Assembly (NCBI GenBank): GCA_947475525.1
Contig: CANJMI010000012.1
Coordinates: 62,001-126,000 of the forward strand
Length of the DNA stretch: 64,000 nucleotides
Origin: Polyangiaceae bacterium
GTDB lineage: Bacteria > Myxococcota_A > Polyangia > Polyangiales > Polyangiaceae
Direction of reading: 5' to 3'
The notes beneath the pieces are model-generated. The model saw only the letters and a list, made by a program, of their open reading frames with translations, was not told where the DNA came from and did not search any database. Position numbers and translations under genes: made by a program. Position 1 is the first letter of the stretch, and each line of letters starts with the position of its first letter. This document shows positions 1 through 64,000 of this stretch, one piece after another.

Positions 1-587
1 TCGGCTGCCGCGAAGCGCTTCGCAATTCGCGCAGCTCGAAGAATCAAGCGGACCCGTGAGTCCGAGTCGGCCTGATCGATTGACTCCGCGAGCAACTCAT
101 CGATGCGACTCTGGAAGCCGCCGTCGTCGACCGAGAGGTCCTCAATCGCCAGCAAAGCGTCAAACGAGGTGTCGTCGCTGTCCGCTGCGCCCTGATAGGA
201 CTCATCGGCCGCCTCGTAGTTGCCGAGGTCCTGCAGCGCGTCACCGAGATCGAGCTGAATTTTTCCGCGCAGCTCACTCGTTGCCGACTCCAAGCTTCGA
301 CGCAGCACGGTCTCCACCATCTTGATCCGCCCAAGGCCGAGATAGACGTCTCGAGCCTCCAGCAGCGGCGCAACGGACTCAGGCTGGAGCTTCCATGCGT
401 TCTGGAAGAATCGCAGCGCACGCGCCCCCTGCATCAGCTGGCCGTTCAGCAAACGACCTAGCCGCAGGAGGTACTGCACCTTCGCCGCGACGTCTTGCTC
501 CTGCTCGCTCGCTTGCTCGAGCGCCTCGGCGAGCGCGGTCCATTCAAGAGTGGTCTCGAGTTCGACGAGGCTTTGCTTCAGGTCCAT
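1..587 (-). CDS. TPR-type protein, C-terminally truncated by window edge
   Basis: An open frame runs from an ATG at 587 leftward to base 1 with no stop, so the 3' end lies outside the window; about 195 residues are visible, starting MDLKQSLVELETTLEW. The protein is helical and alanine/leucine-rich with repeated patterns such as LLRLGRLLNGQLMQGARALRFFQNAWKL (split here as two adjoining helices) and DLGDALQDLGNYEAADESYQ, which fit tetratricopeptide helices. There is no signal peptide, so it is probably cytoplasmic. It follows the TPR lipoprotein (671-1624) by 83 bases on the same strand and may be the last visible member of the Glt/Nfs-like operon. TPR proteins usually scaffold complexes; no partner can be named from sequence. 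The coding frame is convincing; the function is not known. Confidence 0.75.
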   Translation of the reverse strand, partial: MDLKQSLVELETTLEWTALAEALEQASEQEQDVAAKVQYLLRLGRLLNGQLMQGARALRFFQNAWKLQPESVAPLLEARDVYLGLGRIKMVETVLRRSLESATSELRGKIQLDLGDALQDLGNYEAADESYQGAADSDDTSFDALLAIEDLSVDDGGFQSRIDELLAESIDQADSDSRVRLILRAARIAKRFAAA

Positions 588-670
588 GGATTATCGGCTA
601 CGGGTAGGGAAGACGCGAGTGAAGTGAACCGTCCAGCCCGACCACTCGGGCGCGAGCGTGCGACGTAGGC

Positions 671-1624
671 TCAGGTGCCCGGGCCGCTGAGCTTTTGGAT
701 GACCGTGTTGGCCTGGTCGCATTCTTTGCGGTACTTCGCCGCATCCTTCGTGCACGCACGGGCGACAAAGCCCTTGAGGCGAGCGAGCGCCTCCGCTTTC
801 TTGGGAGGGTTCACCTCAGAGTAGGCCATGCCAAGATTGAACAAGAGACCAGGCTCGTCCTCGCGCACCTCGCGGGCCTTCTCCAGCGCCTTCACCATCT
901 TGTCGGTGTCGCGCTGCTCGCCGTACACCTCGGCGAGCAAGGTGTAGACGTTGTAGAGGCGCTTGTCCTTCGGGTCGGCCATCTCGACTGCAGCATTCAG
1001 GACCTGCTCGGCCTCTTTGACGTAGTCGAGAAGAATGTAGCGGTGCGCGAGCGACGTATAGTGATTGACCGCGCACTCGATCGCCGGATCCTCAACGCAT
1101 TTCTTCGTCATGTCGCCATCGGCGGGGCGCTTCTCAATCGCATCGCTGAGCTTCTGCAGCGCTTTCTGCTCGTCGTCGCCGTGATAGAGCGCGTCGGCGA
1201 GATGTGCATGACACCGATCGTCGTTGGAATCGGCCTCGACGCACTTCGTGTAGGGGTCGACCGCGTCGCTCCACTTCGCGCCCCCTTTCTCGGGCTTTTT
1301 GGCTTGCATCTCAATCGCAAACCCGAGTTCGAACCAGTAGTTCGCGAATGACGGCGACCTCGCGACCGCGCGCTGGAGTGTCGACTGGACCTTCTCCCAG
1401 TCTTCCTTCTTTCGATACGCCTTCGCGAGCTTGAAAAGAATCGCGTGATTCTCATCGAGCTTCACGGCCTCCTCGTACTTCTGAATCGCATCCCCGGGGT
1501 TCGCATCCACCATCACATCGCCCTTGTTGGCGAGGATGATTGCCTCCTGCTTGTTGCGATTGCAGCCCGTCGAACACACGCTGGCGAGCAGCGTGAACCC
1601 CATGAGAATTGAACGTACCTTCAT
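671..1624 (-). CDS. TPR-repeat lipoprotein
   Basis: This 317-aa protein starts MKVRSILMGFTLLASVCSTGC, split by a lipobox (STGC) near residue 20, so it is a predicted lipoprotein. The frame is open further upstream to 1801, but that extension runs into a strong hairpin (1750-1781), lacks a signal peptide, and an AGGTGA ribosome-binding site sits just before the ATG at 1624; hence this start. Residues about 30-300 are made of TPR-like helical pairs, for example GDAIQKYEEAVKLDENHA and KALEKAREVREDEPGLLF. Extra cysteines occur around residues 130-200 (CVEADSNDDRC, CVEDPAIEC). It lies downstream of the FHA/TonB-like gene on the same strand. It is likely an envelope scaffold, perhaps part of the gliding-type machine encoded upstream; the hairpin between them may make it a separate or attenuated transcript. 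Confidence 0.8.
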   Translation of the reverse strand: MKVRSILMGFTLLASVCSTGCNRNKQEAIILANKGDVMVDANPGDAIQKYEEAVKLDENHAILFKLAKAYRKKEDWEKVQSTLQRAVARSPSFANYWFELGFAIEMQAKKPEKGGAKWSDAVDPYTKCVEADSNDDRCHAHLADALYHGDDEQKALQKLSDAIEKRPADGDMTKKCVEDPAIECAVNHYTSLAHRYILLDYVKEAEQVLNAAVEMADPKDKRLYNVYTLLAEVYGEQRDTDKMVKALEKAREVREDEPGLLFNLGMAYSEVNPPKKAEALARLKGFVARACTKDAAKYRKECDQANTVIQKLSGPGT

Positions 1625-1749
1625 CGAGCCATCACCTCTGTGCCGCCGCGCTTCGAGGCGCACGGACGTCGCAGAATAGTGTCCTCGGAGAGCTGAAGTC
1701 CAGAGCTTCGAGCCCCCTGCCCACTTGTGGTTCGAGGGGCCCAAACGAC

Positions 1750-1781
1750 GACTCCCCCGGTCGAGGTCGACCAGGGGAGTC
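1750..1781 (-). terminator. Strong hairpin downstream of the FHA/TonB-like gene
   Basis: Bases 1750-1757 (gactcccc) pair with 1774-1781 (ggggagtc), and inside them 1759-1764 (ggtcga) pair with 1767-1772 (tcgacc) around a GG loop. That makes 14 pairs with one c/a mismatch. It lies about 50 bases past the stop of the 682-aa gene on the minus strand. There is no T-tract, so it may be an attenuator or an mRNA 3'-end stabiliser rather than a classical intrinsic terminator. Confidence 0.55.
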
Positions 1782-1831
1782 ACGTGCTCGTCGTCCGTCA
1801 CCGAGAACGGTGAGGCACCTCTGAGAATAGC

Positions 1832-3880
1832 TCAGCCTGGGCTGAACGAGATCGGATAGGTCACCCGCACCACGCCGCCCTCGGGAGCCGGAAAGCCGAG
1901 CCCATAAAACGCACGGGTAACGCAGCTGACAACGCCCGAATCCGGCATGCCGCCCCCGCCGCCTACGTTCGAGACGCTGCCATCGCGACCGATGACGAAC
2001 GTTACGGCGACCGTACCCTGGAGGTTCGGATTGTTCCGCAAACCGTTCTCGTAGCAAAGACGGAACCGGCCGAAGTTCTGACGCACGATGCGCTGAATGA
2101 CCTCGGGCGGGAGACGCCCGCTGACGCTTGTCGCTCCCATACGCACCTGCGGCGGCTTCGCACGATGTGCCCCGGAGAGACGGCCGTGGCCAGACCCGAA
2201 GCCCTGACCCGAACCCGTCCCAGCCCCGTGGCCAAGCGTTCCGATACCACCGAGGCCGATGCCCTCACCGCGCCCACCGCCGCCCTCACCGATGCCGGTG
2301 AGGCCGAGTCCACCTGCGCCGAACGACTCACCAATGGCGTCGCCCCACATGTTGCCGCGGGCACTTAGCGGATCATTACCGAGCGAATCGTCGCGCCCCC
2401 ATGGCGCCGTCGGCGCATCCGGATCACCACCGGCACCGGAATTCAAGAGGCCGATCATACCGAACTCAGCCGCATCGCGGAGCGCAGCCTGACGCGCAAT
2501 GTGCGGGTCGGCGTTGGTCTCGGGCCCGGCGACACCATAGCGATTGCCACTCTGTTTCGAGTTGGGGTTGCCCATCGACCCCTCCTCGCCTTTCGCGCGA
2601 GTACCCGTGCCGCCTTCCTTGTTGTCGGCACTCGACTCGGCGACCTCTTCTGCCGGCTTCTCCTCGAGTTCCTTCTCGGCAGCCGAGTCAAGATAGTGCG
2701 AGATCAGATAACGCTGCTCGTCGTTCACGTCATCGGCGCTCGTCGAATTGAGGTCGGGCGTGAACATCGCCGTCGCAGCGAGGAACCCGCCGACGCCAAC
2801 CCCCGCCCCGAGCACGTAAAGCAACGCCGAGCCCGTGATCACCGCAGCCAAAGTGACGGCCGCCGTCACCTTCCGGCCACTCGCAACCGCATTGACTTCG
2901 AAAATGATGTCGCCGATCTCAATACGAACGCTCGTCCCGCTGTTCAGCGCCACGCGTCCGCCCTGAGCCGCCTGCTGAAGCGGCGTCCGTACCTGGTTGT
3001 TCCCCGCTTCAACCCAGCCACCCGCATTCGGCGGAACGACCGCAACCGCACTGCCGCCGGCGGCCTCGACGATCGCGATACGCGACGCACCGAGCTTCGC
3101 CTGCGGAATGGTATAATCGACGGGATTACCCTTCCCCGCCGACTCGCCGACATAAAAGGAACGAACAGGGCTCAAGTGAGCGATGTGCAGCAAGTTGCGT
3201 CCCCAGAGGACGCGAACCTCGATTGCACTCGCTGCAGTCTCAACCTCATCGCTACGAACGGGCATTCCACCCTTCACGATTTGGTACTCGTAGCTCCCCT
3301 CAGCCGCATTCGCACCGGCGCCGTGGGCGTGCCCGTGAGCGTGCGGCGTATGAGACGGAGCCTGTGCGGCGAACGGATTCGACGCAAACGGATTCGGGAT
3401 AGACGGCATCGGAGCCGCGGCAAATGGATTGCTGACAGCGGGCAACGGTGTCCCAGCGGCAAAAGGATTGCTGGCGCCTGGAGCCTGCACGGCGAAGGGA
3501 TTGGACGCCTGCGCGAAAGGAACGGTCGTTGCCGCGGGAACAGTCCCGAGGCCGGCAGCTGCGGCAACGGCCACCTCGATGCGCTCGAGAACAATCAGCG
3601 TGCTCCCGATCTGAAGTTGGTCGCCCTGATTCAACTTGCACTTGTTGACGCGAGCGCCGTTCACGAGCGTGCCGGACTCGCTCCCGAGGTCGATCAGCGT
3701 AACGTCATCTTGCATTTCGATGACGGCATGCATGCGACCCGCCAGCTCGTCGTCGACCCGCAGGTGACTCTTAGGATCCTTTCCAACTTTGATGATGTCC
3801 TGCGCGATCGACTCACGTCGGACGAGCTGGTCACCTTGGTAGAATGCGAAAGTGAGCGAGAGCTTCTGTTTACCATCCAT
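1832..3880 (-). CDS. FHA / AgmX-PglI C-terminal domain protein (GltG-like)
   Basis: A 682-aa inner-membrane protein. Residues about 28-100 form an FHA phosphopeptide-binding domain (VGKDPKSHLRV, then LGSESGTLVNG). A linker at 125-175 carries five NPF motifs, followed by a His-rich stretch near 177-187 (HTPHAHGHAH). A transmembrane segment lies at about 338-370. After an acidic and then very glycine-rich stretch (about 520-580), the C-terminal 100 residues contain GRLPPEVIQRIVRQNFGRF and end VRVTYPISFSPG; this is the TonB-like AgmX/PglI tail typical of myxobacterial gliding proteins. Position and architecture match GltG/NfsG of the M. xanthus gliding and spore-coat machines. In those systems the protein spans the inner membrane and links cytoplasmic signals to periplasmic parts. 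The family assignment is firm; orthology to GltG is inference. Confidence 0.85.
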   Translation of the reverse strand: MDGKQKLSLTFAFYQGDQLVRRESIAQDIIKVGKDPKSHLRVDDELAGRMHAVIEMQDDVTLIDLGSESGTLVNGARVNKCKLNQGDQLQIGSTLIVLERIEVAVAAAAGLGTVPAATTVPFAQASNPFAVQAPGASNPFAAGTPLPAVSNPFAAAPMPSIPNPFASNPFAAQAPSHTPHAHGHAHGAGANAAEGSYEYQIVKGGMPVRSDEVETAASAIEVRVLWGRNLLHIAHLSPVRSFYVGESAGKGNPVDYTIPQAKLGASRIAIVEAAGGSAVAVVPPNAGGWVEAGNNQVRTPLQQAAQGGRVALNSGTSVRIEIGDIIFEVNAVASGRKVTAAVTLAAVITGSALLYVLGAGVGVGGFLAATAMFTPDLNSTSADDVNDEQRYLISHYLDSAAEKELEEKPAEEVAESSADNKEGGTGTRAKGEEGSMGNPNSKQSGNRYGVAGPETNADPHIARQAALRDAAEFGMIGLLNSGAGGDPDAPTAPWGRDDSLGNDPLSARGNMWGDAIGESFGAGGLGLTGIGEGGGGRGEGIGLGGIGTLGHGAGTGSGQGFGSGHGRLSGAHRAKPPQVRMGATSVSGRLPPEVIQRIVRQNFGRFRLCYENGLRNNPNLQGTVAVTFVIGRDGSVSNVGGGGGMPDSGVVSCVTRAFYGLGFPAPEGGVVRVTYPISFSPG

Positions 3881-3901
3881 GACTAAACTCCAGGCAAACG
3901 G

Positions 3902-4174
3902 TCAAAGTTGCTCGACGGACTTGAGCATCTCAGGAACGAACGACGTGCGGGGCCGGATCAGCGTCCGACGCACAGGCCCCTGGCGGACCCGAATCGTCGC
4001 GTCCGTCGGGCCAAAGCCGCCCGCAGCGAGAGGGTCATCGGCGAACTCGTAGCCGTAGCCCTCACCGTCACCGCTGTCGCTCGCCTTGATCCCCTGAGCG
4101 AAGGCCACCGACGAAGCGCAGAGCGCTCCGCATGCGACAACCGCCACAACCGCAATACGAGTCAGAATCTTCAT
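3902..4174 (-). CDS. Small exported protein in the Glt/Nfs-like cluster
   Basis: A 90-aa protein with a clear signal peptide (MKILTRIAVVAVVACGAL, cleavage probably after SVAFAQ near residue 27). The mature part is only about 60 residues, with an acidic Gly/Asp/Glu section (SDSGDGEGYGYEFADDPLA) and a basic end (RRTLIRPRTSFVPEMLKS). A GGAG ribosome-binding site precedes the ATG at 4174. It sits between the TPR lipoprotein (4353-5870) and the FHA/TonB-like gene, 21 bases from the latter. The M. xanthus gliding cluster has a small component at about this place (GltF), but the similarity here is only positional, so no name is given. Real by signal peptide, spacing and RBS; function unknown. Confidence 0.7.
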   Translation of the reverse strand: MKILTRIAVVAVVACGALCASSVAFAQGIKASDSGDGEGYGYEFADDPLAAGGFGPTDATIRVRQGPVRRTLIRPRTSFVPEMLKSVEQL

Positions 4175-4246
4175 TGTTCAGTCTCCTTGCAAATTCCAAT
4201 TGCGCGGTACAAATCCAGCCGAATTACAGTACCATTGTAACTTAGG

Positions 4247-4279
4247 CCGCAATGACGGTCAATGGGATCGTCATTGCGG
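4247..4279. repeat. 10-bp perfect inverted repeat between cluster genes
   Basis: 4247-4256 (ccgcaatgac) and 4270-4279 (gtcattgcgg) are perfect inverted repeats around a 13-base loop. They lie in the 178-base gap between the TPR lipoprotein gene (stop at 4353) and the small exported protein (start at 4174), both on the minus strand. It could be an operator, an attenuator or a transcript-processing stem. No T-tract follows on either strand. Confidence 0.5.
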
Positions 4280-4352
4280 TCGGGCGACGCTTGCCTCAAC
4301 GGGTTCACGTTGGGTCAAGACAATCGCTTTGGGCGAAAGTTCCCAAAAAAGA

Positions 4353-5870
4353 TCACTTACCCGCGGGTGGCGCCGCTGAAACCTTGGGCGCTTCCGCTGA
4401 CGGAGCTCCTGATGGCACCCCCGGAGCTGCGTCGGTGGTCGGTGCGGGAGCGGCAGGGGGCGCAGGCGCAGGCGCAGGGTTCTTCGCGGCAGCAGCGTTA
4501 TCTTTGATGACCGCGACGATGTCGTCGATGTCCTTCATGCGCTCTTCGGCGCGCTTAACGGCAACCGTGTACTCTTCCTTGCCGGTCGCCTTCTCGATGA
4601 ACTGTTTGAACAATCCCTTGGCCTGCGCGTACAGCGGCTCAGCCTTCTCTCCGTCGACGGTCTTGGTCTTGAACTCCTCGACCAGGATCGCTTCGTTGTA
4701 GTAGGTCTCCGGTCGAGCCGCGTCGATCTTGCGAGCCTCAGCGAGCTCCCGTTGTGCGGCGCCGAGCATTTCGTCGAAGTTCTTGTCGGTGATGAGACCG
4801 CGAAAGGCGAGAGCGAGGCCAAGATGCGCTTCGTAATCGTTCGGCCTGAGGCCAACCGAGGCTTTGTAGGCCGTAGCCGACTCCTCGAAGCCGCGAAACT
4901 GCAGGTTGACCGCAGCGTAGTTCATGTGCGCCTCGTAGAACTTCGCATCAAGTCCGCGAGCCTTCCCGAATGACTGGGCCGCTTGCGACAGGTCTCCGAG
5001 CTCCGAAGAGATGAGCCCCATGGTGTTGTAAATCGGCGCGTAATTCGGGTTCTTGCGGATGGCCTGCGAGCACACGAGCTGGGCCAACTCGAGCGCTTGC
5101 GAGTCGGCGCGCCGCTCGTCTTCAGCGGCGGCCTTGACGGCGCTCCGTTTTCGGGAAGTGCGAGTTTTGTCGCCTTTCTCCGACTGACGGGCCTTCTTCT
5201 TCGCGCTCTCGAGATAGTAAACAGCGAGCTGGTTGAACGCCGGCATGAACCCGTCGTTGACCGCCAGTGCGCGTTGCAGATTGAGCTTCGCGCGCTCGAA
5301 GTCGGTGGCCCCGTCGTCATCCTTGACGTCGTTGTCTCGCAACATCTGCAGCATCGCTAGATGGACGAGAGCCTCCTCGTTCTTGAACTCCGCGTCGTCG
5401 ACGGCTTGCTGCATCTCCTTAATCGCCGGATCGACGTCCTTCTGACCCGAGGCGACAAACTCGTAGAGCGCCACCTGCACGCGCGCCCTGTGAAACTTCG
5501 GATTCTCCGCCAGGATCTTCTTGAAGGCACCTTTGGCGCTCGAGTCCTGCTTGCACCGCTGAAACGCGACGCCGGCGTTGTAGCGGGCCTCGAAGAACTC
5601 CCCCCCCGAAAGCTTTCCGGAGGCATTCTCGAAGTGCTTCGCGGACGACTCACACGCGGAGTCGTTCCAGTCGCTCGCCGTATCGTGCGCGGTCAGCTCG
5701 GCGACGGCCTTCTTGAACTCGTCCGCTGCCGCCTTGTTGATCACCTTTCCGTCTTGCGTTTTGACGGACTCCCCGGTCACCGGGTCTTTGGCGGGTTCGG
5801 CGTCGTGGCAGCCGACGACGAGCGCGGAGCCCGCGATAAGTGCGAGACATGCAGTATTCGTGATCTTCAT
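4353..5870 (-). CDS. TPR-repeat lipoprotein, GltE/AglT-like
   Basis: A 505-aa protein starting MKITNTACLALIAGSALVVGC, where VVGC is the lipobox. The frame is open up to 5909, but the ATG at 5870 gives the clean lipoprotein signal. At least six TPR-like helical pairs fill residues about 40-440 (for example NPNYAPIYNTMGLISSELGD and PNDYEAHLGLALAFRGL). A lysine/arginine-rich insert lies near residue 223 (KKKARQSEKGDKTRTSRKR). The last 50 residues are an Ala/Pro-rich low-complexity tail. It follows the 1263-aa TPR protein by 35 bases. Size, lipoprotein status and order match AglT/GltE, the outer-membrane TPR lipoprotein of Myxococcus gliding motility. TPR lipoprotein is certain; the GltE identity is inferred from context. 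Confidence 0.82.
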   Translation of the reverse strand: MKITNTACLALIAGSALVVGCHDAEPAKDPVTGESVKTQDGKVINKAAADEFKKAVAELTAHDTASDWNDSACESSAKHFENASGKLSGGEFFEARYNAGVAFQRCKQDSSAKGAFKKILAENPKFHRARVQVALYEFVASGQKDVDPAIKEMQQAVDDAEFKNEEALVHLAMLQMLRDNDVKDDDGATDFERAKLNLQRALAVNDGFMPAFNQLAVYYLESAKKKARQSEKGDKTRTSRKRSAVKAAAEDERRADSQALELAQLVCSQAIRKNPNYAPIYNTMGLISSELGDLSQAAQSFGKARGLDAKFYEAHMNYAAVNLQFRGFEESATAYKASVGLRPNDYEAHLGLALAFRGLITDKNFDEMLGAAQRELAEARKIDAARPETYYNEAILVEEFKTKTVDGEKAEPLYAQAKGLFKQFIEKATGKEEYTVAVKRAEERMKDIDDIVAVIKDNAAAAKNPAPAPAPPAAPAPTTDAAPGVPSGAPSAEAPKVSAAPPAGK

Positions 5871-5905
5871 GGTCCTATTCCTCGACGAGGCTTTCTCGCG
5901 CAAAA

Positions 5906-8900
5906 TCACTTCGAGTCCGTGCCAGCGGCGGCCGGCTTCTTGTTCTTGTTTTCGTCACCCTCAACCTCGCGCGTGTCGACTACGACAGGCTGCCCGTCGT
6001 AGTTCAGCGCTTGGGGGCGCTCGTCGAGCGGCGAGCTTACGCGTGTGGGGGCACCCCGGAACTCGTCGATGAGGTGGAACTCGCGACCGAAGTTCTTTGA
6101 GAGCCACTTCTCGCAAGAGCGCGAAGCTTGGTCGAAGTATTGATACTTGACCGAGTACCCAAGGCACGTCGTGTACGCGACCTTCGACTGGTCCTTGAAT
6201 CGCTTGGCCGAGCTCTCGAGCGTCGCTTGGTACTGGGCGCGAAGGTCCTGCCACAGAAGCGGCGGATCGGTGCCCGGCACTTCACCCGGGGAGTCCCATT
6301 GCTTCGGGTAAGGAGCACGCAGGAAGTCCTCCACGAAGCCGCCCCACATTGCGCCAACAGCGGCGCCCGACTTGATGACCCAAACGGGCGGCGGCGCAGG
6401 CTTCATGTTGACGATCTTGAAGTAATCCTCCTGGACCTCCTTGATGGCGCCTTCCTTCTTCTCGTACCAATCTTTGACCTTGGTTGCAGTGAACTCGTCG
6501 ACGTCTTTGCGTTCGCCAGCCCCTTTGTACTCAGGGAACTTGATGGGTTCGACCTTCGCTATTCGCTTCTTCTCTGCGAAGAAGAAAAACGCCTCGCCGA
6601 CAGCGGTGACGGTCTTACCGACACGGCGGTCGCGCTGGGACTGCGAGCCGCCGATGGCATCGAGTTGCTTCATCGCCGCGGCCGGGTCCGTCCAGGCATC
6701 GCGAACTGTCGCGAAGTTCTGCTCGGCCTTGGCATCCTGACGAGCGGCTGCGTAGATGCGGCCGAGCAGCGCGTGAGCCTGCAATTTGACGTCGTAAGAT
6801 GCCTGCTGGTCGATCTTACCTATCTGCGCCGAAAGAGCCTTTTCGGCATTCTTCCAGTCCTCGCGCTCGGCGTAGTACGCACCGATCGCGAAGGCGATTT
6901 GCGCAGCTTTCGCGGGATTTTTGCCACCGAACGAGGCTGCGAACTTGCCCGCGTCCTCGAGAGCCTTCTCCTGCTGTCCGAGGCCAAGGCGGAGAACGAC
7001 GGCGTCGCTGAGGGCGTTCGAGGACTTCTCCTGGAGTTCCTTGTCAGACGACGCGGCCTGCTCCGAAGCGAAGCGCTCGTACCACGTGGCGGCATCCTCA
7101 TACACCGCGATCGCCTGGTAATTGCCGCCGATCTCATAGACGGCGAGCTTCGCCGCCTGTGAGTTCTTGAGCGCGGGAGTGTTGATCAGGATGGTCCGCA
7201 GCTTGATCGCCCTGGCGATTAAGCGCGCAGCCTGAAATGCACGGGCGCCGTTGTAGAGAATTTTGTCATTTTTCTCGCACGCCGGCTTGTTCTCCTTGCA
7301 CGACTCTTCGCCGTATTTTTTCCAGAGATCGTAGTAGAGGTTTGCAGCCTCCTCATAAAGCCTGATGCTATCGGCACCGCCCGCGTCGGCTTTCTTGACC
7401 AGTGCTTCGGCACGCTTGGCTTGAATGTCGCGCTGAATGCGGAAGAGGACCGAGCATTGCTCGTCGTTGTCCTTCTTCTGTTTCTCGTCGGCGCAGAAGA
7501 GCTCGATGTACTTCGGTACGTCCTTCTCCATGCTGAGGAGGCAGTCCGGGTTCGAGTCGTTTCCGCTCATCGTGCCGAGCACGTTGAGCGCATCGAGAGA
7601 CAGCTGAGCGGCGTACAGGCCGGCCTCGAGCTTCGGGTAGCTGAGTGCGACGTCGCGGAAGGCTTCGGCTGCCTCCTCCCAGTGCTGGGACTCATAGTAG
7701 GTGCGGGCCCGCGCGTACTTGACTTCGACGTATTGCTCGAGCGCCTCGGCGTCCTTCTCGGGGGGCTTGATGTAGCAGATGTAGCGATCGAAGGCGGTGA
7801 TCATGCCCTTTTGGGGGCCGGCCAGCTCCTTGGGCTTCATCTTGTTGGCGTCGGGCTCCTTTTCCTTACCCTTGCCTTTGCCCTTTCCATCCGCGTCGAG
7901 GTGCCCGCCGCTCTGACGATGGGAGCCATCCGCGTGCGTCTTGGCGTAAATGTTCTGGTAGCAGAGCACCGACGCGAACGCGGCCTCGGCCGCATTCGGT
8001 CCATTGGGGTCTTCCGCAACGACCGCATCGAAGGCGGGTCCGCATTCGTCCCACTTCTTCTGGAAGTAGAGGAGGTCGGCCATCGCGTACTTGACCTTGG
8101 GGAGCGACGGCCAGTCCTCCTTGACGATGCGTGGGAAGGTAAACGCCTTGAACTGGTCCGACGTGAAGCCCTCCGTCACCATTTTGTAGAGCTTCGCGCT
8201 GAAATCCATCGTCTTCGCGTCGCCCGTACCGCGAACACCACCGGAGCCGACTGCCTCAAGATGCCAAGCCATGGCAGTCTCAGCGAGCAACGACGCCGTG
8301 GTGTTGGCGCACTCGAGTTTGCTCGGATTGCCGTGGCTCCCGCTCTTAAACTCAGTATAAATCGCGAGTTGGCGGTTCAGTTCGTCAACAATAAGCGGCT
8401 TATTGTTGCTCTTCGCCGCCATGACAGCCTGGCTTATCTGCGCCTGGTAGAAGCAGTGGCGGTCGCCCTTGTTGCGCTTCTTCAAGTCGTTGTAGAGGAC
8501 GATGGCCTCGTCGTAGTGACCGGTGTCGATCAGGTTCTGGCCCAGGTCCTCCATCATTTTGAAGGTTTTTTCGCTGTCGACGCCCGAGTCGCCTGAGAGC
8601 GGACGGAAGACATCGTAAGCCTTCGCGGGATCACCCTTGAGTGCGTAGACGGGGATGATGTCGCGACGCGCGCTCTGGGCGATGCCCCTCGCGTTGGGTA
8701 ATTGAGGATACTTGTCCCCAAACTCGATGACGCTCTTGAACTGCTGGATGGCCGAACCGTGGTCGCCCTGATTCCAGAACACGTACCCGAGCTTGTAGGC
8801 CGCATAGCCCCAGAGCTTGTTCTCCGGCGGGTCGTACTTCAGTACTTCCTTGTAGAAGTTCTGCGCGAAGGCCCACTTCGATGGGTCGCCCTGCGCTTCT

Positions 8901-9697
8901 TGGAAGTAGAGCTCACCAAACGCGAGGAACGCGTTGGGAACGAAGCGAGACTGCTTCCAGCCTTCGGTCAACTCGAGGTAAACGGAGCGAGCGTTGTCGA
9001 GGTCCCCAGCCTGCTCGTACTCGTAGGCGAGGTAGTAAAGAACCTCGTCGATGCAGCCCTGGGTGCCTTTCGGCCCATTCGGGTCCTGGCACCACTTCGG
9101 GTACTGGTCCTTCAGGCGCTTGTAGTAATCGATCGCATTTCTGCGCGCGGCTTTGATGACCTTCATCGCCGTTGATGCGCTCTCCTTCGACTCGGACGCC
9201 TTCTTTGGGTCCTTGCTTCGGAGCTCTTGGGCCTTCACCTCATTCTCGACCTTGTCGCGAAACGCCGAGGCCTCGAGTTCAACATAGCCCTCGGCAAGGC
9301 GGCGCATCAGCGTCGGTCGGTCCTTGTCGCCTTTTGGCGTGGACTTAAAAAGACGCTCGACGTTGGCGATCTCCGTGAGCAGAAGTTTGCGTAACTTCGG
9401 CTTCAGCCTCGACGAACGCTCGTCACGCTGCGCAGTCTTGGTGATGTCGCTCGGGTTGATGGGCTTGATGTCACTTAGCCGCTCCCTTTTCTTGATGGAC
9501 TCGGGCGCCGTCGAGAAGCTGACCTGAGGCTTTTTGGCCACGTTCGATTGGAACTTGCCACCTGGACATGTCGCGAGCGTGTCTTTCGCCTTTTGCGAGA
9601 TGCATTGCTCGTCCGCGTTGGATACATCCGCGAAGAGAAGCGTCGCAGAAAGTGTGGCGAGCGTGGCGACGAAGCCGAGTCGATTGGGTCGAGTCAT
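5906..9697 (-). CDS. Very large periplasmic TPR protein, GltD/AgmU-like
   Basis: A 1263-aa protein with an N-terminal signal peptide (LGFVATLATLSATLLFADVS, cleaved about residue 28) and helical TPR repeats over almost its whole length. Examples are YYLAYEYEQAGDLDNARSVY near 230 and AIGAYYAEREDWKNAEKAL near 940. A Lys/Gly-rich insert (GKGKGKGKEKEPDANK) near residue 600 breaks the repeats. There is no lipobox, so it is predicted to be soluble and periplasmic. It lies in one run with 9752-11548 and 4353-5870. In M. xanthus the similarly sized AgmU/GltD is a periplasmic TPR scaffold of the gliding machine; size, topology and gene order agree here. A role in bridging inner and outer membrane parts is inference. 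Confidence 0.85.
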   Translation of the reverse strand: MTRPNRLGFVATLATLSATLLFADVSNADEQCISQKAKDTLATCPGGKFQSNVAKKPQVSFSTAPESIKKRERLSDIKPINPSDITKTAQRDERSSRLKPKLRKLLLTEIANVERLFKSTPKGDKDRPTLMRRLAEGYVELEASAFRDKVENEVKAQELRSKDPKKASESKESASTAMKVIKAARRNAIDYYKRLKDQYPKWCQDPNGPKGTQGCIDEVLYYLAYEYEQAGDLDNARSVYLELTEGWKQSRFVPNAFLAFGELYFQEAQGDPSKWAFAQNFYKEVLKYDPPENKLWGYAAYKLGYVFWNQGDHGSAIQQFKSVIEFGDKYPQLPNARGIAQSARRDIIPVYALKGDPAKAYDVFRPLSGDSGVDSEKTFKMMEDLGQNLIDTGHYDEAIVLYNDLKKRNKGDRHCFYQAQISQAVMAAKSNNKPLIVDELNRQLAIYTEFKSGSHGNPSKLECANTTASLLAETAMAWHLEAVGSGGVRGTGDAKTMDFSAKLYKMVTEGFTSDQFKAFTFPRIVKEDWPSLPKVKYAMADLLYFQKKWDECGPAFDAVVAEDPNGPNAAEAAFASVLCYQNIYAKTHADGSHRQSGGHLDADGKGKGKGKEKEPDANKMKPKELAGPQKGMITAFDRYICYIKPPEKDAEALEQYVEVKYARARTYYESQHWEEAAEAFRDVALSYPKLEAGLYAAQLSLDALNVLGTMSGNDSNPDCLLSMEKDVPKYIELFCADEKQKKDNDEQCSVLFRIQRDIQAKRAEALVKKADAGGADSIRLYEEAANLYYDLWKKYGEESCKENKPACEKNDKILYNGARAFQAARLIARAIKLRTILINTPALKNSQAAKLAVYEIGGNYQAIAVYEDAATWYERFASEQAASSDKELQEKSSNALSDAVVLRLGLGQQEKALEDAGKFAASFGGKNPAKAAQIAFAIGAYYAEREDWKNAEKALSAQIGKIDQQASYDVKLQAHALLGRIYAAARQDAKAEQNFATVRDAWTDPAAAMKQLDAIGGSQSQRDRRVGKTVTAVGEAFFFFAEKKRIAKVEPIKFPEYKGAGERKDVDEFTATKVKDWYEKKEGAIKEVQEDYFKIVNMKPAPPPVWVIKSGAAVGAMWGGFVEDFLRAPYPKQWDSPGEVPGTDPPLLWQDLRAQYQATLESSAKRFKDQSKVAYTTCLGYSVKYQYFDQASRSCEKWLSKNFGREFHLIDEFRGAPTRVSSPLDERPQALNYDGQPVVVDTREVEGDENKNKKPAAAGTDSK

Positions 9698-9751
9698 GGA
9701 AAGCCTTGCTTGGTGCTACGAAAACGTCGAGTCGTTCGGATGGTCCGAAAT

Positions 9752-11548
9752 TCAGTTACCGGCGCTGCCGACCTTGCCGCCGCATGCGGAATTGACGATC
9801 TGCCTGTAGTAGCCGAGTTCATCGCGCCAGTACTCGCCGCTGAACGGCCACACGACGTGCTCCTCATCCGGAGTCACACGGCCAAACTGGAACGCGTCCT
9901 CAGCGGACCACTTGCCAGCTTCGACCTCCTCGTCGATCTTCTTGCGCTGAGCATTCGTGATATCGACGATGATCTTCTGGGCGCTGCGGAGGTGCTCCTC
10001 GAGCTCGGTGATGTTGCGCTTATAACGACGACGTGCGAGCTCGCCCGTCTTTCGAATCGCGTCCGCCTTGGCGATGTTGACGTTGTCTTCGACGTCGGAA
10101 CCGACGGGGCTGTTGCGAAAACTCGTCGGAGCCCCCTTGAAGCGCTCGAGCTCGGTGTCGAGGACTTTGACGTACTCGATGTTGCGGAGCAGCTCGCGGT
10201 CTCCGAGTGCGTTCTCGACAATCGGCGCGAGCGCGGGGGAGAGATCACTCTTACCGTCGCGAATCTTGAGCACGAAGTCGTAGAACTTCTGCTCGCTACC
10301 CTCGCCTTCGAAGCGTTTCAGGATCTGCTTGAGTTCCTTCTCGATAGGCTCGTGGCGTTTCTGAAAGCGTGCGACGAGCGTCGTAGCGTCGTCGTACTGG
10401 CAGGTCGTGAAGTAGATGACCGACCGAACAATGTCGGCCTCCGGATAGAAAGACCGCGGAAAGTAGGGAGACTGGATCGTATGGATGTTGCCGAGTGCGC
10501 GCGGGTAGTCGCCGGCCATGAAGTACGCCCAGGACTGCTCGAACAACGTATCGAGCCAGTACTCGCTGCCGACGTCGACGAGGTTCCAATGCCGAACTGC
10601 GGCGTTCAGCTTCTTGTCGTCGATCTTCGGAACGTTGTTCTGATCGAGCCGAATTGACGCCGAGTAGAACGTGCGGGCGATCGACAGGTTCGCAAGGTCG
10701 CGCATGCGGTCTTCGTCCTCGACACCCTCAATGCCCTTGTCAATCGCGCCAATGATGCGCTGGAATGCACGCACTGCGGGCACCGACTTGCGCTGCTGGA
10801 CATACGAGATCCCCATGAAGAACTGCGACTTCACGAAGTAGGGGCTCTGGTCCTTCACGTTCGAGAAGAGCTCAATCGCCTCTTGCCACTCGCGCTTTCG
10901 GTACATCGAGCGACCGAGCAGGTAGTTGAGCTGAAAGAAGAGATCGCGCTGTTGCTCGTTGTTGAAGCGCCCGACCTGCTCCTTCGAGTACTTGCCGACC
11001 GCACCGATGATGTCCGCGGGCTCGGGGAGCTGTGTCGCCAATTTCGCGAGCCAGAGCAGGGTTTCCTTGAATTTCAGGTGGCTGGGTTTGTCGGCGACCT
11101 TGCGAAAAATGTCGTAGCTCGCTTGATAGAAGTTCAACCGGTAGAGGGCGATCGCGAGATGATATTGGGCGATTTGTCGGTTGCCAGCGTCGTCGTTTGA
11201 GTCGCCGTCAACGACCTGCTTCAAGAGCAGCGCGGCTTCTCCCCATCGCTCGCCGTCAAAGAGGCGCTTCGCCTGCGCTGCGGCCTCCGTCATATCGCCC
11301 GCCGTGACAGGCTCGTCATCGCCTGCACCGCCGGCCCCGCGCTCGTCGTCAAGGTCGATCGGCTTGCCCGACTTCTTCGCGGTGGCTCCCTTCTTGGAGT
11401 CCTTATCGCTCTTTTTGTCCTTCTTTTTCGCTCCCTGAGCGAACGCCACGCCGTCGTCTCCGGGCAAGCCCGTCGGAGCGGCAGTGCCGACACCAACAGC
11501 CAACGCGATGAGCCAACGGGACAACGGGGAGAGCAGTGTTTTCGGCAT
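9752..11548 (-). CDS. Periplasmic TPR protein, GltC-like
   Basis: A 598-aa exported protein with an N-terminal hydrophobic segment (LSRWLIALAVGVGTAAP) and a Lys-rich stretch after cleavage (KKKDKKSDKDSKKG, residues about 41-54). Helical TPR-like repeats span about 80-400 (for example YQASYDIFRKVADKPSHL). A coiled-coil-like basic/acidic region lies near 500-560, and the C-terminus ends with aromatic residues (WPFSGEYWRDELGYYRQIV). It is the first gene of the minus-strand run and is transcribed away from the Cys-rich lipoprotein at 11826, so the 277-base gap probably holds its promoter. Order and type match GltC of the Glt/Nfs systems, a periplasmic component. The TPR call is good; the GltC name is inference. 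Confidence 0.8.
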   Translation of the reverse strand: MPKTLLSPLSRWLIALAVGVGTAAPTGLPGDDGVAFAQGAKKKDKKSDKDSKKGATAKKSGKPIDLDDERGAGGAGDDEPVTAGDMTEAAAQAKRLFDGERWGEAALLLKQVVDGDSNDDAGNRQIAQYHLAIALYRLNFYQASYDIFRKVADKPSHLKFKETLLWLAKLATQLPEPADIIGAVGKYSKEQVGRFNNEQQRDLFFQLNYLLGRSMYRKREWQEAIELFSNVKDQSPYFVKSQFFMGISYVQQRKSVPAVRAFQRIIGAIDKGIEGVEDEDRMRDLANLSIARTFYSASIRLDQNNVPKIDDKKLNAAVRHWNLVDVGSEYWLDTLFEQSWAYFMAGDYPRALGNIHTIQSPYFPRSFYPEADIVRSVIYFTTCQYDDATTLVARFQKRHEPIEKELKQILKRFEGEGSEQKFYDFVLKIRDGKSDLSPALAPIVENALGDRELLRNIEYVKVLDTELERFKGAPTSFRNSPVGSDVEDNVNIAKADAIRKTGELARRRYKRNITELEEHLRSAQKIIVDITNAQRKKIDEEVEAGKWSAEDAFQFGRVTPDEEHVVWPFSGEYWRDELGYYRQIVNSACGGKVGSAGN

Positions 11549-11771
11549 GGCTCGAATCCTTCGGAGTGTGCGTAAAATGTGCGGAAAAAGGCGCAGGGCA
11601 CGCGAATGCTAGTGAGCGTGAGTGCGTTCTGTCAACCGGCGATTGACGCCGCCCGGTCTCTTCCTCCCGTCTCTGTCCGCCGGCGCTGGATTCTCACAGC
11701 CGGGCAACCGCGCGGCGCGACGCAATCTTACGGCGAGTGCGAATCTTCGACTCGAGGCGGGCGAGGATCCG

Positions 11772-11801
11772 TTGACGGTGTCGAGTCGCTTCGACTAGCG
11801 T
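11772..11801 (+). promoter_or_regulatory. Possible sigma70-type promoter for the Cys-rich lipoprotein
   Basis: TTGACG at 11772-11777 and TAGCGT at 11796-11801 are 18 bases apart and end 24 bases before the ATG at 11826. The -10 box is poor and such matches arise by chance in GC-rich DNA, so this is tentative. The rest of the 277-base divergent gap (11549-11825) shows no other feature I can support. Confidence 0.25.
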
Positions 11802-11825
11802 GAGCGGCCGGAGCGAGCAATTCTC

Positions 11826-12749
11826 ATGTCGCATACTCATGCCTTCTGGCGCACATCGCTCAAAGCGAGCAGTGCAGTCCTCGTCGTCTCGAGCTTCGCC
11901 GCGTTGTCGCTGGTGGGTTGCCCGAATAGCGGAGTCGGAGCTCAATGCACACCGGAGGATGAATACAGAGAGCAATTCGCTGGCTTTACGCTCCAATCTG
12001 CGTTCATCGAGTCGCGTTCGTTTCAGTGCGAGACGCGCCTCTGCCTCGTCAATCATTTCCAAGGGCGAACGAGCTGCCCCCTTGGTCAGGAGAAGCCGAA
12101 GAACTGCAACCCGTCCGGCGGCAACGATGGAAGTTGCCCCGACGGCGAGACGTGCAAGGCCGCGGGCGTCATCATCGACGACTGCGACCCCACCGTTTGC
12201 GGTACGGCAGGCGCCGATCCTTCGAACTGCAACGGTGACGGCGGCAAGAACGCAGCCTGTGGCGGTTTGGTTTGCGACAAGGACGGCCGGTTCTGCGGGT
12301 GCACGTCCGGTGCCTGCGGTGAGGGCTACTTCTGCGACCCCGGTACAAAACTCTGCACGACCAAGGTCTGCGCGCCCAAGCCGAGTGGGACGCCTGAGAC
12401 GGACAAGCGCTGCTTCATTCCGGGTACAGACATACCCATCGCCGTGGCGGTCTGCGGTCAGTGCGACGCCAATTCGCGGCGCGATGAAGCCAATGCGGTC
12501 TATTGCACGTGCCGCTGCGCCCCGCCGGCGGACAACCCGAGCGAAGCGGACGCGAACTTCAACTTTTGCGAGTGCCCCGAGGGCTTCCAGTGCACCGAAA
12601 TCAACCCGAACGTCGGGCTCGGTGACGCGCAGCTCGCGGGAAGTTACTGCATCAAGCAGGACACGAAGTACGCCTCTGAGAGCGCCAACTGCGGCACCGT
12701 CCAGGGGTATTCGGGCAACGACGCGAACTGCCAGGGCCAGGCGAAGTAA
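11826..12749 (+). CDS. Cysteine-rich lipoprotein
   Basis: A 307-aa protein with a lipoprotein signal ending SLVGC (about residue 32). The mature part holds more than 30 cysteines in short loops, such as CGGLVCDKDGRFCGCTSGAC and CTCRCAPP. This resembles the EGF-like or Dickkopf-like Cys-rich surface lipoproteins common in myxobacteria, stabilised by disulfides outside the cytoplasm. It is divergent from the GltC-like gene and could belong to the same envelope cluster: Myxococcus gliding needs several outer-membrane lipoproteins (Cgl proteins), but no specific match is recognised. Long antisense frames overlap it; the signal peptide and ordered Cys pattern favour this strand. Function unknown. 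Confidence 0.78.
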   Translation: MSHTHAFWRTSLKASSAVLVVSSFAALSLVGCPNSGVGAQCTPEDEYREQFAGFTLQSAFIESRSFQCETRLCLVNHFQGRTSCPLGQEKPKNCNPSGGNDGSCPDGETCKAAGVIIDDCDPTVCGTAGADPSNCNGDGGKNAACGGLVCDKDGRFCGCTSGACGEGYFCDPGTKLCTTKVCAPKPSGTPETDKRCFIPGTDIPIAVAVCGQCDANSRRDEANAVYCTCRCAPPADNPSEADANFNFCECPEGFQCTEINPNVGLGDAQLAGSYCIKQDTKYASESANCGTVQGYSGNDANCQGQAK

Positions 12750-12793
12750 TCTCCCCAGGTCTGGGACGGCGCCACGGCCCCATCCTTCGGTTC

Positions 12794-13168
12794 TTGGCAT
12801 TGGCGAAGCGTCACGAGCACGGGCGTCAGGCTGAAGACCTGGTGGCGGCTTACCTCGTGGCACTGGGCTGCGAGGTGCTCGACCGCAACGTGCGGGTGGG
12901 CTCGCTCGAGCTCGACATCATCGCTCGCGAGGGCCGGACGCTTGCCATCGTGGAGGTTCGAACTCGCGGCGCGACGGCATGGGAGTCCGCTTTCGGCAGC
13001 ATCTCCGGCCTGAAGCAGCGACGGGTACGCGATGCGGCGGCCGTGCTCTGGGCAACCCGTTTCTCGAAGTGGCCGATGCTCGACGGTGTGCGATTCGACG
13101 TTGCGGCGGTCAGCCTCGAGGCGCGGGCCGAGGAGCAGATCGATTACATTAAGGCCGCGTTCATCTGA
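12794..13168 (+). CDS. YraN (UPF0102) family endonuclease-like protein
   Basis: A 124-aa protein of the usual length for UPF0102. It has the family pattern GRQAEDLVAAYLVALGCEVLDRN at the N-terminus (given here as one block broken by G), then LELDIIAREGRTLAIVEVRTR and a Lys/Arg helix LKQRRVRDAAAVLW. This is a PD-(D/E)XK nuclease-like fold. The acidic residues of the core (E, D and the E of EVR) are present, but the last position is arginine where most members have lysine (EVK). The start is a TTG at 12794 or 12800; no ATG is available. The molecular role of YraN proteins is not settled. It lies 44 bases downstream of the Cys-rich lipoprotein. Confidence 0.8.
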   Translation: MALAKRHEHGRQAEDLVAAYLVALGCEVLDRNVRVGSLELDIIAREGRTLAIVEVRTRGATAWESAFGSISGLKQRRVRDAAAVLWATRFSKWPMLDGVRFDVAAVSLEARAEEQIDYIKAAFI

Positions 13169-13206
13169 TCCCCGGTCTGCTGCACGGCGCGAATCGGTTA
13201 GACTAC

Positions 13207-14910
13207 GTGAAACCCGAATTGGCTGCCTTTTCACCCATTCGTTCAGCGTTCAAGCCGTGGCTGCGCACCGTGCTCCTAGCATGCGGCCTCAGTGCCGGTG
13301 TGGACGCGGCATGGGCGCGCGGCGTACGCGTCCGGGGTGACGCCATCGTGCAGACCCACGCGAAATTCAGCGCGGACGGCACGTATCTCGAAGTGTCAAT
13401 CCGTGCGACCGACGACGATGCCGCGCCGCTCCCGCGCCAGTGGCTCGAGGTACGCGGCGCCGGCCCCAGCGCAGCGCGCGTCGTCGATTGCACGCCGGGC
13501 GGCACCACGTTCCTTGTGGCCCCCGAGTCGTTCCGCGTGCGAACGAACGCGGACGGCGCCGCGTGCATCCGCATCGGTTCGGCGTCCGAGCGAGGGAACA
13601 TCACGGTTCGTTTTCCGGGTGACGCTCTCCATGGCGCGGCCGAGACCTCCGCCGCTTTCGATCGCCGCGGGCCGCAGCGCGACCCTCTTTCTTTCCAAAT
13701 CGTTGACCGTTCCCTCAGCGTGCCGCTAGAGGCCAGCGCGGGTTCATTCACCGCGCGGCTCACCCACGCCGATGGCTCGGCCCCACGACGCGCCGGCCTC
13801 GAAGTGCGGTTGCTTCGCGGTGAGGCAGAACTCGCTCGCGCCGCGACGGACCCGCAAGGCGCGCTACGCTTCGCTCTCGGGCCGAACGCGCGTCGAATAC
13901 CAGGTGTCGACCCACTGCGCTTGGAGTTCGCGGGAGACGACGACTACGGGCCTTCATCGATTGAATTCGCGGTCCTGGTGCACGCGACGGTGCGGCTCGG
14001 GCTTCCGGCACCGCCGACGCAAGTCGACGCGGGCGACGAGCTCGCGTTCGAGGTCGTGGTGGAGCATGAAGAAGGCGCGGTCGACGAAGGGATCGTTGAA
14101 GTTTTTTCAGCAAACTCCCCGGTCGCTTCTGCTCACGTAAGACGTGGGACCGCGCACGTGCACTTCGCGGTAGAGCCGCGAGCACCCGGAATTCTCCCGC
14201 TCACCGTTCGATACGTCTCGTCGTCCACGTATCTCAGGCCGGGCGCGCCCCTCGAACTCGCGCTGACCGTAACGCCACGGGGCTTCGTCTCTCGAGGCTG
14301 GTTCGTCTTGCTCGTCATCGCCGCCGCGGGATGGGTTTTCTCGAGCTGGCGTCGGAGTCGTACAACGACGGATCCGGTCCCCCGCTTGACGCGGTTCACC
14401 CAGGGCGTGCACGCAACCGAAGACCCAAAAACGCCGGGGCGGTTTCGCGGCCGCGTGTTCGATGCCCACGACGGCACCCCCCTTCCCGACGTCGAGGTGC
14501 TGGTGCGACATGCCGTGCTCGACGGTGACGGTGTGCTCGTCTGCCAGCGGACCGGAGCAGACGGCGCCTTCGCCTTCGAGCTGCCGACGCATGGTCGCGA
14601 CGAGCTCCGCATTGAGACCAGGAGCCGGACGTACACTTCCGAATCACGCACGTTGCCTAGCGGAGGCACATTGACAATCGCACTCGGGACACGACGACGG
14701 GCGTTGCTCGAACGCTTGGGGCGGTGGGCGCGACGAGCCGGCGCGCCGTTCGACGCCGCCCCCGACGCAACACCAGCCGAATTGCGCGTACTCGCGGGCG
14801 AACGCGCGGACGTCGCGCGGTGGACGCAAGCCGTCGAGCAAGCAGCCTTCGGACGGCCGGACGTCGACGCAGAGCTCGAGGGGGCTATTCGCAAGGTCGA
14901 GCCGAAGTAG
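13207..14910 (+). CDS. Membrane protein with carboxypeptidase-regulatory-like domain
   Basis: A 567-aa protein starting at GTG 13207. A hydrophobic stretch at residues 18-36 (WLRTVLLACGLSAGVDAAW) is a signal peptide or anchor. Residues about 40-350 are beta-rich, with Ig-like repeats (for example GDELAFEVVVEHEEGAVDEG). A transmembrane helix (GWFVLLVIAAAGWVF) lies at about 364-379, followed by a basic stop-transfer. Residues 405-480 look like a carboxypeptidase regulatory-like fold (RFRGRVFDAHDGTPLPDVEV). The predicted topology is a large extracytoplasmic part and a roughly 180-residue cytoplasmic tail. It precedes ftsY by 74 bases. Architecture is seen directly; function is unknown. Confidence 0.72.
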   Translation: MKPELAAFSPIRSAFKPWLRTVLLACGLSAGVDAAWARGVRVRGDAIVQTHAKFSADGTYLEVSIRATDDDAAPLPRQWLEVRGAGPSAARVVDCTPGGTTFLVAPESFRVRTNADGAACIRIGSASERGNITVRFPGDALHGAAETSAAFDRRGPQRDPLSFQIVDRSLSVPLEASAGSFTARLTHADGSAPRRAGLEVRLLRGEAELARAATDPQGALRFALGPNARRIPGVDPLRLEFAGDDDYGPSSIEFAVLVHATVRLGLPAPPTQVDAGDELAFEVVVEHEEGAVDEGIVEVFSANSPVASAHVRRGTAHVHFAVEPRAPGILPLTVRYVSSSTYLRPGAPLELALTVTPRGFVSRGWFVLLVIAAAGWVFSSWRRSRTTTDPVPRLTRFTQGVHATEDPKTPGRFRGRVFDAHDGTPLPDVEVLVRHAVLDGDGVLVCQRTGADGAFAFELPTHGRDELRIETRSRTYTSESRTLPSGGTLTIALGTRRRALLERLGRWARRAGAPFDAAPDATPAELRVLAGERADVARWTQAVEQAAFGRPDVDAELEGAIRKVEPK

Positions 14911-14984
14911 CACTCGGAGCGCATGCGGATTCTCGCTTTCCTCCGGGCCGCGTTCAAATTACCTCATGAGACGGAATCGTCGCC

Positions 14985-16178
14985 GTGAACGCAGCCATCA
15001 TCGTCGCCACCGTCGCGCTCGTCGCTGCCATCCTCTGGCTCGCGCTGCGAAAAACCGCACTGCCCGAAGCCCCGGAGGACCTCCAACGCATTGGCGCAGC
15101 GAAGCGCAGAGCGGGAACGCGCCCCTCGGCACCGGCCACGCAAAAGAAGTCCTCGACCCGACCCAAGCCAGCGTCGCCTCCGCAAGCGACCGAGGCCCTC
15201 GAGCCGACGGGTGCGCACCGCCAAGCTCCCCGGGCGCGCGACATCGATGGACTCCGTCGTGGCATGGCGAAGATGCGGGAGAGCGGCGGAATTTTCGGCC
15301 GCTTGAAGGATATCTTCGTCGGAAAGAAGGAACTCGACCCTCGCTTGCTCGACGCGCTCGAAGAAGTCCTGATCACGAGCGATGTCGGCACGACGACCAC
15401 CGCGCGATTGCTTGAGTCGATACGCGATGGACTCGCAAAGAACCAGCTCGCCGACTCCGAAAAAGTATGGGGCGCTCTCCGCGAGAGAGCGACAGAGCTG
15501 CTCGACCTCCCTGGCGGCGGCGGTATCCGCGAGGAAGCAACGCCGACGGTGGTCCTGATGGTGGGCGTCAACGGCGCAGGGAAGACCACAACCATCGGCA
15601 AGCTCGCCACAAAGTTCAGCGAGCAGGGCAAAAAAGTGATGATTGTCGCCGGCGACACGTTTCGCGCCGCGGCCGTCCAACAATTGCAGGCGTGGGGCAA
15701 CCGCGCCGGGTGCGAGGTGTTCACGACTAAAGAAGGAGCTGACCCGGCCAGCGTCGTCTTCGAAGCCGTGACCAAAGCCGTCGCCGAGAAGCACGACATT
15801 GTCCTCTGCGACACGGCAGGTAGGCTTCACACCAAATCGAACCTGATGGACGAGATCCGAAAGGTTCATCGCACGGCGCAAAAAGTCCTCGACGGCGCTC
15901 CCCACGAAGTGTTGCTCGTCGTCGACGGAACAACGGGCCAAAACGCGATCCAACAAGCGGCCGAATTCGGGAACGCGCTGCCCCTCACTGGAATCGTACT
16001 GACCAAACTCGATGGCACCGCGAAAGGGGGCGTTGTGCTGGCAATCGCCAACGAACAGCGGTTGCCGGTGCGCTACATCGGCGTAGGGGAACGGGCGCAG
16101 GATCTGCGCGATTTCGACGCAGCAGAATTCGTCGAGGCGCTGCTCGGCGGAAACGACGATGACGCCCGCGCGGCATGA
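14985..16178 (+). CDS. ftsY: Signal recognition particle receptor FtsY
   Basis: A 397-aa SRP-GTPase. It has an N-terminal transmembrane segment (residues 3-22), a charged linker to about 90, then the N domain and the G domain. The GTPase signatures are complete: P-loop GVNGAGKTTTIGKLA near 192, DTFRAAAVQQLQAWG near 222, DTAGRLHTKSNLMDE near 272 and TKLDGTAKGG near 342. FtsY docks the SRP-ribosome complex at the membrane for co-translational insertion. The start is GTG 14985. The gene sits between two halves of the envelope cluster. A T-rich hairpin follows it. Confidence 0.97.
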   Translation: MNAAIIVATVALVAAILWLALRKTALPEAPEDLQRIGAAKRRAGTRPSAPATQKKSSTRPKPASPPQATEALEPTGAHRQAPRARDIDGLRRGMAKMRESGGIFGRLKDIFVGKKELDPRLLDALEEVLITSDVGTTTTARLLESIRDGLAKNQLADSEKVWGALRERATELLDLPGGGGIREEATPTVVLMVGVNGAGKTTTIGKLATKFSEQGKKVMIVAGDTFRAAAVQQLQAWGNRAGCEVFTTKEGADPASVVFEAVTKAVAEKHDIVLCDTAGRLHTKSNLMDEIRKVHRTAQKVLDGAPHEVLLVVDGTTGQNAIQQAAEFGNALPLTGIVLTKLDGTAKGGVVLAIANEQRLPVRYIGVGERAQDLRDFDAAEFVEALLGGNDDDARAA

Positions 16179-16186
16179 GAGTACGG

Positions 16187-16211
16187 AAAACACCGTTCGA
16201 ATGGTTTTTTT
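16187..16211 (+). terminator. Probable intrinsic terminator after ftsY
   Basis: 9 to 33 bases after the ftsY stop, accgt (16192-16196) pairs with atggt (16201-16205) around a TCGA loop, with one G-T wobble. A run of T follows to 16211, and four A residues upstream (16187-16190) can pair with the T-run across a bulged C. The short stem plus T-tract fits an intrinsic terminator that separates ftsY from the barrel genes. Confidence 0.5.
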
Positions 16212-16343
16212 GAGGAATTGCACAAGCAAGCGACCTTCATGGTTGCAGCCGCAAAATTGCACGTGTTATAGTCCCAGCGCTTTCGAGAAACGCTCAAAAT
16301 GCGAATAATTACCGCTAGTTAGCTGCCGGTCGGAGCAAATAGG

Positions 16344-17324
16344 ATGCGGAAAAACCTGGCTGTTACGGGGCTCTCGATAGCTCTGGCTTTGATGTTTGCA
16401 CCTCTCGAGTCGTTCGCCCAGCCAAGGGGACGAGCCGCGGAGCCGAAAGCGGCAGCGGGCGAGGATGTAGCCCCGGAAGAAACCGTCGAAGTTCCCGAAG
16501 GAGGAACGCCGAGCGCCGAAGGCGAACCTGCGGCGGCGGAAGGCGGCGAGGCGGGGAGCCTTGACGAGCTCTGCAAAATCGACCCTGAGAACTGCGTGAA
16601 AGTGGACATGAATGCCGCCTCCAAGCGCGACATCGATGCCGACATGTACGCGGTGCAGCAGATTTGGGCCCTCCGCACGAATCGCTTCGAGATCAACCCG
16701 TACTTCAGCACGACGATGAACGACCAGTTCGTCGCCCACCCTGCTCCCGGCCTCGCACTCAATTACTACCTGATGCACTGGCTCGCCGCGGGCGTGAACG
16801 GCAACGTCTACGCTGGGCTGAACTCTCAGTCGGACTTCAACTTTCAAACGAGCCGCGCGGCCCGAATTGGCCAGCCGATCACCGAGTACCAGTGGAACGT
16901 CAACGCGAACGCGACCATCGTTCCGGCCTACGGTAAGTTCGCGGCGTTGGGGAACTTCATTTTCCACTACGATTTCTACGTTGTTCTCGGTGCCGGTGCG
17001 ATCAGCACGCGCCCGACCGCGGTCGTCGATCCCGACAACCGGACCTTCGCGTATTCGGTGAAACCGACATTCGGTGGCGCGATGGGTATCCGCATCTTCT
17101 TCACGCGCTACCTCGCTGCGATGCTTGAAGTGCGCGACTACATTTTCTGGGAAGACCTCGAAAATCCATCGATCGCATCAGGCCTCAACGGCGTCGGTAA
17201 GCCTCTTGCGCAAGACCCGTCGACCTGGCTCGCGCCGGACTCGAGCTTCACCAACAACGTGCAAGCACAGCTCGGCCTCTCGGTGTTCTTGCCCTTCTCC
17301 TGGTCCTACGAGCAGGCGAAATGA
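16344..17324 (+). CDS. Outer-membrane beta-barrel protein, GltA/NfsA-like
   Basis: A 326-aa protein with a signal peptide (LSIALALMFAPLESFAQ). An acidic Ala/Glu-rich linker (about 30-80) follows, then a barrel domain from about 105 to the end made of alternating strands (for example RFEINPYFSTTMNDQFVAHP and LALNYYLMHWLAAGVNG). It contains a conserved-looking segment RIFFTRYLAAMLEVRDYIF and ends with strand NNVQAQLGLSVFLPFSWSY. This is the myxobacterial outer-membrane barrel type that is found in pairs in the gliding (GltA/GltB) and spore-coat (NfsA/NfsB) systems. A CGGAG ribosome-binding site precedes the ATG. It is directly followed by a second, related barrel. Barrel assignment good; GltA orthology is inference. 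Confidence 0.78.
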   Translation: MRKNLAVTGLSIALALMFAPLESFAQPRGRAAEPKAAAGEDVAPEETVEVPEGGTPSAEGEPAAAEGGEAGSLDELCKIDPENCVKVDMNAASKRDIDADMYAVQQIWALRTNRFEINPYFSTTMNDQFVAHPAPGLALNYYLMHWLAAGVNGNVYAGLNSQSDFNFQTSRAARIGQPITEYQWNVNANATIVPAYGKFAALGNFIFHYDFYVVLGAGAISTRPTAVVDPDNRTFAYSVKPTFGGAMGIRIFFTRYLAAMLEVRDYIFWEDLENPSIASGLNGVGKPLAQDPSTWLAPDSSFTNNVQAQLGLSVFLPFSWSYEQAK

Positions 17325-17335
17325 GGACGGCGACC

Positions 17336-18202
17336 ATGAATACCAAGATTCATTCCTTCGCAGCGCTCGCGGGACTCTTTGCTGGGCTCGCCGTGCTCGT
17401 GGCAGCGCCCGACGCGACGGCACAGGAGGTCCAAATCAGCGGTCCGCTCGCCGGCGCCAAAGCCGTTCGCCGCGTCCGTCTCCATCGCGACGCCCGCTTC
17501 GACATCGCGCCAACGGCCACGTTCACGTTGCTCGACGAGTTTCGCCGCAACATTCTGTTCGGCGCGCGGTTGAACTACCACTTCACGGACTGGTTCGGCG
17601 CAGGGCTATGGGCTGCCGGCGGCATCAGCTACAACACCGGCCTCGGTGATGAGCTGCAAACCAAGGCAGTCGACGGCCGAAACTGCGCGGATAATCCGAA
17701 CACTCTCGCTTGCAAACGTACCGCGGTCAGTCTTTGTCGCGGCGCGGATTGCCTCGGTAAGAGCCAATTGGGGAGCATCGTATGGATGATCGCCCCTCAA
17801 GCGACGTTCGTTCCTTTCCGTGGAAAATTCTCGGTCTTCGGGAAGGCCTTCATGGACGCGGACATCAGCTTGTTCGTAGGTCCTGCGATCGTAGGATTGA
17901 ACGAGCGCGTCGACTGCACCAAGGGAACGTGCGCGACGACCCCGACGAATCCGGACGCCTTCAGCACCGCGGGTCGTGTCGCTCCGACAGCGACTTTCGG
18001 TCTTGGGTTCAACTTTTATCCGACGAATTACGCAGCGTTTGGGGCCGAATTCCGTGCGACACCCCTCGCGTGGAACACCTCGGGATTTGACGTCACGGGC
18101 GACGACGCCGTCGACTCGAACGACCGCAACTTCCACATCAATCCGATGGTTTCGATCTTCGCGAGCGTCCAGCTACCGACCGAGATCCAGGTCGCTGACT
18201 GA
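17336..18202 (+). CDS. Outer-membrane beta-barrel protein, GltB/NfsB-like
   Basis: A 288-aa protein. An ATG at 17321 overlaps the previous stop, but GAGGA at 17323-17327 is ideally placed for the ATG at 17336, which gives a clean signal peptide (FAALAGLFAGLAVLVAAP, ending ATAQ). The mature part is a barrel: RFDIAPTATFTLLDEFRRN and ARLNYHFTDWFGAGLWAAGG start it, and VAPTATFGLGFNFYPTNYAAF and MVSIFASVQLPTEI end it. A Cys-rich loop sits at about 100-120 (NCADNPNTLACKRTAVSLC). It is paired with 16344-17324 and separated by 11 bases. Paired barrels of this type form the outer-membrane part of Glt/Nfs machines. A tandem repeat array starts right at its stop codon. Confidence 0.78.
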   Translation: MNTKIHSFAALAGLFAGLAVLVAAPDATAQEVQISGPLAGAKAVRRVRLHRDARFDIAPTATFTLLDEFRRNILFGARLNYHFTDWFGAGLWAAGGISYNTGLGDELQTKAVDGRNCADNPNTLACKRTAVSLCRGADCLGKSQLGSIVWMIAPQATFVPFRGKFSVFGKAFMDADISLFVGPAIVGLNERVDCTKGTCATTPTNPDAFSTAGRVAPTATFGLGFNFYPTNYAAFGAEFRATPLAWNTSGFDVTGDDAVDSNDRNFHINPMVSIFASVQLPTEIQVAD

Positions 18203-18382
18203 GCGCTCTGTTGATTGGCTCTTCGGCTAACGCGCTCTGTTGATTGGCTCTTCGGCTAACGCGCTCTGTTGATTGGCTCTTCGGCTGACGCCTCATCGCT
18301 TTGTTGATTGGCTCTTCGGCTGACGCGCTGTTTTGATTGGCTCTTCGGCTGACGCGCTCTGTTGTTTGGCTCTTCGGCTGAC
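18203..18382. repeat. Six-copy tandem repeat, 29-bp unit
   Basis: Six head-to-tail copies of a unit reading gcgctctgttgattggctc followed by ttcggctgac: 18203-18231, 18232-18260, 18261-18289, 18290-18324 (35 bases, with an insert cctcat), 18325-18353 and 18354-18382. The first two are identical; later ones differ at a few bases (aac versus gac end, ttttgattgg, gttgtttgg). The core cttcggctgac or cttcggctaac is present in all. There are no unique spacers. The array starts at the first base after the stop codon of the barrel gene. Confidence 0.92.
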
Positions 18383-18469
18383 GCGATTGGGGTGAATTTC
18401 GCTTGGTTTCATCGGATCCTTGCAAGCTTCGGTTGCCTTGCCTTGGTCCGTGGTTAGGGTTGGGACGCC

Positions 18470-19270
18470 GTGGGCATGTTTGATTTCCTTAAGGGCGGCG
18501 CGAGGCACGATGTGCCTGGTGTCAAATCTGACCGAAAGCTGGATTCGCTGATTCGAAGCGCGAGCGACAAGCGTGCTCAGCAGTACGACCGCGACGACGC
18601 CCTTCGGAAACTGGTTGCCATCGGGACTGCGGAGGCGGCCGAGGGTTTGCTCAAGCGCTTCGGCGTCAAGGTCGACCCGTCGATCAACGACGAGGAGGAA
18701 AAGCAGCTCGCGTACGAGGGCATCGTCGGCATTGGGCAGGGTCGAAACGGCGATCACGAAGAAGCCGACAAGCCGGCACTCCGGACTGCGGTCATTGAGT
18801 ACGTACGTGCTTACTGCAAAACCGCTGAAAATCTGACCTGGGCTCTTAAAGTGCTGCGTGCGCTCGAGAACGACGCTGAGTACGAGGACGAGCTGCTCGT
18901 GCTGCTCGCTGCCCATGACACCGAGTACACGCGCAACGTCGAGCCGAAGGTGAACTTGCTCGGCGCGACCGAGTCGTTGCGAGGGGAATCGGCCCGCAAC
19001 GCCGTCGAGGCTTACCTTGGTGACGTCAACGAAACCGTTCGATTTCATGCCGTTCACAGCCTCTTCGAGCAAGGTGACGTGGCCGCAATTCCGGCGCTGG
19101 TGGCGCTACTCGCAGACGAGGAGTCTGTGCGGATCAAGAACAAGGTGGCTGAAGGCTTCGTACGCCTAGGGTGGCGTGTTCCTGAGAATCTGCACGTTGC
19201 CTTTCGTTCGGGGCTTTCCGACAGCTACGAATTCCGGATGCGGGAAGACGGCGCCGTCGCCAAAAACTGA
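18470..19270 (+). CDS. HEAT-repeat-like protein
   Basis: A 266-aa soluble protein; the start is GTG 18470 or ATG 18476, the latter giving MFDFLKGGARHDV. It is helical with HEAT-like repeats, most clearly AVHSLFEQGDVAAIPALVALLADE near 200-223 (two helices, split by DVA) and VLRALENDAEYEDELLVLLA near 130. It has no signal peptide or membrane segment. The N-terminal MFDFLKGG motif is seen in other bacterial HEAT-like proteins. The gene is bracketed by the 29-bp tandem array upstream and a degenerate copy of the same repeat downstream (19298-19319). HEAT proteins bind other proteins; the partner is unknown. Confidence 0.75.
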   Translation: MGMFDFLKGGARHDVPGVKSDRKLDSLIRSASDKRAQQYDRDDALRKLVAIGTAEAAEGLLKRFGVKVDPSINDEEEKQLAYEGIVGIGQGRNGDHEEADKPALRTAVIEYVRAYCKTAENLTWALKVLRALENDAEYEDELLVLLAAHDTEYTRNVEPKVNLLGATESLRGESARNAVEAYLGDVNETVRFHAVHSLFEQGDVAAIPALVALLADEESVRIKNKVAEGFVRLGWRVPENLHVAFRSGLSDSYEFRMREDGAVAKN

Positions 19271-19273
19271 CGC

Positions 19274-19289
19274 TGGCGCACGAGCGCCA
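19274..19289 (+). terminator. Short hairpin after the HEAT-like gene
   Basis: tggcgc (19274-19279) and gcgcca (19284-19289) pair perfectly around a 4-base loop, 3 bases after the stop codon. There is no T-tract, so termination is only possible. Confidence 0.35.
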
Positions 19290-19297
19290 CTCGACAC

Positions 19298-19319
19298 TTC
19301 GGCTGACGCCTCAACGCTC
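19298..19319. repeat. Isolated degenerate copy of the 29-bp repeat
   Basis: cttcggctgacgcctcaacg plus ct matches the junction of units 3 and 4 of the array (cttcggctgacgcctcatcg plus ct) with one mismatch in 22 bases. It lies just past the HEAT-like gene. The remaining bases of the 167-base gap up to 19437 show nothing else I can support. Confidence 0.7.
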
Positions 19320-19437
19320 GGCGCTCGAACTGGTTGGCCGACGTTCCGGCGCTCACAAACGGGCATCCGAGCATCGGCGCAATGAATCGCCGTGGCAGCT
19401 GACAAGGGCGGCCCGGTGGCGATACAGTTGCGTTCGG

Positions 19438-21096
19438 ATGATGCGCAAGCTCTTGGCGTTCACGTGTGGCCTGACCATGACGGCCGTGCCCAAGGTCGCG
19501 CGGGCTGTCGACTGGGAGGTCACCGGCGACGTCGCTTCCCAGGGCTACGAGATCGTCAGCCCCTGGGGAGACGTGGTCCTCGGCAGGCGACGGCTCACGA
19601 GCACCCTTGGCCTCGCCTCGTACAACTTGCAAGGGCGCGACACTCTTCCGTTCAAGGCCACGTACTCGGTCCAAGTCCGCATGCGCGTCGACGCCGATTT
19701 CGGCAGAGCGAATGGTGAGACCGCGTACGATCCGGCGAACGCGACTCGGTTCGTCCCCGGTTTGCAGTCGACGCCGATCGACATGATGTACGGTTACGTC
19801 GAGGGGCGGAACCTGCTCGGTGGTGCGCTCGAGTTCAAGGTCGGGCGGCAATACACGACGAACGTCCTCGGCTGGTGGTCGTTCGACGGTGGGATGGTCC
19901 GCGTCACCACGCCATTTTACTTCGCGGTCGAAGCCTTCGGTGGCCTCGAGCAGCGAGGCGGTCTTCCGCTCTCGACGGCGCGCTTCGAATCCCAAGGCGT
20001 GTGGCGCGGTGCGCAAGACGCGGCCTTTGCAGCGGACTCGCAGCGCTACCCGTCGTTCCAAACGGCGGCGCTCGCACCGGCGTTCGGTGCCGCACTCGAG
20101 TCGAGTGGCCCGAACTGGATCAAGAGCCGAATCGACTACCGCCGCGTCTACAACACAGGCGACGCATTCACCGGACAGTTCGCGTTCCCGAACAGCACAG
20201 CGCCAGCCTCGGGAGGCTACGAAAAGGTCTCGGGGCTTCGCGTTTCCTCGGACCGGGTTGGGTTCTCGCTGAGCGCCGCTCTTCCGGACCTGGGCGTCCT
20301 TCGCGGAGGCGTCGTGTACGACCTTTACGTCGCCCAAGTGTCCCGCGCGTTCGCTGGTGTCGATGTCCACGTCGGCAAACGCACGACGGTTGGCCTCGAC
20401 GCGGACTACGTCCTCCCGGTGTTCGACGCGGACTCGATCTTCAATTGGTTCACCCACAGCCCGAGCGCCTCGGCGATGGCGAGGGTTGCAACGCGGCCCA
20501 CCGACACCCTTCAGCTGAGCGCGCAAGCCGGCACGAAGCTGTGGCTGACCGAAGGGAACCCGGCCTCGTGGGCGACGGGACAGTGCGCAGCCGGAGGCTA
20601 TCAGACCTCGGAGCAACTCTCGCTCTGCACGCGCTATGGAGTCGACTCGACCAACTGGTACGCGAGCCCGAACAATTCCCTTTACGACTTCGCGCGCGCG
20701 GACGAAAACCGCATGAATCGTGCGTCAGCTGACCTCGTGGCGAACGCGAACGCGAACTACGCGTGGCTCACCGGCAAAGCGGATGTTCGCACGATGGTTC
20801 AGACGGGATTCGGCGACGATTCGACGAACCGTGGACGGCGCGCCGGAGGGACCGTCAGCGTACAACAGGCGATCGTCCCCGGGCTTTTTTGGCTCGGGGG
20901 GCGCGTCTCCGCTTACGACTGGCATGACCCTCTGCGCCCGGACCGCGACGCGACATCCATCGGGTACGTCGTGGCACCCGAGCTGCAGCCGCTTCAGTTT
21001 GGCAAGATTAGGGTCGAGTGGGAGCATGAGAGCAACCGGCTCGTTGGACAACGGTTTCGAGTACTCGGCTTGATCACGATGAAGGTGGCGCCATGA
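19438..21096 (+). CDS. Putative outer-membrane porin, partner of the 13-heme cytochrome
   Basis: A 552-aa exported protein (MMRKLLAFTCGLTMTAVP, cleavage near VARA-VDWEV). The mature protein is beta-rich with alternating aromatic/polar strands throughout, such as ALEFKVGRQYTTNVLGWWSF, FYFAVEAFGGLEQRGG and KTLWLT-like turns. It ends in a strand-rich segment (GQRFRVLGLITMKVAP). The size would suit a large barrel, but the strand number cannot be determined by eye. Its last 4 bases overlap the start of the multiheme cytochrome (ATGA, 21093-21096), implying translational coupling. By analogy with porin-cytochrome conduits (MtrB/PioB-type), it may sheath the cytochrome across the outer membrane. That function is inference; I recognise no direct MtrB sequence signature. 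Confidence 0.7.
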   Translation: MMRKLLAFTCGLTMTAVPKVARAVDWEVTGDVASQGYEIVSPWGDVVLGRRRLTSTLGLASYNLQGRDTLPFKATYSVQVRMRVDADFGRANGETAYDPANATRFVPGLQSTPIDMMYGYVEGRNLLGGALEFKVGRQYTTNVLGWWSFDGGMVRVTTPFYFAVEAFGGLEQRGGLPLSTARFESQGVWRGAQDAAFAADSQRYPSFQTAALAPAFGAALESSGPNWIKSRIDYRRVYNTGDAFTGQFAFPNSTAPASGGYEKVSGLRVSSDRVGFSLSAALPDLGVLRGGVVYDLYVAQVSRAFAGVDVHVGKRTTVGLDADYVLPVFDADSIFNWFTHSPSASAMARVATRPTDTLQLSAQAGTKLWLTEGNPASWATGQCAAGGYQTSEQLSLCTRYGVDSTNWYASPNNSLYDFARADENRMNRASADLVANANANYAWLTGKADVRTMVQTGFGDDSTNRGRRAGGTVSVQQAIVPGLFWLGGRVSAYDWHDPLRPDRDATSIGYVVAPELQPLQFGKIRVEWEHESNRLVGQRFRVLGLITMKVAP

Positions 21097-22517
21097 ACGC
21101 AAAGCACGGGACCAGGCCAGGATTCGGGACGGGGTGGCTTGCCGTGAGTTGCTTTGCCGCGATCCTCGTCGCCGCAGGCTCAGGCGGATACGCCGCAGCC
21201 CAGACGCCCTCCCCCGCTTCTTCCGCCGTTGTGGCAGCCGCACCGTCGTCTTCGGCGATGGGGGCCTACTCGCCCGAGGCTCATTCACCCGCTGAGGAGG
21301 AGGAGGACCACTCCCACGGCCTCGAGGCCATTCATGGAGGAGCGATGGTACCGCTCGAATGGATGCCACCCGGCACGAGCGCGAGCCCGCTACCGAGCGA
21401 TCGCATTTTCCCGCCGCAGCAACTGACGATTCGCTTCAATCACAAGAAGCACGTCAAGGAGCTCGAGCAAACGTGCAAGGTTTGCCACGCCGCTGCTTAC
21501 GAATCGAAGCGCGCAAGCGACTCGCTTCTGCCGAATCCGGCAAAGACCTGCGACAATTGCCACGAAGCCGACCACTCGAACCTGGCAAAGGTGACGACGA
21601 CCGGCGAGCCCACCGGCGCGTGCACGTTCTGCCATCTCGGCGAAAAAGCTGGCGAAAACGGCAAGGTCGCCAAGCTCGTGCTGCCAGAGCCCAATTTGCG
21701 CATGAACCACGCCGCGCACGTTCGCAGGAACATCAATTGCGCGCAGTGCCACGGAGCCATCGACCAACTGGAGCTCGCGACTCGTGAGCAGCTTCCACGT
21801 ATGGCAGGCTGCTTCCAGTGCCACGGGAAGAGCGGGCCGGCGGAAGGAGAAGCGCGTGGAGCCTGCGTGAACTGCCACCTCACGGAACCGAGCGGTCGCA
21901 TGCTCACGACGTTCTCGACAGGCGAGCTTAAGCCCCCCGCGTGGCTTCACGGTGCCGGTCACACCGCGGATTGGATCGAACGCCACAAGACCGTCGCGGG
22001 TGCCAACAGCGAGCTTTGCGGAAGTTGCCACTCGAACAATTTCTGCACCGACTGCCACGACGGCAAAGTGCGCCAGCGCGACGTGCATCCGAACGACTGG
22101 ATCTCGATGCACCCTCAGGCGGCCCGGCAGGACAACCCCCGCTGCGCGAGCTGCCACCAACAAGCGAGCTTCTGCGCCGATTGCCACCGCCGTGTCGGGG
22201 TCGCGCGCGACAGTGCGAGCGAGAGCCGAATGGCCGGAAGGCGGTTTCATCCTTCGCCAGAAGTGTGGACCCAAGCGCCGCGCAGCCCGATGCATCATTC
22301 CTGGGAGGCGGAACGCAACATCAACGCCTGCGCCTCGTGCCACAGCGAGCGGGACTGCGCGACGTGTCACGCGACCAAGGGCGTGCGTGGTGGCGGCGGC
22401 GTCAATCCCCATAGCCCCTCGTTCGTGGGTGAGTGCCGCGTCGCGCTCCAGCGAAATCCCCGCCCCTGCTTGGTGTGCCACGCGGGCGATGACTTTCGTC
22501 TCGGAGCATGCCGATGA
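21093..22517 (+). CDS. 13-heme c-type cytochrome, exported
   Basis: A 474-aa protein with a signal peptide (WLAVSCFAAILVAAGSGGYA). Thirteen CXXCH heme-binding motifs are present, in order: CKVCH, CDNCH, CTFCH, CAQCH, CFQCH, CVNCH, CGSCH, CTDCH, CASCH, CADCH, CASCH, CATCH, CLVCH. There are many additional histidines (for example FNHKKH and MNHAAH, c7/c3-type ligand patterns). Heme would be attached covalently in the periplasm. An acidic His-containing stretch (EEEEDHSHG) follows the signal. The close overlap with the porin-like gene suggests they form a unit that moves electrons through the outer membrane. Family assignment is certain by motif count; the physiological partner and direction of electron flow are unknown. 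Confidence 0.93.
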   Translation: MNAKHGTRPGFGTGWLAVSCFAAILVAAGSGGYAAAQTPSPASSAVVAAAPSSSAMGAYSPEAHSPAEEEEDHSHGLEAIHGGAMVPLEWMPPGTSASPLPSDRIFPPQQLTIRFNHKKHVKELEQTCKVCHAAAYESKRASDSLLPNPAKTCDNCHEADHSNLAKVTTTGEPTGACTFCHLGEKAGENGKVAKLVLPEPNLRMNHAAHVRRNINCAQCHGAIDQLELATREQLPRMAGCFQCHGKSGPAEGEARGACVNCHLTEPSGRMLTTFSTGELKPPAWLHGAGHTADWIERHKTVAGANSELCGSCHSNNFCTDCHDGKVRQRDVHPNDWISMHPQAARQDNPRCASCHQQASFCADCHRRVGVARDSASESRMAGRRFHPSPEVWTQAPRSPMHHSWEAERNINACASCHSERDCATCHATKGVRGGGGVNPHSPSFVGECRVALQRNPRPCLVCHAGDDFRLGACR

Positions 22518-22634
22518 CCGAGCGAAGGCGGAAAATGGGCCCGAGCGAGCCGCAAACCGCATTCTGCTTGCCCGCAGGAGACGCAGGGGACTATAGCCTT
22601 CCGTTCGGTAGCCATTTTTGGAGGGCCCAACAGC

Positions 22635-22889
22635 GTGAAAGAACTCATCCGTTATTTGATCGAGAACCTACAGCTGGATTTCCAGGGCGATGTGACGCTG
22701 GAGACCGTTCGTGGATTTCTGCGCGAGGACGACAGCCGGGAATCCCGCAAGCTTCTCGCTCGGTTGATCGAGGAAGAGGGGGTCGATTCGATGTTGATCA
22801 CCCTTGCAGACTGCCTGCGCGAGTACGTCCGCGAAGGCATCAACGAAGACACCGTCAGCGACCAGTTGGCTATTTACGCGGATTCCTGA
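22635..22889 (+). CDS. Small helical protein, unknown
   Basis: An 84-aa acidic protein starting at GTG 22635, 9 bases after an excellent GGAGGG site (22620-22625). It is predicted to be all helical (KELIRYLIENLQLDFQGD, then REDDSRESRKLLARLIEEEG), without cysteines or membrane segments. A longer frame on the same strand (from 22508) overlaps it, but that extension has no signal peptide, whereas the downstream lipoprotein start at 22907 does. So this small gene is the better reading of 22635-22889. It lies 117 bases after the cytochrome; 22518-22634 contains nothing else apparent. Function not recognised. Confidence 0.6.
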   Translation: MKELIRYLIENLQLDFQGDVTLETVRGFLREDDSRESRKLLARLIEEEGVDSMLITLADCLREYVREGINEDTVSDQLAIYADS

Positions 22890-22906
22890 GGGCAATCCTT
22901 AGCTGG

Positions 22907-24229
22907 ATGATGGGCCTTCGTTCAACTCGAGGCCCTCATTCGCTGGCTTCCGTCGTTCATCATAGAGCGCTATCTGGCGTGTTGCTTCTCGCTGCCGCCG
23001 GGCTCCTGGCGTGTGACGTGCAGAGTCCGCCGGAAAACGCGGCCTCTCGTTCGTTCGACCGCCCGCTTCTTCAAGTTGGGAATGCGCTCGCTTCGAGCGG
23101 GTACGATGCGCGGATACCCGTCCGCGTAGCGCTTTCGGAGACGGCCGCGACCGACGGGGTGGAGACGTCGTCATCGTTCGAGTTGCTCTTCGACCGATTC
23201 GTCTGGCCACGGACCGTCACGCGCCAGGCGGTGTGCCTCCAGGCCGCATCTTTCGAGGTGAAGTCGCTCGAGGAGTGCACGGCCCCGGCTCAGGGGTTGA
23301 CTCAGCCTGAGTACAATCCGGTTCGACGCTCGGTCACGTTTCGCCAGCAGCCAGGCGCGCGCCTCAAGCCTGCCACCGCATACCGACTGACCGTGTTCGC
23401 ATCGGAGTCGCCCGAAACCCCCGGGTTCTTCGCGTTCGATGGGGCGCCACTCGCCCGCATGTACAGTTTCGACTTCAAGACGAAGGCCGATTCAAACGGC
23501 GCGGTGGATGAGCTCCCCCCGTCGGCCGAGCGCTACTGCGCGGCACAGACGTGCGCGAAGGCGTGTGCGGCGGCGCAAAAAAGCTGCAAAACGGACTGCA
23601 AGGCCGCCTGCGCCAGCGATCCCGAGCCGAAAACCTGCGAGGCTACCTGCAATGGGAGCTGCACGGCGTTGGCCACAGCCTGCAAACAACCGTGCGGCTG
23701 CCTCGACGGGGCGACGTGCGTTGAAAACGGCGACCTGATCGGCGAAAAGCCTGCTATTTTTCGGGGCTGTGGCTTCTCGCCTTGCCACTCGCAAGGCTTT
23801 GATGAAGACCCAACGCTCGCCGCTCCACCGCCGCTCGGCCTCAATATGTCGTCGGCCGCAGCGCTCAAGGCCACGGCGTTCGGTGCCACCTCCCACCTGT
23901 CCCAAACGGGCGAAGCTGCCAGCATCGCCGATTTGAGTGGCGATCGATTTGGCCGTGCGATGCCGCTCATCGATCCCTCCAATCCAGGCAACAGCTTCCT
24001 CGTGTACAAGTTGCTGATCAACGCGCGCAATTTCGCGGATGATCAATTGGTTCCCGCGCTAAACGACGACATCATGCGTCTCAGAGCTGGCGCGATTCCG
24101 GGTATGCCCATGCCCGCCGCAACCGGCCCTGACTCCAATCGCCTCGGCAGCGACGGGGCGTCCTCCCAAGCGTCCTTGCAGCTGATCAGCGACTGGATCG
24201 CGGCGGGCGCCGTCCTCTCCTGCGAGTGA
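22907..24229 (+). CDS. Cys-rich lipoprotein with a CX4CH motif
   Basis: A 440-aa lipoprotein; the signal ends LLAAAGLLAC (about residue 36). The start is ATG 22907 (a second ATG lies at 22910). Residues about 40-190 look like a beta-sandwich (Ig-like) domain. A Cys cluster follows near 205-260 (CAAQTCAKACAAAQKSC, CKTDCKAAC, CEATCNGSC). Then comes CGFSPCHSQGF near 283, which resembles the CX4CH motif seen in myxobacterial cytochrome-like lipoproteins but is not a canonical heme motif. The C-terminal part (GRAMPLIDPSNPGNSFLVYK) matches the pattern of such proteins. It could be an outer-surface partner of the cytochrome. The signal and motifs are seen; function is inferred. Confidence 0.72.
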   Translation: MMGLRSTRGPHSLASVVHHRALSGVLLLAAAGLLACDVQSPPENAASRSFDRPLLQVGNALASSGYDARIPVRVALSETAATDGVETSSSFELLFDRFVWPRTVTRQAVCLQAASFEVKSLEECTAPAQGLTQPEYNPVRRSVTFRQQPGARLKPATAYRLTVFASESPETPGFFAFDGAPLARMYSFDFKTKADSNGAVDELPPSAERYCAAQTCAKACAAAQKSCKTDCKAACASDPEPKTCEATCNGSCTALATACKQPCGCLDGATCVENGDLIGEKPAIFRGCGFSPCHSQGFDEDPTLAAPPPLGLNMSSAAALKATAFGATSHLSQTGEAASIADLSGDRFGRAMPLIDPSNPGNSFLVYKLLINARNFADDQLVPALNDDIMRLRAGAIPGMPMPAATGPDSNRLGSDGASSQASLQLISDWIAAGAVLSCE

Positions 24230-24235
24230 CGCTCA

Positions 24236-26614
24236 ATGCCTGAAAGGACCTGGGCCGCCAAGGGTGCATGGGTCATTGCGCTCGGTATGTCGGCGTGCGG
24301 CGAGCCCAACGGAGCCATCGCGCGTGCCCCGACGACGACGGGAATTGCCCTCGACCTGCGGGAAGGAGCTTCGCGGCCACGCGTCGCGCGGTTGACCCGA
24401 GACGGCGACCCAGCCGGCGCGATAGCGATCGCGCTCGCGACGCCGCCGACTCAGCGAAGGGCCCCCGTCGGGAACCGGGCGTTGGCGTTGCTCTTCGCGG
24501 GCCGGATGGCGCGATTGGGCCTTCCCGTGAGCGCGCGCGACGATGGCGCGGGCTTTCGTTTGTCGCGAAGTGCCTCAACGCCGAGCGATGCCGAGCAGGT
24601 CGTGCGTGCGTTGGCGCAAATCGTCGCCGCGCCTGCAACCGAGGCAGAGGCGGCGATCGTCTCCGCCTCGCTCGCAGCCCTGCCCCTGATGCGCTTGCCT
24701 TCCGACCTGATGGCGCTGGCCGACTGCTCGGGCGACCCGGGGATCGGACCGACGGAGCCAATGCCGAGTGTGACGGGCGAAGCCCTCGAAGGATGGCGCC
24801 AAGGCGCGCTCGAGAAGGCAGGGGTCGCGGTCGGAGTCGTTGGAAATTCGACGTTCACCGACGCCGCGACGCGCGCTCTCGAGAGTGGACCATCCTGGCC
24901 GCTCCGTTCGACTGAGCGCTCGACGGGGCCGCTCGTCTCGGTGCACGCCGCCACCATCGGCGCGATGGCCTTCACGGCGCCAGCGGAGCTCGATGTCGCA
25001 TGGACGATGCCCGACCCCCGGCGCGCCCTGCAGCTCGCCGTGGAGCTCGAGAATCCGCGGTCAGCGCTTGCCGCGAAGCTCGCGGTGCGTGCGACAGGGT
25101 GGACGATTGCCGGAGTGCGCGTCACGGCGCGTCCGGACGGCGGGTGCCTTCGCATTCGCTTCGACGGTGCGGGCATCGCGCGAAAGGAGCTCGCGGCGTC
25201 GGCAGCCGCGGTCCTCGCAATCGCCGAGACCGACATCGCAGCAGGCAACCAAGAGTCCCTCGACCACGCGCTTGTCGCCGAACGTATCGCGGCCTCCGAA
25301 ACCGCTTTAGCCGCTGCCGAACGCGCCGCTTGGTGGGCGCTTGCAGCGAACGCGGCGGACGTTCGTTTGACCGCGAGCAGCGTGCTCTCGATTGCCGCGC
25401 GACGCGACGACGTGGACGGCACGCTGACGGAGTTCGATGCGGCGTATCAATCGGAGCTCATCGCCAATGCTTCGCACGGACCAAACCTCGCACCACGAAA
25501 GCTCGCCGCGACGGCACGCGTGGCCGTTGAGTTTGGGCAGCGGGAATCGTGGATGCTTCTCGCTCACGACTGCGCGGACGCTCACGAGACCGATTGGGAC
25601 GCCGGCCATCGCGCCCTCGCCGCGCTGACGGCTTCCGAATTACCGGCCCTTAACGACGTGACGATTGAGCCGTGGGTTGGACCCGACGGTGTTGGCCTCA
25701 TGGCACACGCGGCGCGACGAGTGGGCGAGACCGGCCCCGACCTCGGTCGCCGCCTCGGCTCGGCGCTCGGGGCCGCATTGACGAGCGTCCCGTTTGCAGA
25801 GCGCCGCTTTGCGCGAGCGCATGCGAAACTTCTCACGCAGCTGAGCACGCCAGATCGCGCATTGACCGAGGCGCTCGCCGTTCGCGTAGCGCCCAACCAG
25901 CCCTCCGCGCACGCTCCATTCGGGTTGCTCGATCGCCAGGTGGCGGTATCGCGCGACGAGGTTGAAGACCGGTGGCGCGCGATGCTGGACGAGCCTTGGC
26001 GCGTAGCGATGTTGGCTAGTATCGATGCAGCGGAAGCGTCGTCAGCCGCAGGGGCACTCGAGCGCTGGTTTGCCGGCCCACCCCAGGCGCGCTGCCCGAC
26101 GGCGCGCAAGGCCGCGCCACCTCTTGCCGGCGAGCACCGCATCGCGGTCCGTGGCAACGCGTCGCGCGCGCTCGTGGCGATCGTGGCTGACAACCCGAAC
26201 GAGTGGAATCGCGTCGAGCTTCTCGCGGCAGCGCTCGCGCGTAAGACGGCCCCGACGGAGCGTGGCTACCCCCCCTGGTACGAGGCCAGTTGGCAGGGCG
26301 GACGGCGGGTCCCCACGCTGGTGTTGCGACTCGACGTTCAGCAGAAAAACGGCGCGTCCGAAGTCGGTACCGTGCAGCAATCCATCGCGGATCTGAGATC
26401 TTGGTGCGTCGAGCCGAGGCACCTCGACAGCGCGAGCGAAGCCGCCGAGAGCACACGCCTAGCTCACGATGCTTCCCCCCGCGGGCGCATCGAAACCTTA
26501 TGGCTTGGCGGGCACGGTCCGCTTGCGACTGCGGAACAATTGCGGAGCTTTTGCCGTAGCCACATTCTGCCCGCTCGCATCGTGACGACGCTCGCCGAGC
26601 CTTCGACGCAATGA
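24236..26614 (+). CDS. M16-like lipoprotein lacking the zinc-binding motif
   Basis: A 792-aa lipoprotein with signal MPERTWAAKGAWVIALGM followed by SAC (lipobox). The sequence is alanine-rich, and its layout of two roughly 400-residue halves (a proteolytic-core-like domain, then an inactive-like domain) recalls insulinase (M16) peptidases. However, the family's HXXEH zinc motif is absent, so it is unlikely to be an active peptidase of that type. It starts 6 bases after the previous lipoprotein gene, so the two are probably co-transcribed. Several long antisense frames overlap it. The fold call is tentative; the lipoprotein signal and spacing support a real gene. Alternative: an unrelated Ala-rich surface lipoprotein. 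Confidence 0.6.
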   Translation: MPERTWAAKGAWVIALGMSACGEPNGAIARAPTTTGIALDLREGASRPRVARLTRDGDPAGAIAIALATPPTQRRAPVGNRALALLFAGRMARLGLPVSARDDGAGFRLSRSASTPSDAEQVVRALAQIVAAPATEAEAAIVSASLAALPLMRLPSDLMALADCSGDPGIGPTEPMPSVTGEALEGWRQGALEKAGVAVGVVGNSTFTDAATRALESGPSWPLRSTERSTGPLVSVHAATIGAMAFTAPAELDVAWTMPDPRRALQLAVELENPRSALAAKLAVRATGWTIAGVRVTARPDGGCLRIRFDGAGIARKELAASAAAVLAIAETDIAAGNQESLDHALVAERIAASETALAAAERAAWWALAANAADVRLTASSVLSIAARRDDVDGTLTEFDAAYQSELIANASHGPNLAPRKLAATARVAVEFGQRESWMLLAHDCADAHETDWDAGHRALAALTASELPALNDVTIEPWVGPDGVGLMAHAARRVGETGPDLGRRLGSALGAALTSVPFAERRFARAHAKLLTQLSTPDRALTEALAVRVAPNQPSAHAPFGLLDRQVAVSRDEVEDRWRAMLDEPWRVAMLASIDAAEASSAAGALERWFAGPPQARCPTARKAAPPLAGEHRIAVRGNASRALVAIVADNPNEWNRVELLAAALARKTAPTERGYPPWYEASWQGGRRVPTLVLRLDVQQKNGASEVGTVQQSIADLRSWCVEPRHLDSASEAAESTRLAHDASPRGRIETLWLGGHGPLATAEQLRSFCRSHILPARIVTTLAEPSTQ

Positions 26615-26628
26615 GTTGAACCAGCACA

Positions 26629-26649
26629 CGCGCCGCTCAAATCGGCGCG
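26629..26649. terminator. Hairpin between convergent genes
   Basis: cgcgccg (26629-26635) and cggcgcg (26643-26649) pair perfectly around a 7-base loop, in the 38-base gap between the M16-like gene and the convergent DUF1285-like gene. It could act as a bidirectional terminator, although no T-tract is present. Confidence 0.45.
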
Positions 26650-26652
26650 CAC

Positions 26653-27132
26653 TCAGCGAATCGGATAGCGAATGCCGCCAAGCTCAATGCCGAGCGGCTC
26701 GGAGTCACACAACCACGGAAATAGCGCGAGCTGCGCAAGCCTGGTGAAGCGCGCCTCGCAGGCTCCGCCTTTTACCGCGCATCGAACCACGTCGTCGTCG
26801 TCGATAGAGAGCGAACGCAGATCGAGGGACTCTTCGGTCCCGTCCGACAGCCGCACCTTCGCGACGTCGCCACAGACGTCCAACCCGATCACGAAGTAGC
26901 CCGTGGCGTCGACGGTGACGTAGCACCAGTCGTAGCCATTCGACAGGATCCAGCGCCCGTCATCGGGGTGCCGAGCGATCCAAGTCGGCAGGGCCGCGAG
27001 CATGCGCGCATGCTCGACCGGTTCGTCGTCGTGAAACCAATGACCGTAACGATCGACGCGAATGGTGCTCTCGCGACTCCGACCATCAGGGGCTGAAGAC
27101 CTAAAGAATTCGGGATGGTCGCCTGGCTTCAT
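26653..27132 (-). CDS. DUF1285-like protein
   Basis: A 159-aa cytoplasmic protein. The segment IRVDRYGHWFHDDEPVEHAR, then WILSNGYDWCYVTVDATG and FVIGLDVCGDVAKVRLSDG, resembles the DUF1285 pattern, in which a substrate-like G.W...G pair leads to small beta domains. The family's function is unknown. It ends (in sequence terms) 38 bases from the M16-like gene and its start overlaps, by 18 bases, the annotated first ATG of the divergent methyltransferase. Family assignment is moderate. Confidence 0.65.
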   Translation of the reverse strand: MKPGDHPEFFRSSAPDGRSRESTIRVDRYGHWFHDDEPVEHARMLAALPTWIARHPDDGRWILSNGYDWCYVTVDATGYFVIGLDVCGDVAKVRLSDGTEESLDLRSLSIDDDDVVRCAVKGGACEARFTRLAQLALFPWLCDSEPLGIELGGIRYPIR

Positions 27133-27903
27133 CGGTCGGTGCTACCCTCGTGGACCTTGGATTCATCGAAGCACCCCGGAGATCTGGCGGCAACGCGACG
27201 TTACTACGACGAGTTCGCGGTACGTTACGACCGCGCGCGAGGCGGTCGCGTCGAAGGCGGTTATCACGACTTGGTGGACGACCTCGAGATCGATTTCGTC
27301 GCGCGATTCGCCCGCGGTGCGGACGTGCTCGAAGTGGGCTGCGGGACCGGGTTGTTGCTCGAGCGTATCGCCGCATTCTCGCGCCATGCTGAAGGCGTCG
27401 ATCTCTCGCCAGGCATGCTTTCTGGAGCCCGCGAACGGGGACTCAACGTGCGGGAGGCGAGCGTGACGGAGCTGCCATTCGCCGACGAGAGCTTCGATGT
27501 CACCTGCTCGTTCAAGGTATTGGCACACGTCGCGGACATTCGACGCGCCCTCTCCGAGATGACACGAGTTACACGCCGAGGCGGAACGATCGTGGCTGAA
27601 TTTTACAATCCACTCAGCCTGCGCGCGCTCGCAAAGCGCCTTGGCCCCGCGGGAAAAGTTGGCGAGAAGACGACCGAGGCTGCGGTGTACACGCGGTTCG
27701 ACCGCCCAAGCGAGGCCGCCCTGTTGTGCCCCGCGGGAACGCGACTCGTGGACCGCCGTGGCGTGCGCATCGTGACGCCAACGGCCGCATCGCTGCACTG
27801 GCCCGTGATAGGTCCGCTGCTACGTTCGGCCGAGTGGAGGCTCTGCGACTCGCCCTTCGCCACCTTCGCCGGATTTTGGATCGGCGCGTTCCGCAAAGAC
27901 TGA
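27115..27903 (+). CDS. Class I SAM-dependent methyltransferase
   Basis: A 262-aa protein with the Rossmann-type SAM site: motif I VLEVGCGTGLLLERI (about 70-84), GVDLSPGMLSGARER (92-106), motif for post-I/II ASVTELPFADESFDV (112-126) and RVTRRGGTIVAEFYNP (148-163). This fits the methyltransferase-11/25 group; substrate unknown. ATG 27115 would overlap the divergent gene's start by 18 bases; GTG 27139 would leave no overlap and keeps the whole domain. Acceptors in this group range from quinones to polyketides or glycans; the neighbours do not help decide. Confidence 0.85.
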   Translation: MVAWLHRSVLPSWTLDSSKHPGDLAATRRYYDEFAVRYDRARGGRVEGGYHDLVDDLEIDFVARFARGADVLEVGCGTGLLLERIAAFSRHAEGVDLSPGMLSGARERGLNVREASVTELPFADESFDVTCSFKVLAHVADIRRALSEMTRVTRRGGTIVAEFYNPLSLRALAKRLGPAGKVGEKTTEAAVYTRFDRPSEAALLCPAGTRLVDRRGVRIVTPTAASLHWPVIGPLLRSAEWRLCDSPFATFAGFWIGAFRKD

Positions 27904-27912
27904 GACGCGCCC

Positions 27913-28836
27913 TCAAAACGCCGACGATAGGCCGAAGCTCGCAAAACCCGGACCGACGTCCACGAGGGGCTCGAACGTCCACCCGAGCGCCGCGCGTTTC
28001 TGGGTCGTCCGGTCGACGGCCACGAGCGTCGCCTCGGCCTCAATCACCCCAGCCACGACCAGCGCCGTCGTTAGGCCGACCGATATCCAATTGACGGTTC
28101 GCACCGTCTCGAACCCGCGACGAGCCGCGTCGCAGTCCTCGAAACGACAATCCACCGCGGCGTAATGCTGAGCCGCAATCAGAGTCCCGAACGACGCCGC
28201 CGCCGCGAGGACTTCGCTCGTCGCGAAAAAAATACCGCGCCCGACCTCGCCATTTTGGAATTGCCCAACGCCGAACGGCAGAAGAGCGACGAGACGCGAG
28301 CGACGCGTGACCACGATCGTGGCCGCCGTATTCTTCGCTTGCTCGGCCTGACGTTGCGCTTCGCGTTCGCGCTGCTCCCGCGCGACGGCCTCTTGGCGGT
28401 CACGCAGGATCACTTGCCGTTGTCGCTCGAGTTCCTCTGCGTGCTCCGCCGCCACGGCCACGAACCGCTGCATCACGGGTTCCGGAAGCTGACCGGCTGG
28501 CGGCTCGTAGAATGGATCGTCGCGTAGCTGCTCCAAGACCAGGTGATCCGCTTCGGGCCCCCGCCCAAGCGCGACGAGCGTCGCCGCGAAGAGCGGTCGC
28601 GCGGCTTGCAAAACTTCGCGCTGCTTCTTCGAGTCCGGAGCCCGCGGATCGACAGGCTCAGCCATGAGGGCTGCGAACACCTCACTCGCACGCTCGTACT
28701 GGCCGTTGCTAAAAAGGTTTCGGCCAATCTCGAACTCTGAACGCGTATCGGCGGAGGCGAACCATGAAAAGCTCGACATCACCGCGACCACGACAGCTAC
28801 GACGCGCAACGACAACGGCGAGAAAGTAATGCACAT
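27913..28836 (-). CDS. Exported TPR-like protein with C-terminal membrane segments
   Basis: A 307-aa protein with a signal peptide (LRVVAVVVAVMSSFSWFAS). A TPR-like region (RNLFSNGQYERASEVFAALM) is followed by a charged coiled-coil at about 140-170 (EELERQRQVILRDRQEA, EREAQRQAEQAK). The C-terminal part has hydrophobic segments (LVALLPFGVGQFQNGEVG, WISVGLTTALVVAGVIEA); the GVGQFQNGEVGRG motif is typical of a family of myxobacterial exported proteins seen near Ser/Thr kinases. It follows the kinase on the same strand by 56 bases, so the three genes pyk, kinase and this one may be one operon. Role unknown. Confidence 0.72.
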   Translation of the reverse strand: MCITFSPLSLRVVAVVVAVMSSFSWFASADTRSEFEIGRNLFSNGQYERASEVFAALMAEPVDPRAPDSKKQREVLQAARPLFAATLVALGRGPEADHLVLEQLRDDPFYEPPAGQLPEPVMQRFVAVAAEHAEELERQRQVILRDRQEAVAREQREREAQRQAEQAKNTAATIVVTRRSRLVALLPFGVGQFQNGEVGRGIFFATSEVLAAAASFGTLIAAQHYAAVDCRFEDCDAARRGFETVRTVNWISVGLTTALVVAGVIEAEATLVAVDRTTQKRAALGWTFEPLVDVGPGFASFGLSSAF

Positions 28837-28892
28837 TCGGGCCGTCGCCTACCCGCTATCGCCAACGCCCAACTCAACCCGTGCGCAGGTGG

Positions 28893-30767
28893 TCATCCCG
28901 GCCACCGCACCGAGACGGCCACGCCGGCTCTCAAGATCACCGAATCGCGCTTGTTGCCGGGCATGAACGTGCACACCGTCCGCCGCTGAACGTCGGCCAT
29001 TTTTACGGTCCCCGCGGCCCCGGCGCCGAACACGAGGCCGTTGTCACAGCTGACACGCGCATTGCTCGGCCCATCCCCGAGCGACACCTGAGCATCTTTG
29101 AACCCGAGCGCGACGGTGAACTGTTGCACGCGTGCAGCATCGTCCGCCGGCGGCTCGATCACGTTGATGACCGCGGTCACAGGCGAGCAGCACGGGTTGT
29201 CCTCGGGCATCAAACCCACGACCGTATGTGCACCCGGCGTTAGGTCCTGGAGCAGGCCGAACCACGGGACCTCGACGCCGTCGACGCGCAACTTCGCCCC
29301 CGCCGGAACGACCGTGAGTCGCACTTTTCGATGGAGTGACAGCCGAGGCACTTCACCTACTCCCCGTGGCAGCACGGGATGCAGCGACGTCGCCGCCGAC
29401 GACACGACAGCCTTCACGACGCTCGGCGCCGGTGCCGCTCCAAGGTCGTCGCCCGCCAAACGAGCTGCCGTCGCGGAAACCGCACCGCGCGGAGCCTCAA
29501 AGTCGAGATCAAGCGACACGACGGGCCGAGCTTCCGCCCCGCCCTCGCCGCGGAAAGCCCGAGCCGCAAAGAACGACGTTCCTCCAATGACGAGCGCACC
29601 TGCCCCAAGGAACGCGACCCGCGTGAGTCTGCGCCCCCACACTCGCTGCGCGGACAGCGCGCTGACCCGCTTGAGGATCGCGAGGTCGTTCGGATGAAGC
29701 GCGAGCGCTCGGTTGAAGTCAGCAGCCGCGCCTTGCATGTCACCGTCATGACGTGAGCGCTCACCGCGTGTCAGCAAGCGCGGGACGAGTGCGTCAGCCA
29801 ACTGCTGGCGGAACGCTTCGGGCTCGGCGAAATACTCCTCGAGTCGTTGCGAGACGTCCGCGAACTCGAGGGCGGCGAACTCGTCTGCGATGGCCTTGGC
29901 AAACGCGAGCGCGCTCGGGTAGCGCTTTGCAGGCTCCAGCTCGAGCGCCTTCGCCACGATCGACGCCCAACGACCGCCGACCTCAGAGCGCTCCGAGTCC
30001 GCAGCTTGGTAATCGCCAAGGAGCACCTTACGCAGCACCTGCGCCGGATTCGTTCCATCAAACGGCAGATGCCCGACTAGGCATTCGTAGAACAGTACGC
30101 CGAGTGCGAACACGTCCGTCGTCGGCGCGATCTCCCCGCCTTCGATCTGCTCGGGCGCCATGTGCGCGGGCGAGCCAAGAATTTGCCCCGTAGAGGTGAC
30201 GCCCTGGGCATCGAGCACTTTCGCAATACCGAAATCGGTGAGCTTCACGTGCACGTGGCGCCGTCCAGACGGGTTGGAGCCATCCCTGGGACTCGAGGGT
30301 CGCTCGGAGCCTTGCCCAAGCTCGAGCAAGACGTTTTCGGGCTTGATGTCACGATGGATGACGCCCGCCTCGTGCGCGTGCTCGACCGCATCGCAAAGCA
30401 TGCAGGTGATCACGGCGGCGATCTCAGCGGGAAGCGCACCATGGTCCTCGAGCACGCATCGCAGGGTCGTGCCGCGGATCAACTCGGCGACGAGATAACG
30501 CTCCTCGTCCTCTTCGTCGGAGACATCGTAGACGTCGACGATGCCGTGGTGCCGGAGCTTTGCGACCGCCTTCGCCTCCGCGACGAAACGTCGCCGAACC
30601 TCAGCATTTTCTCGCAAATGCTTGTGAATGAGCTTCACGGCGACCTCGCGCTCGAGGCGCAGGTCTCGGGCGCGATACACGGTGGCCATGCCGCCATGAC
30701 CGAGCTCTTCGAGGAGCTCGTATTTGTCCAACCTAGGGTAGTGGTTCTTGGGCGCGAGCGCGCTCAC
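28893..30767 (-). CDS. Ser/Thr protein kinase with TM helix and PEGA-like tail
   Basis: A 624-aa Hanks-type kinase. Kinase domain at about 12-290: glycine loop LGHGGMATVYRAR, catalytic lysine VAVKLIHK, catalytic loop VIHRDIKPENVLL, DFG in LTDFGIAKV, and GSPAHMAPEQ for the activation segment end. A TPR-like stretch lies at about 330-370 (MQGAAADFNRALALHPND). One transmembrane helix (VAFLGAGALVIGGTSFF) is near 385-402, and an extracytoplasmic part has a PEGA-like repeat (LRVDGVEVPWFGLLQDLTPG) near 500-530. The start is GTG 30767, which overlaps the pyk stop by 4 bases (GTGA), implying coupled translation with pyruvate kinase. Pyruvate kinase as a substrate is conceivable but not shown. Confidence 0.93.
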   Translation of the reverse strand: MSALAPKNHYPRLDKYELLEELGHGGMATVYRARDLRLEREVAVKLIHKHLRENAEVRRRFVAEAKAVAKLRHHGIVDVYDVSDEEDEERYLVAELIRGTTLRCVLEDHGALPAEIAAVITCMLCDAVEHAHEAGVIHRDIKPENVLLELGQGSERPSSPRDGSNPSGRRHVHVKLTDFGIAKVLDAQGVTSTGQILGSPAHMAPEQIEGGEIAPTTDVFALGVLFYECLVGHLPFDGTNPAQVLRKVLLGDYQAADSERSEVGGRWASIVAKALELEPAKRYPSALAFAKAIADEFAALEFADVSQRLEEYFAEPEAFRQQLADALVPRLLTRGERSRHDGDMQGAAADFNRALALHPNDLAILKRVSALSAQRVWGRRLTRVAFLGAGALVIGGTSFFAARAFRGEGGAEARPVVSLDLDFEAPRGAVSATAARLAGDDLGAAPAPSVVKAVVSSAATSLHPVLPRGVGEVPRLSLHRKVRLTVVPAGAKLRVDGVEVPWFGLLQDLTPGAHTVVGLMPEDNPCCSPVTAVINVIEPPADDAARVQQFTVALGFKDAQVSLGDGPSNARVSCDNGLVFGAGAAGTVKMADVQRRTVCTFMPGNKRDSVILRAGVAVSVRWPG

Positions 30768-32191
30768 TCGACCACCTTGACCTGGATGGCGTTCGTCGTC
30801 CCCGCAACGCCGACGGGCGCACCGAAGACAGCCACGAACGAATCGCCCGGGGCTACGAATCCATTGGCCAAGAGCAAGGCATGCGCGCGCTGAATCATCT
30901 CGTCGGAGTCACGGAGGTGCTCGACGTACATCGGAACGATGCCCCAAAGAAGGCACAGTTGCCGGAGGGTCTTCACGTTCGGAGAGAGTCCAATGATCGC
31001 GGCGGTCGGGCGTGCCCCTGAGGCAAAGCGCGCGGTCGAACCACTTTCAGTGAAGGCAACGAGCACCTTCGCGCCGACCGATTTGGCAATCTCGCAAGCA
31101 CCACGCGCGATCGACTCCGCGACCCGCGTCCGCTCCGCGACGGCCCTCGAACCCGACGGACGGTAGAAGGAACTTTGCTCGGCCTCGACGATGATGCGGT
31201 GCATCATCCGCACGACGAGAGCGGGGTGATTGCCCATCGCGGTTTCACCCGAAAGCATCACCGCGTCGGCTCCGTCGAACACCGCCGTTGCGACGTCGCT
31301 TGCTTCGGCGCGAGTTGGCCGCTGCGCCGTCACCATCGATTGCATCATCTCGGTCGCGACGATCGCCGGACGCTGATGCAGCCTTGCTAAGCCGAGGATT
31401 TTCCGCTGAATGACAGGCACGTGCTCAGGCGGAAACTCCACGCCGAGGTCGCCACGCGCGACCATCACGGCATCGGAAGCGAGGATGATCGGTTCGAGGT
31501 GCTCGATCGCTTGCGGCGTCTCAAGCTTCGCGACAACCGGCGTTGGTCGCCCCCACGCCTCGCAGATATCACGGACGAGCCGCACTTCCGCCGCGCTGCG
31601 GACGAAAGACAGTGCGACGAAGTCGATGCCCTGGGACAGGCCGAACGACAAATCGAGTTTGTCCTTCTCGGTCAGGGTCTCGATGCGGACCCGATCCGCC
31701 GGGATGTGCACACCGACCTTGTCGCGGAGCGTACCGGCTTGCGTGCAGCGAGCGCGCAACTTCCCACCCCCGGCCTCGACGACCTCGATGTTCACTCGCC
31801 CGTCATCGAGCAAGAGAACGTCACCGACGTGAAGATCGTCTGCGAGTCCCGGGTACTGGATGAGCACGGTGCTCTCATCCGCAACGGCATTCGCGTTGGA
31901 CGTCTCGGCGAGGGCCACTTCTTGGCCGCGCTCGAGCGACAGGGTTCCGCCTTCGAAACGTCCCGTTCGAATCTTCGGGCCGCAAAGGTCTTGGAGGATC
32001 GCGACCTCTTTGCGACACAGGTCAGCGGCGGCGCGCACCCGACGAATGCGTTCGCCATGCTCCTCGTGGCTTCCGTGCGAAAAGTTAAGGCGGGCGACAT
32101 TCATGCCCGCCTCGATGAGCTCGACGAGCGCCTCGGGTGAGTCCGACGCGGGCCCTAATGTGCAGATGATTTTGGCCCGGCGAATCGTCAC
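30764..32191 (-). CDS. pyk: Pyruvate kinase
   Basis: A 475-aa enzyme of glycolysis: phosphoenolpyruvate plus ADP to pyruvate plus ATP. Signatures: TIRRAKIICTLGPASDS at the start, NFSHGSHEEH, LQDLCGPKIRTG, the K of VVAKLETPQAIEHLE, VMVARGDLGVE, and VATEMMQSM followed by PTRAEASDVATAVFDGADAVM (two adjoining stretches). The GTG at 32191 gives the normal N-terminus; an upstream ATG at 32218 would add 9 poorly conserved residues. It is translationally coupled to the kinase downstream and divergent from lysA. The product feeds the pyruvate dehydrogenase genes encoded at 39507-42791. Confidence 0.96.
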   Translation of the reverse strand: MTIRRAKIICTLGPASDSPEALVELIEAGMNVARLNFSHGSHEEHGERIRRVRAAADLCRKEVAILQDLCGPKIRTGRFEGGTLSLERGQEVALAETSNANAVADESTVLIQYPGLADDLHVGDVLLLDDGRVNIEVVEAGGGKLRARCTQAGTLRDKVGVHIPADRVRIETLTEKDKLDLSFGLSQGIDFVALSFVRSAAEVRLVRDICEAWGRPTPVVAKLETPQAIEHLEPIILASDAVMVARGDLGVEFPPEHVPVIQRKILGLARLHQRPAIVATEMMQSMVTAQRPTRAEASDVATAVFDGADAVMLSGETAMGNHPALVVRMMHRIIVEAEQSSFYRPSGSRAVAERTRVAESIARGACEIAKSVGAKVLVAFTESGSTARFASGARPTAAIIGLSPNVKTLRQLCLLWGIVPMYVEHLRDSDEMIQRAHALLLANGFVAPGDSFVAVFGAPVGVAGTTNAIQVKVVE

Positions 32192-32249
32192 GTCCCGAGA
32201 ATGGCATGGCCGGGGCAACGTCGGAAGGGATGTTGTGCTTGACCCACGA

Positions 32250-33524
32250 ATGCCCGTCCGTCAGAAGCGGTGGATGCTCTCGCGTGACTCACACGGACGC
32301 GCCATCCTCGGCGGACGCCGCATCGCCGACCTTCTCGAAGCGGCCGGTGCTTCCACGCCGGCGTACATCTACGATCTTGGAGCGATGGCGTGTGAGGCAA
32401 GGGAGCTTACCGCGGCTTTCGGCGACCAGCCGTATCTCGTCGCGTACGCGGTCAAAGCCAACACCGCCGGCCCGGTCATCCGCACGTTGGGGGATGCGGG
32501 CTGCGGCGCCGAAGTCGGCTCGTGGGCCGAGCTGCAGGTGGCCCTGCGGGCCGGAATTGGACCGGAGCGTTTGTTGCTCTCCGGTATGGGGAAGACGTCG
32601 CAAGCGATCGATGCGGCGGTCGGCGCGGGCGACCGCGGAATCCGCGCCATTCAAGTCGATTCGGTTGACGAACTCGGGCGCATCGCGGCTCGCGCTCGGG
32701 CGATCGGACGAAAGGCGCGCGTCGCTTTGCGGCTGAACCCCGGGGTGATGGCGGAGACCCACGAAGCCATCGCGACCGGACACGACGACGCCAAATTCGG
32801 CATCGCGCTGCGCGACCTCGCAGCTGCCTTCGAGGCGCTGGACGGAGCAAGCGATGCGCTGGACCTCGTCGGGCTCGGTGGCCATGTCGGCTCGCAGCTC
32901 ACTCGCACCGAGGATTATCTCGAGGGCGCGCGCGCGATTCTCAGCATTGCGGTCACCCGTCCCGGCCTCGAGTTGGTCGACTTCGGCGGTGGATTTGGGA
33001 TCGACTACGGCGATGGATGCGCGGTCCGACCGGCAGACTTCGCTCGGGCGGCAACGGCACTCGTCCGCGAAGCGATGCCCGGCGCAACGCTTGTCGTCGA
33101 ACCGGGACGCGCGCTTGTCGGCGCCCACGGCAGCTTGATTGCCACGGTGGTTGCAACCAAACTGAGTGGGGAGCGCCGCTGGCTCGTGCTCGACGCCGGG
33201 ATGACCGACCTCCTTCGCCCCGCCCTCTACGGTGCTCGACATCGCATCGAGCCACTCGACGCGGCGCCCGACCCGCACGCGCTGACGTGGCGTGTCGTCG
33301 GCCCCGTGTGCGAATCGACGGACGAGTTTGGGGAGTTTTCACTTGGGAGTCCGCCGCCCGCCAAGGTGCTGATCCGCGACGCCGGCGCCTACGGCTACAC
33401 GATGGCAAGCCACTACAACGGCCGCGGCTATCCAACCGAGGTGTTCCTTCACGCGGACGGGCGCGTCACCACGAGCCACGCGAACAGCGCCACGAGTTGG
33501 GTGGACGCACGCTCGGCGTCGTGA
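32250..33524 (+). CDS. lysA: Diaminopimelate decarboxylase
   Basis: A 424-aa PLP enzyme, last step of lysine biosynthesis (meso-diaminopimelate to lysine plus CO2). The PLP lysine is in YAVKANTAGPVIRTL near residue 70; VDFGGGFGIDYGDG is the phosphate-binding Gly-rich motif, EPGRALVGAHG binds substrate/PLP, and GPVCESTDEFGE and DAGAYGYTMASHYNGR form the C-terminal active-site part. The ATG at 32250 is chosen; GTG 32235 and ATG 32274 are alternatives in the same frame. It is divergent from pyk (58 bases) and convergent, with only 11 bases between, to the helicase-associated gene. Confidence 0.95.
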   Translation: MPVRQKRWMLSRDSHGRAILGGRRIADLLEAAGASTPAYIYDLGAMACEARELTAAFGDQPYLVAYAVKANTAGPVIRTLGDAGCGAEVGSWAELQVALRAGIGPERLLLSGMGKTSQAIDAAVGAGDRGIRAIQVDSVDELGRIAARARAIGRKARVALRLNPGVMAETHEAIATGHDDAKFGIALRDLAAAFEALDGASDALDLVGLGGHVGSQLTRTEDYLEGARAILSIAVTRPGLELVDFGGGFGIDYGDGCAVRPADFARAATALVREAMPGATLVVEPGRALVGAHGSLIATVVATKLSGERRWLVLDAGMTDLLRPALYGARHRIEPLDAAPDPHALTWRVVGPVCESTDEFGEFSLGSPPPAKVLIRDAGAYGYTMASHYNGRGYPTEVFLHADGRVTTSHANSATSWVDARSAS

Positions 33525-33535
33525 CGTTTCGGGGG

Positions 33536-35848
33536 TTAGTCGCGCGACCCCGGTGGAGCGCCGAGCGGAGGCGGACGCCATGAAACCGCTTTGCGAGTGT
33601 TCTCGTTCGTGTGAGGCGGAGGTGCGGTCGATCGACGCACTCGAGCGACCGGTTCATCGACGGCGACTTCGACACCGAGTGCGCGGCAGCGGCGAATGAG
33701 GCGCTCCGATTCGACACCGGGGGCGACGAGAAGACCTCCGAGTGGCGACGGATCGAGAAACATGTCGGACGCCCCGGGCCGCGTGCGCAGCATCTCGCGC
33801 ACCTCGGGGTCATCGACCCAGAGAAAGCCCCCCGCCGGAGTGAACGTACTCTGCCCGACGATGGTGCCCGCTTCTTGCAGCCAGCGAGCGATGGGCTCAG
33901 GCACGCTCGCGAGCGCCTCGAGTCGTCGGCGCATCTCAAGCGCATCAATCCCGAGAGACAGCCCACGGCCCACCGCAGCCGCCGTCACCTCGAGTTCGAG
34001 CGACGGCTCGATGCCGACAACGTCTACGAACGACGTGAGGTCGAGCACCTCCGCAACGCGCGCCCCAGCACCGACGCGCAGACGTCGTTCGACCATGTCG
34101 CTCCCGGCGCCACGGCTAGCATGCCCCTCCTCTCGCGCAGGCGTCGCTCCTGCAGTCGCGAGCTCACGGCCACGAAAAGTGAGGCGAATCGCGACCCCGG
34201 GAAGTTCCGCGGCCGACGAGGCCTCGGTCACGGCACCACCGACGTCCACGACGCCGAGCGCCGGCAGCGATTCGAGGAGAATTCGCCGAACGAGCGCCGC
34301 CTCCGCGGGCACGGGCAGATCGACCCGTTTTGCCCAACGCGCGAAGAGACGATGGAGCCCGCCCGTACGCGGGTCCGCGTCGATGTACGCCGCAAGTGCG
34401 GAGTAGGGAGCCCACTGCCCTTCGCTCAAGTCAACGAGCGCATCGAGAACGATTTCGCGCAGCACGCAGACCGGACTCGCATCGCGCGCTTCGATAGGAA
34501 GTCGCAACATTTCCGCCTCGACGCGCGCCTCATCCCACGTCCCTCCGCGGCGCCACGCTTCAAACAACGAGCGAGTCAGTTCCCCGACCGCCAACGTCCC
34601 GGGTGGAGAGACCGCGGAGACCGCACCCGCCCCCCAGAGGCCAATCGCGCGGGACGCCGCGACGAGAAGCGCCGTCTCTTCAGGAGTCCGGCCAAATCGG
34701 TGGGCCAGCCGCGCGACGAGTGAGCGCGGCGTGCCCACGCCCGAGCGGATCTCGCCCGCGACCCCCGACTCTCGTGCCGTGATGGCGAGCGCGAGCGCAA
34801 GCGGCGTTGGGTCGAGCGAGAAGCGAGCGCGGCGCGGGAGGTGGTCGTCTTCAGTGACTTGACTACGAATCTCCTCGCGGCGGCGCTCTCGGTCGCGCAT
34901 CCGATCGGCTCCAACAAGGGCCGCGACCTCGGTTGGAAGGACATAACGGTTCGGGTGAATCGGAAACAAGAAACCGCGTTTTTCGAGTGAAAACGCAGCA
35001 CCCCTGCGACCCGCAGCCACACCGTGCGCGCCCCGCAGGCGCATCGGCTCACGCTCGAGGTCCATCAACTCCTGCGTGTCCACCTCACCGCCGACCTGCT
35101 CAAGCTTCTCGAGCACGCGGCGCTCTTGAAGCGAGAGACGCGACAGTTCGAGCGCCAGCAACGCGGGGTCGCCGAGTACTTCCCACGCCTGCTCGAGGGA
35201 CAACGCGACCGGCGGTGTGCTCGGACGCCCGAGGTAGTGCGTGGCAATCGCGCTCGCCGTCTCGAACGGCGCCTCCGCAAGGAGTGCGCGTAGCGATCGC
35301 GGGTCGTCACCCTCATTCGCGCGCATCTGAACGAGGTAGGCTGTCGGAACGACGAGCTCGATCACCTGGCCGCTTGCGCGTGAACCGTGTTTCTCGCGAT
35401 GCCATTGCGCGAGCTCCTCGTCGGCCATCCGCGCGAAGACGAGCCCGCTCCGCACCAAAAGTTCAAGCCCCACAGGAACCGCGCCTACGACGAGCGAGCC
35501 GCCGGCCTCCGCAATGCGCCGGAGCAACTCGCCGCTCGCTCCTGGCAGCCGGCCCGGCTCTCGAGCGTCGGGAAGTCGCACGAGCGCGCGCGCGACCTGC
35601 CCCGGCTTGTCGATGCGCTTCTGCGGATCGACCTTAACGCCAATGCGTTCGGCGAGACCGTCGAGTTCCTTCGTAGGGATAGCGCGCAAGATCGTCTCAA
35701 GCCGCCGTTCGGCAGGCCGCCCGGGAGGCCGCGAGTTAGCCTCGGCGCCGCCAATTTCACCCTCGCCCGCACCGTCTCGCGGCGGCGCATTCGCGCGTTC
35801 CGGCGGGGCTTCAGAAGGCCTCGGTCGCTTACTCCCACGGTCGGACAT
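33536..35848 (-). CDS. Helicase-associated (XPB/Ssl2-like) domain protein without motor motifs
   Basis: A 770-aa protein from ATG 35848 (ATG 35878 and GTG 35881 are also open). The N-terminal 50 residues are basic and disordered (SDRGSKRPRPSEAPPER). Residues about 60-400 are helical, including ERRLETILRAIPTKELDGLAERIG, split by its turn at PTKE, and FLFPIHPNRYVLPTEVA near 325-341. The C-terminal part (about 630-700: DLTSFVDVVGIEPSLELEVT, GIDALEMRRRLEALASVPEP) resembles the helicase-associated XPB/Ssl2 domain, usually found without a helicase motor in actinobacteria and myxobacteria. No Walker A or DEAD-type box is present. Likely DNA- or repair-related, but unproven. Codon use is like its neighbours. 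Confidence 0.65.
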   Translation of the reverse strand: MSDRGSKRPRPSEAPPERANAPPRDGAGEGEIGGAEANSRPPGRPAERRLETILRAIPTKELDGLAERIGVKVDPQKRIDKPGQVARALVRLPDAREPGRLPGASGELLRRIAEAGGSLVVGAVPVGLELLVRSGLVFARMADEELAQWHREKHGSRASGQVIELVVPTAYLVQMRANEGDDPRSLRALLAEAPFETASAIATHYLGRPSTPPVALSLEQAWEVLGDPALLALELSRLSLQERRVLEKLEQVGGEVDTQELMDLEREPMRLRGAHGVAAGRRGAAFSLEKRGFLFPIHPNRYVLPTEVAALVGADRMRDRERRREEIRSQVTEDDHLPRRARFSLDPTPLALALAITARESGVAGEIRSGVGTPRSLVARLAHRFGRTPEETALLVAASRAIGLWGAGAVSAVSPPGTLAVGELTRSLFEAWRRGGTWDEARVEAEMLRLPIEARDASPVCVLREIVLDALVDLSEGQWAPYSALAAYIDADPRTGGLHRLFARWAKRVDLPVPAEAALVRRILLESLPALGVVDVGGAVTEASSAAELPGVAIRLTFRGRELATAGATPAREEGHASRGAGSDMVERRLRVGAGARVAEVLDLTSFVDVVGIEPSLELEVTAAAVGRGLSLGIDALEMRRRLEALASVPEPIARWLQEAGTIVGQSTFTPAGGFLWVDDPEVREMLRTRPGASDMFLDPSPLGGLLVAPGVESERLIRRCRALGVEVAVDEPVARVRRSTAPPPHTNENTRKAVSWRPPPLGAPPGSRD

Positions 35849-36028
35849 GATGCTCGAAGGCCCGCGATTCGGACCCATCACGGAGACGCGACCGAAAGCG
35901 GACCTAACACCGTACCGTCTTTCGGCCGCAACTCAAGCGGCGTCGGGCCCGGTACTGCCCACGGGCCCCACCGGAGGCGAGAGGGATGGGCGCGACGCGG
36001 GGCAGAAGACAGACTAACCTCACGCGTC

Positions 36029-37333
36029 GTGCTTCTTCGCGATCCAGTTCACGGGCTGATTTCCTTCGAGGCCGACGAGGAGTCCATCATTCCGCGGCTG
36101 CTCGAGGCCCCCGAGGTCCAACGGCTTCGACGCATCCGCCAGCTCGGACTGACGAGCCTCGCGTTTCCGGGTGCCGAGCATACCCGATTTTCCCACGCCC
36201 TCGGGGCCGCGCACGTGATGCAGCTCTTCATCGCACGCCTCCGAAAAATCCACGACGAGCTGCCGTTCTGGCAACGGCTGACCAGCGAACGCGCACGCGA
36301 CGCCCTCGCCGCGGCGCTCTTGCACGACGTCGGTCACGGCCCGCTTTCCCACTTGTTCGAGGATGCCGTCGCCCACGCGACGGGCAGCTGCCGCCTCCAC
36401 GAAGAATGGACCGAACACGTGCTGCTCGACGAGAGCACGACCGTGCACCGAATTCTCGCCGCGGACGACCCCGAGCTCCCCCAGCGCGTGGCTGGCCTCG
36501 TGCGTGGCGAGCACGAGTTGCCTTACCTTGCACGCGCAGTCAGCGGCACGTTCGACGTCGATCGCTGCGATTACTTGTTGCGCGACGCCCACGCGACCGG
36601 AGTTGGATACGGCGACTTCGACTTGCCTTGGCTCTTGCGAAGCCTGCGCTTCGGGGAGAGCTCCGACGGTGCGCCGCCGGGCCTGGCGATCGATGGGCCG
36701 AAAGGAATGAACGCCATCGAGTCCTTCATTCTGGCGCGCCATTTCATGTTCCAGCAGGTGTACTTCCACAAGGCGACACGCGCGGCCGAATGGATGATCC
36801 GGGCGATTTTACGACGCGCGATGCACTTGATTCAGGACGGCACGCGCCTGCCTGGAGTGCCGCGGGCGATGCTCGCCTTCGCCGCCGGCGACACGCCCTC
36901 CCTCGGCGACTACCTCGCCCTCGATGACCAAGCTCTCCTCGAGACGCTGAGTCAGTGGCGTGATGCCGCGGACCCGATCCTCGCGGATCTTTGCAACCGT
37001 CTCCGCGCTCGCGTGCTCTTCAAAACGGAGGAACTCTACGGTGTGGCACAGACTCCAGCAGCCCGCGAGAGCGCGTATGCGACGGTGCGTGCCATCTCGG
37101 AAGAGGCGGGCCTGGCTCCCGACTATTACACCGGCTTGGACATCGCCACGGACACTCCTTACGAGGAAGATCGCTCGCTTACCGTGATTTTCGGTTCAGG
37201 ACCGCCGCGACGCCCGACGGAGGTTTCCTTCTTACTCGACCGGCTACGCGACGAGACGCTGTCGCGCGTGCGTGTCGTATTTCCGGGAGAGTTGCGGCAA
37301 CGCGTTCGCGACGCGCTGCGACAGGCTCGCTGA
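36029..37333 (+). CDS. HD-domain phosphohydrolase
   Basis: A 434-aa protein starting at GTG 36029 (LLRDPVHGLISFEADEES follows, the usual N-terminus of this group). It has the HD metal site: H in GAEHTRFSHALGAAHVM near 53-66, then ALLHDVGHGPLSHLFED near 93-109, and D in VDRCDYLLRDAHATG near 178-190. This group (YdhJ/YwfO-like HD phosphohydrolases) is related to dNTPases; substrate not determined here. The frame is open upstream to 35387 but that part lies antisense to the helicase-associated gene. The divergent gap 35849-36028 presumably holds promoters; nothing specific is seen in it. It is followed directly by 37334. Confidence 0.88.
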   Translation: MLLRDPVHGLISFEADEESIIPRLLEAPEVQRLRRIRQLGLTSLAFPGAEHTRFSHALGAAHVMQLFIARLRKIHDELPFWQRLTSERARDALAAALLHDVGHGPLSHLFEDAVAHATGSCRLHEEWTEHVLLDESTTVHRILAADDPELPQRVAGLVRGEHELPYLARAVSGTFDVDRCDYLLRDAHATGVGYGDFDLPWLLRSLRFGESSDGAPPGLAIDGPKGMNAIESFILARHFMFQQVYFHKATRAAEWMIRAILRRAMHLIQDGTRLPGVPRAMLAFAAGDTPSLGDYLALDDQALLETLSQWRDAADPILADLCNRLRARVLFKTEELYGVAQTPAARESAYATVRAISEEAGLAPDYYTGLDIATDTPYEEDRSLTVIFGSGPPRRPTEVSFLLDRLRDETLSRVRVVFPGELRQRVRDALRQAR

Positions 37334-37999
37334 ATGCCCTCACCCCACAACGGCGCGAACCAAAAAACGGACGGCTTCCGCGTCGTGCGAGGCGCTCTCC
37401 CCGCGTCCATCGTCGTCGCGTCCCTGGCGTGCTCCTCCGCCGCCTTCGCAGAAGATCGCTCCTACGGCCGCTTCGATGGCGACCTCGCGCTCGCAGGTGA
37501 GCTTGCGCTCGTCGCTAGCGAAGATGGGCCGGCACTCGGCGTCCGTGCAACGGCAAGCTACCTGACGATGGCCGGCGCCTATGCCGAGTACGACGAAGGA
37601 CTCGACCGCCAGGGAGAATCGATGGCGCGGCGGCTCTCGGGCGGCATCGAGTTGCGGCCGCTCTTCCTCGCGCGATTCGTAGGCGACCTCGAGACGGGAG
37701 CGCCGCTCTTCGACCTGTGGCTCGACTCCCTTGGCTTCGGATTGGGAACGTTCATCACCTGGCACCCGGCGATGGCGTGCGCCGAGAACTGCCAGCGCCA
37801 GGGGCTCGAATTCGCAGGACGCATGGCCCTTCCGCTCCTCGCGCGGGCGAACGGTCCGTTCGTCGCCCTGCGCGGCGGAGCCCGCTTCGAGATGGGTACA
37901 CCGGCGACGGGTAGCCTCGACGAGACGGTTGCGTTTGGCGCGCTATCCATTGGCTTCGAGGGCCTCATCCCGACGGGGCTCTTGCGACGCGCGCCATGA
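37334..37999 (+). CDS. Small exported protein, probably beta-rich
   Basis: A 221-aa protein, starting the base after the HD gene stop codon. It has a signal-peptide-like segment (LPASIVVASLACSSAAFA, cleavage before EDRSYG). The rest alternates hydrophobic and polar residues (DLALAGELALVASEDGPAL, LGVRATASYLTMAGAYAEYD), suggestive of a small beta barrel, and has two cysteines (AMACAENCQRQG). The end is SIGFEGLIPTGLLRR. No family recognised. Spacing suggests co-transcription with the HD phosphohydrolase, though the functional link is unclear. Confidence 0.65.
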   Translation: MPSPHNGANQKTDGFRVVRGALPASIVVASLACSSAAFAEDRSYGRFDGDLALAGELALVASEDGPALGVRATASYLTMAGAYAEYDEGLDRQGESMARRLSGGIELRPLFLARFVGDLETGAPLFDLWLDSLGFGLGTFITWHPAMACAENCQRQGLEFAGRMALPLLARANGPFVALRGGARFEMGTPATGSLDETVAFGALSIGFEGLIPTGLLRRAP

Positions 38000-38036
38000 T
38001 TCTCGCATCGCCCGACGATGGCGGTATGATGTCGGC

Positions 38037-39449
38037 GTGAGGAAAGTGGCTCGAAGGTTCGCCAGAGCGTCGGCCGCGGCGCTCGTGGCCTGGGTGAGTC
38101 CGGCAGGAGCAGACGATCTCGTCGTGAAGTCGGGCGAGAGCGCAACGCTGTCGGGCGCGCACGTTTACGGCAAGGTCACGATAGACGGCACGCTCTTCGT
38201 CGCAAAATACGACGGGAGCTCCCCGAACTCTGGCTGGCTCCACCTAAAATCCAACGCGATCTCGCTCGCTGCCGGAGGCCGCATCGACGCCACTGGCAAG
38301 GGGTACCGAAGCGTGGTCGCGGGGGCCGAAGGCACGCTTGACGGAGCGGGGTTGGTGCCCCTTCCCTTTACGGTCGGCTCGCTGATTGCCCTGCCGGGGG
38401 GCGGAGGCGGGCACATCGGCAAGGGTGGAAACGGAAGCGACTACCGCTACAAGGGGCCGGGCGGCAAAGTGGTCTGCGGCTCGCTGCTCTCGCCGCAATC
38501 CACGCCTACGTCTCCGGGCGGCGCGGCCTACGACGACGCGACGATGGCGTTCGTCCTCACTGATCCTCAGCAAGGAATGGGAAGCGCGGGCGCACCGAGT
38601 CACGCGGGCGACCCGAACCCCACCGTCGATTTACCGGGCGGTTTCGGCGGCGGCGTGATCATGCTCGAGGCCGCGACGATCACGCTCGAAGGCGCGGTGC
38701 TCGCCAATGGGCTCGGCTTCGACGGGCCCGCCAACGGGCAAGGCACGAGCCCCGGCGGCGGCGCGGGGGGCACGATTTATTTGCATGCGAGCACGCTCGT
38801 GACGGGTGCGGACGTGCACCTCGAGGCCGCGGGAGCCCAAGGCCGCCCGCAAGTCCTCCCTACCCCGTCGAGCGGTGGCAGCGCGGTAGTGGGCGGCAGC
38901 GGCGGAGGAGGCCTTATCGTCATCGCCGCCGCGGGTGCGCCTCCGTTGTCGCAAGTCAGCGTCATTGGCGGAGCGAGCCCAGACGCGGCTTGCACGGACG
39001 CGAAAGGCGGTGACGGCACGTTGTACCAAGTCGGTCAAGGCTCGTGCATCGACGTCGATGGCGACTCCCACGGCAGCGACGCCTGCGAGAGCAGCGGCAG
39101 CGGCGGGGGCAGCGCGAGCGGCGACGACTGCAATGACACCGAGCCGAACATCCACCCGGGCCAACCCGAGCTCTGCGACGGCATCGATCAGGACTGCAGC
39201 GGCAAAGCCGACGACGCCGACGACGCGACGATGTGCTTGAAAAACCAGACGTGCAAGGACGGCGCCTGCGAAGCGGTTCCCCCTGACCCCGAGACCCCGA
39301 CCGATGGCTCGCATTCTCATCTCACGCTCGGGGGCGGCCTCTGCAGCTGGTCTGCGGGCACGAACCCATCCGGGTGGCCAGCCTTCGCGCTCGTCTTCGG
39401 CCTCCTCGCGCACCGGCGACAGCGACGTTCCCCGCCCACAGCCCGCTGA
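38037..39449 (+). CDS. Surface protein with MopE-like metal motif and MYXO-CTERM-like tail
   Basis: A 470-aa exported protein starting at GTG 38037 (signal RASAAALVAWVSPAGA). Residues about 30-320 are glycine-rich and beta-helix-like (AHVYGKVTIDGTLFVAKYDG, ITLEGAVLANGLGFDG). Near 340-410 is an Asp/Cys motif (DVDGDSHGSDACESS, GDDCNDTEPNIHPGQPELCD, GIDQDCSG), matching the MopE-type putative metal-binding repeat. The end (GGGLCSWSAGTNPSG, a hydrophobic stretch WPAFALVFGLLA, and RRQRR) fits the MYXO-CTERM cell-surface sorting signal: Cys-containing spacer, TM stretch, Arg cluster. The processing enzyme is not in this window. The three-part layout is visible; function is unknown. Confidence 0.8.
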   Translation: MRKVARRFARASAAALVAWVSPAGADDLVVKSGESATLSGAHVYGKVTIDGTLFVAKYDGSSPNSGWLHLKSNAISLAAGGRIDATGKGYRSVVAGAEGTLDGAGLVPLPFTVGSLIALPGGGGGHIGKGGNGSDYRYKGPGGKVVCGSLLSPQSTPTSPGGAAYDDATMAFVLTDPQQGMGSAGAPSHAGDPNPTVDLPGGFGGGVIMLEAATITLEGAVLANGLGFDGPANGQGTSPGGGAGGTIYLHASTLVTGADVHLEAAGAQGRPQVLPTPSSGGSAVVGGSGGGGLIVIAAAGAPPLSQVSVIGGASPDAACTDAKGGDGTLYQVGQGSCIDVDGDSHGSDACESSGSGGGSASGDDCNDTEPNIHPGQPELCDGIDQDCSGKADDADDATMCLKNQTCKDGACEAVPPDPETPTDGSHSHLTLGGGLCSWSAGTNPSGWPAFALVFGLLAHRRQRRSPPTAR

Positions 39450-39506
39450 GTCGAACGCACGCTCCCTCTTGCCGTCCGCGCCCAATAGGCGAAGGATGCG
39501 CGGCGA

Positions 39507-40475
39507 ATGAAGGAAGCTAAGACGGCACTCGAGATGTACCGGATGATGCAACTCATCCGACGCTTCGAGGAAGAGGCGGCCCGTGCCTATTCACTAGGCA
39601 AAATCGGCGGTTTTTTGCATCTCTACATCGGGCAAGAGGCGATCGCCGTCGGAGCTGCGCACGCCCTCGAGGCCACCGACAGTGTCGTCACCACTTACCG
39701 TGACCATGGCATCGCCCTCGCCCGAGGCATGACCTCGAACGCCGGGATGGCCGAGCTTTTTGGCAAAGTCACCGGCTGCTCGAAAGGGCTCGGCGGCTCG
39801 ATGCATTTCTTCGACAAAGAACACCGCATGTACGGCGGCCACGGAATCATCGGCTCCCACCTTCCGCTCGCGGCGGGCATCGCATTCGCGTCGAAGTACA
39901 CGGGTGACGGCGGCGTCACGATGGTGTTCTACGGCGATGGCGCAGCCTCCATCGGGGCGACCCACGAGGGGATGAGCCTCGCCGCGCTGTGGAAGCTCCC
40001 GATCGTGTTCGTTTGCGAGAACAACCAATACTCGATGGGCACGTCACTCGAGCGCTCGATCTCGGTCACCGACATGTCGACGAAGGCCGACGCGTACGGC
40101 ATGGCGAAGGATCGCTTCGTCGCCGAGGACGTGTTCGAGGTACGCGACCGCCTCAAGGTGGCAATCGAGCGCGCGCGCCGCGGCGAAGGCCCGACGCTCG
40201 TCGAGATCCTCACGTACCGCTACCGCGGCCACTCGATGAGCGACCCAGCGAAGTATCGAACGAAGGAAGAGGTGGAGGACCACAAGAGACGCGACGCCTT
40301 GAATCGGCTGCGCGCAGACCTCGACGCTTCCACAGACACGCGCGCGGCCGCCGAAGCGCTCGACGCCTCGGTAGAAGCCGAGGTCGCGGAGAGCATACGC
40401 TTCGCCGATGCGAGCCCCGAACCTACAGCCGACCTGCTCGAAGCCACCACCTACGTCGGGGAGTTTGCGCGATGA
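39507..40475 (+). CDS. pdhA: Pyruvate dehydrogenase E1 component, alpha subunit
   Basis: A 322-aa thiamine-diphosphate enzyme subunit. The TPP motif GDGAASIGATHEGMSLAA, ending in CENN (VFVCENNQYSMGT), lies near 146-181; GSMHFFDKEHRMYGGHGIIG precedes it and YRYRGHSMSDPAKYRTKEE follows near 240. With E1 beta it decarboxylates pyruvate and transfers the acetyl unit to the lipoyl group of E2. Its stop overlaps the start of pdhB by 4 bases (ATGA, 40472-40475). Branched-chain 2-oxoacid dehydrogenase subunits are similar; pyruvate is preferred because of overall similarity and the pyk context, but this is inference. Confidence 0.93.
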   Translation: MKEAKTALEMYRMMQLIRRFEEEAARAYSLGKIGGFLHLYIGQEAIAVGAAHALEATDSVVTTYRDHGIALARGMTSNAGMAELFGKVTGCSKGLGGSMHFFDKEHRMYGGHGIIGSHLPLAAGIAFASKYTGDGGVTMVFYGDGAASIGATHEGMSLAALWKLPIVFVCENNQYSMGTSLERSISVTDMSTKADAYGMAKDRFVAEDVFEVRDRLKVAIERARRGEGPTLVEILTYRYRGHSMSDPAKYRTKEEVEDHKRRDALNRLRADLDASTDTRAAAEALDASVEAEVAESIRFADASPEPTADLLEATTYVGEFAR

Positions 40476-41455
40476 AAAGCATGCGTTATCGCGAGGCGGT
40501 GCGCGAGGCCATCGCCGAGGAAATGGAACGCGATTCACGCGTCTTCTTGATGGGCGAAGAGGTTGCGCAGTACCAAGGCGCATACAAAGTTAGCGAAGGA
40601 TTGCTTGAGCGATTCGGTGAGAAACGAATCATCGACACGCCGATCACCGAAGCGGGGTTCGCGGGGATCGGCATTGGCGCCGCCATCGTGGGCCTTCGCC
40701 CCATCATCGAGTTCATGACGTGGAACTTTTCCGCGGTCGCGTTCGACCAACTTCTGAACAACGCGGCAAAGCTTCGGCAGATGTCGGGTGGCCAGCTTTC
40801 GGTGCCCATCGTATTCCGCGGCCCCAACGGCTCGGCGCGCCAGGTCGGTTCGCAGCACTCCCACTCGATGGAACATTTTTACGTGCACGTTCCCGGCCTG
40901 AAGGTGGTCGCGCCGGCCACGCCCGCGGACGCCAAAGGCATGTTGAAAGCAGCGATTCGTGACGATGACCCCGTGCTCTTCCTCGAAAGCGAGACGCTCT
41001 ATTCGGTGAAAGGCGACGTCCCCGAAGGCGACTACGTCGTTCCCTTCGGCAAGGGTCGCATCGCGCGCGAAGGCAAAGACTGCACGCTCATTTCCTACAG
41101 CCGCATGGTGCACGTCTGCCTTGAAGCGGCAGAAGCGCTCGCGGCGAAGGGCATCGACTGCGAGGTGATCGATCTGCGCAGCTTGCGACCGCTCGACGAG
41201 GAGATTCTCGTTCAGAGCATCTCGAAAACCCACCGCGCCGTCGTCGCCTACGAAGGTTGGCCGTACGGCGGAGTAGGCGCCGAAGTCGTCGATCGCATTC
41301 AACGCCTCGCGTTCGACGAGCTCGACGCGCCGATCCTGCGCGTCACGACCCTCGACGTGCCGATGCCTTACAACGCCAAGCTCGAACAGCACGTGATCCC
41401 ACAAGCGGACCGCGTCATCGCGGCGGTCGAAGCCGTCACCTACCGGAGGGATTGA
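40472..41455 (+). CDS. pdhB: Pyruvate dehydrogenase E1 component, beta subunit
   Basis: A 327-aa transketolase-like subunit. Signatures: REAVREAIAEEMERD at the start, MGEEVAQYQGAYKVSEGL, RIIDTPITEAGFAGIGIGAA, FMTWNFSAVAFDQLLNNAAK and LPVPIVFRGPNG-like VPIVFRGPNGSARQVGSQHS. The C-terminal transketolase domain has LISYSRMVHVCLEAAEAL and VIDLRSLRPLDEE. The reading frame is also open upstream (from 39989) but the ATG at 40472, coupled to pdhA, gives the standard N-terminus. One base separates it from pdhC. Confidence 0.95.
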   Translation: MKSMRYREAVREAIAEEMERDSRVFLMGEEVAQYQGAYKVSEGLLERFGEKRIIDTPITEAGFAGIGIGAAIVGLRPIIEFMTWNFSAVAFDQLLNNAAKLRQMSGGQLSVPIVFRGPNGSARQVGSQHSHSMEHFYVHVPGLKVVAPATPADAKGMLKAAIRDDDPVLFLESETLYSVKGDVPEGDYVVPFGKGRIAREGKDCTLISYSRMVHVCLEAAEALAAKGIDCEVIDLRSLRPLDEEILVQSISKTHRAVVAYEGWPYGGVGAEVVDRIQRLAFDELDAPILRVTTLDVPMPYNAKLEQHVIPQADRVIAAVEAVTYRRD

Positions 41456-41456
41456 A

Positions 41457-42791
41457 ATGGCTCGAGTCATCGACATGCCGAAGCTCTCTCCCACGATGGA
41501 AGAGGGCCAAATCGTCACCTGGCACAAGAAGGAGGGCGACGCTGTCGAGGTCGATGAACTTCTCGCGGAGGTCGAAACCGACAAAGCGACGATGGAGTTT
41601 CGCTCCTTCGATCGCGGAACGCTCCTCAAGATCCTCGTGCCGCCGGGCTCGATGGTGCGTTTGGGCGAGCCGGTCGCGGTGATCGGCAAGAGCGGCGAGT
41701 CCGCCGAGCACCTCATCCCGAACGCGCGAGGGGCGGCACCTCCGTCCGCAGCGGCACCTCCGTCCGCAGCCACTCCCGCTTCCGCAGCCACTCCCGCTTC
41801 CGCAGCCACTCCCGCTTCCGCAGCCACTCCCGCTTCCGCAGCCACTCCCGCTTCCGCGCCGGTCGCCGCCGCCTTTGTCGCGCCAGCAGCCATCGTCGCG
41901 GCGTCGGTCGGAGCGGATGGCCGCGTGAAAGCATCTCCCTACGTGCGCAAGCTCGCCCGCGAGCGCAGCCTCGATCTGCGCAGTGTGCACGGCTCGGGCA
42001 CCGGCGGTCGCATCGTCGCTCGCGACCTCGAAGGAGCCAGCACGTCGTCGCCAACCGTGATTCCTGTCGCAGCTCCGACGGCGCCTACGCCCACACTCGC
42101 GCTGGGTCGCGAGCCCCGCATCAAGCCGCTCAGCATGATGCGGCGTACGATCGCGCGACGCCTGACGGAATCGAAACAGCAGGTCCCGCACTTCTACTTG
42201 ACGATCGACGTCGACGCCGGGGCGCTCGTCGAGCTACGCACGCGCTTCAACGCGGAGGTCGGTCGCAAGGTCTCCTTCAACGACCTGGTGGTGAAGGCCG
42301 TCGCGATCGCGATCGCGCGCGCACCCGAGGTCAACGCTCAGTTCACCCCAGAGGCGCTCGTGTACCACCGTCGCGTGGATATTTCGGTCGCGGTTGCGGT
42401 CGATGACGGGCTGGTCACACCCGTCGTGCGCGACGCCGACCAGCTGACGCTGTTGCAAATCAGCGACAAAATACAGGCGCTTTCACTTCGCGCGCGCGAG
42501 CGTAAGCTGGGGGTCGAGGAGATGACGGGCGGAACGTTCTCGATCTCGAACCTCGGGATGCACGGCATCGATGAGTTCGCCGCGGTCATCAACCCGCCGG
42601 AAGGCGCGATCCTGGCTGTCGGCGCGATTCGTTCCGAACCGGTGGTGAAAAACGACGTTGTCGTACCGGGAAAACGCATGAAGCTCACGCTCTCCTGCGA
42701 CCACCGAGTCGTCGACGGCGCAGTGGGTGCGAAGTTCCTCGCGGAGTTGCGCGGCGTCATCGAACACCCACTGCAAATCCTCGCGCTCTGA
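41457..42791 (+). CDS. pdhC: Dihydrolipoamide acetyltransferase (E2 of pyruvate dehydrogenase)
   Basis: A 444-aa E2. A lipoyl domain at 1-76 has the lipoylated lysine in VETDKATMEF (Lys 43). A flexible Ala/Pro linker (about 90-140) contains five exact AATPAS repeats. The E1/E3-binding domain is at about 158-195 (KASPYVRKLARERSLDL, GSGTGGRIVARDLEG). The catalytic domain runs from about 215 to the end, with SFNDLVVKAVAIAIAR and the catalytic HRVVDGAVGAKFLAEL (His near 416). It transfers acetyl from lipoyl to CoA. No E3 gene is present in the window, so E3 must be encoded elsewhere. It starts 1 base after pdhB. Confidence 0.95.
   Translation: MARVIDMPKLSPTMEEGQIVTWHKKEGDAVEVDELLAEVETDKATMEFRSFDRGTLLKILVPPGSMVRLGEPVAVIGKSGESAEHLIPNARGAAPPSAAAPPSAATPASAATPASAATPASAATPASAATPASAPVAAAFVAPAAIVAASVGADGRVKASPYVRKLARERSLDLRSVHGSGTGGRIVARDLEGASTSSPTVIPVAAPTAPTPTLALGREPRIKPLSMMRRTIARRLTESKQQVPHFYLTIDVDAGALVELRTRFNAEVGRKVSFNDLVVKAVAIAIARAPEVNAQFTPEALVYHRRVDISVAVAVDDGLVTPVVRDADQLTLLQISDKIQALSLRARERKLGVEEMTGGTFSISNLGMHGIDEFAAVINPPEGAILAVGAIRSEPVVKNDVVVPGKRMKLTLSCDHRVVDGAVGAKFLAELRGVIEHPLQILAL
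41766..41855. repeat. Five exact 18-bp tandem repeats in the E2 linker
   Basis: gcagccactcccgcttcc occurs five times head to tail: 41766-41783, 41784-41801, 41802-41819, 41820-41837 and 41838-41855. The unit is in frame and encodes the AATPAS repeats. Just upstream a related gcacctccgtcc unit occurs twice. Repeat number can change by slippage without breaking the frame. Confidence 0.95.
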
Positions 42792-42793
42792 GC

Positions 42794-43729
42794 GTGCTCA
42801 ACGCTGTGACACTTGGGCCTAAAAAACAGGGCCTACGGGCCCTCTCGTTCGCCGCCGTGCATGGGCTCCTCATCGTCGGAGCGCTCGCGGCAGGCGGTGA
42901 TGTGCCCCCGCGACAGGCCGATTCCCAGGCGACCATCGCGCGACTTCACGCTCCGACCGAGGGGGCCGTGCTGGTACGCGGAGGCCTCGTCCAGATAGGA
43001 AGCGATGTGCATGAGATCGCGCAGGCGCAGCGCATGTGCCGCGACGAGCTGCGGCGCGAGGCCTGCGCAACCACCCTGTTCGCCGATGAGATGCTCGTCC
43101 ACGACGTCGTCCTTTCGGACTATTGGCTCGACCGCACGGAAGTCACGAGCGAAGCCTACCGACGCTGCGTCGAGGTCGGAGCCTGCTCGTGGCCGAGCGA
43201 CCCCGGCACCCTTCGGTGGACCGCGAACCCAACGCATCCCGCCACGCTCGTGACGTGGTTCGACGCCGAGCGCTATTGCCGCTGGCGTGGTGCGCGACTC
43301 CCGACGGAGGCCGAATGGGAGCGGGCCGCGCGCGGCGTGCAGCGACGCACTTTCCCATGGGGACAGATCTACGGCCCCCTGCTCTCGAACCACGGACGCG
43401 CGGCCGCGAACGACCTCGATCGCCTCGACGACACCGATGGCTTCGGGGAGCTTGCTCCCGTCGCATCCTTCCCGGCGGCGCGAACCGTCGAAGGGATTGA
43501 CGACCTCGCCGGCAACGTCGAGGAATGGGTGGCCGATTGGTACGCCGAGGGCTACGCGGAGCCTGAGCTGCGGGATCCGAAGGGGCCTACGGCGGGCGAC
43601 TATCGCGTCCTTCGCGGTGGGAGCTTTCTCGACGGACGCGCGTGGCTAAGAGGTGCGCGCCGCCACAAAGATCTGCCTGGCCAATCTCACCCTTGGGTTG
43701 GGTTTCGCTGCGCGGCGACCGCGCGCTGA
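42794..43729 (+). CDS. SUMF1/FGE-fold protein, catalytic cysteines missing
   Basis: A 311-aa protein starting at GTG 42794, with an N-terminal hydrophobic stretch (ALSFAAVHGLLIVGALAAGG, anchor or signal). The domain has typical sulfatase-modifying-factor signatures: YWLDRTEVTSEAYRRCV, RYCRWRGARLPTEAEWERAA, RTFPWGQIYGPLLSN, DLAGNVEEWVADWYAEGY and VLRGGSF. The end is PWVGFRCAATAR. In true formylglycine-generating enzymes two cysteines follow the RGGS/KGGS motif; here the segment is RGGSFLDGRAWLRGARR, with none. It is therefore probably a non-FGE member, such as a surface-binding or regulatory protein. It follows pdhC by 2 bases but is likely unrelated in function. Confidence 0.85.
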   Translation: MLNAVTLGPKKQGLRALSFAAVHGLLIVGALAAGGDVPPRQADSQATIARLHAPTEGAVLVRGGLVQIGSDVHEIAQAQRMCRDELRREACATTLFADEMLVHDVVLSDYWLDRTEVTSEAYRRCVEVGACSWPSDPGTLRWTANPTHPATLVTWFDAERYCRWRGARLPTEAEWERAARGVQRRTFPWGQIYGPLLSNHGRAAANDLDRLDDTDGFGELAPVASFPAARTVEGIDDLAGNVEEWVADWYAEGYAEPELRDPKGPTAGDYRVLRGGSFLDGRAWLRGARRHKDLPGQSHPWVGFRCAATAR

Positions 43730-43798
43730 ACCACGCGAGAATGGGATCCCCCCCGGGGTCGTTGGCCGCACGCCACCCCGGTGCTAAAAGACGCTCAC

Positions 43799-44713
43799 GT
43801 GAAAATTGCGCACCTCTCCGACCTGCACGTGCTCGCGCTCGAAGACGCGACGCCGGCGCGCCTGATGAACAAGCGCCTCACCGGCTGGCTCAACCTGAAA
43901 TTCCGGCGAGCTCATGAGCATCAGGCGTACGCGCTGAACGCCGTCGCCCGTGCGATCCGCGAGCGAACGGACATCGACCATGTCGTGGTGACCGGCGATT
44001 TGACGAACCTCGCGCTCGAGAGCGAGTTCAACGCCGCCCACGCCTACCTTCGAGACGAGCTTGGCCTCGATCCGACGCGGGTCAGCGTCATTCCAGGAAA
44101 TCACGACGCCTACACGCGCGGCGCTTACGAGAGCCACCGCTTCGAGCGGACGTTTGCCGACTACATGTCGAGCGATTTACCGGGCGCCGCCGCGATGGCC
44201 GAAAACTCGGCGTTTCCCTACGTTCGGCTGCGCGGCCCTGTCGCCGTGATCGGCCTCACGACGGCGGTACCTCGTCCGCCTCTGGTAGCGTCGGGCGAAG
44301 TCGGCGCACTTCAACTCCTCGCCTTGCATGCCATTCTCGCACACGCCGAAGTGCGCTCGCGCTTCCCGGTGATCCTCCTGCATCACCCTTGGCACCCTCC
44401 TGCGAACCCGCTGAAAGCTCGACTGAACGGTCTCGACGACCGCGAGGCGCTTCGCTCTGTGCTTGATTCCGTGCCTCGCGGCCTCCTCTTGCACGGGCAC
44501 CTCCATCGACGCATGCGTCGCCAACTTGGCACGGCCGAAGGACACTTCGACGCGATCGGAGCGACGAGCGCATCGCTCATTCATGACGACCCCGATCGCA
44601 TGAGCGGATTCAACGTCTACGAGATCGACGAGACGGGGCTCGTGCACGCGGAAGCGTTTAGGCTCGACGAGCGCGGCTCACGCTTCGAGCCCGCCGCGAT
44701 TCCATCGGTGTGA
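43799..44713 (+). CDS. Calcineurin-like metallophosphoesterase
   Basis: A 304-aa protein with all motifs of the family: HLSDLHVLA (DXH), VVTGDLTNLA (GD), SVIPGNHDAYTRG (GNHD), VILLHHPWHPP and LLLHGHLHRRM (GHXH). The GTG at 43799 gives the usual MKIAHLSDLH-type start; GTG 43781 is also open. Two metal ions (Mn or Fe/Zn) are expected. The overall look is like cyclic-nucleotide or UDP-diacylglucosamine-type phosphoesterases, but the substrate is not determinable. Its stop is 125 bases before a small gene; the gap 44714-44838 has nothing else apparent. Confidence 0.9.
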   Translation: MKIAHLSDLHVLALEDATPARLMNKRLTGWLNLKFRRAHEHQAYALNAVARAIRERTDIDHVVVTGDLTNLALESEFNAAHAYLRDELGLDPTRVSVIPGNHDAYTRGAYESHRFERTFADYMSSDLPGAAAMAENSAFPYVRLRGPVAVIGLTTAVPRPPLVASGEVGALQLLALHAILAHAEVRSRFPVILLHHPWHPPANPLKARLNGLDDREALRSVLDSVPRGLLLHGHLHRRMRRQLGTAEGHFDAIGATSASLIHDDPDRMSGFNVYEIDETGLVHAEAFRLDERGSRFEPAAIPSV

Positions 44714-44838
44714 ACCGACGCGCAGTGCGCTGCGAACCGTGTGACCCAGCTCCGCGTACCAAGTTACGCGGTCGCGCCGGCAAGCTACTGAAATTGCGTT
44801 CATCAGAGCCGGCCCGAGACTTGCTGGAAGAGATCCCA

Positions 44839-45054
44839 ATGGCGACCGTCGAATCGACAACCGACACCCTCCACGAATCGGCACGCGGCATCTTCAGTGG
44901 CACGTCGACGGCCGCCGATCCGCGCGGCACGCGAATTCTCGCGCGCACGATCTACCGCGAACTGCGTGCGGCGGGCCTGACCGAGCGCGAAGTGTTGACC
45001 GTCGCGACGGAGCTCCTTTCCCAGACCGCAAGCGACCTGAAGAGCGGCCGCTAA
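44839..45054 (+). CDS. Small protein, unknown
   Basis: A 71-aa protein from ATG 44839, with a GGAAGAG ribosome-binding site a few bases upstream. The frame opens at 44710, but that upstream part overlaps the previous stop and has a different, Cys/Arg-rich composition. Helical C-terminal half (TRILARTIYRELRAAGLTER, then VLTVATELLSQTASDLKSG). No signal peptide. Function not recognised; it precedes the FHA-CpaF-like gene by 90 bases. Confidence 0.6.
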   Translation: MATVESTTDTLHESARGIFSGTSTAADPRGTRILARTIYRELRAAGLTEREVLTVATELLSQTASDLKSGR

Positions 45055-45144
45055 CCGCTCCGGGAACATCTCGGCTACGTTGCACGACATTGTGGTCGCC
45101 GAGGCGGGCTTCTGGTATCCCGCTTCGAGGTTGTTCGAAGAGCG

Positions 45145-47103
45145 ATGATCGCGATCGTCATCAGCGAAAAAGGCGGCGCCGAGCGGCGTGATGTCTTCGA
45201 TCACGATGAGATCACGGTCGGGCGCGTCAAGGGCAATGACGTGCTCTTGCCGAAAGGCAACGTGTCGAAGCAGCACGCCCGCGTGATCGTGCGCGACGGC
45301 CGCTACATCGTGAGCGACCTGAAGAGCACGAACGGAACCTACGTCAATCATCGCCGCATCACGCACGCGACCTTGGTCCGCGAAGGCGACCGGATTTACA
45401 TCGGAGACTTCATTCTCCGAATCGACAACAGCGTCACTGGCGAAACGACGCCCGAGGAGTCACCGACCTCGAGCCGCGCCGATCGGGTCGCCAAAGAGCC
45501 GACCACGGCAGACCTCGGCGCGTCGCTGCTGGACCCCGCAACGATGTCGACGTCGCCCTCGCGCTCATCGGCAATCTCCGCGACTCCCGGCGCCAGCGAG
45601 CCGAATGCCCTCCCCGGAATCGCGCAACCCTTCGACGGAGACGTCAGTCATTTCCCTCTTGAAAACGATCCCGATGGGGATGACCCTTCGACGCCATTCG
45701 CGGTGCCCGAACCGGCCCGCCTTAGGCGCGACGCCGTAGCCACCCCACGCGCACCGAGCGCACCAAGCATACCGTCGTCGAGTACGACAGGCTCCTTTGC
45801 CGCCCTCTCGCATCCCGTCTCGTCCGATCCCACCCCCTCGGCACGCACAAGCCAACTCGCCATCGACGAGGCGACCCGTTTGGCAAACCGCGACGTCGTG
45901 GCGGGGCTCGTCAAACACGTCGAAGACGCGCTCGGAACGGAAGACCTCGATCGACTCCCTCGCCCGACCGACGAGGCTGTCGAGCGCGCCTTGGCGGAGC
46001 TTGCCGGTGCCGCCAAGCTCCTCTCAATTGGGGACGGTGCTGGCCTGGCAGCGCTGACGGAAGCCGCGCGACGCGAGCTCCTTGGCCTTGGCCCCCTCGA
46101 CGCGCTCGTGGACGACGAAAACATCAGCCGAATTCGCGTGGCGCAGCGCGGCGTCAACGTCCAGCGCCGTGGGCAGCCCAGCCCACACGAGGGCTTCGAC
46201 TACGGCAGCGAGCGCAGCGTCGTGCGTACGATTCGGCGGCTCTGCGCGGACGCCGGAAAGCCCATTGCCGACGGCGAGTCGGTGGTCGAGCGCGACCTCT
46301 CCGGTGGGCGGAAGCTCTCGGCGCTCCTGGCCCCGGCGGCGCTCGATGGAGCCGTACTTCAAATCCGGCGCACGCGAAGCGAACCCGTCACTCTCAACGC
46401 GCTCGTCCGGGGTGGAGCCGTGTCCCGCGGGATGGCGATGCTGCTCTCGCAGAGCATGGCCGTTCGTGCAAATATGCTGGTTGTGGGCCCGCCGGACCAC
46501 GGCGTCGACGAAGTCCTGAGCGCACTTTGTTCGTGCACGTCGCGCAGCCAGAACGTGCTTGCGATTGGCGAAGACGATTTCGGTGGGCGTGCGGTGCGAC
46601 TCGGTTCGCGCGTCGATGACGGCAAATTGACGGAGCTTGTGCGGGCGGCAGCGCGCATGGCGCCCGACTACCTGATGAGCCGTCCGCTCGTCGGTGAGCC
46701 GCTCGCGGCCCTGTTCGACACGATCTCGGAGGGACAGGCGGGGGTGGTTCTCGCGAACCCGGCGGCGACGTTGCGCCAGGCAATCGAGCGACTCGCGGCG
46801 GAGGTGGCCGGGGCGCGAGCGATCGGCGTTGCAACGGCGCGCGACTCGATCTGCAACGCGTTCGACCTCGCCATCGAAGTCAGCCGGCTCAAGGACGGAC
46901 GGCTGCGCGTCATCCGTATCGCCGAGCTCAAAGGGGCCGCCCCCCGCGATGTTTTTGCGTTCACCTACCACCGCACTGCAGCCGGCGGCTCGATCGAGGG
47001 CAGCTTCGCCGCGTCGGGGGTCATTCCCCGCATCGTCGAAGATCTGGCCGCCCGCGGCGTGCCCCTCGACACCGCCATTTTCCGACGCCACCCTAGTGGC
47101 TGA
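45145..47103 (+). CDS. FHA domain fused to a CpaF-like pseudo-ATPase
   Basis: A 652-aa soluble protein. An FHA domain occupies residues about 20-95 (ITVGRVKGNDVLLPKGNVSK, LKSTNGTYVNHRR). A Ser/Pro/Thr-rich linker follows to about 240. Residues about 245-652 follow the CpaF/VirB11 secretion-ATPase layout: LGPLDALVDDENISRIRV, then RLCADAGKPIADGESVVERD and LSGGRKLSALLAPAALDG, ending VIRIAELKG. The P-loop is destroyed: where CpaF has GXXGXGKT, here it is GPPDHGVDEV (about 448-457), with no Lys/Thr. The later EVRG motif region reads LMSRPLVGEPLAALFDTISE. A working ATPase is thus unlikely; it may be a phospho-dependent regulator or scaffold. The partner is unknown; no pilus or secretion genes are near. 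Confidence 0.85.
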   Translation: MIAIVISEKGGAERRDVFDHDEITVGRVKGNDVLLPKGNVSKQHARVIVRDGRYIVSDLKSTNGTYVNHRRITHATLVREGDRIYIGDFILRIDNSVTGETTPEESPTSSRADRVAKEPTTADLGASLLDPATMSTSPSRSSAISATPGASEPNALPGIAQPFDGDVSHFPLENDPDGDDPSTPFAVPEPARLRRDAVATPRAPSAPSIPSSSTTGSFAALSHPVSSDPTPSARTSQLAIDEATRLANRDVVAGLVKHVEDALGTEDLDRLPRPTDEAVERALAELAGAAKLLSIGDGAGLAALTEAARRELLGLGPLDALVDDENISRIRVAQRGVNVQRRGQPSPHEGFDYGSERSVVRTIRRLCADAGKPIADGESVVERDLSGGRKLSALLAPAALDGAVLQIRRTRSEPVTLNALVRGGAVSRGMAMLLSQSMAVRANMLVVGPPDHGVDEVLSALCSCTSRSQNVLAIGEDDFGGRAVRLGSRVDDGKLTELVRAAARMAPDYLMSRPLVGEPLAALFDTISEGQAGVVLANPAATLRQAIERLAAEVAGARAIGVATARDSICNAFDLAIEVSRLKDGRLRVIRIAELKGAAPRDVFAFTYHRTAAGGSIEGSFAASGVIPRIVEDLAARGVPLDTAIFRRHPSG

Positions 47104-47174
47104 CCGAACCCCTCTAACTGAACCCCCGCGCGCTTGATTGATTGGCGACAGGGGCCCCACCACCACGCAACGTC

Positions 47175-47678
47175 ATGGCCATCCGCACCATCCTCCATTA
47201 CCCGGACCCGCGTCTTCGCGAAAAGGCACTCCCCGTCGAAGCCGTCGACGCCCGGATCCTCTCACTTATCAACGATATGGCGGAGACGATGTACGCGGCT
47301 CCCGGCGTCGGCCTCGCGGCGACTCAAATCGGCGAGACTGTGGCGTTGTTCATCATCGATATCGCCGACGATGACGAGCCGAGCGACCTGCGCGTGTTCA
47401 TCAACCCCGACATCGTGTCGAAGACAGGCAAGCTGTGCTTCCGCGAAGGGTGCCTCTCGTTCCCAGGTATCACCGAGGACGTTGAGCGCGCGGCGCAGGT
47501 CACCGTGCGTGCGCTCGATCGAGACGGCAACCCGTTCGAGCTTACCGCCGACGGCCTGCTCGCTGTCGCGATTCAACACGAGAACGACCACCTCTTGGGC
47601 AAGCTGATGATCGACCATTTGGGGCTTATCAAGCGCCGCATCGTCCATCGCCAAATGAGCAAGCGCGACGCCGACTAG
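47175..47678 (+). CDS. def: Peptide deformylase
   Basis: A 167-aa metalloenzyme removing the formyl group from new N-termini. All three motifs are present: GVGLAATQIG, EGCLSFPG (metal-ligand Cys) and QHENDHLLG (HEXXH-type with two His ligands). The ATG at 47175 gives the usual MAIRTILHYPDPRLRE start; earlier in-frame ATG/alternative starts from 47142 would add 11 residues. It converges on ribD with a 33-base gap (47679-47711) that has nothing distinct. Confidence 0.97.
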   Translation: MAIRTILHYPDPRLREKALPVEAVDARILSLINDMAETMYAAPGVGLAATQIGETVALFIIDIADDDEPSDLRVFINPDIVSKTGKLCFREGCLSFPGITEDVERAAQVTVRALDRDGNPFELTADGLLAVAIQHENDHLLGKLMIDHLGLIKRRIVHRQMSKRDAD

Positions 47679-47711
47679 CGCGCCCACACGGATCCCCGGG
47701 CCGCGGTGCCG

Positions 47712-48845
47712 TCAGTCGTCTTTTTCGGGGAAGCGGATACGTCCGTGGACGTAAGCGTCTTGCCCGCAGACTTCCCAGCGAGGTTGGACGATCGACGGCG
47801 CCTCGCCCGGTGTGTCCGGACCTGCCCAATCGACGGCCCCCGGGCGGCCGCGCGGACCGAGAAGTTTCGGTGCGACGAACGCGTGAAGCTCATCGGCTAG
47901 TCGCGCGGCGAGCAAGCTACCCGCAAGCTCCGCGCCTCCTTCGAACAAGACCGAAACGACACCCATCGAGCCCAGTTCGAGCAATGCCGCTCCCACATCG
48001 ACGCGACCCTCGGCCGTCATCGGCAGACGCAAGACTTCGCAGCCCGCCGCCCTCAACGCACGCTCTTCTTCCTCGGGCGCGAGCGTGCCGCAACAAACCC
48101 ACGTCGGGACGGACCGCGCGGTCTCAACGACACGAGCGGTAAGAGGCAACCGTAAGCGGGTATCAAAGACGATTCGCGCCGGAGGCTTCGCCGAACCGAG
48201 CAACGCGGCGTCGCGCACGGTGAGACGCGGATCATCGGCCAGCGCCGTCCCGATACCGACCGCCACCGCGTCGTGTTGTGCCCGAAGTTGCTGCACCTTG
48301 GCGCGCGCTTCGGGGCCGGTGACCCACTTGCTGAGCCCCGTACGCGTCGCGATTCGCCCGTCGAGTGAGAGGGCGAGCTTCAACGAAACGTGCGGAACAT
48401 TGCTCGTGATGTACTTACTCCAGGGAGTCACGACCGAGCGCGCCTCCACCCCGAGGACCCCGACTTCGACCTCGATCCCGGCGTCTTGAAGCCGCTTCGC
48501 GCCACCGCCCGTCACATGCGGATTGGGATCGATGCACCCGATCACCACGCGCTTCACGCCGGATTTGAGGACCGCATCAACGCACGGCGGCGTCTTGCCG
48601 TCGTGGTTGCACGGCTCCAATGTCACGTAGAGCGTACCACCACGAGCGAGCACGCCCGCCTGCGCGAGGGCCGCGACTTCGGCGTGCTCCGAACCCGCTT
48701 GCACATGCAGCGCCTCGGAGACAACGACCCCATCGTGATCGAGGACCACAGCGCCGACGGGCGGATTCGGCGAAGGACGGGCACTGCGCGCAAGCTCGAT
48801 GGCTCGACGCATGCGTTTGATATCGACGTCTTTGTCAGCGGCCAT
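47712..48845 (-). CDS. ribD: Bifunctional riboflavin biosynthesis deaminase/reductase
   Basis: A 377-aa enzyme. The N-terminal deaminase (to about 145) has zinc-site motifs SEHAEVAAL and LEPCNHDGKTPPC. The C-terminal reductase (about 150-370) has LALSLDGRIATRTGLSKWVTG (split here after DGRI) and VLFEGGAELAGSLL. It carries out the deamination and sugar reduction steps that follow GTP cyclohydrolase II. It follows fabF by 23 bases on the same strand, so it may be transcribed from the fatty-acid operon; no other rib gene is in the window. Confidence 0.96.
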   Translation of the reverse strand: MAADKDVDIKRMRRAIELARSARPSPNPPVGAVVLDHDGVVVSEALHVQAGSEHAEVAALAQAGVLARGGTLYVTLEPCNHDGKTPPCVDAVLKSGVKRVVIGCIDPNPHVTGGGAKRLQDAGIEVEVGVLGVEARSVVTPWSKYITSNVPHVSLKLALSLDGRIATRTGLSKWVTGPEARAKVQQLRAQHDAVAVGIGTALADDPRLTVRDAALLGSAKPPARIVFDTRLRLPLTARVVETARSVPTWVCCGTLAPEEEERALRAAGCEVLRLPMTAEGRVDVGAALLELGSMGVVSVLFEGGAELAGSLLAARLADELHAFVAPKLLGPRGRPGAVDWAGPDTPGEAPSIVQPRWEVCGQDAYVHGRIRFPEKDD

Positions 48846-48868
48846 ACAGAATGCCCTTCAAGAAAACG

Positions 48869-50134
48869 TCACAGTTCGACTCGTGAGAGGAGCAAGGAGG
48901 CGTTGGTACCGCCGAATCCGAACGAGTTCGACAGCGCGTGTCGGAGGTGGCGTTCGCGTGCCTCCTTCGGAACGAAGTCGAGCGGACACTCAGGGTCTTG
49001 GTCGTCGAGGTTGAGCGTCGGTGGGACCTGTCCACGGTGGAGAGCGAGCGCGGAAACAGCGGCTTCGACGGCCCCGGCTCCGCCAAGCAAGTGACCCATC
49101 GCGCTCTTTGTCGAGCTTACCCAGAGCTTGTCGGTGCTCGCAACACCACCCGGAGCGTGAGCGTGCTCCCCGAAGACCTGGAGGATGGCTCGCGCCTCTT
49201 GAACATCACCCTGGGGCGTCGATGTACCGTGGGCGTTGACGTAGTCTACGGAGCTTGGGGCAACCCCGGCCATCTCGAGCGCCTGGCGCATCGCGGAGAT
49301 TGCCCCGCGACCATCCGGCGCAGGCTGGGTGATGTGGTGGCCATCGCACGAGGCACCGTAACCCGTGATCTCGGCATAGATGCGTGCACCGCGAGCTTGC
49401 GCGTGCTCGAGGGATTCGAGGAGGAGCGTTGCGGCCCCCTCCGCGCAGACGAAACCGTCACGGCCGCGGTCCCAAGGACGGCTCGCCTGTTGCGGCGCGT
49501 CGTTGCGTTTGCTCAGCGCGAACATCGCGGCGAAGCCACCAATTCCGAGGCCGGAGATCGCAGCCTCCGCGCCGCCGGCGATCATGACGGGCGAGCGTCC
49601 GAGGCGAATCCAGTCGGCCGCGTCACCGATGGCGTGAGCGCTCGAGGCGCACGCGCTCGTGGTGCAGTAACTCGGCCCCCGGAATCCGTATTCGATCGCG
49701 ATCTGACCAGCCGCGAGGTTCGCGATGACCTGCGGGATGAAGTACGGGCTTATCTTCCCGGGACCGCGTTCGTGGAGGGTCACCGAGTATTGGTAGAGAT
49801 ACTCGAGGCCGCCCAGGCCAACCCCGAGGTACGTGCCGCACTTCTCTCGAACAGCGTCCGTCAACTCGAGCCCGGAGTCCGCAAGGCACTCCTTCGTTGC
49901 GACGAGCGACAGCTGCGAGAAGCGAGCGGTCTCCTTGATTTGCTTCTTCGTGAGGTGCGCCTTCGGGTCGAAGCCTCGGCACTCCCCGGCGATACGCACG
50001 GGGAAGGTGGCTGCATCGAACAGCGATATCGGCCCGACCGCGCTCTTGCCGGCAAGCAACGACGCAAAGGTCTCCTCGGCGGTGGGCCCGCTTGGAGTGA
50101 CCATCCCGATACCCGTGACGACGACGCGATGCAT
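48869..50134 (-). CDS. fabF: Beta-ketoacyl-ACP synthase II
   Basis: A 421-aa condensing enzyme. The catalytic triad is intact: Cys in TTSACASSAHAIGDA (near 165-179), His in VNAHGTSTPQGD (near 305) and the KS-motif His in SSTKSAMGHLLGGAGAVEA (near 340). It begins HRVVVTGIGMVTPSG, the standard N-terminus. It extends acyl chains with malonyl-ACP. It lies downstream of acpP with a 49-base gap that holds a hairpin. Confidence 0.97.
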   Translation of the reverse strand: MHRVVVTGIGMVTPSGPTAEETFASLLAGKSAVGPISLFDAATFPVRIAGECRGFDPKAHLTKKQIKETARFSQLSLVATKECLADSGLELTDAVREKCGTYLGVGLGGLEYLYQYSVTLHERGPGKISPYFIPQVIANLAAGQIAIEYGFRGPSYCTTSACASSAHAIGDAADWIRLGRSPVMIAGGAEAAISGLGIGGFAAMFALSKRNDAPQQASRPWDRGRDGFVCAEGAATLLLESLEHAQARGARIYAEITGYGASCDGHHITQPAPDGRGAISAMRQALEMAGVAPSSVDYVNAHGTSTPQGDVQEARAILQVFGEHAHAPGGVASTDKLWVSSTKSAMGHLLGGAGAVEAAVSALALHRGQVPPTLNLDDQDPECPLDFVPKEARERHLRHALSNSFGFGGTNASLLLSRVEL

Positions 50135-50155
50135 CCGCCTCAGTATTCCACCTCA

Positions 50156-50178
50156 AGCGCCAGATTGAACCTGGCGCT
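50156..50178 (-). other. Intercistronic hairpin between acpP and fabF
   Basis: agcgccag (50156-50163) and ctggcgct (50171-50178) form a perfect 8-bp stem with a 7-base loop, in the 49-base gap between the acpP stop and the fabF start. No T-tract follows on the minus strand (TTGAGG instead). It could limit read-through or stabilise the abundant acpP message. Confidence 0.5.
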
Positions 50179-50183
50179 CAAGA

Positions 50184-50426
50184 TCATTTCTTGTGAGCCG
50201 TGATGTAGTCGACCGCGTCCTGCACGGTGCGAATTTTCTCGGTATCTTCGTCGGGGATCTCGATCTCGAAGGCGTCTTCGAAAGCGAGAACCAATTCGAC
50301 AAGTCCGAGCGAGTCCGCTCCGAGATCGTCGATGAATGCCGACTCCGACTTGATGTCAGCCTCGTCAACGTCGAGTTGCTCGGTGATGATGCGCTTGACC
50401 TCGGCTGCGATGTCTTTTTCCACCAT
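50184..50426 (-). CDS. acpP: Acyl carrier protein
   Basis: An 80-aa acidic ACP with the phosphopantetheine-attachment serine in [19 protein letters not shown] (Ser near 38). An ideal GGGAGGA site lies just ahead of the ATG at 50426; the longer open frame to 50486 lacks support. It carries growing acyl chains for fabD, fabG and fabF around it. It follows fabG by 68 bases. Confidence 0.97.
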
Positions 50427-50494
50427 GTCGTTCCTCCCTAAAGGCGTCGCGACAGATACCCGATCGCCGTCGCCGCTGCACCCCAAATGCGGGG

Positions 50495-51241
50495 TCAGAC
50501 GTACATGCCTCCGTTGACGCGCAAGGTCTGGCCCGTCACGTACGCGGCCTCCTCCGACGCGAGGTAGACGGCAGCCGCCGCGATCTCCGCGGCAGCGCCG
50601 ATACGCCCGAGCGGAATCGCACGGCAGAGTTCGGTGCGCGCGGCTTCCGGCAGCGCGTTCGTCATGTCGGTCTCGATGAAGCCGGGCGCGATGGCGTTCA
50701 CCGTGATGCTGCGGCTCGCGTACTCCCGCGCGAGAGATTTGGTGATGCCGAGAAGCGCCGCTTTGGAGGCCGCGTAAACGGTTTGGCCCGCATTCCCCAT
50801 TTCGGCGACGACACTCGATACGAAAATGATCCGGCCGCCTTTGCTGCGCATCATCGATTTCACGGCCGCTTTGGCGCAGCCGAGCGCACCCTTCACGTTG
50901 ACCGCGAGGGTCTGGTCGATGTCGGCCTCTTTCAAACGGAGGAGCAACCCGTCCTGGGCGATGCCCGCATTGGCGACCAAGATATCGAGCTTGCCGAGGC
51001 GTTTCGCTACCGCGGACACGTGCTCTTCGGCTACGCCCATGTTGCTGACGTCGAACCCAGCGATTTCCGCAGTTCCACCCGCCGCCTCAATCGCCGAGAC
51101 CACGGCTCGTGCGTTGTCCTCGCCGCGGACGTAGTTCACGACGACGTGAGCCCCTTGCGCCGCGAGCGCCTCGCAAATCGCACGGCCGATCCCCCGAGAG
51201 CCGCCCGTCACGAGCGCCGTTTTTCCTTTCAAGTCGAACAT
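50495..51241 (-). CDS. fabG: 3-oxoacyl-ACP reductase
   Basis: A 248-aa short-chain dehydrogenase. NADPH site [19 protein letters not shown], catalytic Ser/Tyr/Lys in [13 protein letters not shown] and [10 protein letters not shown], and the FabG C-terminus [14 protein letters not shown]. The start ATG 51241 overlaps the fabD stop by one base (TGATG), showing coupling. It reduces beta-ketoacyl-ACP. Confidence 0.96.
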
Positions 51242-52191
51242 CACGCTGCACCTCCCGCGAGCAATTGCATCACGTCACTTATCCCCGTCGCGTCCGAAAC
51301 GTTGAGCACACGAAGGTTTTTGTCGATGCGCTTGACGAGCCCCGCGAGCACCTTTCCCGGCCCAATCTCGAGCAGGTGCGTGACCCCGCGCGAGCGCATG
51401 GCTTCCACCGTGCGCACCCACTGCACCGGGCTATCGACTTGGCGGACGAGGGCATCGACGATCGCGATTGGGTCCGACTTTGGGGCCGCATCCACGTTGG
51501 CGAACACGTCGAACGTAGGAGCGTCGACCCGACCGCGACCAAGCGCCAACGCGACGTGTCGGCACGCCGGCGCCATGAGCGCGCAATGAAACGGCGCGCT
51601 GACATTCAACGGAATAAGCTTACCACCGTGAGCTTTGACGAGCTGCCCCGCCCGCTCCACGGCGGCCGCGTCACCGGCGATGACGGTCTGTCCCGGCGCG
51701 TTGAAATTCGCCGGGCTCACGACGCCACCAGCGCCCCGAGCCTCCGCGCACATCGCCTCGAGTGCGTCGTGTTCGACCCCGAGCACAGCAGCCATCGCTC
51801 CGAGGCCAGGCGCAACCGCATCCTGCATCGCGAGCCCTCGTGCCCGACACACGCGAACCGCATCCTCGAGGCTAAGCGAGCCGGCCGCACAGAGCGCGGA
51901 GTATTCACCGAGCGAGTGACCGGCCGCACACTCCGGAACCGGAAACTCGGCGATTCGCTCACGCAACGCAGCGAGGACGGCCATGCTCGTCGTCAGGATC
52001 GCGGGCTGCGTGTTGGCCGTCAGCGTCAGGGTCGCAATCGGGCCCTCGAAACACAGCGTCGAGAGCTTCTCGCCGAGAGCCTCGTCCGCCCGCTCGAACA
52101 CCGCCCGCGCAGCCGCCGACTCGGCCGCGAGCGCCTTGCCCATCCCCACAACCTGAGAACCTTGCCCAGGAAAAACCCACGCGATACGCAT
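51241..52191 (-). CDS. fabD: Malonyl-CoA:ACP transacylase
   Basis: A 316-aa enzyme that loads malonate on ACP. Motifs FPGQGSQVVGMG, AGHSLGEYSALCAAG (catalytic Ser near 92), Arg in CRARGLAMQDAV and His in VSAPFHCALM (near 200). A GGAGG site lies just upstream of the start. It is the first gene of the fabD-fabG-acpP-fabF-ribD run. fabH and plsX, commonly upstream, are not present; the divergent serine hydrolase takes that place. Confidence 0.96.
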   Translation of the reverse strand: MRIAWVFPGQGSQVVGMGKALAAESAAARAVFERADEALGEKLSTLCFEGPIATLTLTANTQPAILTTSMAVLAALRERIAEFPVPECAAGHSLGEYSALCAAGSLSLEDAVRVCRARGLAMQDAVAPGLGAMAAVLGVEHDALEAMCAEARGAGGVVSPANFNAPGQTVIAGDAAAVERAGQLVKAHGGKLIPLNVSAPFHCALMAPACRHVALALGRGRVDAPTFDVFANVDAAPKSDPIAIVDALVRQVDSPVQWVRTVEAMRSRGVTHLLEIGPGKVLAGLVKRIDKNLRVLNVSDATGISDVMQLLAGGAA

Positions 52192-52378
52192 CGTTCAGCC
52201 TCCGAAGGGTCGGGACCCTACCACGACGCGAAGACCATTTCTCTCGGAGTCCAAGGGGCGCGAAAACTTGCGGGAGGACGCGCTCTACCGTCGCCCGCGC
52301 GCAGAGGCCGTTTTCATGTGCCACGCGCCGGTGTACGACCGCCGCGAAACCGCGAAACCGCGCCCACTTCGAATCGCC

Positions 52379-53608
52379 ATGAACATCGACGCTCCAGCAC
52401 CCGCACGCGGCAGCTACGCCGCCGGCTTCGAATCGGTAGCGCGCACCTTCGCCGAGCAACTCGAGAGCGGCCAAGAGGTCGGCGCGGCGCTCAGCGTCTA
52501 TCACCGTGGGCGCCAGGTAGTCTCTCTCTTCGGTGGCCTCGCCGATGTCCGTGAGCGACGTGCCTGGCAACGCGACACGCGCATCTGCGTCTTCTCGGTG
52601 ACCAAGGGTTTTGCGGCGATCGGCATGCACTTGCTCGCGGCGCGGGGTCGGTTCGACTGGGACGAACCGGTCGCAACGTACTGGCCGAAGTTTGCCGCGG
52701 GTGGCAAGGAGGCGATCACGGTCCGTGCGTTACTCAACCACCGAGCCGGACTCCCGTACCTCGAGACGCCGGTGTCGCTCGCGGAGTGCCTGGTCGCGCG
52801 GTCACCCAAGCTCATCGCCGCACTCGAAGCGCAAGTGCCCATCTGGGCCCCCGGCACGCGGCAGGCGTATCACGCCGTCACCTACGGGATGTACGTAAGC
52901 GAGCTTTTCGCGCGGCTCGCCGGTGAGCCGCTGGGAGTGTTCTTACAGCGCGAATGGTTTGACGTCGTCGGTTCGGACGCTCGCCTCGGAACCCCCGCGG
53001 AGGAGGATCCGAGACACGCCACGCTCTATCCACCGAGCCTCGGCGAACGCGTCATTCAAGTGCTCGGTCTTGCGGCGGCCACGCCAGGGGCGCCGGAGGT
53101 CACTGTTGCCCGCTCCCTATTTTCTCGTGACTCAGTGCCGCGGCGCGCGTTCTCGAATCCGGCTCCCGGACTACGCGGACCACTCGCCTACAACGACGTC
53201 GCCGTTCGCCGCGCCGAGCTCGCATGGGGCTCCGCCACCGCGAGCGCCGATGGAGTCGCGCGTGCGTACCTGCCTTTCGCCGGAGGTGGTCGTTACGAAG
53301 ACCAGGCGCTGTTCGCACCCGAGACGCTCGCCCCACTCCACGTGCGGCAGAGCTGGTCGACGTGTGACGAAACGCTGAAAAAACCCCTCGGCTGGTCCCA
53401 AGGCTTTCTCAAGGAGGAGCGCCACCAATTCTGCCCTAACACCGAGTCCTTCGGTCATGCCGGGATGGGCGGCGCGCTCGGCTGGTGCGACCCGATCGCC
53501 GGCGTGACCATAGGCTACGTGGTCAACCGCATGGATGCGCGCGTGCGCTCGCCTCGCTGCCTTGCGCTGTGTCGCGCCCTCTACGAGAGTCCGCCGCTCC
53601 GGGGGTAG
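52379..53608 (+). CDS. Serine hydrolase, class C beta-lactamase-like
   Basis: A 409-aa protein starting at ATG 52379 (the open frame extends to 52268 but that part has no conserved features). Nucleophile motif SVTKG (SXXK, Ser near 74); AYHAVTYGMYVSEL carries the Tyr of the second motif; HAGMGGALGWCDP replaces the KTG box with an HAG motif, as in esterase-like members. There is no signal peptide, unlike true AmpC enzymes, so an intracellular esterase or peptidase is more likely than antibiotic resistance. Its stop codon (TAG, 53606-53608) lies inside the first copy of a 33-bp direct repeat. The divergent gap 52192-52378 should contain the promoters of fabD and of this gene; nothing specific is recognised. 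Confidence 0.85.
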   Translation: MNIDAPAPARGSYAAGFESVARTFAEQLESGQEVGAALSVYHRGRQVVSLFGGLADVRERRAWQRDTRICVFSVTKGFAAIGMHLLAARGRFDWDEPVATYWPKFAAGGKEAITVRALLNHRAGLPYLETPVSLAECLVARSPKLIAALEAQVPIWAPGTRQAYHAVTYGMYVSELFARLAGEPLGVFLQREWFDVVGSDARLGTPAEEDPRHATLYPPSLGERVIQVLGLAAATPGAPEVTVARSLFSRDSVPRRAFSNPAPGLRGPLAYNDVAVRRAELAWGSATASADGVARAYLPFAGGGRYEDQALFAPETLAPLHVRQSWSTCDETLKKPLGWSQGFLKEERHQFCPNTESFGHAGMGGALGWCDPIAGVTIGYVVNRMDARVRSPRCLALCRALYESPPLRG

Positions 53609-53633
53609 TGCACCGTTTCCATCGAAGCGATTG
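53601..53633. repeat. 33-bp direct repeat, copy 1
   Basis: gggggtagtgcaccgtttcc followed by atcgaagcgattg. It is identical to 53742-53774. It includes the stop codon of the serine hydrolase. Confidence 0.95.
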
Positions 53634-53634
53634 A

Positions 53635-53672
53635 CAACTCGACGTCCCCGAGTTGGCGAGGACATCGAGTTG
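53635..53672. other. Alternative stem-loops between the repeats
   Basis: caactcg (53635-53641) can pair with cgagttg at 53649-53655 or with the same heptamer at 53666-53672. In addition cgacgtccccg (53640-53650) pairs imperfectly with cgaggacatcg (53657-53667). The alternatives exclude one another. Confidence 0.55.
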
Positions 53673-53720
53673 CCCATCGATTTGCCATGTTATTGACTCG
53701 GGCACGGCTGTTTACTTACT

Positions 53721-53742
53721 CCTCGATTCGAATGAATCGAGG
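53721..53742. repeat. 9-bp inverted repeat next to repeat copy 2
   Basis: cctcgattc (53721-53729) and gaatcgagg (53734-53742) pair perfectly around gaat, ending exactly where copy 2 of the 33-bp repeat begins. Possible terminator for the serine hydrolase, or part of an element. No T-tract follows. Confidence 0.6.
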
Positions 53743-53774
53743 GGGGTAGTGCACCGTTTCCATCGAAGCGATTG
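53742..53774. repeat. 33-bp direct repeat, copy 2
   Basis: Identical to 53601-53633, offset by 141 bases. The remaining bases up to 53857 show nothing else I can support. Confidence 0.95.
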
Positions 53775-53857
53775 GCAGGCTCGCCCTGCGGGTCCGCCGG
53801 ACCGGTAAACGAGCGCACGTATGTCGATTGCGTCGGCGAAGCGAAGGCGCGTAACGT

Positions 53858-55585
53858 GTGGATATGGGTCTGACTCACGGTCGATTCAAGCGGGCATCAG
53901 GGCGCGCGCGGCGCGGGACTTCGGGCATCGTTGGGGGCGCTCTCCTCCTCGCCGCAACCCTTGGCGGATGCCTCGGTGCAATCGGCGGATTGTCCACGGA
54001 CGGCGGCGGGACGACCAAGCCGGCGAACAAGGTTCCGTTCAAGCCCCAACCCGCGACGATTCATCGCCTGACCTCGCACCAGTTGCAGAACAGTTGGAGC
54101 GCGCTCTTCGGCACCGAGCTCGTCATTCCGATCGCAAGCAGCCTCCCCTCGGACGACCAGGCGTACGGGTTTCGCTCGATTTCCGCTGCCATGCGCACGA
54201 TCTCTCCGCTCGAGGCGGAACAGTACGAACAGGCAACGTACGCCGTCATCGACCAAGTCTGGGCCAAAGACGGATGGCGCGACGCGACACTCGGCTGCGC
54301 TCCAACGACGCTCGACGACCCGTGCATTCGCGTCTACTTCGCGAAGTTCGGCCGCAGAGCGTGGCGCCGTCCGCTCGTGGCAGAAGAAGTCGATGAGCTG
54401 GTGGCGTTGTCCAAGAAAGTCGATGCCTTCACGAGCTCGACCCCGGAGGCGTTGAAGTTCGCTACGGCCTCCCTCCTTCAGTCGCCGAATTTCCTCTTTC
54501 GCATCGAGCAAGGCCTGCCCGTTGGCCCCGAGGATCCCGAGCACGAAGGCCTCTTCAAGCTCACGGGTTTGGAGATGGCCACGCGCACCTCGTACCTGCT
54601 GCTCGACTCCCCGCCGAGCGAAGGGATGCTCGATGCGGCAGAACAGGGACTCTTCGACAATCCCGAGCTCGTGCGCGCCGCGCTCGCCTACACGCTCGAC
54701 CAGCCTGAGGCCCGCGGCCCGCTCGTGCGGTTCTTCCGCGACTTCATGAACATTGGTCGCCTCGACGAACTCGACAAGAACATCGAGCTTTTTCCCGCAT
54801 TTTCGCAAACATTGGGCCCTGCGATGCGCACCGAAATCGAGAAACTCTTCGAGGCCAAGGTGTTCGACGAGCGTGGTGACTTTCGGTCACTCTTCACGAC
54901 GCGCACGACCTTCGTGAACGACGAGCTCGCGAAAGTTTACGGCATCGACGGCATCACCGGCCCGGAGTTCGTGGCCGTCACGTTGCCCAACGACGGCAAG
55001 CGCTCGGGCCTGCTTACGACCCCGGGCTTCCTCGCGATGAACGCGCATAAAACAGCGACGTCGCCGACTCACCGAGGGCGCTTCGTGCGAATGAACCTCC
55101 TCTGCCAGGACGTCCCGCCGCCCCCGATGGGCGTGAGCACCGCGTTGCCGGAGCCAACGCCAAGCGAGCCTAAGACGCTCCGCGAACGACTTGAGGCGCA
55201 CCGCGAAGACGAGCTGTGCCGATCCTGCCATCAGCTCATGGACCCTATCGGTTTCGGCTTGGAGCACTTCGACGCGCTCGGCCAGTGGCGCGACCTGGAG
55301 GCAGGCCTCGCCATCGACGCGGTCAGCGACATCGATGGACGCCCCTTCGATGGCGCGGTCGAGCTCTCCGCCCTCGTCGCCGAATTACCCGAAGTCGGGG
55401 TCTGCATCGCGCGGCGTTTCTATCAGCACGCGACCGCACGCCTCGACACCAAAGGCGATCGGCCAGCGGTCGATTCACTCGTCATGAGCTTCGTCGAGAG
55501 CGATTTCGATTTTAGAGCGCTCGTCATCGACATGGTCATAAACGATGGCTTTCGCTACGTCAGCGCACCGAAGGAGACCCCATGA
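53858..55585 (+). CDS. DUF1592-type lipoprotein
   Basis: A 575-aa protein from GTG 53858 (ATG 53864 is also possible), with a lipoprotein signal ending ATLGGC. Layout of the DUF1587/1595/1592/1588/1585 set: HRLTSHQLQNSWSALFG at the start; FGRRAWRRPLVAEEVDEL; LQSPNFLFRIEQG; GLEMATRTSYLLLDSPPSE (DUF1592); HRGRFVRMNLLCQDVPPPP followed by ELCRSCHQLMDPIGFGLEH (DUF1588, with a CXXCH); and DFDFRALVIDMVINDGFRY (DUF1585). These genes occur in tandem with DUF1552 genes in planctomycetes and myxobacteria, and their function is not established; degradation of polymers or redox roles have been proposed in general. The stop overlaps the next start (ATGA). Confidence 0.92.
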   Translation: MDMGLTHGRFKRASGRARRGTSGIVGGALLLAATLGGCLGAIGGLSTDGGGTTKPANKVPFKPQPATIHRLTSHQLQNSWSALFGTELVIPIASSLPSDDQAYGFRSISAAMRTISPLEAEQYEQATYAVIDQVWAKDGWRDATLGCAPTTLDDPCIRVYFAKFGRRAWRRPLVAEEVDELVALSKKVDAFTSSTPEALKFATASLLQSPNFLFRIEQGLPVGPEDPEHEGLFKLTGLEMATRTSYLLLDSPPSEGMLDAAEQGLFDNPELVRAALAYTLDQPEARGPLVRFFRDFMNIGRLDELDKNIELFPAFSQTLGPAMRTEIEKLFEAKVFDERGDFRSLFTTRTTFVNDELAKVYGIDGITGPEFVAVTLPNDGKRSGLLTTPGFLAMNAHKTATSPTHRGRFVRMNLLCQDVPPPPMGVSTALPEPTPSEPKTLRERLEAHREDELCRSCHQLMDPIGFGLEHFDALGQWRDLEAGLAIDAVSDIDGRPFDGAVELSALVAELPEVGVCIARRFYQHATARLDTKGDRPAVDSLVMSFVESDFDFRALVIDMVINDGFRYVSAPKETP

Positions 55586-56949
55586 ATCGGCACGGATTCT
55601 TTCGACGAGCACTCGACCGTCGCGCGATGTTACGGGGCCTTTTCGGCGGCGCGCTCGTCAGCGTCGGCGTGCCGATCCTCGAGTCCATGTTGAACGATCA
55701 CGGCAACGCCTATGCCGATGGAGAGCCGCTGCCGACACGCTTCGGACTTTGGTTTTTTGGCAACGGCGTTCGGCTCAACTCATGGTTGCCGGTCAACCAA
55801 GGGGCCGACTGGCAACCGCCAGCGGGTGGCGAGCTCGTGCCGCTCGTGCCGCACAAGGACTACGTGAGCGTGGTCTCGGGTCTCAACGTCAAGACCCCGC
55901 GGCACCCTCACCATTCGGGGATCTCGGCGGTGTGCAGCGGCGGCCCGCATCTCAAGGTGGACAACGTGCGCGACACCATCGTCTCGACGTTCAAGTACAA
56001 GTCGGTCGATCAGGTGGCGGCCGATCACTTCCAAGCGACGACGCCTTCGCCCTACCGCTCGCTCGAGGCCGCAGTCACGCGCTTCCGTGGGACCGATGAA
56101 GGCACGTCGTTTCAGTATCTGAGCCACAACGGAAGCCTGAACGGGGAGACGAACGTCAATCCGTCCGAAGAGTCCCCGCAGGCCTTTTTCAATCGGCTGT
56201 TCAACATGGGGACGGCCGCGCCGCTCGTGTTGAAGGCCCGCGCGAGCGTGCTCGATTCCGTTGCGAACCAGATAACAGCGCTCGAAAAACGACTCGGTGC
56301 CCGCGACAAGGAGCGGCTCGATCAACACTTTTCGAGCGTTCGCGAGCTGGAAAAGCGGCTGAGTGCACCGTTCGCCGAGTGCTCGAAACCGACCGCGCCC
56401 GGCGACTACCCCGACTTGAACGGCGACGAGCAAATGACCCAGAAAAACCAGGTCATGAGCGATTTGATGGCGGTCGCACTCGCCTGTCGACTCACCCAGA
56501 GTTTTTCGATCATGTTCTCGACCTGCGGCTCTGGGGTCGTCATGTGGCCCGCCGGCTCGAAGGACGGCCAGCACTACATGAACCACACCGAGCCCTCGCC
56601 GTGGACGAAGCAACACAGCTCGGTCACCTTCACGATGGAGCAGCTCGGCTATTTCCTCGGCAAGCTGAAAGCGACGCCGGATGGCGCGGGCAATCTCCTC
56701 GACCAGAGTTCAATTCTCGTGTGCACCGAGCACGCCGAAGGGTGGACGCACTCACAAGACGACATGCCGATGCTGCTCTGCGGCAAAGGCGGCGGTCGCC
56801 TCAAAGGCAACGTTCACTTCCGCGGCAGCGGCGGGAACTGCTCACGGGCGCTCCTCACTGCCCTCCGCGGCGCAGGCTTGCCACTGTCGGAGTTCGGTTA
56901 CGAGGCCGGCAAGACGACACTCCCGATTGCCGAGCTCGAGAACGCCTGA
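55582..56949 (+). CDS. DUF1552 protein with Tat-like signal
   Basis: A 455-aa protein, overlapping the DUF1592 gene by 4 bases. The N-terminus HGFFRRALDRRAMLRGLFGG has the twin-arginine look (RRAMLRG followed by hydrophobic GGALVSVGVPILE). The rest matches DUF1552: PTRFGLWFFGNGVRLNSWLP, SGLNVKTPRHPHHSGISAVC and ACRLTQSFSIMFSTCGSG are recognisable. The domain is alkaline-phosphatase-superfamily-like in appearance but its activity is unknown. A folded, Tat-exported partner of the DUF1592 lipoprotein is the natural inference. Confidence 0.9.
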   Translation: MNRHGFFRRALDRRAMLRGLFGGALVSVGVPILESMLNDHGNAYADGEPLPTRFGLWFFGNGVRLNSWLPVNQGADWQPPAGGELVPLVPHKDYVSVVSGLNVKTPRHPHHSGISAVCSGGPHLKVDNVRDTIVSTFKYKSVDQVAADHFQATTPSPYRSLEAAVTRFRGTDEGTSFQYLSHNGSLNGETNVNPSEESPQAFFNRLFNMGTAAPLVLKARASVLDSVANQITALEKRLGARDKERLDQHFSSVRELEKRLSAPFAECSKPTAPGDYPDLNGDEQMTQKNQVMSDLMAVALACRLTQSFSIMFSTCGSGVVMWPAGSKDGQHYMNHTEPSPWTKQHSSVTFTMEQLGYFLGKLKATPDGAGNLLDQSSILVCTEHAEGWTHSQDDMPMLLCGKGGGRLKGNVHFRGSGGNCSRALLTALRGAGLPLSEFGYEAGKTTLPIAELENA

Positions 56950-56965
56950 CGAAGCGGGCGGCCAT

Positions 56966-57007
56966 CGCCCTTGGGCTAGACGCCGGCGCCCTTGGGCTAG
57001 ACGCCGG
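56966..57007. repeat. Perfect 21-bp tandem duplication
   Basis: cgcccttgggctagacgccg plus g occurs twice, at 56966-56986 and 56987-57007. It lies in the 106-base gap after the DUF1552 gene; the following ttggccttgaggccgg is a weak third copy. Confidence 0.9.
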
Positions 57008-57055
57008 TTATTTGGCCTTGAGGCCGGTTTCGCGCGACAACGGTGGCGCTAAGCC

Positions 57056-57886
57056 ATGCCTGAATCGCCCGAGTCTAGAGGTCCGCTGGCTTCATCGCGC
57101 GGTCGAGCCTTCGCGGAAAGCGGCGGAGACAATGCCGCGTCGGTGCGCGTCGATGCCACGATCCCCGAGCGGGTCGAGCCGCAGACGATTCCGTTCGCCA
57201 AGGTGAAAGCGAAGCCCGAGCTCGTCGGGCACACGGAGGACGGCGAGCCGCTCCTCAAGCTCGCGCAAGGCGACCGAAAAGCGGCGACGCGTCGTGACAT
57301 CGACCGGCGAGCGATCGAAGCGGCCATCGCCAGCGCGAAACGCGTTACGCCGCCCGCGCCCCACGACGCGGGAGGCAGCGTCGCCGAAGTCGCCGAGCCG
57401 GTGATCGCGAAGCCGGCCGCATGGCCGTGGCTCGCCGGGGCGCTCGTGCCGGTGGCCGTCGTCGGGGCCGTGGTCGCGTTACGGCAAGCGCCGCGCATCG
57501 GTACCCCTTCGGAGAACGCGCAGCGGGCACTCTCCGGCGCAGACGCGAGCCCGATCCATGCGGCATCCCCGGGACGCAACGAGAGCTTCGAGTCCGTTGT
57601 GCCCCCCATCGACCCAGTTGAGCCGCCTGCCCCGGAGACCGCGCCAACGAGCAGCGCGTCGGCCCAATCTTCGGACCTGAACGGCACGCCCGAAGCGAGC
57701 GCGCAGCCGCGAGCAGGCAGCAAGCGCGAGGCCGTAACGCCATCGCAAGCGGGGGGCACGCCGTCGCCGCAAGCCACGACGCCTCGCGGCTCGAACTGCA
57801 CCGATGCGCCGCGACGAGACACCACGACGACGTCACCGGCGCGCAAGCCCGCGCCGAATTCAATATTGCTACATGTCAAAAAATAG
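57056..57886 (+). CDS. Single-pass membrane protein, low complexity
   Basis: A 276-aa protein. A charged N-terminal part (to about 115) includes VEPQTIPFAKVKAKPELVG; one transmembrane helix lies at about 123-143 (WPWLAGALVPVAVVGAVVAL); an Ala/Pro/Ser-rich C-terminal part (about 150-276) contains two cysteines at most. There is no signal peptide, so the N-terminus is probably cytoplasmic and the Pro-rich tail extracytoplasmic. The end overlaps the next gene (start 57873) by 14 bases, which suggests coupling with the PEGA protein. No family recognised. Confidence 0.6.
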   Translation: MPESPESRGPLASSRGRAFAESGGDNAASVRVDATIPERVEPQTIPFAKVKAKPELVGHTEDGEPLLKLAQGDRKAATRRDIDRRAIEAAIASAKRVTPPAPHDAGGSVAEVAEPVIAKPAAWPWLAGALVPVAVVGAVVALRQAPRIGTPSENAQRALSGADASPIHAASPGRNESFESVVPPIDPVEPPAPETAPTSSASAQSSDLNGTPEASAQPRAGSKREAVTPSQAGGTPSPQATTPRGSNCTDAPRRDTTTTSPARKPAPNSILLHVKK

Positions 57887-58835
57887 CTTTCGCGGTAGCG
57901 CGGCCGGCGCACTCCTCTTCGGGACCCTCGTGGCATCTCCCGCTGTGGCTGACGGCACGCCAACGGAGACGGGTTCCGAGACCGCGAAGCGCGCCGACAA
58001 GCTCGCTGGCGAAGCCGCACAAGCCGTCGAGCGAGGCGACCTCGAGCGTTCACGAACGTTGTTTCACGAATCGATGCTCTTGAAGTCGAGCTACGACACC
58101 ATGGGCAACCTCGGGGCGGTCGAGCTCGCGCTCAAGCGTTACCGCGACTGCGCCGAGCACCTCGCCGCCAGCCTGCGCGACTATCCCCCGACGGCGAGCG
58201 AAGCCTCGAAGAATGCAACGCTCGAGAAGCTCGGCGAGTGCCGAAGCCACGTAGCTTCGCTGAAGCTCGACATTCACCCGGTCGGCACGCAAATCACCGT
58301 CGATGGCGCGGCTGCGGGCAGCTCGCCGCTGCGCGATGCGCTGTTCGTCGAACCAGGCCCACACGTCGTGCGCTTCACGCACGCTGGACATCAACCCGCG
58401 GAGCAGACACTGGAGGCGAAAGCCGGTACCGAGCGTGACCTCCGAGTGACCCTCGCTCCGGTCGTCGAAGCGGCGCGAGCGCCGATTTGGCCCATCGTCG
58501 TTGGGAGCCTCGGCACCGCCGCGCTCGTCGGTGTGGGCATCGGCGTGCACTTCGCAGCCGTCACCGCCGAGAAAGAGGGCGACGCGCTAGCAGAGGACCT
58601 CAGAGCGGCGAAGAAAGTCTGCCCGGCCGACTGCGGCGCGCTGATCGAGCAATACGACTCTGCATCGGCAATCCGCAACGCGGCGACGGGGCTCTTCATC
58701 GGTTCGGGCGTCGCCCTCGCCGGCACGGCCGCCTACTACTTTATCTTTCGCCCGACGCGCGCACGCCAGCAGACGGCCTGGCTCCCGCTCTTTGATGGGC
58801 AAAACGTCGGGCTGCTAATGCGGTCCGAGTTCTGA
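57873..58835 (+). CDS. PEGA-domain exported protein
   Basis: A 320-aa protein with signal peptide (AAGALLFGTLVASPAVA). A TPR-like region (AVERGDLERSRTLFHESMLL) at about 35-110, then a PEGA domain near 132-190 (LDIHPVGTQITVDGAAAGSS, HVVRFTHAGHQPAEQ). Two hydrophobic segments follow (IWPIVVGSLGTAALVGVGIG near 205-226 and LFIGSGVALAGTAAYYFIF near 280-298). The start is ATG 57873; the frame is open earlier, but the earlier part overlaps the previous gene and lacks a signal. The layout (TPR, PEGA, two TMs) is common in myxobacterial surface proteins. Confidence 0.8.
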   Translation: MSKNSFRGSAAGALLFGTLVASPAVADGTPTETGSETAKRADKLAGEAAQAVERGDLERSRTLFHESMLLKSSYDTMGNLGAVELALKRYRDCAEHLAASLRDYPPTASEASKNATLEKLGECRSHVASLKLDIHPVGTQITVDGAAAGSSPLRDALFVEPGPHVVRFTHAGHQPAEQTLEAKAGTERDLRVTLAPVVEAARAPIWPIVVGSLGTAALVGVGIGVHFAAVTAEKEGDALAEDLRAAKKVCPADCGALIEQYDSASAIRNAATGLFIGSGVALAGTAAYYFIFRPTRARQQTAWLPLFDGQNVGLLMRSEF

Positions 58836-58874
58836 CGCACGGATCGTAAGGCGCGCAAGCTTCGGGAAATCGAC

Positions 58875-60518
58875 ATGAAGGCAAAAGACGACATGGTGGT
58901 GCGGCTCTTGACGGCTCTCGTGGTGGTCGGGGGCGCGACGAGCGCGGGACTCGCGGGTTGCACCGATCTCGCGGCGCCGTGTCGCGAGGGAAATTGCATC
59001 GGCTCCGATGCGTCGGTGAGCAGCGTAGCGGGCGACGTTGGAGTTGGCGGCGCGGGCGGCGCGATGAGTACGGCGAGCGGAGGCGCAGGCGGCGCCGGTG
59101 GAGCGGGTGGCGCTGTGCCCGAGTCCTGCGACCCGAGCCTTGCTGCGAATGCCGTGGCTGACGCGTGCGGCCTCTTCGTGTCGAGCTCGCTCGGGGTCGA
59201 TACGTCGCAAGGTGACGGCACGAAGAGTCGCCCGTACGCGACCATCGCGAGAGCGCTCGTCGCGCTATCGCCTGCAACGGGCAACGCCATCTATTTGTGT
59301 GGCGAGACCTTCGACGCGAGCGTCACGTTGCCTGCGGGCGTTCAGCTCTACGGCGCGCTCGACTGCAAAAACGGCTGGAGCTACAAAAGCGCGACAAAAA
59401 GCAGGATCGCGGGCACGGCGAACACGGTTGCACTCCGCATCGCCGGGGCCAACACCTCGAGCGTACGTGACCTCATCGTGGTCGCCGCCGACACGGCGAG
59501 TCCGAGCGCGAGCAGCATCGCGATGCTCGTCGAGGGCGCAACCGTCGACCTCGAGCGGGTCGAGCTCGTCGCGGGCCTCGCGGGCGCCGGGCCTAAGGGA
59601 ACCACACCGGGCGGCACGGGCTTGAACGGAACGAAGGGCGTGGCCGGCAAGTCGGGTTGCACAACTTCGTCGGCCGTTTTCCCGGACGCCGAGCCGCAGA
59701 TCACGTGCGGCGACGGGACGTCGTCCGAAGGCGGCACGGGTGGCATGGGCGCGGTCAGCACCGCGGGTAACGGGCTCGAGGGGGGCGCGACGCCCAGCGT
59801 TGGTTCCTCGAACGGAGGCACCGGGCAGCCAGCGAGCAACGCGCAGTGCACCGCGGGGACGAACGGGGCGACGGGGACGAACGGCCTGCCCGGCGACGGT
59901 GCCGGCGGTGTCGGCGTGCTCGATTCGGACAAGGGCTACATCGGCCTTGGGGGAGCCAGCGGCAAGAGTGCTGGGAAACCCGGCCAAGGTGGAGGTGGAG
60001 GCGGAGGCGCGAGCGGCAAGCAAGCGTGCCAGGTCACCACGAACGCGGGACCGGCCGGCGCGAGCGGCGGCACCGGCGGATGCGGCGGCAGCATTGGCGC
60101 CGGCGGAGCTCCCGGTGGAAGCTCGATCGCGCTCGTTAGCCTCGCGGCAACGGTCTCGCTGAAAGACAGCAAACTTACAGCAAAAAACGCGGGCGCGGGC
60201 GGCGCGGGTGGCGACGGACAGCCCGGAGGCCTCGGCCTCGGCGGCGGCTACGGGAGCCCCGGCTTTGCGAACGGCAGCTGCAACGGGGGCAAAGGCGGCG
60301 ATGGCGGTAAGGGTGGCTCCGGAGGAGGCGGAACCGGAGGACACTCGCTCGGCGTCGCGTTCACGGGGACCTCGCCGACCCTCGATCCCATCACCGTGCT
60401 CGTGACGCCAGGAAAAGCCGGAGTCGGTGGCGCGGGCGGCACGGGCGGACTCGATAACGTCGGCGGAGTCGGCGCGAGTGGCCTCACCGCGACAGCGCAA
60501 TCCTTCGATCCGAACTGA
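58875..60518 (+). CDS. Glycine-rich lipoprotein, DUF1565/beta-helix-like
   Basis: A 547-aa lipoprotein with signal ending GLAGC. Near 105-240 there is a right-handed beta-helix-like segment with a DUF1565-type start (GTKSRPYATIARALVALSPA, IYLCGETFDASVTLPAGVQL, YGALDCKNGWSY). The C-terminal 300 residues are extremely Gly-rich (for example GGGGGGASGKQAC and GGDGGKGGSGGGGTGGHS), like PE_PGRS or collagen-type low complexity, with a few cysteines (CTTSSAVFPDAEPQITC). Surface exposure and a structural or adhesive role are inferred. Spacing of 39 bases from the PEGA gene suggests co-transcription. Confidence 0.75.
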   Translation: MKAKDDMVVRLLTALVVVGGATSAGLAGCTDLAAPCREGNCIGSDASVSSVAGDVGVGGAGGAMSTASGGAGGAGGAGGAVPESCDPSLAANAVADACGLFVSSSLGVDTSQGDGTKSRPYATIARALVALSPATGNAIYLCGETFDASVTLPAGVQLYGALDCKNGWSYKSATKSRIAGTANTVALRIAGANTSSVRDLIVVAADTASPSASSIAMLVEGATVDLERVELVAGLAGAGPKGTTPGGTGLNGTKGVAGKSGCTTSSAVFPDAEPQITCGDGTSSEGGTGGMGAVSTAGNGLEGGATPSVGSSNGGTGQPASNAQCTAGTNGATGTNGLPGDGAGGVGVLDSDKGYIGLGGASGKSAGKPGQGGGGGGGASGKQACQVTTNAGPAGASGGTGGCGGSIGAGGAPGGSSIALVSLAATVSLKDSKLTAKNAGAGGAGGDGQPGGLGLGGGYGSPGFANGSCNGGKGGDGGKGGSGGGGTGGHSLGVAFTGTSPTLDPITVLVTPGKAGVGGAGGTGGLDNVGGVGASGLTATAQSFDPN

Positions 60519-60565
60519 GCGCGCCTCCGCGGAGCTCGACTCTGCATTGCCGCACCGGCTCCACG

Positions 60566-61666
60566 GTGGCAGACGCAAAGACGGTGAAGATCCGCGCGAG
60601 CCTTGCGATCGCCTCGACCAAGGGGCAGCCCGGCCGGCCGCGCGGTAAGCTCACTCAGTTGCAGAAGGTGACGCGCCTTCAGCAGCTCCTCGTGCAGTAC
60701 CCAAAAGGGATCACGATCGACGAGATTGCAGGTCATTTGCAGGTCGACCCGCGTTCCGCGAGGCGCTACGTGAAAGCGCTGCGGAGCGAACTGCGGACGG
60801 ACCTCGAACCCGTCACCGATGGGGACGGCGCCAAACGCTGGCGGATCCCGGATGTCGACGTCCCGCGTCGCGTCGCGATGCGGCGCACCCAAGCGTACGC
60901 GCTGCTGGCGGCCCGCCCGCTCTTCGCGGGCATGCGCGGCTCGACAGTGTACGAAGAGATCGCCCTCGCCTCGGAGAGCTTGCTCGGCATCGCTCGCCGA
61001 CCAGGGCGCGGACCGAACGGCGGGCTCCGCGGCGCCGACCTCGAGCAGCGATTCCGCTACGTCTCGTTCGCGCCGAAGGACTACTCCGAGCGAGGCGAAG
61101 ACCTCGACAACCTGTTCCAGGCCGTCGCCGACCTGCGCCCCATCGCGTTCCTCTACCCATCCGCGTCAGCCGCATTCGAGCGCGTGACCGTGCAGCCGTA
61201 CGCCCTCCTGCTTTACAAAGAATCGATCTACGCCCTCGGCCTCGACGTTGCGCTCCAACGCGTGCGCACCTTCGAACTCGATTTTGTCCGTGACTCGCGC
61301 CTGCTCGCAGATGAACCCTTCGAGCTTCCCCCCGACTTCTCGGTCGACGATTACGCGCAAGGGCAATTCGGATTGTGGCGTCTCGACGGCGTTCCCGTCG
61401 CGGCAGTCATCGACTTCGACCCAACCATCGCAGGCCAAATCAGCGCGCGGCGTTTTCATCCTTCGCAGCGAACCGAGGCCCTCGCGAGCGGCGGCGTGCG
61501 CGTCCACCTAGCGGTCGGCGACTCGAGCGAGCTCGCTTCGTGGGTGGTCGGATTCGGGCCGCTCGCCGTCGTCCGTGAGCCCGAGGCGCTACGCGTTCAG
61601 GTCGCAGAGACCTTTGCCGCCGCGCTCGCACGCTACCAGCCGGTCAATCCGCAAGCGAAGCCGTAG
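60566..61666 (+). CDS. WYL-domain transcriptional regulator
   Basis: A 366-aa protein from GTG 60566. An HTH domain at about 33-80 (RLQQLLVQYPKGITIDEIAG, HLQVDPRSARRYVKALRSEL) is followed by the WYL region: RPIAFLYPSASAAF, PYALLLYKESIYALGLDVAL near 205-240, and a WCX-like C-terminal part (VAAVIDFDPTIAGQISARRF, SWVVGFGPLAVV). Such regulators often respond to nucleic-acid ligands or DNA damage. Its 3' end overlaps the convergent transglycosylase by 23 bases. Targets unknown. Confidence 0.88.
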   Translation: MADAKTVKIRASLAIASTKGQPGRPRGKLTQLQKVTRLQQLLVQYPKGITIDEIAGHLQVDPRSARRYVKALRSELRTDLEPVTDGDGAKRWRIPDVDVPRRVAMRRTQAYALLAARPLFAGMRGSTVYEEIALASESLLGIARRPGRGPNGGLRGADLEQRFRYVSFAPKDYSERGEDLDNLFQAVADLRPIAFLYPSASAAFERVTVQPYALLLYKESIYALGLDVALQRVRTFELDFVRDSRLLADEPFELPPDFSVDDYAQGQFGLWRLDGVPVAAVIDFDPTIAGQISARRFHPSQRTEALASGGVRVHLAVGDSSELASWVVGFGPLAVVREPEALRVQVAETFAAALARYQPVNPQAKP

Positions 61667-62309
61667 TGACGTCCTTCACGCTGCGGTAGCGGTGGTAAAA
61701 ATGCAGGACCTTCGTCACGTAGACTTGGGTCTCTTGGTACGGCGGGATCCCTCCGTGCCGCGCCACGGCCCCTTCGCCTGCGTTGTAGGCTGCGATCGTG
61801 AGCTGGAGGTCGCCGTTGAACGTGTTGGCGAGGATCCGCAAGTAGCGCGTTCCGGCGAGGATATTGAGTCGCGGATCGAATGAGTCACGCACCTGCATGC
61901 GCAACGCGGTCTCCGGCATAAGCTGCATCAGCCCCTGCGCACCCGCCGACGAGACCGCTCGCGGATCGTAGTCGCTCTCGACCTTGATCACCGCGCGCAC
62001 GAGCTCTCGCGGCAGCTGGTAGAGCGTGGCAGCTTCGTTGATCGCGTGTTCGAACCGAGTGAAGCGCTCGAGCGATTTGTCACTCGGCGCAACGGGAGTC
62101 ACGCCGGGACGGACCTTGTTCTTGTTCGGCTGAGAGCGGACGTAGAGCGTCGAGCCCGCAACGCGCTGGTTGCTGAAATGCAACACACCTTGCGCGTCGG
62201 TGTAGACGTAGATGTCCCCTCGCGCCATCGCCGACAACCCAAGCGTCACCGCGAAGGCGCACAGCGAAGCCCACGCGAGTCGCTGTCGTCGGGTTACCGA
62301 TTCGTCCAC
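61644..62309 (-). CDS. Lytic transglycosylase (SLT) with DUF4124-like N-terminus
   Basis: A 221-aa protein. The open frame begins at 62483, but GTG 62309 (or GTG 62312) starts a clear signal (RLAWASLCAFAVTLGLSAMA). Next comes a DUF4124-like segment (DIYVYTDAQGVLHFSNQ) and then the SLT domain: LVRAVIKVESDYDPRAVSSA with the catalytic Glu, GAQGLMQLMPETA, NILAGTRYLRILANTFNGD and TIAAYNAGEGAV. It cleaves peptidoglycan in the periplasm with formation of anhydro-muramic ends. Its C-terminus overlaps the end of the WYL gene by 23 bases. The region 62310-62445 holds nothing else I can support. Confidence 0.9.
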   Translation of the reverse strand: MDESVTRRQRLAWASLCAFAVTLGLSAMARGDIYVYTDAQGVLHFSNQRVAGSTLYVRSQPNKNKVRPGVTPVAPSDKSLERFTRFEHAINEAATLYQLPRELVRAVIKVESDYDPRAVSSAGAQGLMQLMPETALRMQVRDSFDPRLNILAGTRYLRILANTFNGDLQLTIAAYNAGEGAVARHGGIPPYQETQVYVTKVLHFYHRYRSVKDVTTASLAD

Positions 62310-62445
62310 CACGGGTCCATCGTAGGTCCTCCGGCACCTCGCCGCCAACTCGCGATACGAAGTCACCGAGAAGAAGGACAACGCCGCGTCCGTGCCGCCA
62401 TCGACGCGAGGCTCGACGTTCAGCACCGCCCGAGTGAGCGCAGGG

Positions 62446-63402
62446 TCAGCGCGGCCAGAACTGCGTTGGGAGCCCGGCGCCATTCGCTAGCGCGAGGCCG
62501 TCCATCAAGAGCGCGACGGTGACGTGAACGAAAAACCCAGAGTAGATGCTGCGCGTTCGCATCGCGAGCGAACCGAGAGCAATGCCTGCAAGGAAGGCCC
62601 CGGAGGACTCAAGGTACGGCTTTCCGTAGTGAATCATCACGTAGGGCAGACACATCGCGAAGACGGCACCGCTCCCAAAGCTCCGCCGTAGCGGCGCGAG
62701 CATGAAGCCGCGAAAGAACACCTCGAGGGCGAAAAACTGCGCCACATACATCGCCTCCCAGACCAGCAAGTCGAACCACGAGCGCGAGCAGGCTTTGTAA
62801 AACGGGTAGTACGACGCAAAGTCGGGGGAACGCGCCGCGAGCGCGACGCACGGCAAGACGACGGCCAAACACACGCCGTAAATCCACGCGTGCGATAGAA
62901 GGCCGCGGGTGCGCAAGCCCATGTCGAGGAGGCTGTCCTTTGGGAAGAGCACCTTCCACGCGAGCATCGGCACCAGCGTGTAGCCGACGACGCGGCAGCC
63001 CGCCCACCACGCGTAGCCGTAAAGTTCACCGTAAAAACGGGTGTCGACCCACGTTGGCAGGTGCGCGCGGCGTCTCGCCTGCTCGAGCTCCGCTAGGTAC
63101 GGTCTAAAGTACGTGCCAAAAAAACGACTCCCGCCGTAGTACTCCTGCGCGGTCAGCACGACGGCCACGATCGCGAACATCGCCCAGGGTCGAGCGTCGA
63201 ACGTGCCCGCCACGCGCTGCTCGATGCGATGGTCGGTCGCCTCCGAATCGAGCTCGGCCCACGTCTTGCGAAAGAACACCCACAGGAGCGGGGCTATCGC
63301 AGCGTAGGCAAGGACCGGCAGGGCCATCTTCACGAACGCGCCCAGGACGCCGCCGATCCACGGCAGCTCATAATTCGACGGAGCAAGCACGAGCGGAAGC
63401 AT
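62446..63402 (-). CDS. CPBP-type intramembrane protease-like protein
   Basis: A 318-aa membrane protein with about eight hydrophobic segments. The CPBP/Abi signature region reads ALEVFFRGFMLAPLRR; the usual pair of glutamates (EEXXFRG) has its first Glu replaced by Leu. The later motifs are FAMCLPYVMIHYGKP, with a possible His ligand, and AGIALGSLAMRTRSIYSGFF and VHVTVALLMD, with a second His. It may be an active protease with one Glu or an inactive member. It overlaps the gltX stop by one base (TGATG), so it is coupled to gltX. Confidence 0.82.
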   Translation of the reverse strand: MLPLVLAPSNYELPWIGGVLGAFVKMALPVLAYAAIAPLLWVFFRKTWAELDSEATDHRIEQRVAGTFDARPWAMFAIVAVVLTAQEYYGGSRFFGTYFRPYLAELEQARRRAHLPTWVDTRFYGELYGYAWWAGCRVVGYTLVPMLAWKVLFPKDSLLDMGLRTRGLLSHAWIYGVCLAVVLPCVALAARSPDFASYYPFYKACSRSWFDLLVWEAMYVAQFFALEVFFRGFMLAPLRRSFGSGAVFAMCLPYVMIHYGKPYLESSGAFLAGIALGSLAMRTRSIYSGFFVHVTVALLMDGLALANGAGLPTQFWPR

Positions 63403-64000
63403 CAGCGAAGGCGAATCGCCGCCTCAAGTCGACCGAGCGTCACCTCGCGCCCGAGCAGCTCCATCACATCGAAGAGCCCCGGCGAAAACGTACGGCCCGT
63501 CAGCGCGACCCTTGCTGGCTGGGCTACGTCACCGAGTCCATACCCGTTCGCTTCAGACCAGGCTTTCACGGCCGGCTCGAGTTCAGCGGCGACGAAGTTC
63601 GGTGCCGCCGCGAGAAACTCAAGAAGCGGAGCGAGGGTTTTCGCCTTGTCGCCGAGGAGGAACTTCTCTTTCGACTTTTCGTCGTAGTTGGGTGCATCGG
63701 AGAACAGCCAGTCAACGCTCTCGGCGGCCTCGGCGAAGGTCTTGGCGCGCGGGCGAATGGTCGGGAGCACGGCGTGGAGCTTCCGTTCGTCCACCGTTCC
63801 GTAGCGCGCGAGCGCCGACCGAAGAGCCACGACGTACGCTTCATCGTCGATCAGGGCGGGTGATTTCATGTGCTCGAAGGCGATGGCAGAAAGCTTCAGC
63901 GCGTCGAACTTTCCGTCGGCGCGGCTCGTGCGCGACCAATCGAATTTCTCGATGAGGTCGGGCATTGCGAAGACCTCCTGATCACCGAATGACCAACCAA
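63402..64000 (-). CDS. gltX: Glutamyl-tRNA synthetase, C-terminal part (5' end outside window)
   Basis: The frame is open through base 64000, so the N-terminal catalytic part (HIGH and KMSKS) is outside. The visible about 199 residues start GWSFGDQEVFAMPDLIEKFD, the typical GluRS segment after KMSKS, and continue into the anticodon-binding domain (FDALKLSAIAFEHM, LLEFLAAAPNFVAAELEP, ALTGRTFSPGLFDVMELLG). An ATG at 63965 is internal, not the start. It loads glutamate (or is a nondiscriminating form) on tRNA. It is coupled to the CPBP gene by a one-base overlap. Confidence 0.92.
   Translation of the reverse strand, partial: GWSFGDQEVFAMPDLIEKFDWSRTSRADGKFDALKLSAIAFEHMKSPALIDDEAYVVALRSALARYGTVDERKLHAVLPTIRPRAKTFAEAAESVDWLFSDAPNYDEKSKEKFLLGDKAKTLAPLLEFLAAAPNFVAAELEPAVKAWSEANGYGLGDVAQPARVALTGRTFSPGLFDVMELLGREVTLGRLEAAIRLR

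Follow-up and report, generated by a model that had tools for sequence, protein, structure and literature searches.

How might electrons cross the outer membrane of a Polyangiaceae bacterium? The question is raised by a stretch of 64,000 nucleotides, called the window below, which lies on contig 12 of a 5.15 Mb genome (completeness, 98.9%) whose relatives are Polyangiales (Myxococcota). A first-pass annotation of this DNA had noted an exported, β-rich protein whose gene overlaps that of an exported multiheme cytochrome, and had proposed the two as a candidate conduit for electrons. The features described below between 19438 and 24229 are all encoded on the forward (+) strand.

Overlapping genes for a putative barrel and a 13-heme cytochrome

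The gene at 19438..21096 encodes a predicted outer-membrane β-barrel protein of 552 amino acids with a signal peptide (approximately residues 1–23), which would form the sheath of the conduit. The gene at 21093..22517 encodes a c-type cytochrome of 474 amino acids, also with a signal peptide and with matches to PF14522 and PF14537, which would serve as the wire. The sequence agreed with the annotation in that the cytochrome has 13 CXXCH motifs (20,000 shuffles of its residues averaged 0.12 and never exceeded 4) and in that its start overlaps the stop of the exported 552-residue protein by ATGA (21093..21096; junction GCCATGAAC, 4 nt). The same −4 overlap was found in most homologues, and is predicted to couple translation of the barrel and the cytochrome. 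Just upstream (16344-18202) are genes for a HEAT-repeat protein and for two small outer-membrane barrels in tandem, both of the OMP_myx_plus type (TIGR04565; the second scored below the cut-off); this order upstream of the pair is common to locus L032 and absent in most relatives.

A predicted 22-strand barrel outside the known families

We modelled the barrel by AlphaFold2 with 32 homologues. The model had 22 long strands with a mean pLDDT of 83.8 and a pTM of 0.78, in keeping with the large barrel that had been expected for 19438-21096. As its first strand directly follows the signal peptide, the model suggests a barrel without a plug. The protein itself has no CXXCH, the heme protein being encoded by a separate gene. 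By idealised backbone radius, the 22-strand barrel (~20 Å) would be narrower than the 26-strand MtrB (~23.5 Å).

Neither Pfam nor NCBIfam had a family for the barrel, be it the window copy or the 32 homologues, and none of these 32 barrels matched the MtrB_PioB profiles PF11854 and TIGR03509; PF11854 was also absent from the host genome. In the PDB sequence search, the barrel profile matched no chain, and the single sequence gave one chance match of 26 residues. The earlier remark that neither protein bears an MtrA/MtrB or PioA/PioB signature was thus upheld by the Pfam, NCBIfam and PDB profile searches. In the structural comparison, MtrB of the Mtr complex gave the longest alignment among the PDB entries listed (404 residues, rmsd 5.1, Z 14.1), while unrelated barrels had Z values of 13–16, ushers and ordinary porins being equal to or above MtrB. 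Since many unrelated barrels fall in this range, the comparison shows only that the protein is a large barrel and does not single out MtrB.

Invariant hemes in the two halves of the cytochrome

Hemes 1–6 of the cytochrome (residues 128–262; 21474..21878) make up a c7/ActA-like half, with PF14522 at residues 204–262 and matches to subunit A of alternative complex III (ACIII). Hemes 7–13, located by mapping the motifs on the alignment, occupy residues 309–463 (22017..22481). The N-terminal half resembles the c7-type proteins GSU1996 (3ov0_A, E 4.5e-22) and ACIII subunit A, and the match of the cytochrome to MtrA (6r2q_A) was weak (E 8e-5). Weak matches to QrcA and HmcA were obtained with NCBIfam, all of whose scores for the cytochrome were far under the cut-offs. 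The structural model of the cytochrome was of modest confidence (pLDDT 71, pTM 0.58).

All 13 CXXCH motifs were invariant in 32 homologues, as were two further Cys residues (448 and 473) that flank the last heme. In addition, 11 extra His residues were conserved in at least 80% of these homologues, which is enough for bis-His ligation of most of the hemes. The in-frame TAG codons of homologous cytochromes were apparent only, and proved to be the normal terminal stop in the loci inspected.

Conservation of the pair across Myxococcota

We surveyed 284 Myxococcota genomes with a barrel profile (E 1e-5) and a cytochrome profile (E 1e-40). The barrel was found in 94 genomes and the cytochrome in 113; as the annotation had anticipated, the pair recurs, with both proteins in 92 of the 284. 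Two genomes had the barrel only and 21 the cytochrome only, the latter mostly from distant families; several of these that we inspected have a weakly scoring barrel or a barrel-sized ORF adjoining the cytochrome gene, and in others the contig ends there. Nor was the cytochrome found loose beside reductases, the finding that would have told against the annotated pair: the barrel gene directly adjoins it at 39 of 40 sampled loci and at 78 of the 80 best-listed loci of named genomes, the exceptions being contig ends. At nearly every Myxococcota locus with a readable flank, the barrel gene precedes the cytochrome gene on the same strand, and 114 of the 117 coupled loci (39 sampled and 78 best-listed) have 13 hemes.

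The named-genome set comprises the best 80 loci listed, nearly all titled myxobacteria or unclassified deltaproteobacteria, and the closest named homologue among them is from a Polyangiaceae MAG (82% identity). Named hosts include Sorangium cellulosum (So ce26, So0157-2 and others), Minicystis rosea, Polyangium fumosum, Byssovorax and Sandaracinus. As judged from profile matches and gene order, the pair is conserved across a myxobacterial class, aerobic soil species such as Sorangium included. A search of plasmids gave no match.

Short and extended forms in divergent relatives

In putatively Bradymonas-like genomes (family f22) and two others, the partner of the barrel is a 7-heme cytochrome, whose alignment with hemes 7–13 is exact. 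At the five 7-heme loci (L222, L231, L233, L240 and L242), the cytochrome is 221–261 amino acids long; such loci are often beside type IV pilin-like genes. As these relatives keep only hemes 7–13 and yet pair with a barrel, it is probably this half that threads the barrel. We infer from the alignment that hemes 7–13 constitute the intrabarrel segment, with hemes 1–6 as a periplasmic extension.

Extended forms were found in the distant families f20 and f24 and, as second copies, in four genomes of Polyangia; in these, the barrel and a 12- or 13-heme cytochrome are accompanied by a large cytochrome with 11 to 29 CXXCH motifs. The five large cytochromes that were scanned all had TIGR01904 (Geobacter CxxxxCH/CXXCH) domains, the cytochromes with such domains having 11 to 18 hemes, and those of L226, L228, L250 and L211 have clear lipoboxes. 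L226 (genome G103), L228 (G116), L249 (G246) and L250 (G193) represent a paralogous cluster in which the 12-heme cytochrome lacks heme 3 and the third gene encodes a TIGR01904-type multiheme lipoprotein with 11–12 CXXCH motifs. In family f20 (L213, L214, L212 and L220), cytochromes of 23–29 CXXCH motifs, whose genes extend past the stretch analysed, are encoded directly upstream of the divergent barrel and 13-heme pair. With a large multiheme cytochrome added beside the barrel and the 12/13-heme cytochrome, these divergent relatives amount to a classical three-part conduit.

Thus, one barrel family presents a series: 7 hemes; 13 hemes with a monoheme lipoprotein (see below); and 12–13 hemes with a large multiheme cytochrome. 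The series gives an indication of the segment of the wire that spans the membrane, and its short 7-heme versions are suited to structural work.

A monoheme lipoprotein that co-occurs with the pair

The first-pass annotation had mentioned, as lying nearby, a Cys-rich lipoprotein with a CX4CH motif (22907-24229). We confirmed a single CX4CH (CGFSPCH, 23768..23788) among 19 Cys residues in the product of this gene (22907..24229; the start is at 22907 or 22910), a monoheme cytochrome c lipoprotein with the lipobox LLAC-D. It matches the Ig-like family Big_5 weakly and has a monoheme cytochrome c domain at its C-terminus, its homologues matching Big_5, PSCyt1 and Cytochrom_C. Of the homologues, 49 have CX4CH as the heme motif and 24 (about a third) have CXXCH. 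A Met-Pro is conserved in the homologues, and this Met is probably the distal ligand of a His/Met heme. Within this one orthologous monoheme family, CX4CH, CXXCH and CX3CH alternate at the same heme site, which makes the family a natural system for testing how heme is attached to non-standard motifs.

Counting only matches that were full-length and strong (E 1e-25 or better), we found the lipoprotein in all 32 conduit-bearing genomes of the window's order and in none of the 11 that lack the conduit; at the class level the numbers were 36/46 and 0/13, respectively. The Fisher P values are optimistic because the genomes are related. The conduit-lacking genomes of the order are spread over three families, so joint loss probably occurred more than once. 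In some genomes the lipoprotein is still present where its gene is distant from the conduit genes. This distribution points to the lipoprotein as a functional partner of the conduit, and it is more relevant than the annotation had assumed.

A conserved gene for an 84-residue protein (22635..22889), situated between the cytochrome and lipoprotein genes and missing from the first-pass annotation, served as a negative control for this co-occurrence. At the class level, it was found in 40 of the 46 genomes with the conduit and in 11 of the 13 without it (P = 1.0). Being equally common where the conduit is lacking, the protein was rejected as a component, and probably stands outside the conduit. 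It is class-wide in Polyangia, with a nearly fixed length and a mean column identity of 74%, and its window copy has no Pfam match.

As for localization, Asp follows the first residue of the mature lipoprotein (position +2) in no fewer than 41 of 52 cases. In E. coli, Asp at +2 is an inner-membrane signal, a rule that is not established for myxobacteria. Inner-membrane lipoproteins of M. xanthus tend toward Lys at +2 (PMC3222651).

A proposed conduit and the direction of electron flow

We propose that the barrel and the cytochrome form a trans-outer-membrane porin-cytochrome conduit that works like the Pcc type, a reading to which we give a probability of about 0.85. The cytochrome would be inserted into the barrel, with its C-terminal seven-heme half held by the plug-less 22-strand structure, and electrons would cross the outer membrane by heme-to-heme hopping through hemes 7–13. 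The N-terminal six-heme, c7-like half would reach into the periplasm and there meet an electron carrier, either soluble or lipid-anchored; the likeliest is the monoheme His/Met cytochrome lipoprotein, whose gene is the second one downstream.

The host genome contains a single COX1 gene, which belongs to a cluster for an aa3-type oxidase. A search of the genome with the named profiles found no NapC/CymA, no NrfD (PF03916) and no MtrB_PioB, and the 13-heme cytochrome is its only Cytochrome_C7 gene. Two small C554-type multiheme proteins are encoded elsewhere in the genome (L255 and L256, on contigs 8 and 5 of G000), one of them fused to a phosphoesterase-like (UshA-like) domain. At the window locus there is no gene for a large surface multiheme cytochrome. 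The lack of CymA/NapC, NrfD, MtrB_PioB and any other C7 gene makes it unlikely that electrons leave by the export chains known from Shewanella and Geobacter. As CymA/NapC and NrfD are missing, an aa3-type oxidase is present and the locus, like those of the Fe(II)-oxidising MtoAB and PioAB types, encodes no large surface cytochrome, we lean slightly to electron uptake towards the oxidase rather than export.

The opposite direction, which competes with the proposal over the flow of electrons and not over the conduit itself, is a serious contender that we place somewhat below even odds. Here, electrons would be exported for the reduction of metals, humics or electrodes, or for redox balancing in oxygen-poor zones. 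Divergent relatives carry, at the same place, the TIGR01904 multiheme cytochromes that are typical of Geobacter-like metal reducers; the points against it, namely the aa3-type oxidase and the missing CymA/NapC, other c7-type gene and surface cytochrome, are all circumstantial. A still more tentative and rather doubtful extension of the uptake reading is that the aerobic fruiting Polyangia (Sorangium, Polyangium, Minicystis and Sandaracinus relatives) possess an ancestral uptake line dedicated to this purpose, running from the barrel, 13-heme wire and monoheme CX4CH lipoprotein to an aerobic oxidase. If this were true, these predators and cellulose degraders could partly live on extracellular reductants, for example Fe(II), humics or neighbouring cells.

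Other explanations dispense with the conduit. The barrel could be an ordinary nutrient porin, and the cytochrome a separate, soluble protein of the periplasm that carries or stores electrons, the two sharing an operon without forming a complex. Many solved nutrient porins do score like MtrB structurally, and the c7 half resembles the dodecaheme periplasmic cytochromes of the GSU1996 type; we nevertheless regard this as improbable because, even between very divergent genomes, the two genes are nearly always adjacent with a start-stop overlap, because the model has 22 rather than 16–18 strands, and because there are homologous pairs with an additional large multiheme cytochrome. That the cytochrome belongs to a quinol-oxidising membrane module of the ACIII, Qrc or Hmc type, the barrel being incidental, is highly improbable: the N-terminal half matches ACIII subunit A and there are the weak QrcA/HmcA hits, but the NCBIfam scores are far below the cut-offs, the genome has no NrfD-family (PF03916) membrane subunit, and no such genes stand beside the pair in any locus inspected.

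Comparison with known systems

The proposed porin-cytochrome conduit can be set beside several known systems. Those of the MtrAB(C)/MtoAB/PioAB type also pair a barrel with a multiheme cytochrome, the Fe(II)-oxidising PioAB and MtoAB being likewise without MtrC, and our barrel model aligns with MtrB over 404 residues. They differ in having 10 hemes and 26–28 strands, as against 13 hemes and 22 predicted strands here, and together with the absence of an MtrB_PioB match this excludes the pair from that group. Cyc2, in which one polypeptide comprises a heme domain and a 16-strand barrel, was rejected because two genes are involved here and the barrel has no CXXCH. The GSU1996-type c7 nanowire cytochromes and ActA of ACIII share the c7-like heme stretches of the N-terminal half; unlike the present cytochrome, they have no barrel partner, and its C-terminal seven hemes fall outside the match.

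Closer are the Geobacter systems OmbB-OmaB-OmcB and ExtABCD, which also consist of a barrel and a periplasmic multiheme cytochrome. OmaB has 8 hemes, ExtA has 12 and ExtB has 18 predicted strands (PMC6148476); the lipoproteins there are surface multiheme proteins, in contrast to the monoheme lipoprotein here, and in Geobacter conduits the surface lipoprotein has often been replaced non-orthologously (PMC6148476). According to Shi et al. 2014 (PMC4245776), Pcc porins have 18–22 predicted strands and are smaller than MtrB; the present barrel, with 22 predicted strands, is within this range, and its gene adjoins that of an exported multiheme cytochrome. The surface multiheme cytochrome usual in Pcc clusters is absent at the window locus and present in the divergent homologues. 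Its gene is also absent from two-gene clusters of Anaeromyxobacter, so it is not a defining requirement of the Pcc type.

The nearest kind, likened by description, is the two-gene Pcc Group IV of Anaeromyxobacter (Shi et al. 2014, PMC4245776): three genomes have pcc clusters of only a porin and a 12–14-heme cytochrome. The phylum, the two-gene arrangement, the heme range and the lack of a surface cytochrome gene are the same as here; the cytochromes differ, at 338–344 amino acids versus 474, and the text consulted describes neither a lipoprotein partner nor hosts of the Sorangium/Polyangium type. Thus, the earlier suggestion of a separate conduit type stands insofar as the pair is not MtrAB/PioAB, and gives way insofar as two-gene clusters of porin and 12–14-heme cytochrome are known in Anaeromyxobacter. 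Extracellular electron transfer in Myxococcota has been discussed for that genus, and in the literature searched, subscription papers aside, we found no conduit described in Sorangium, in Polyangiales or in any myxobacterium outside Anaeromyxobacter. What is new here is the lineage, the fixed number of 13 hemes, the probable partnership with a monoheme lipoprotein and the existence of short forms with 7 hemes; with the heme count fixed in cultured aerobic genera, the question is directly testable in available strains.
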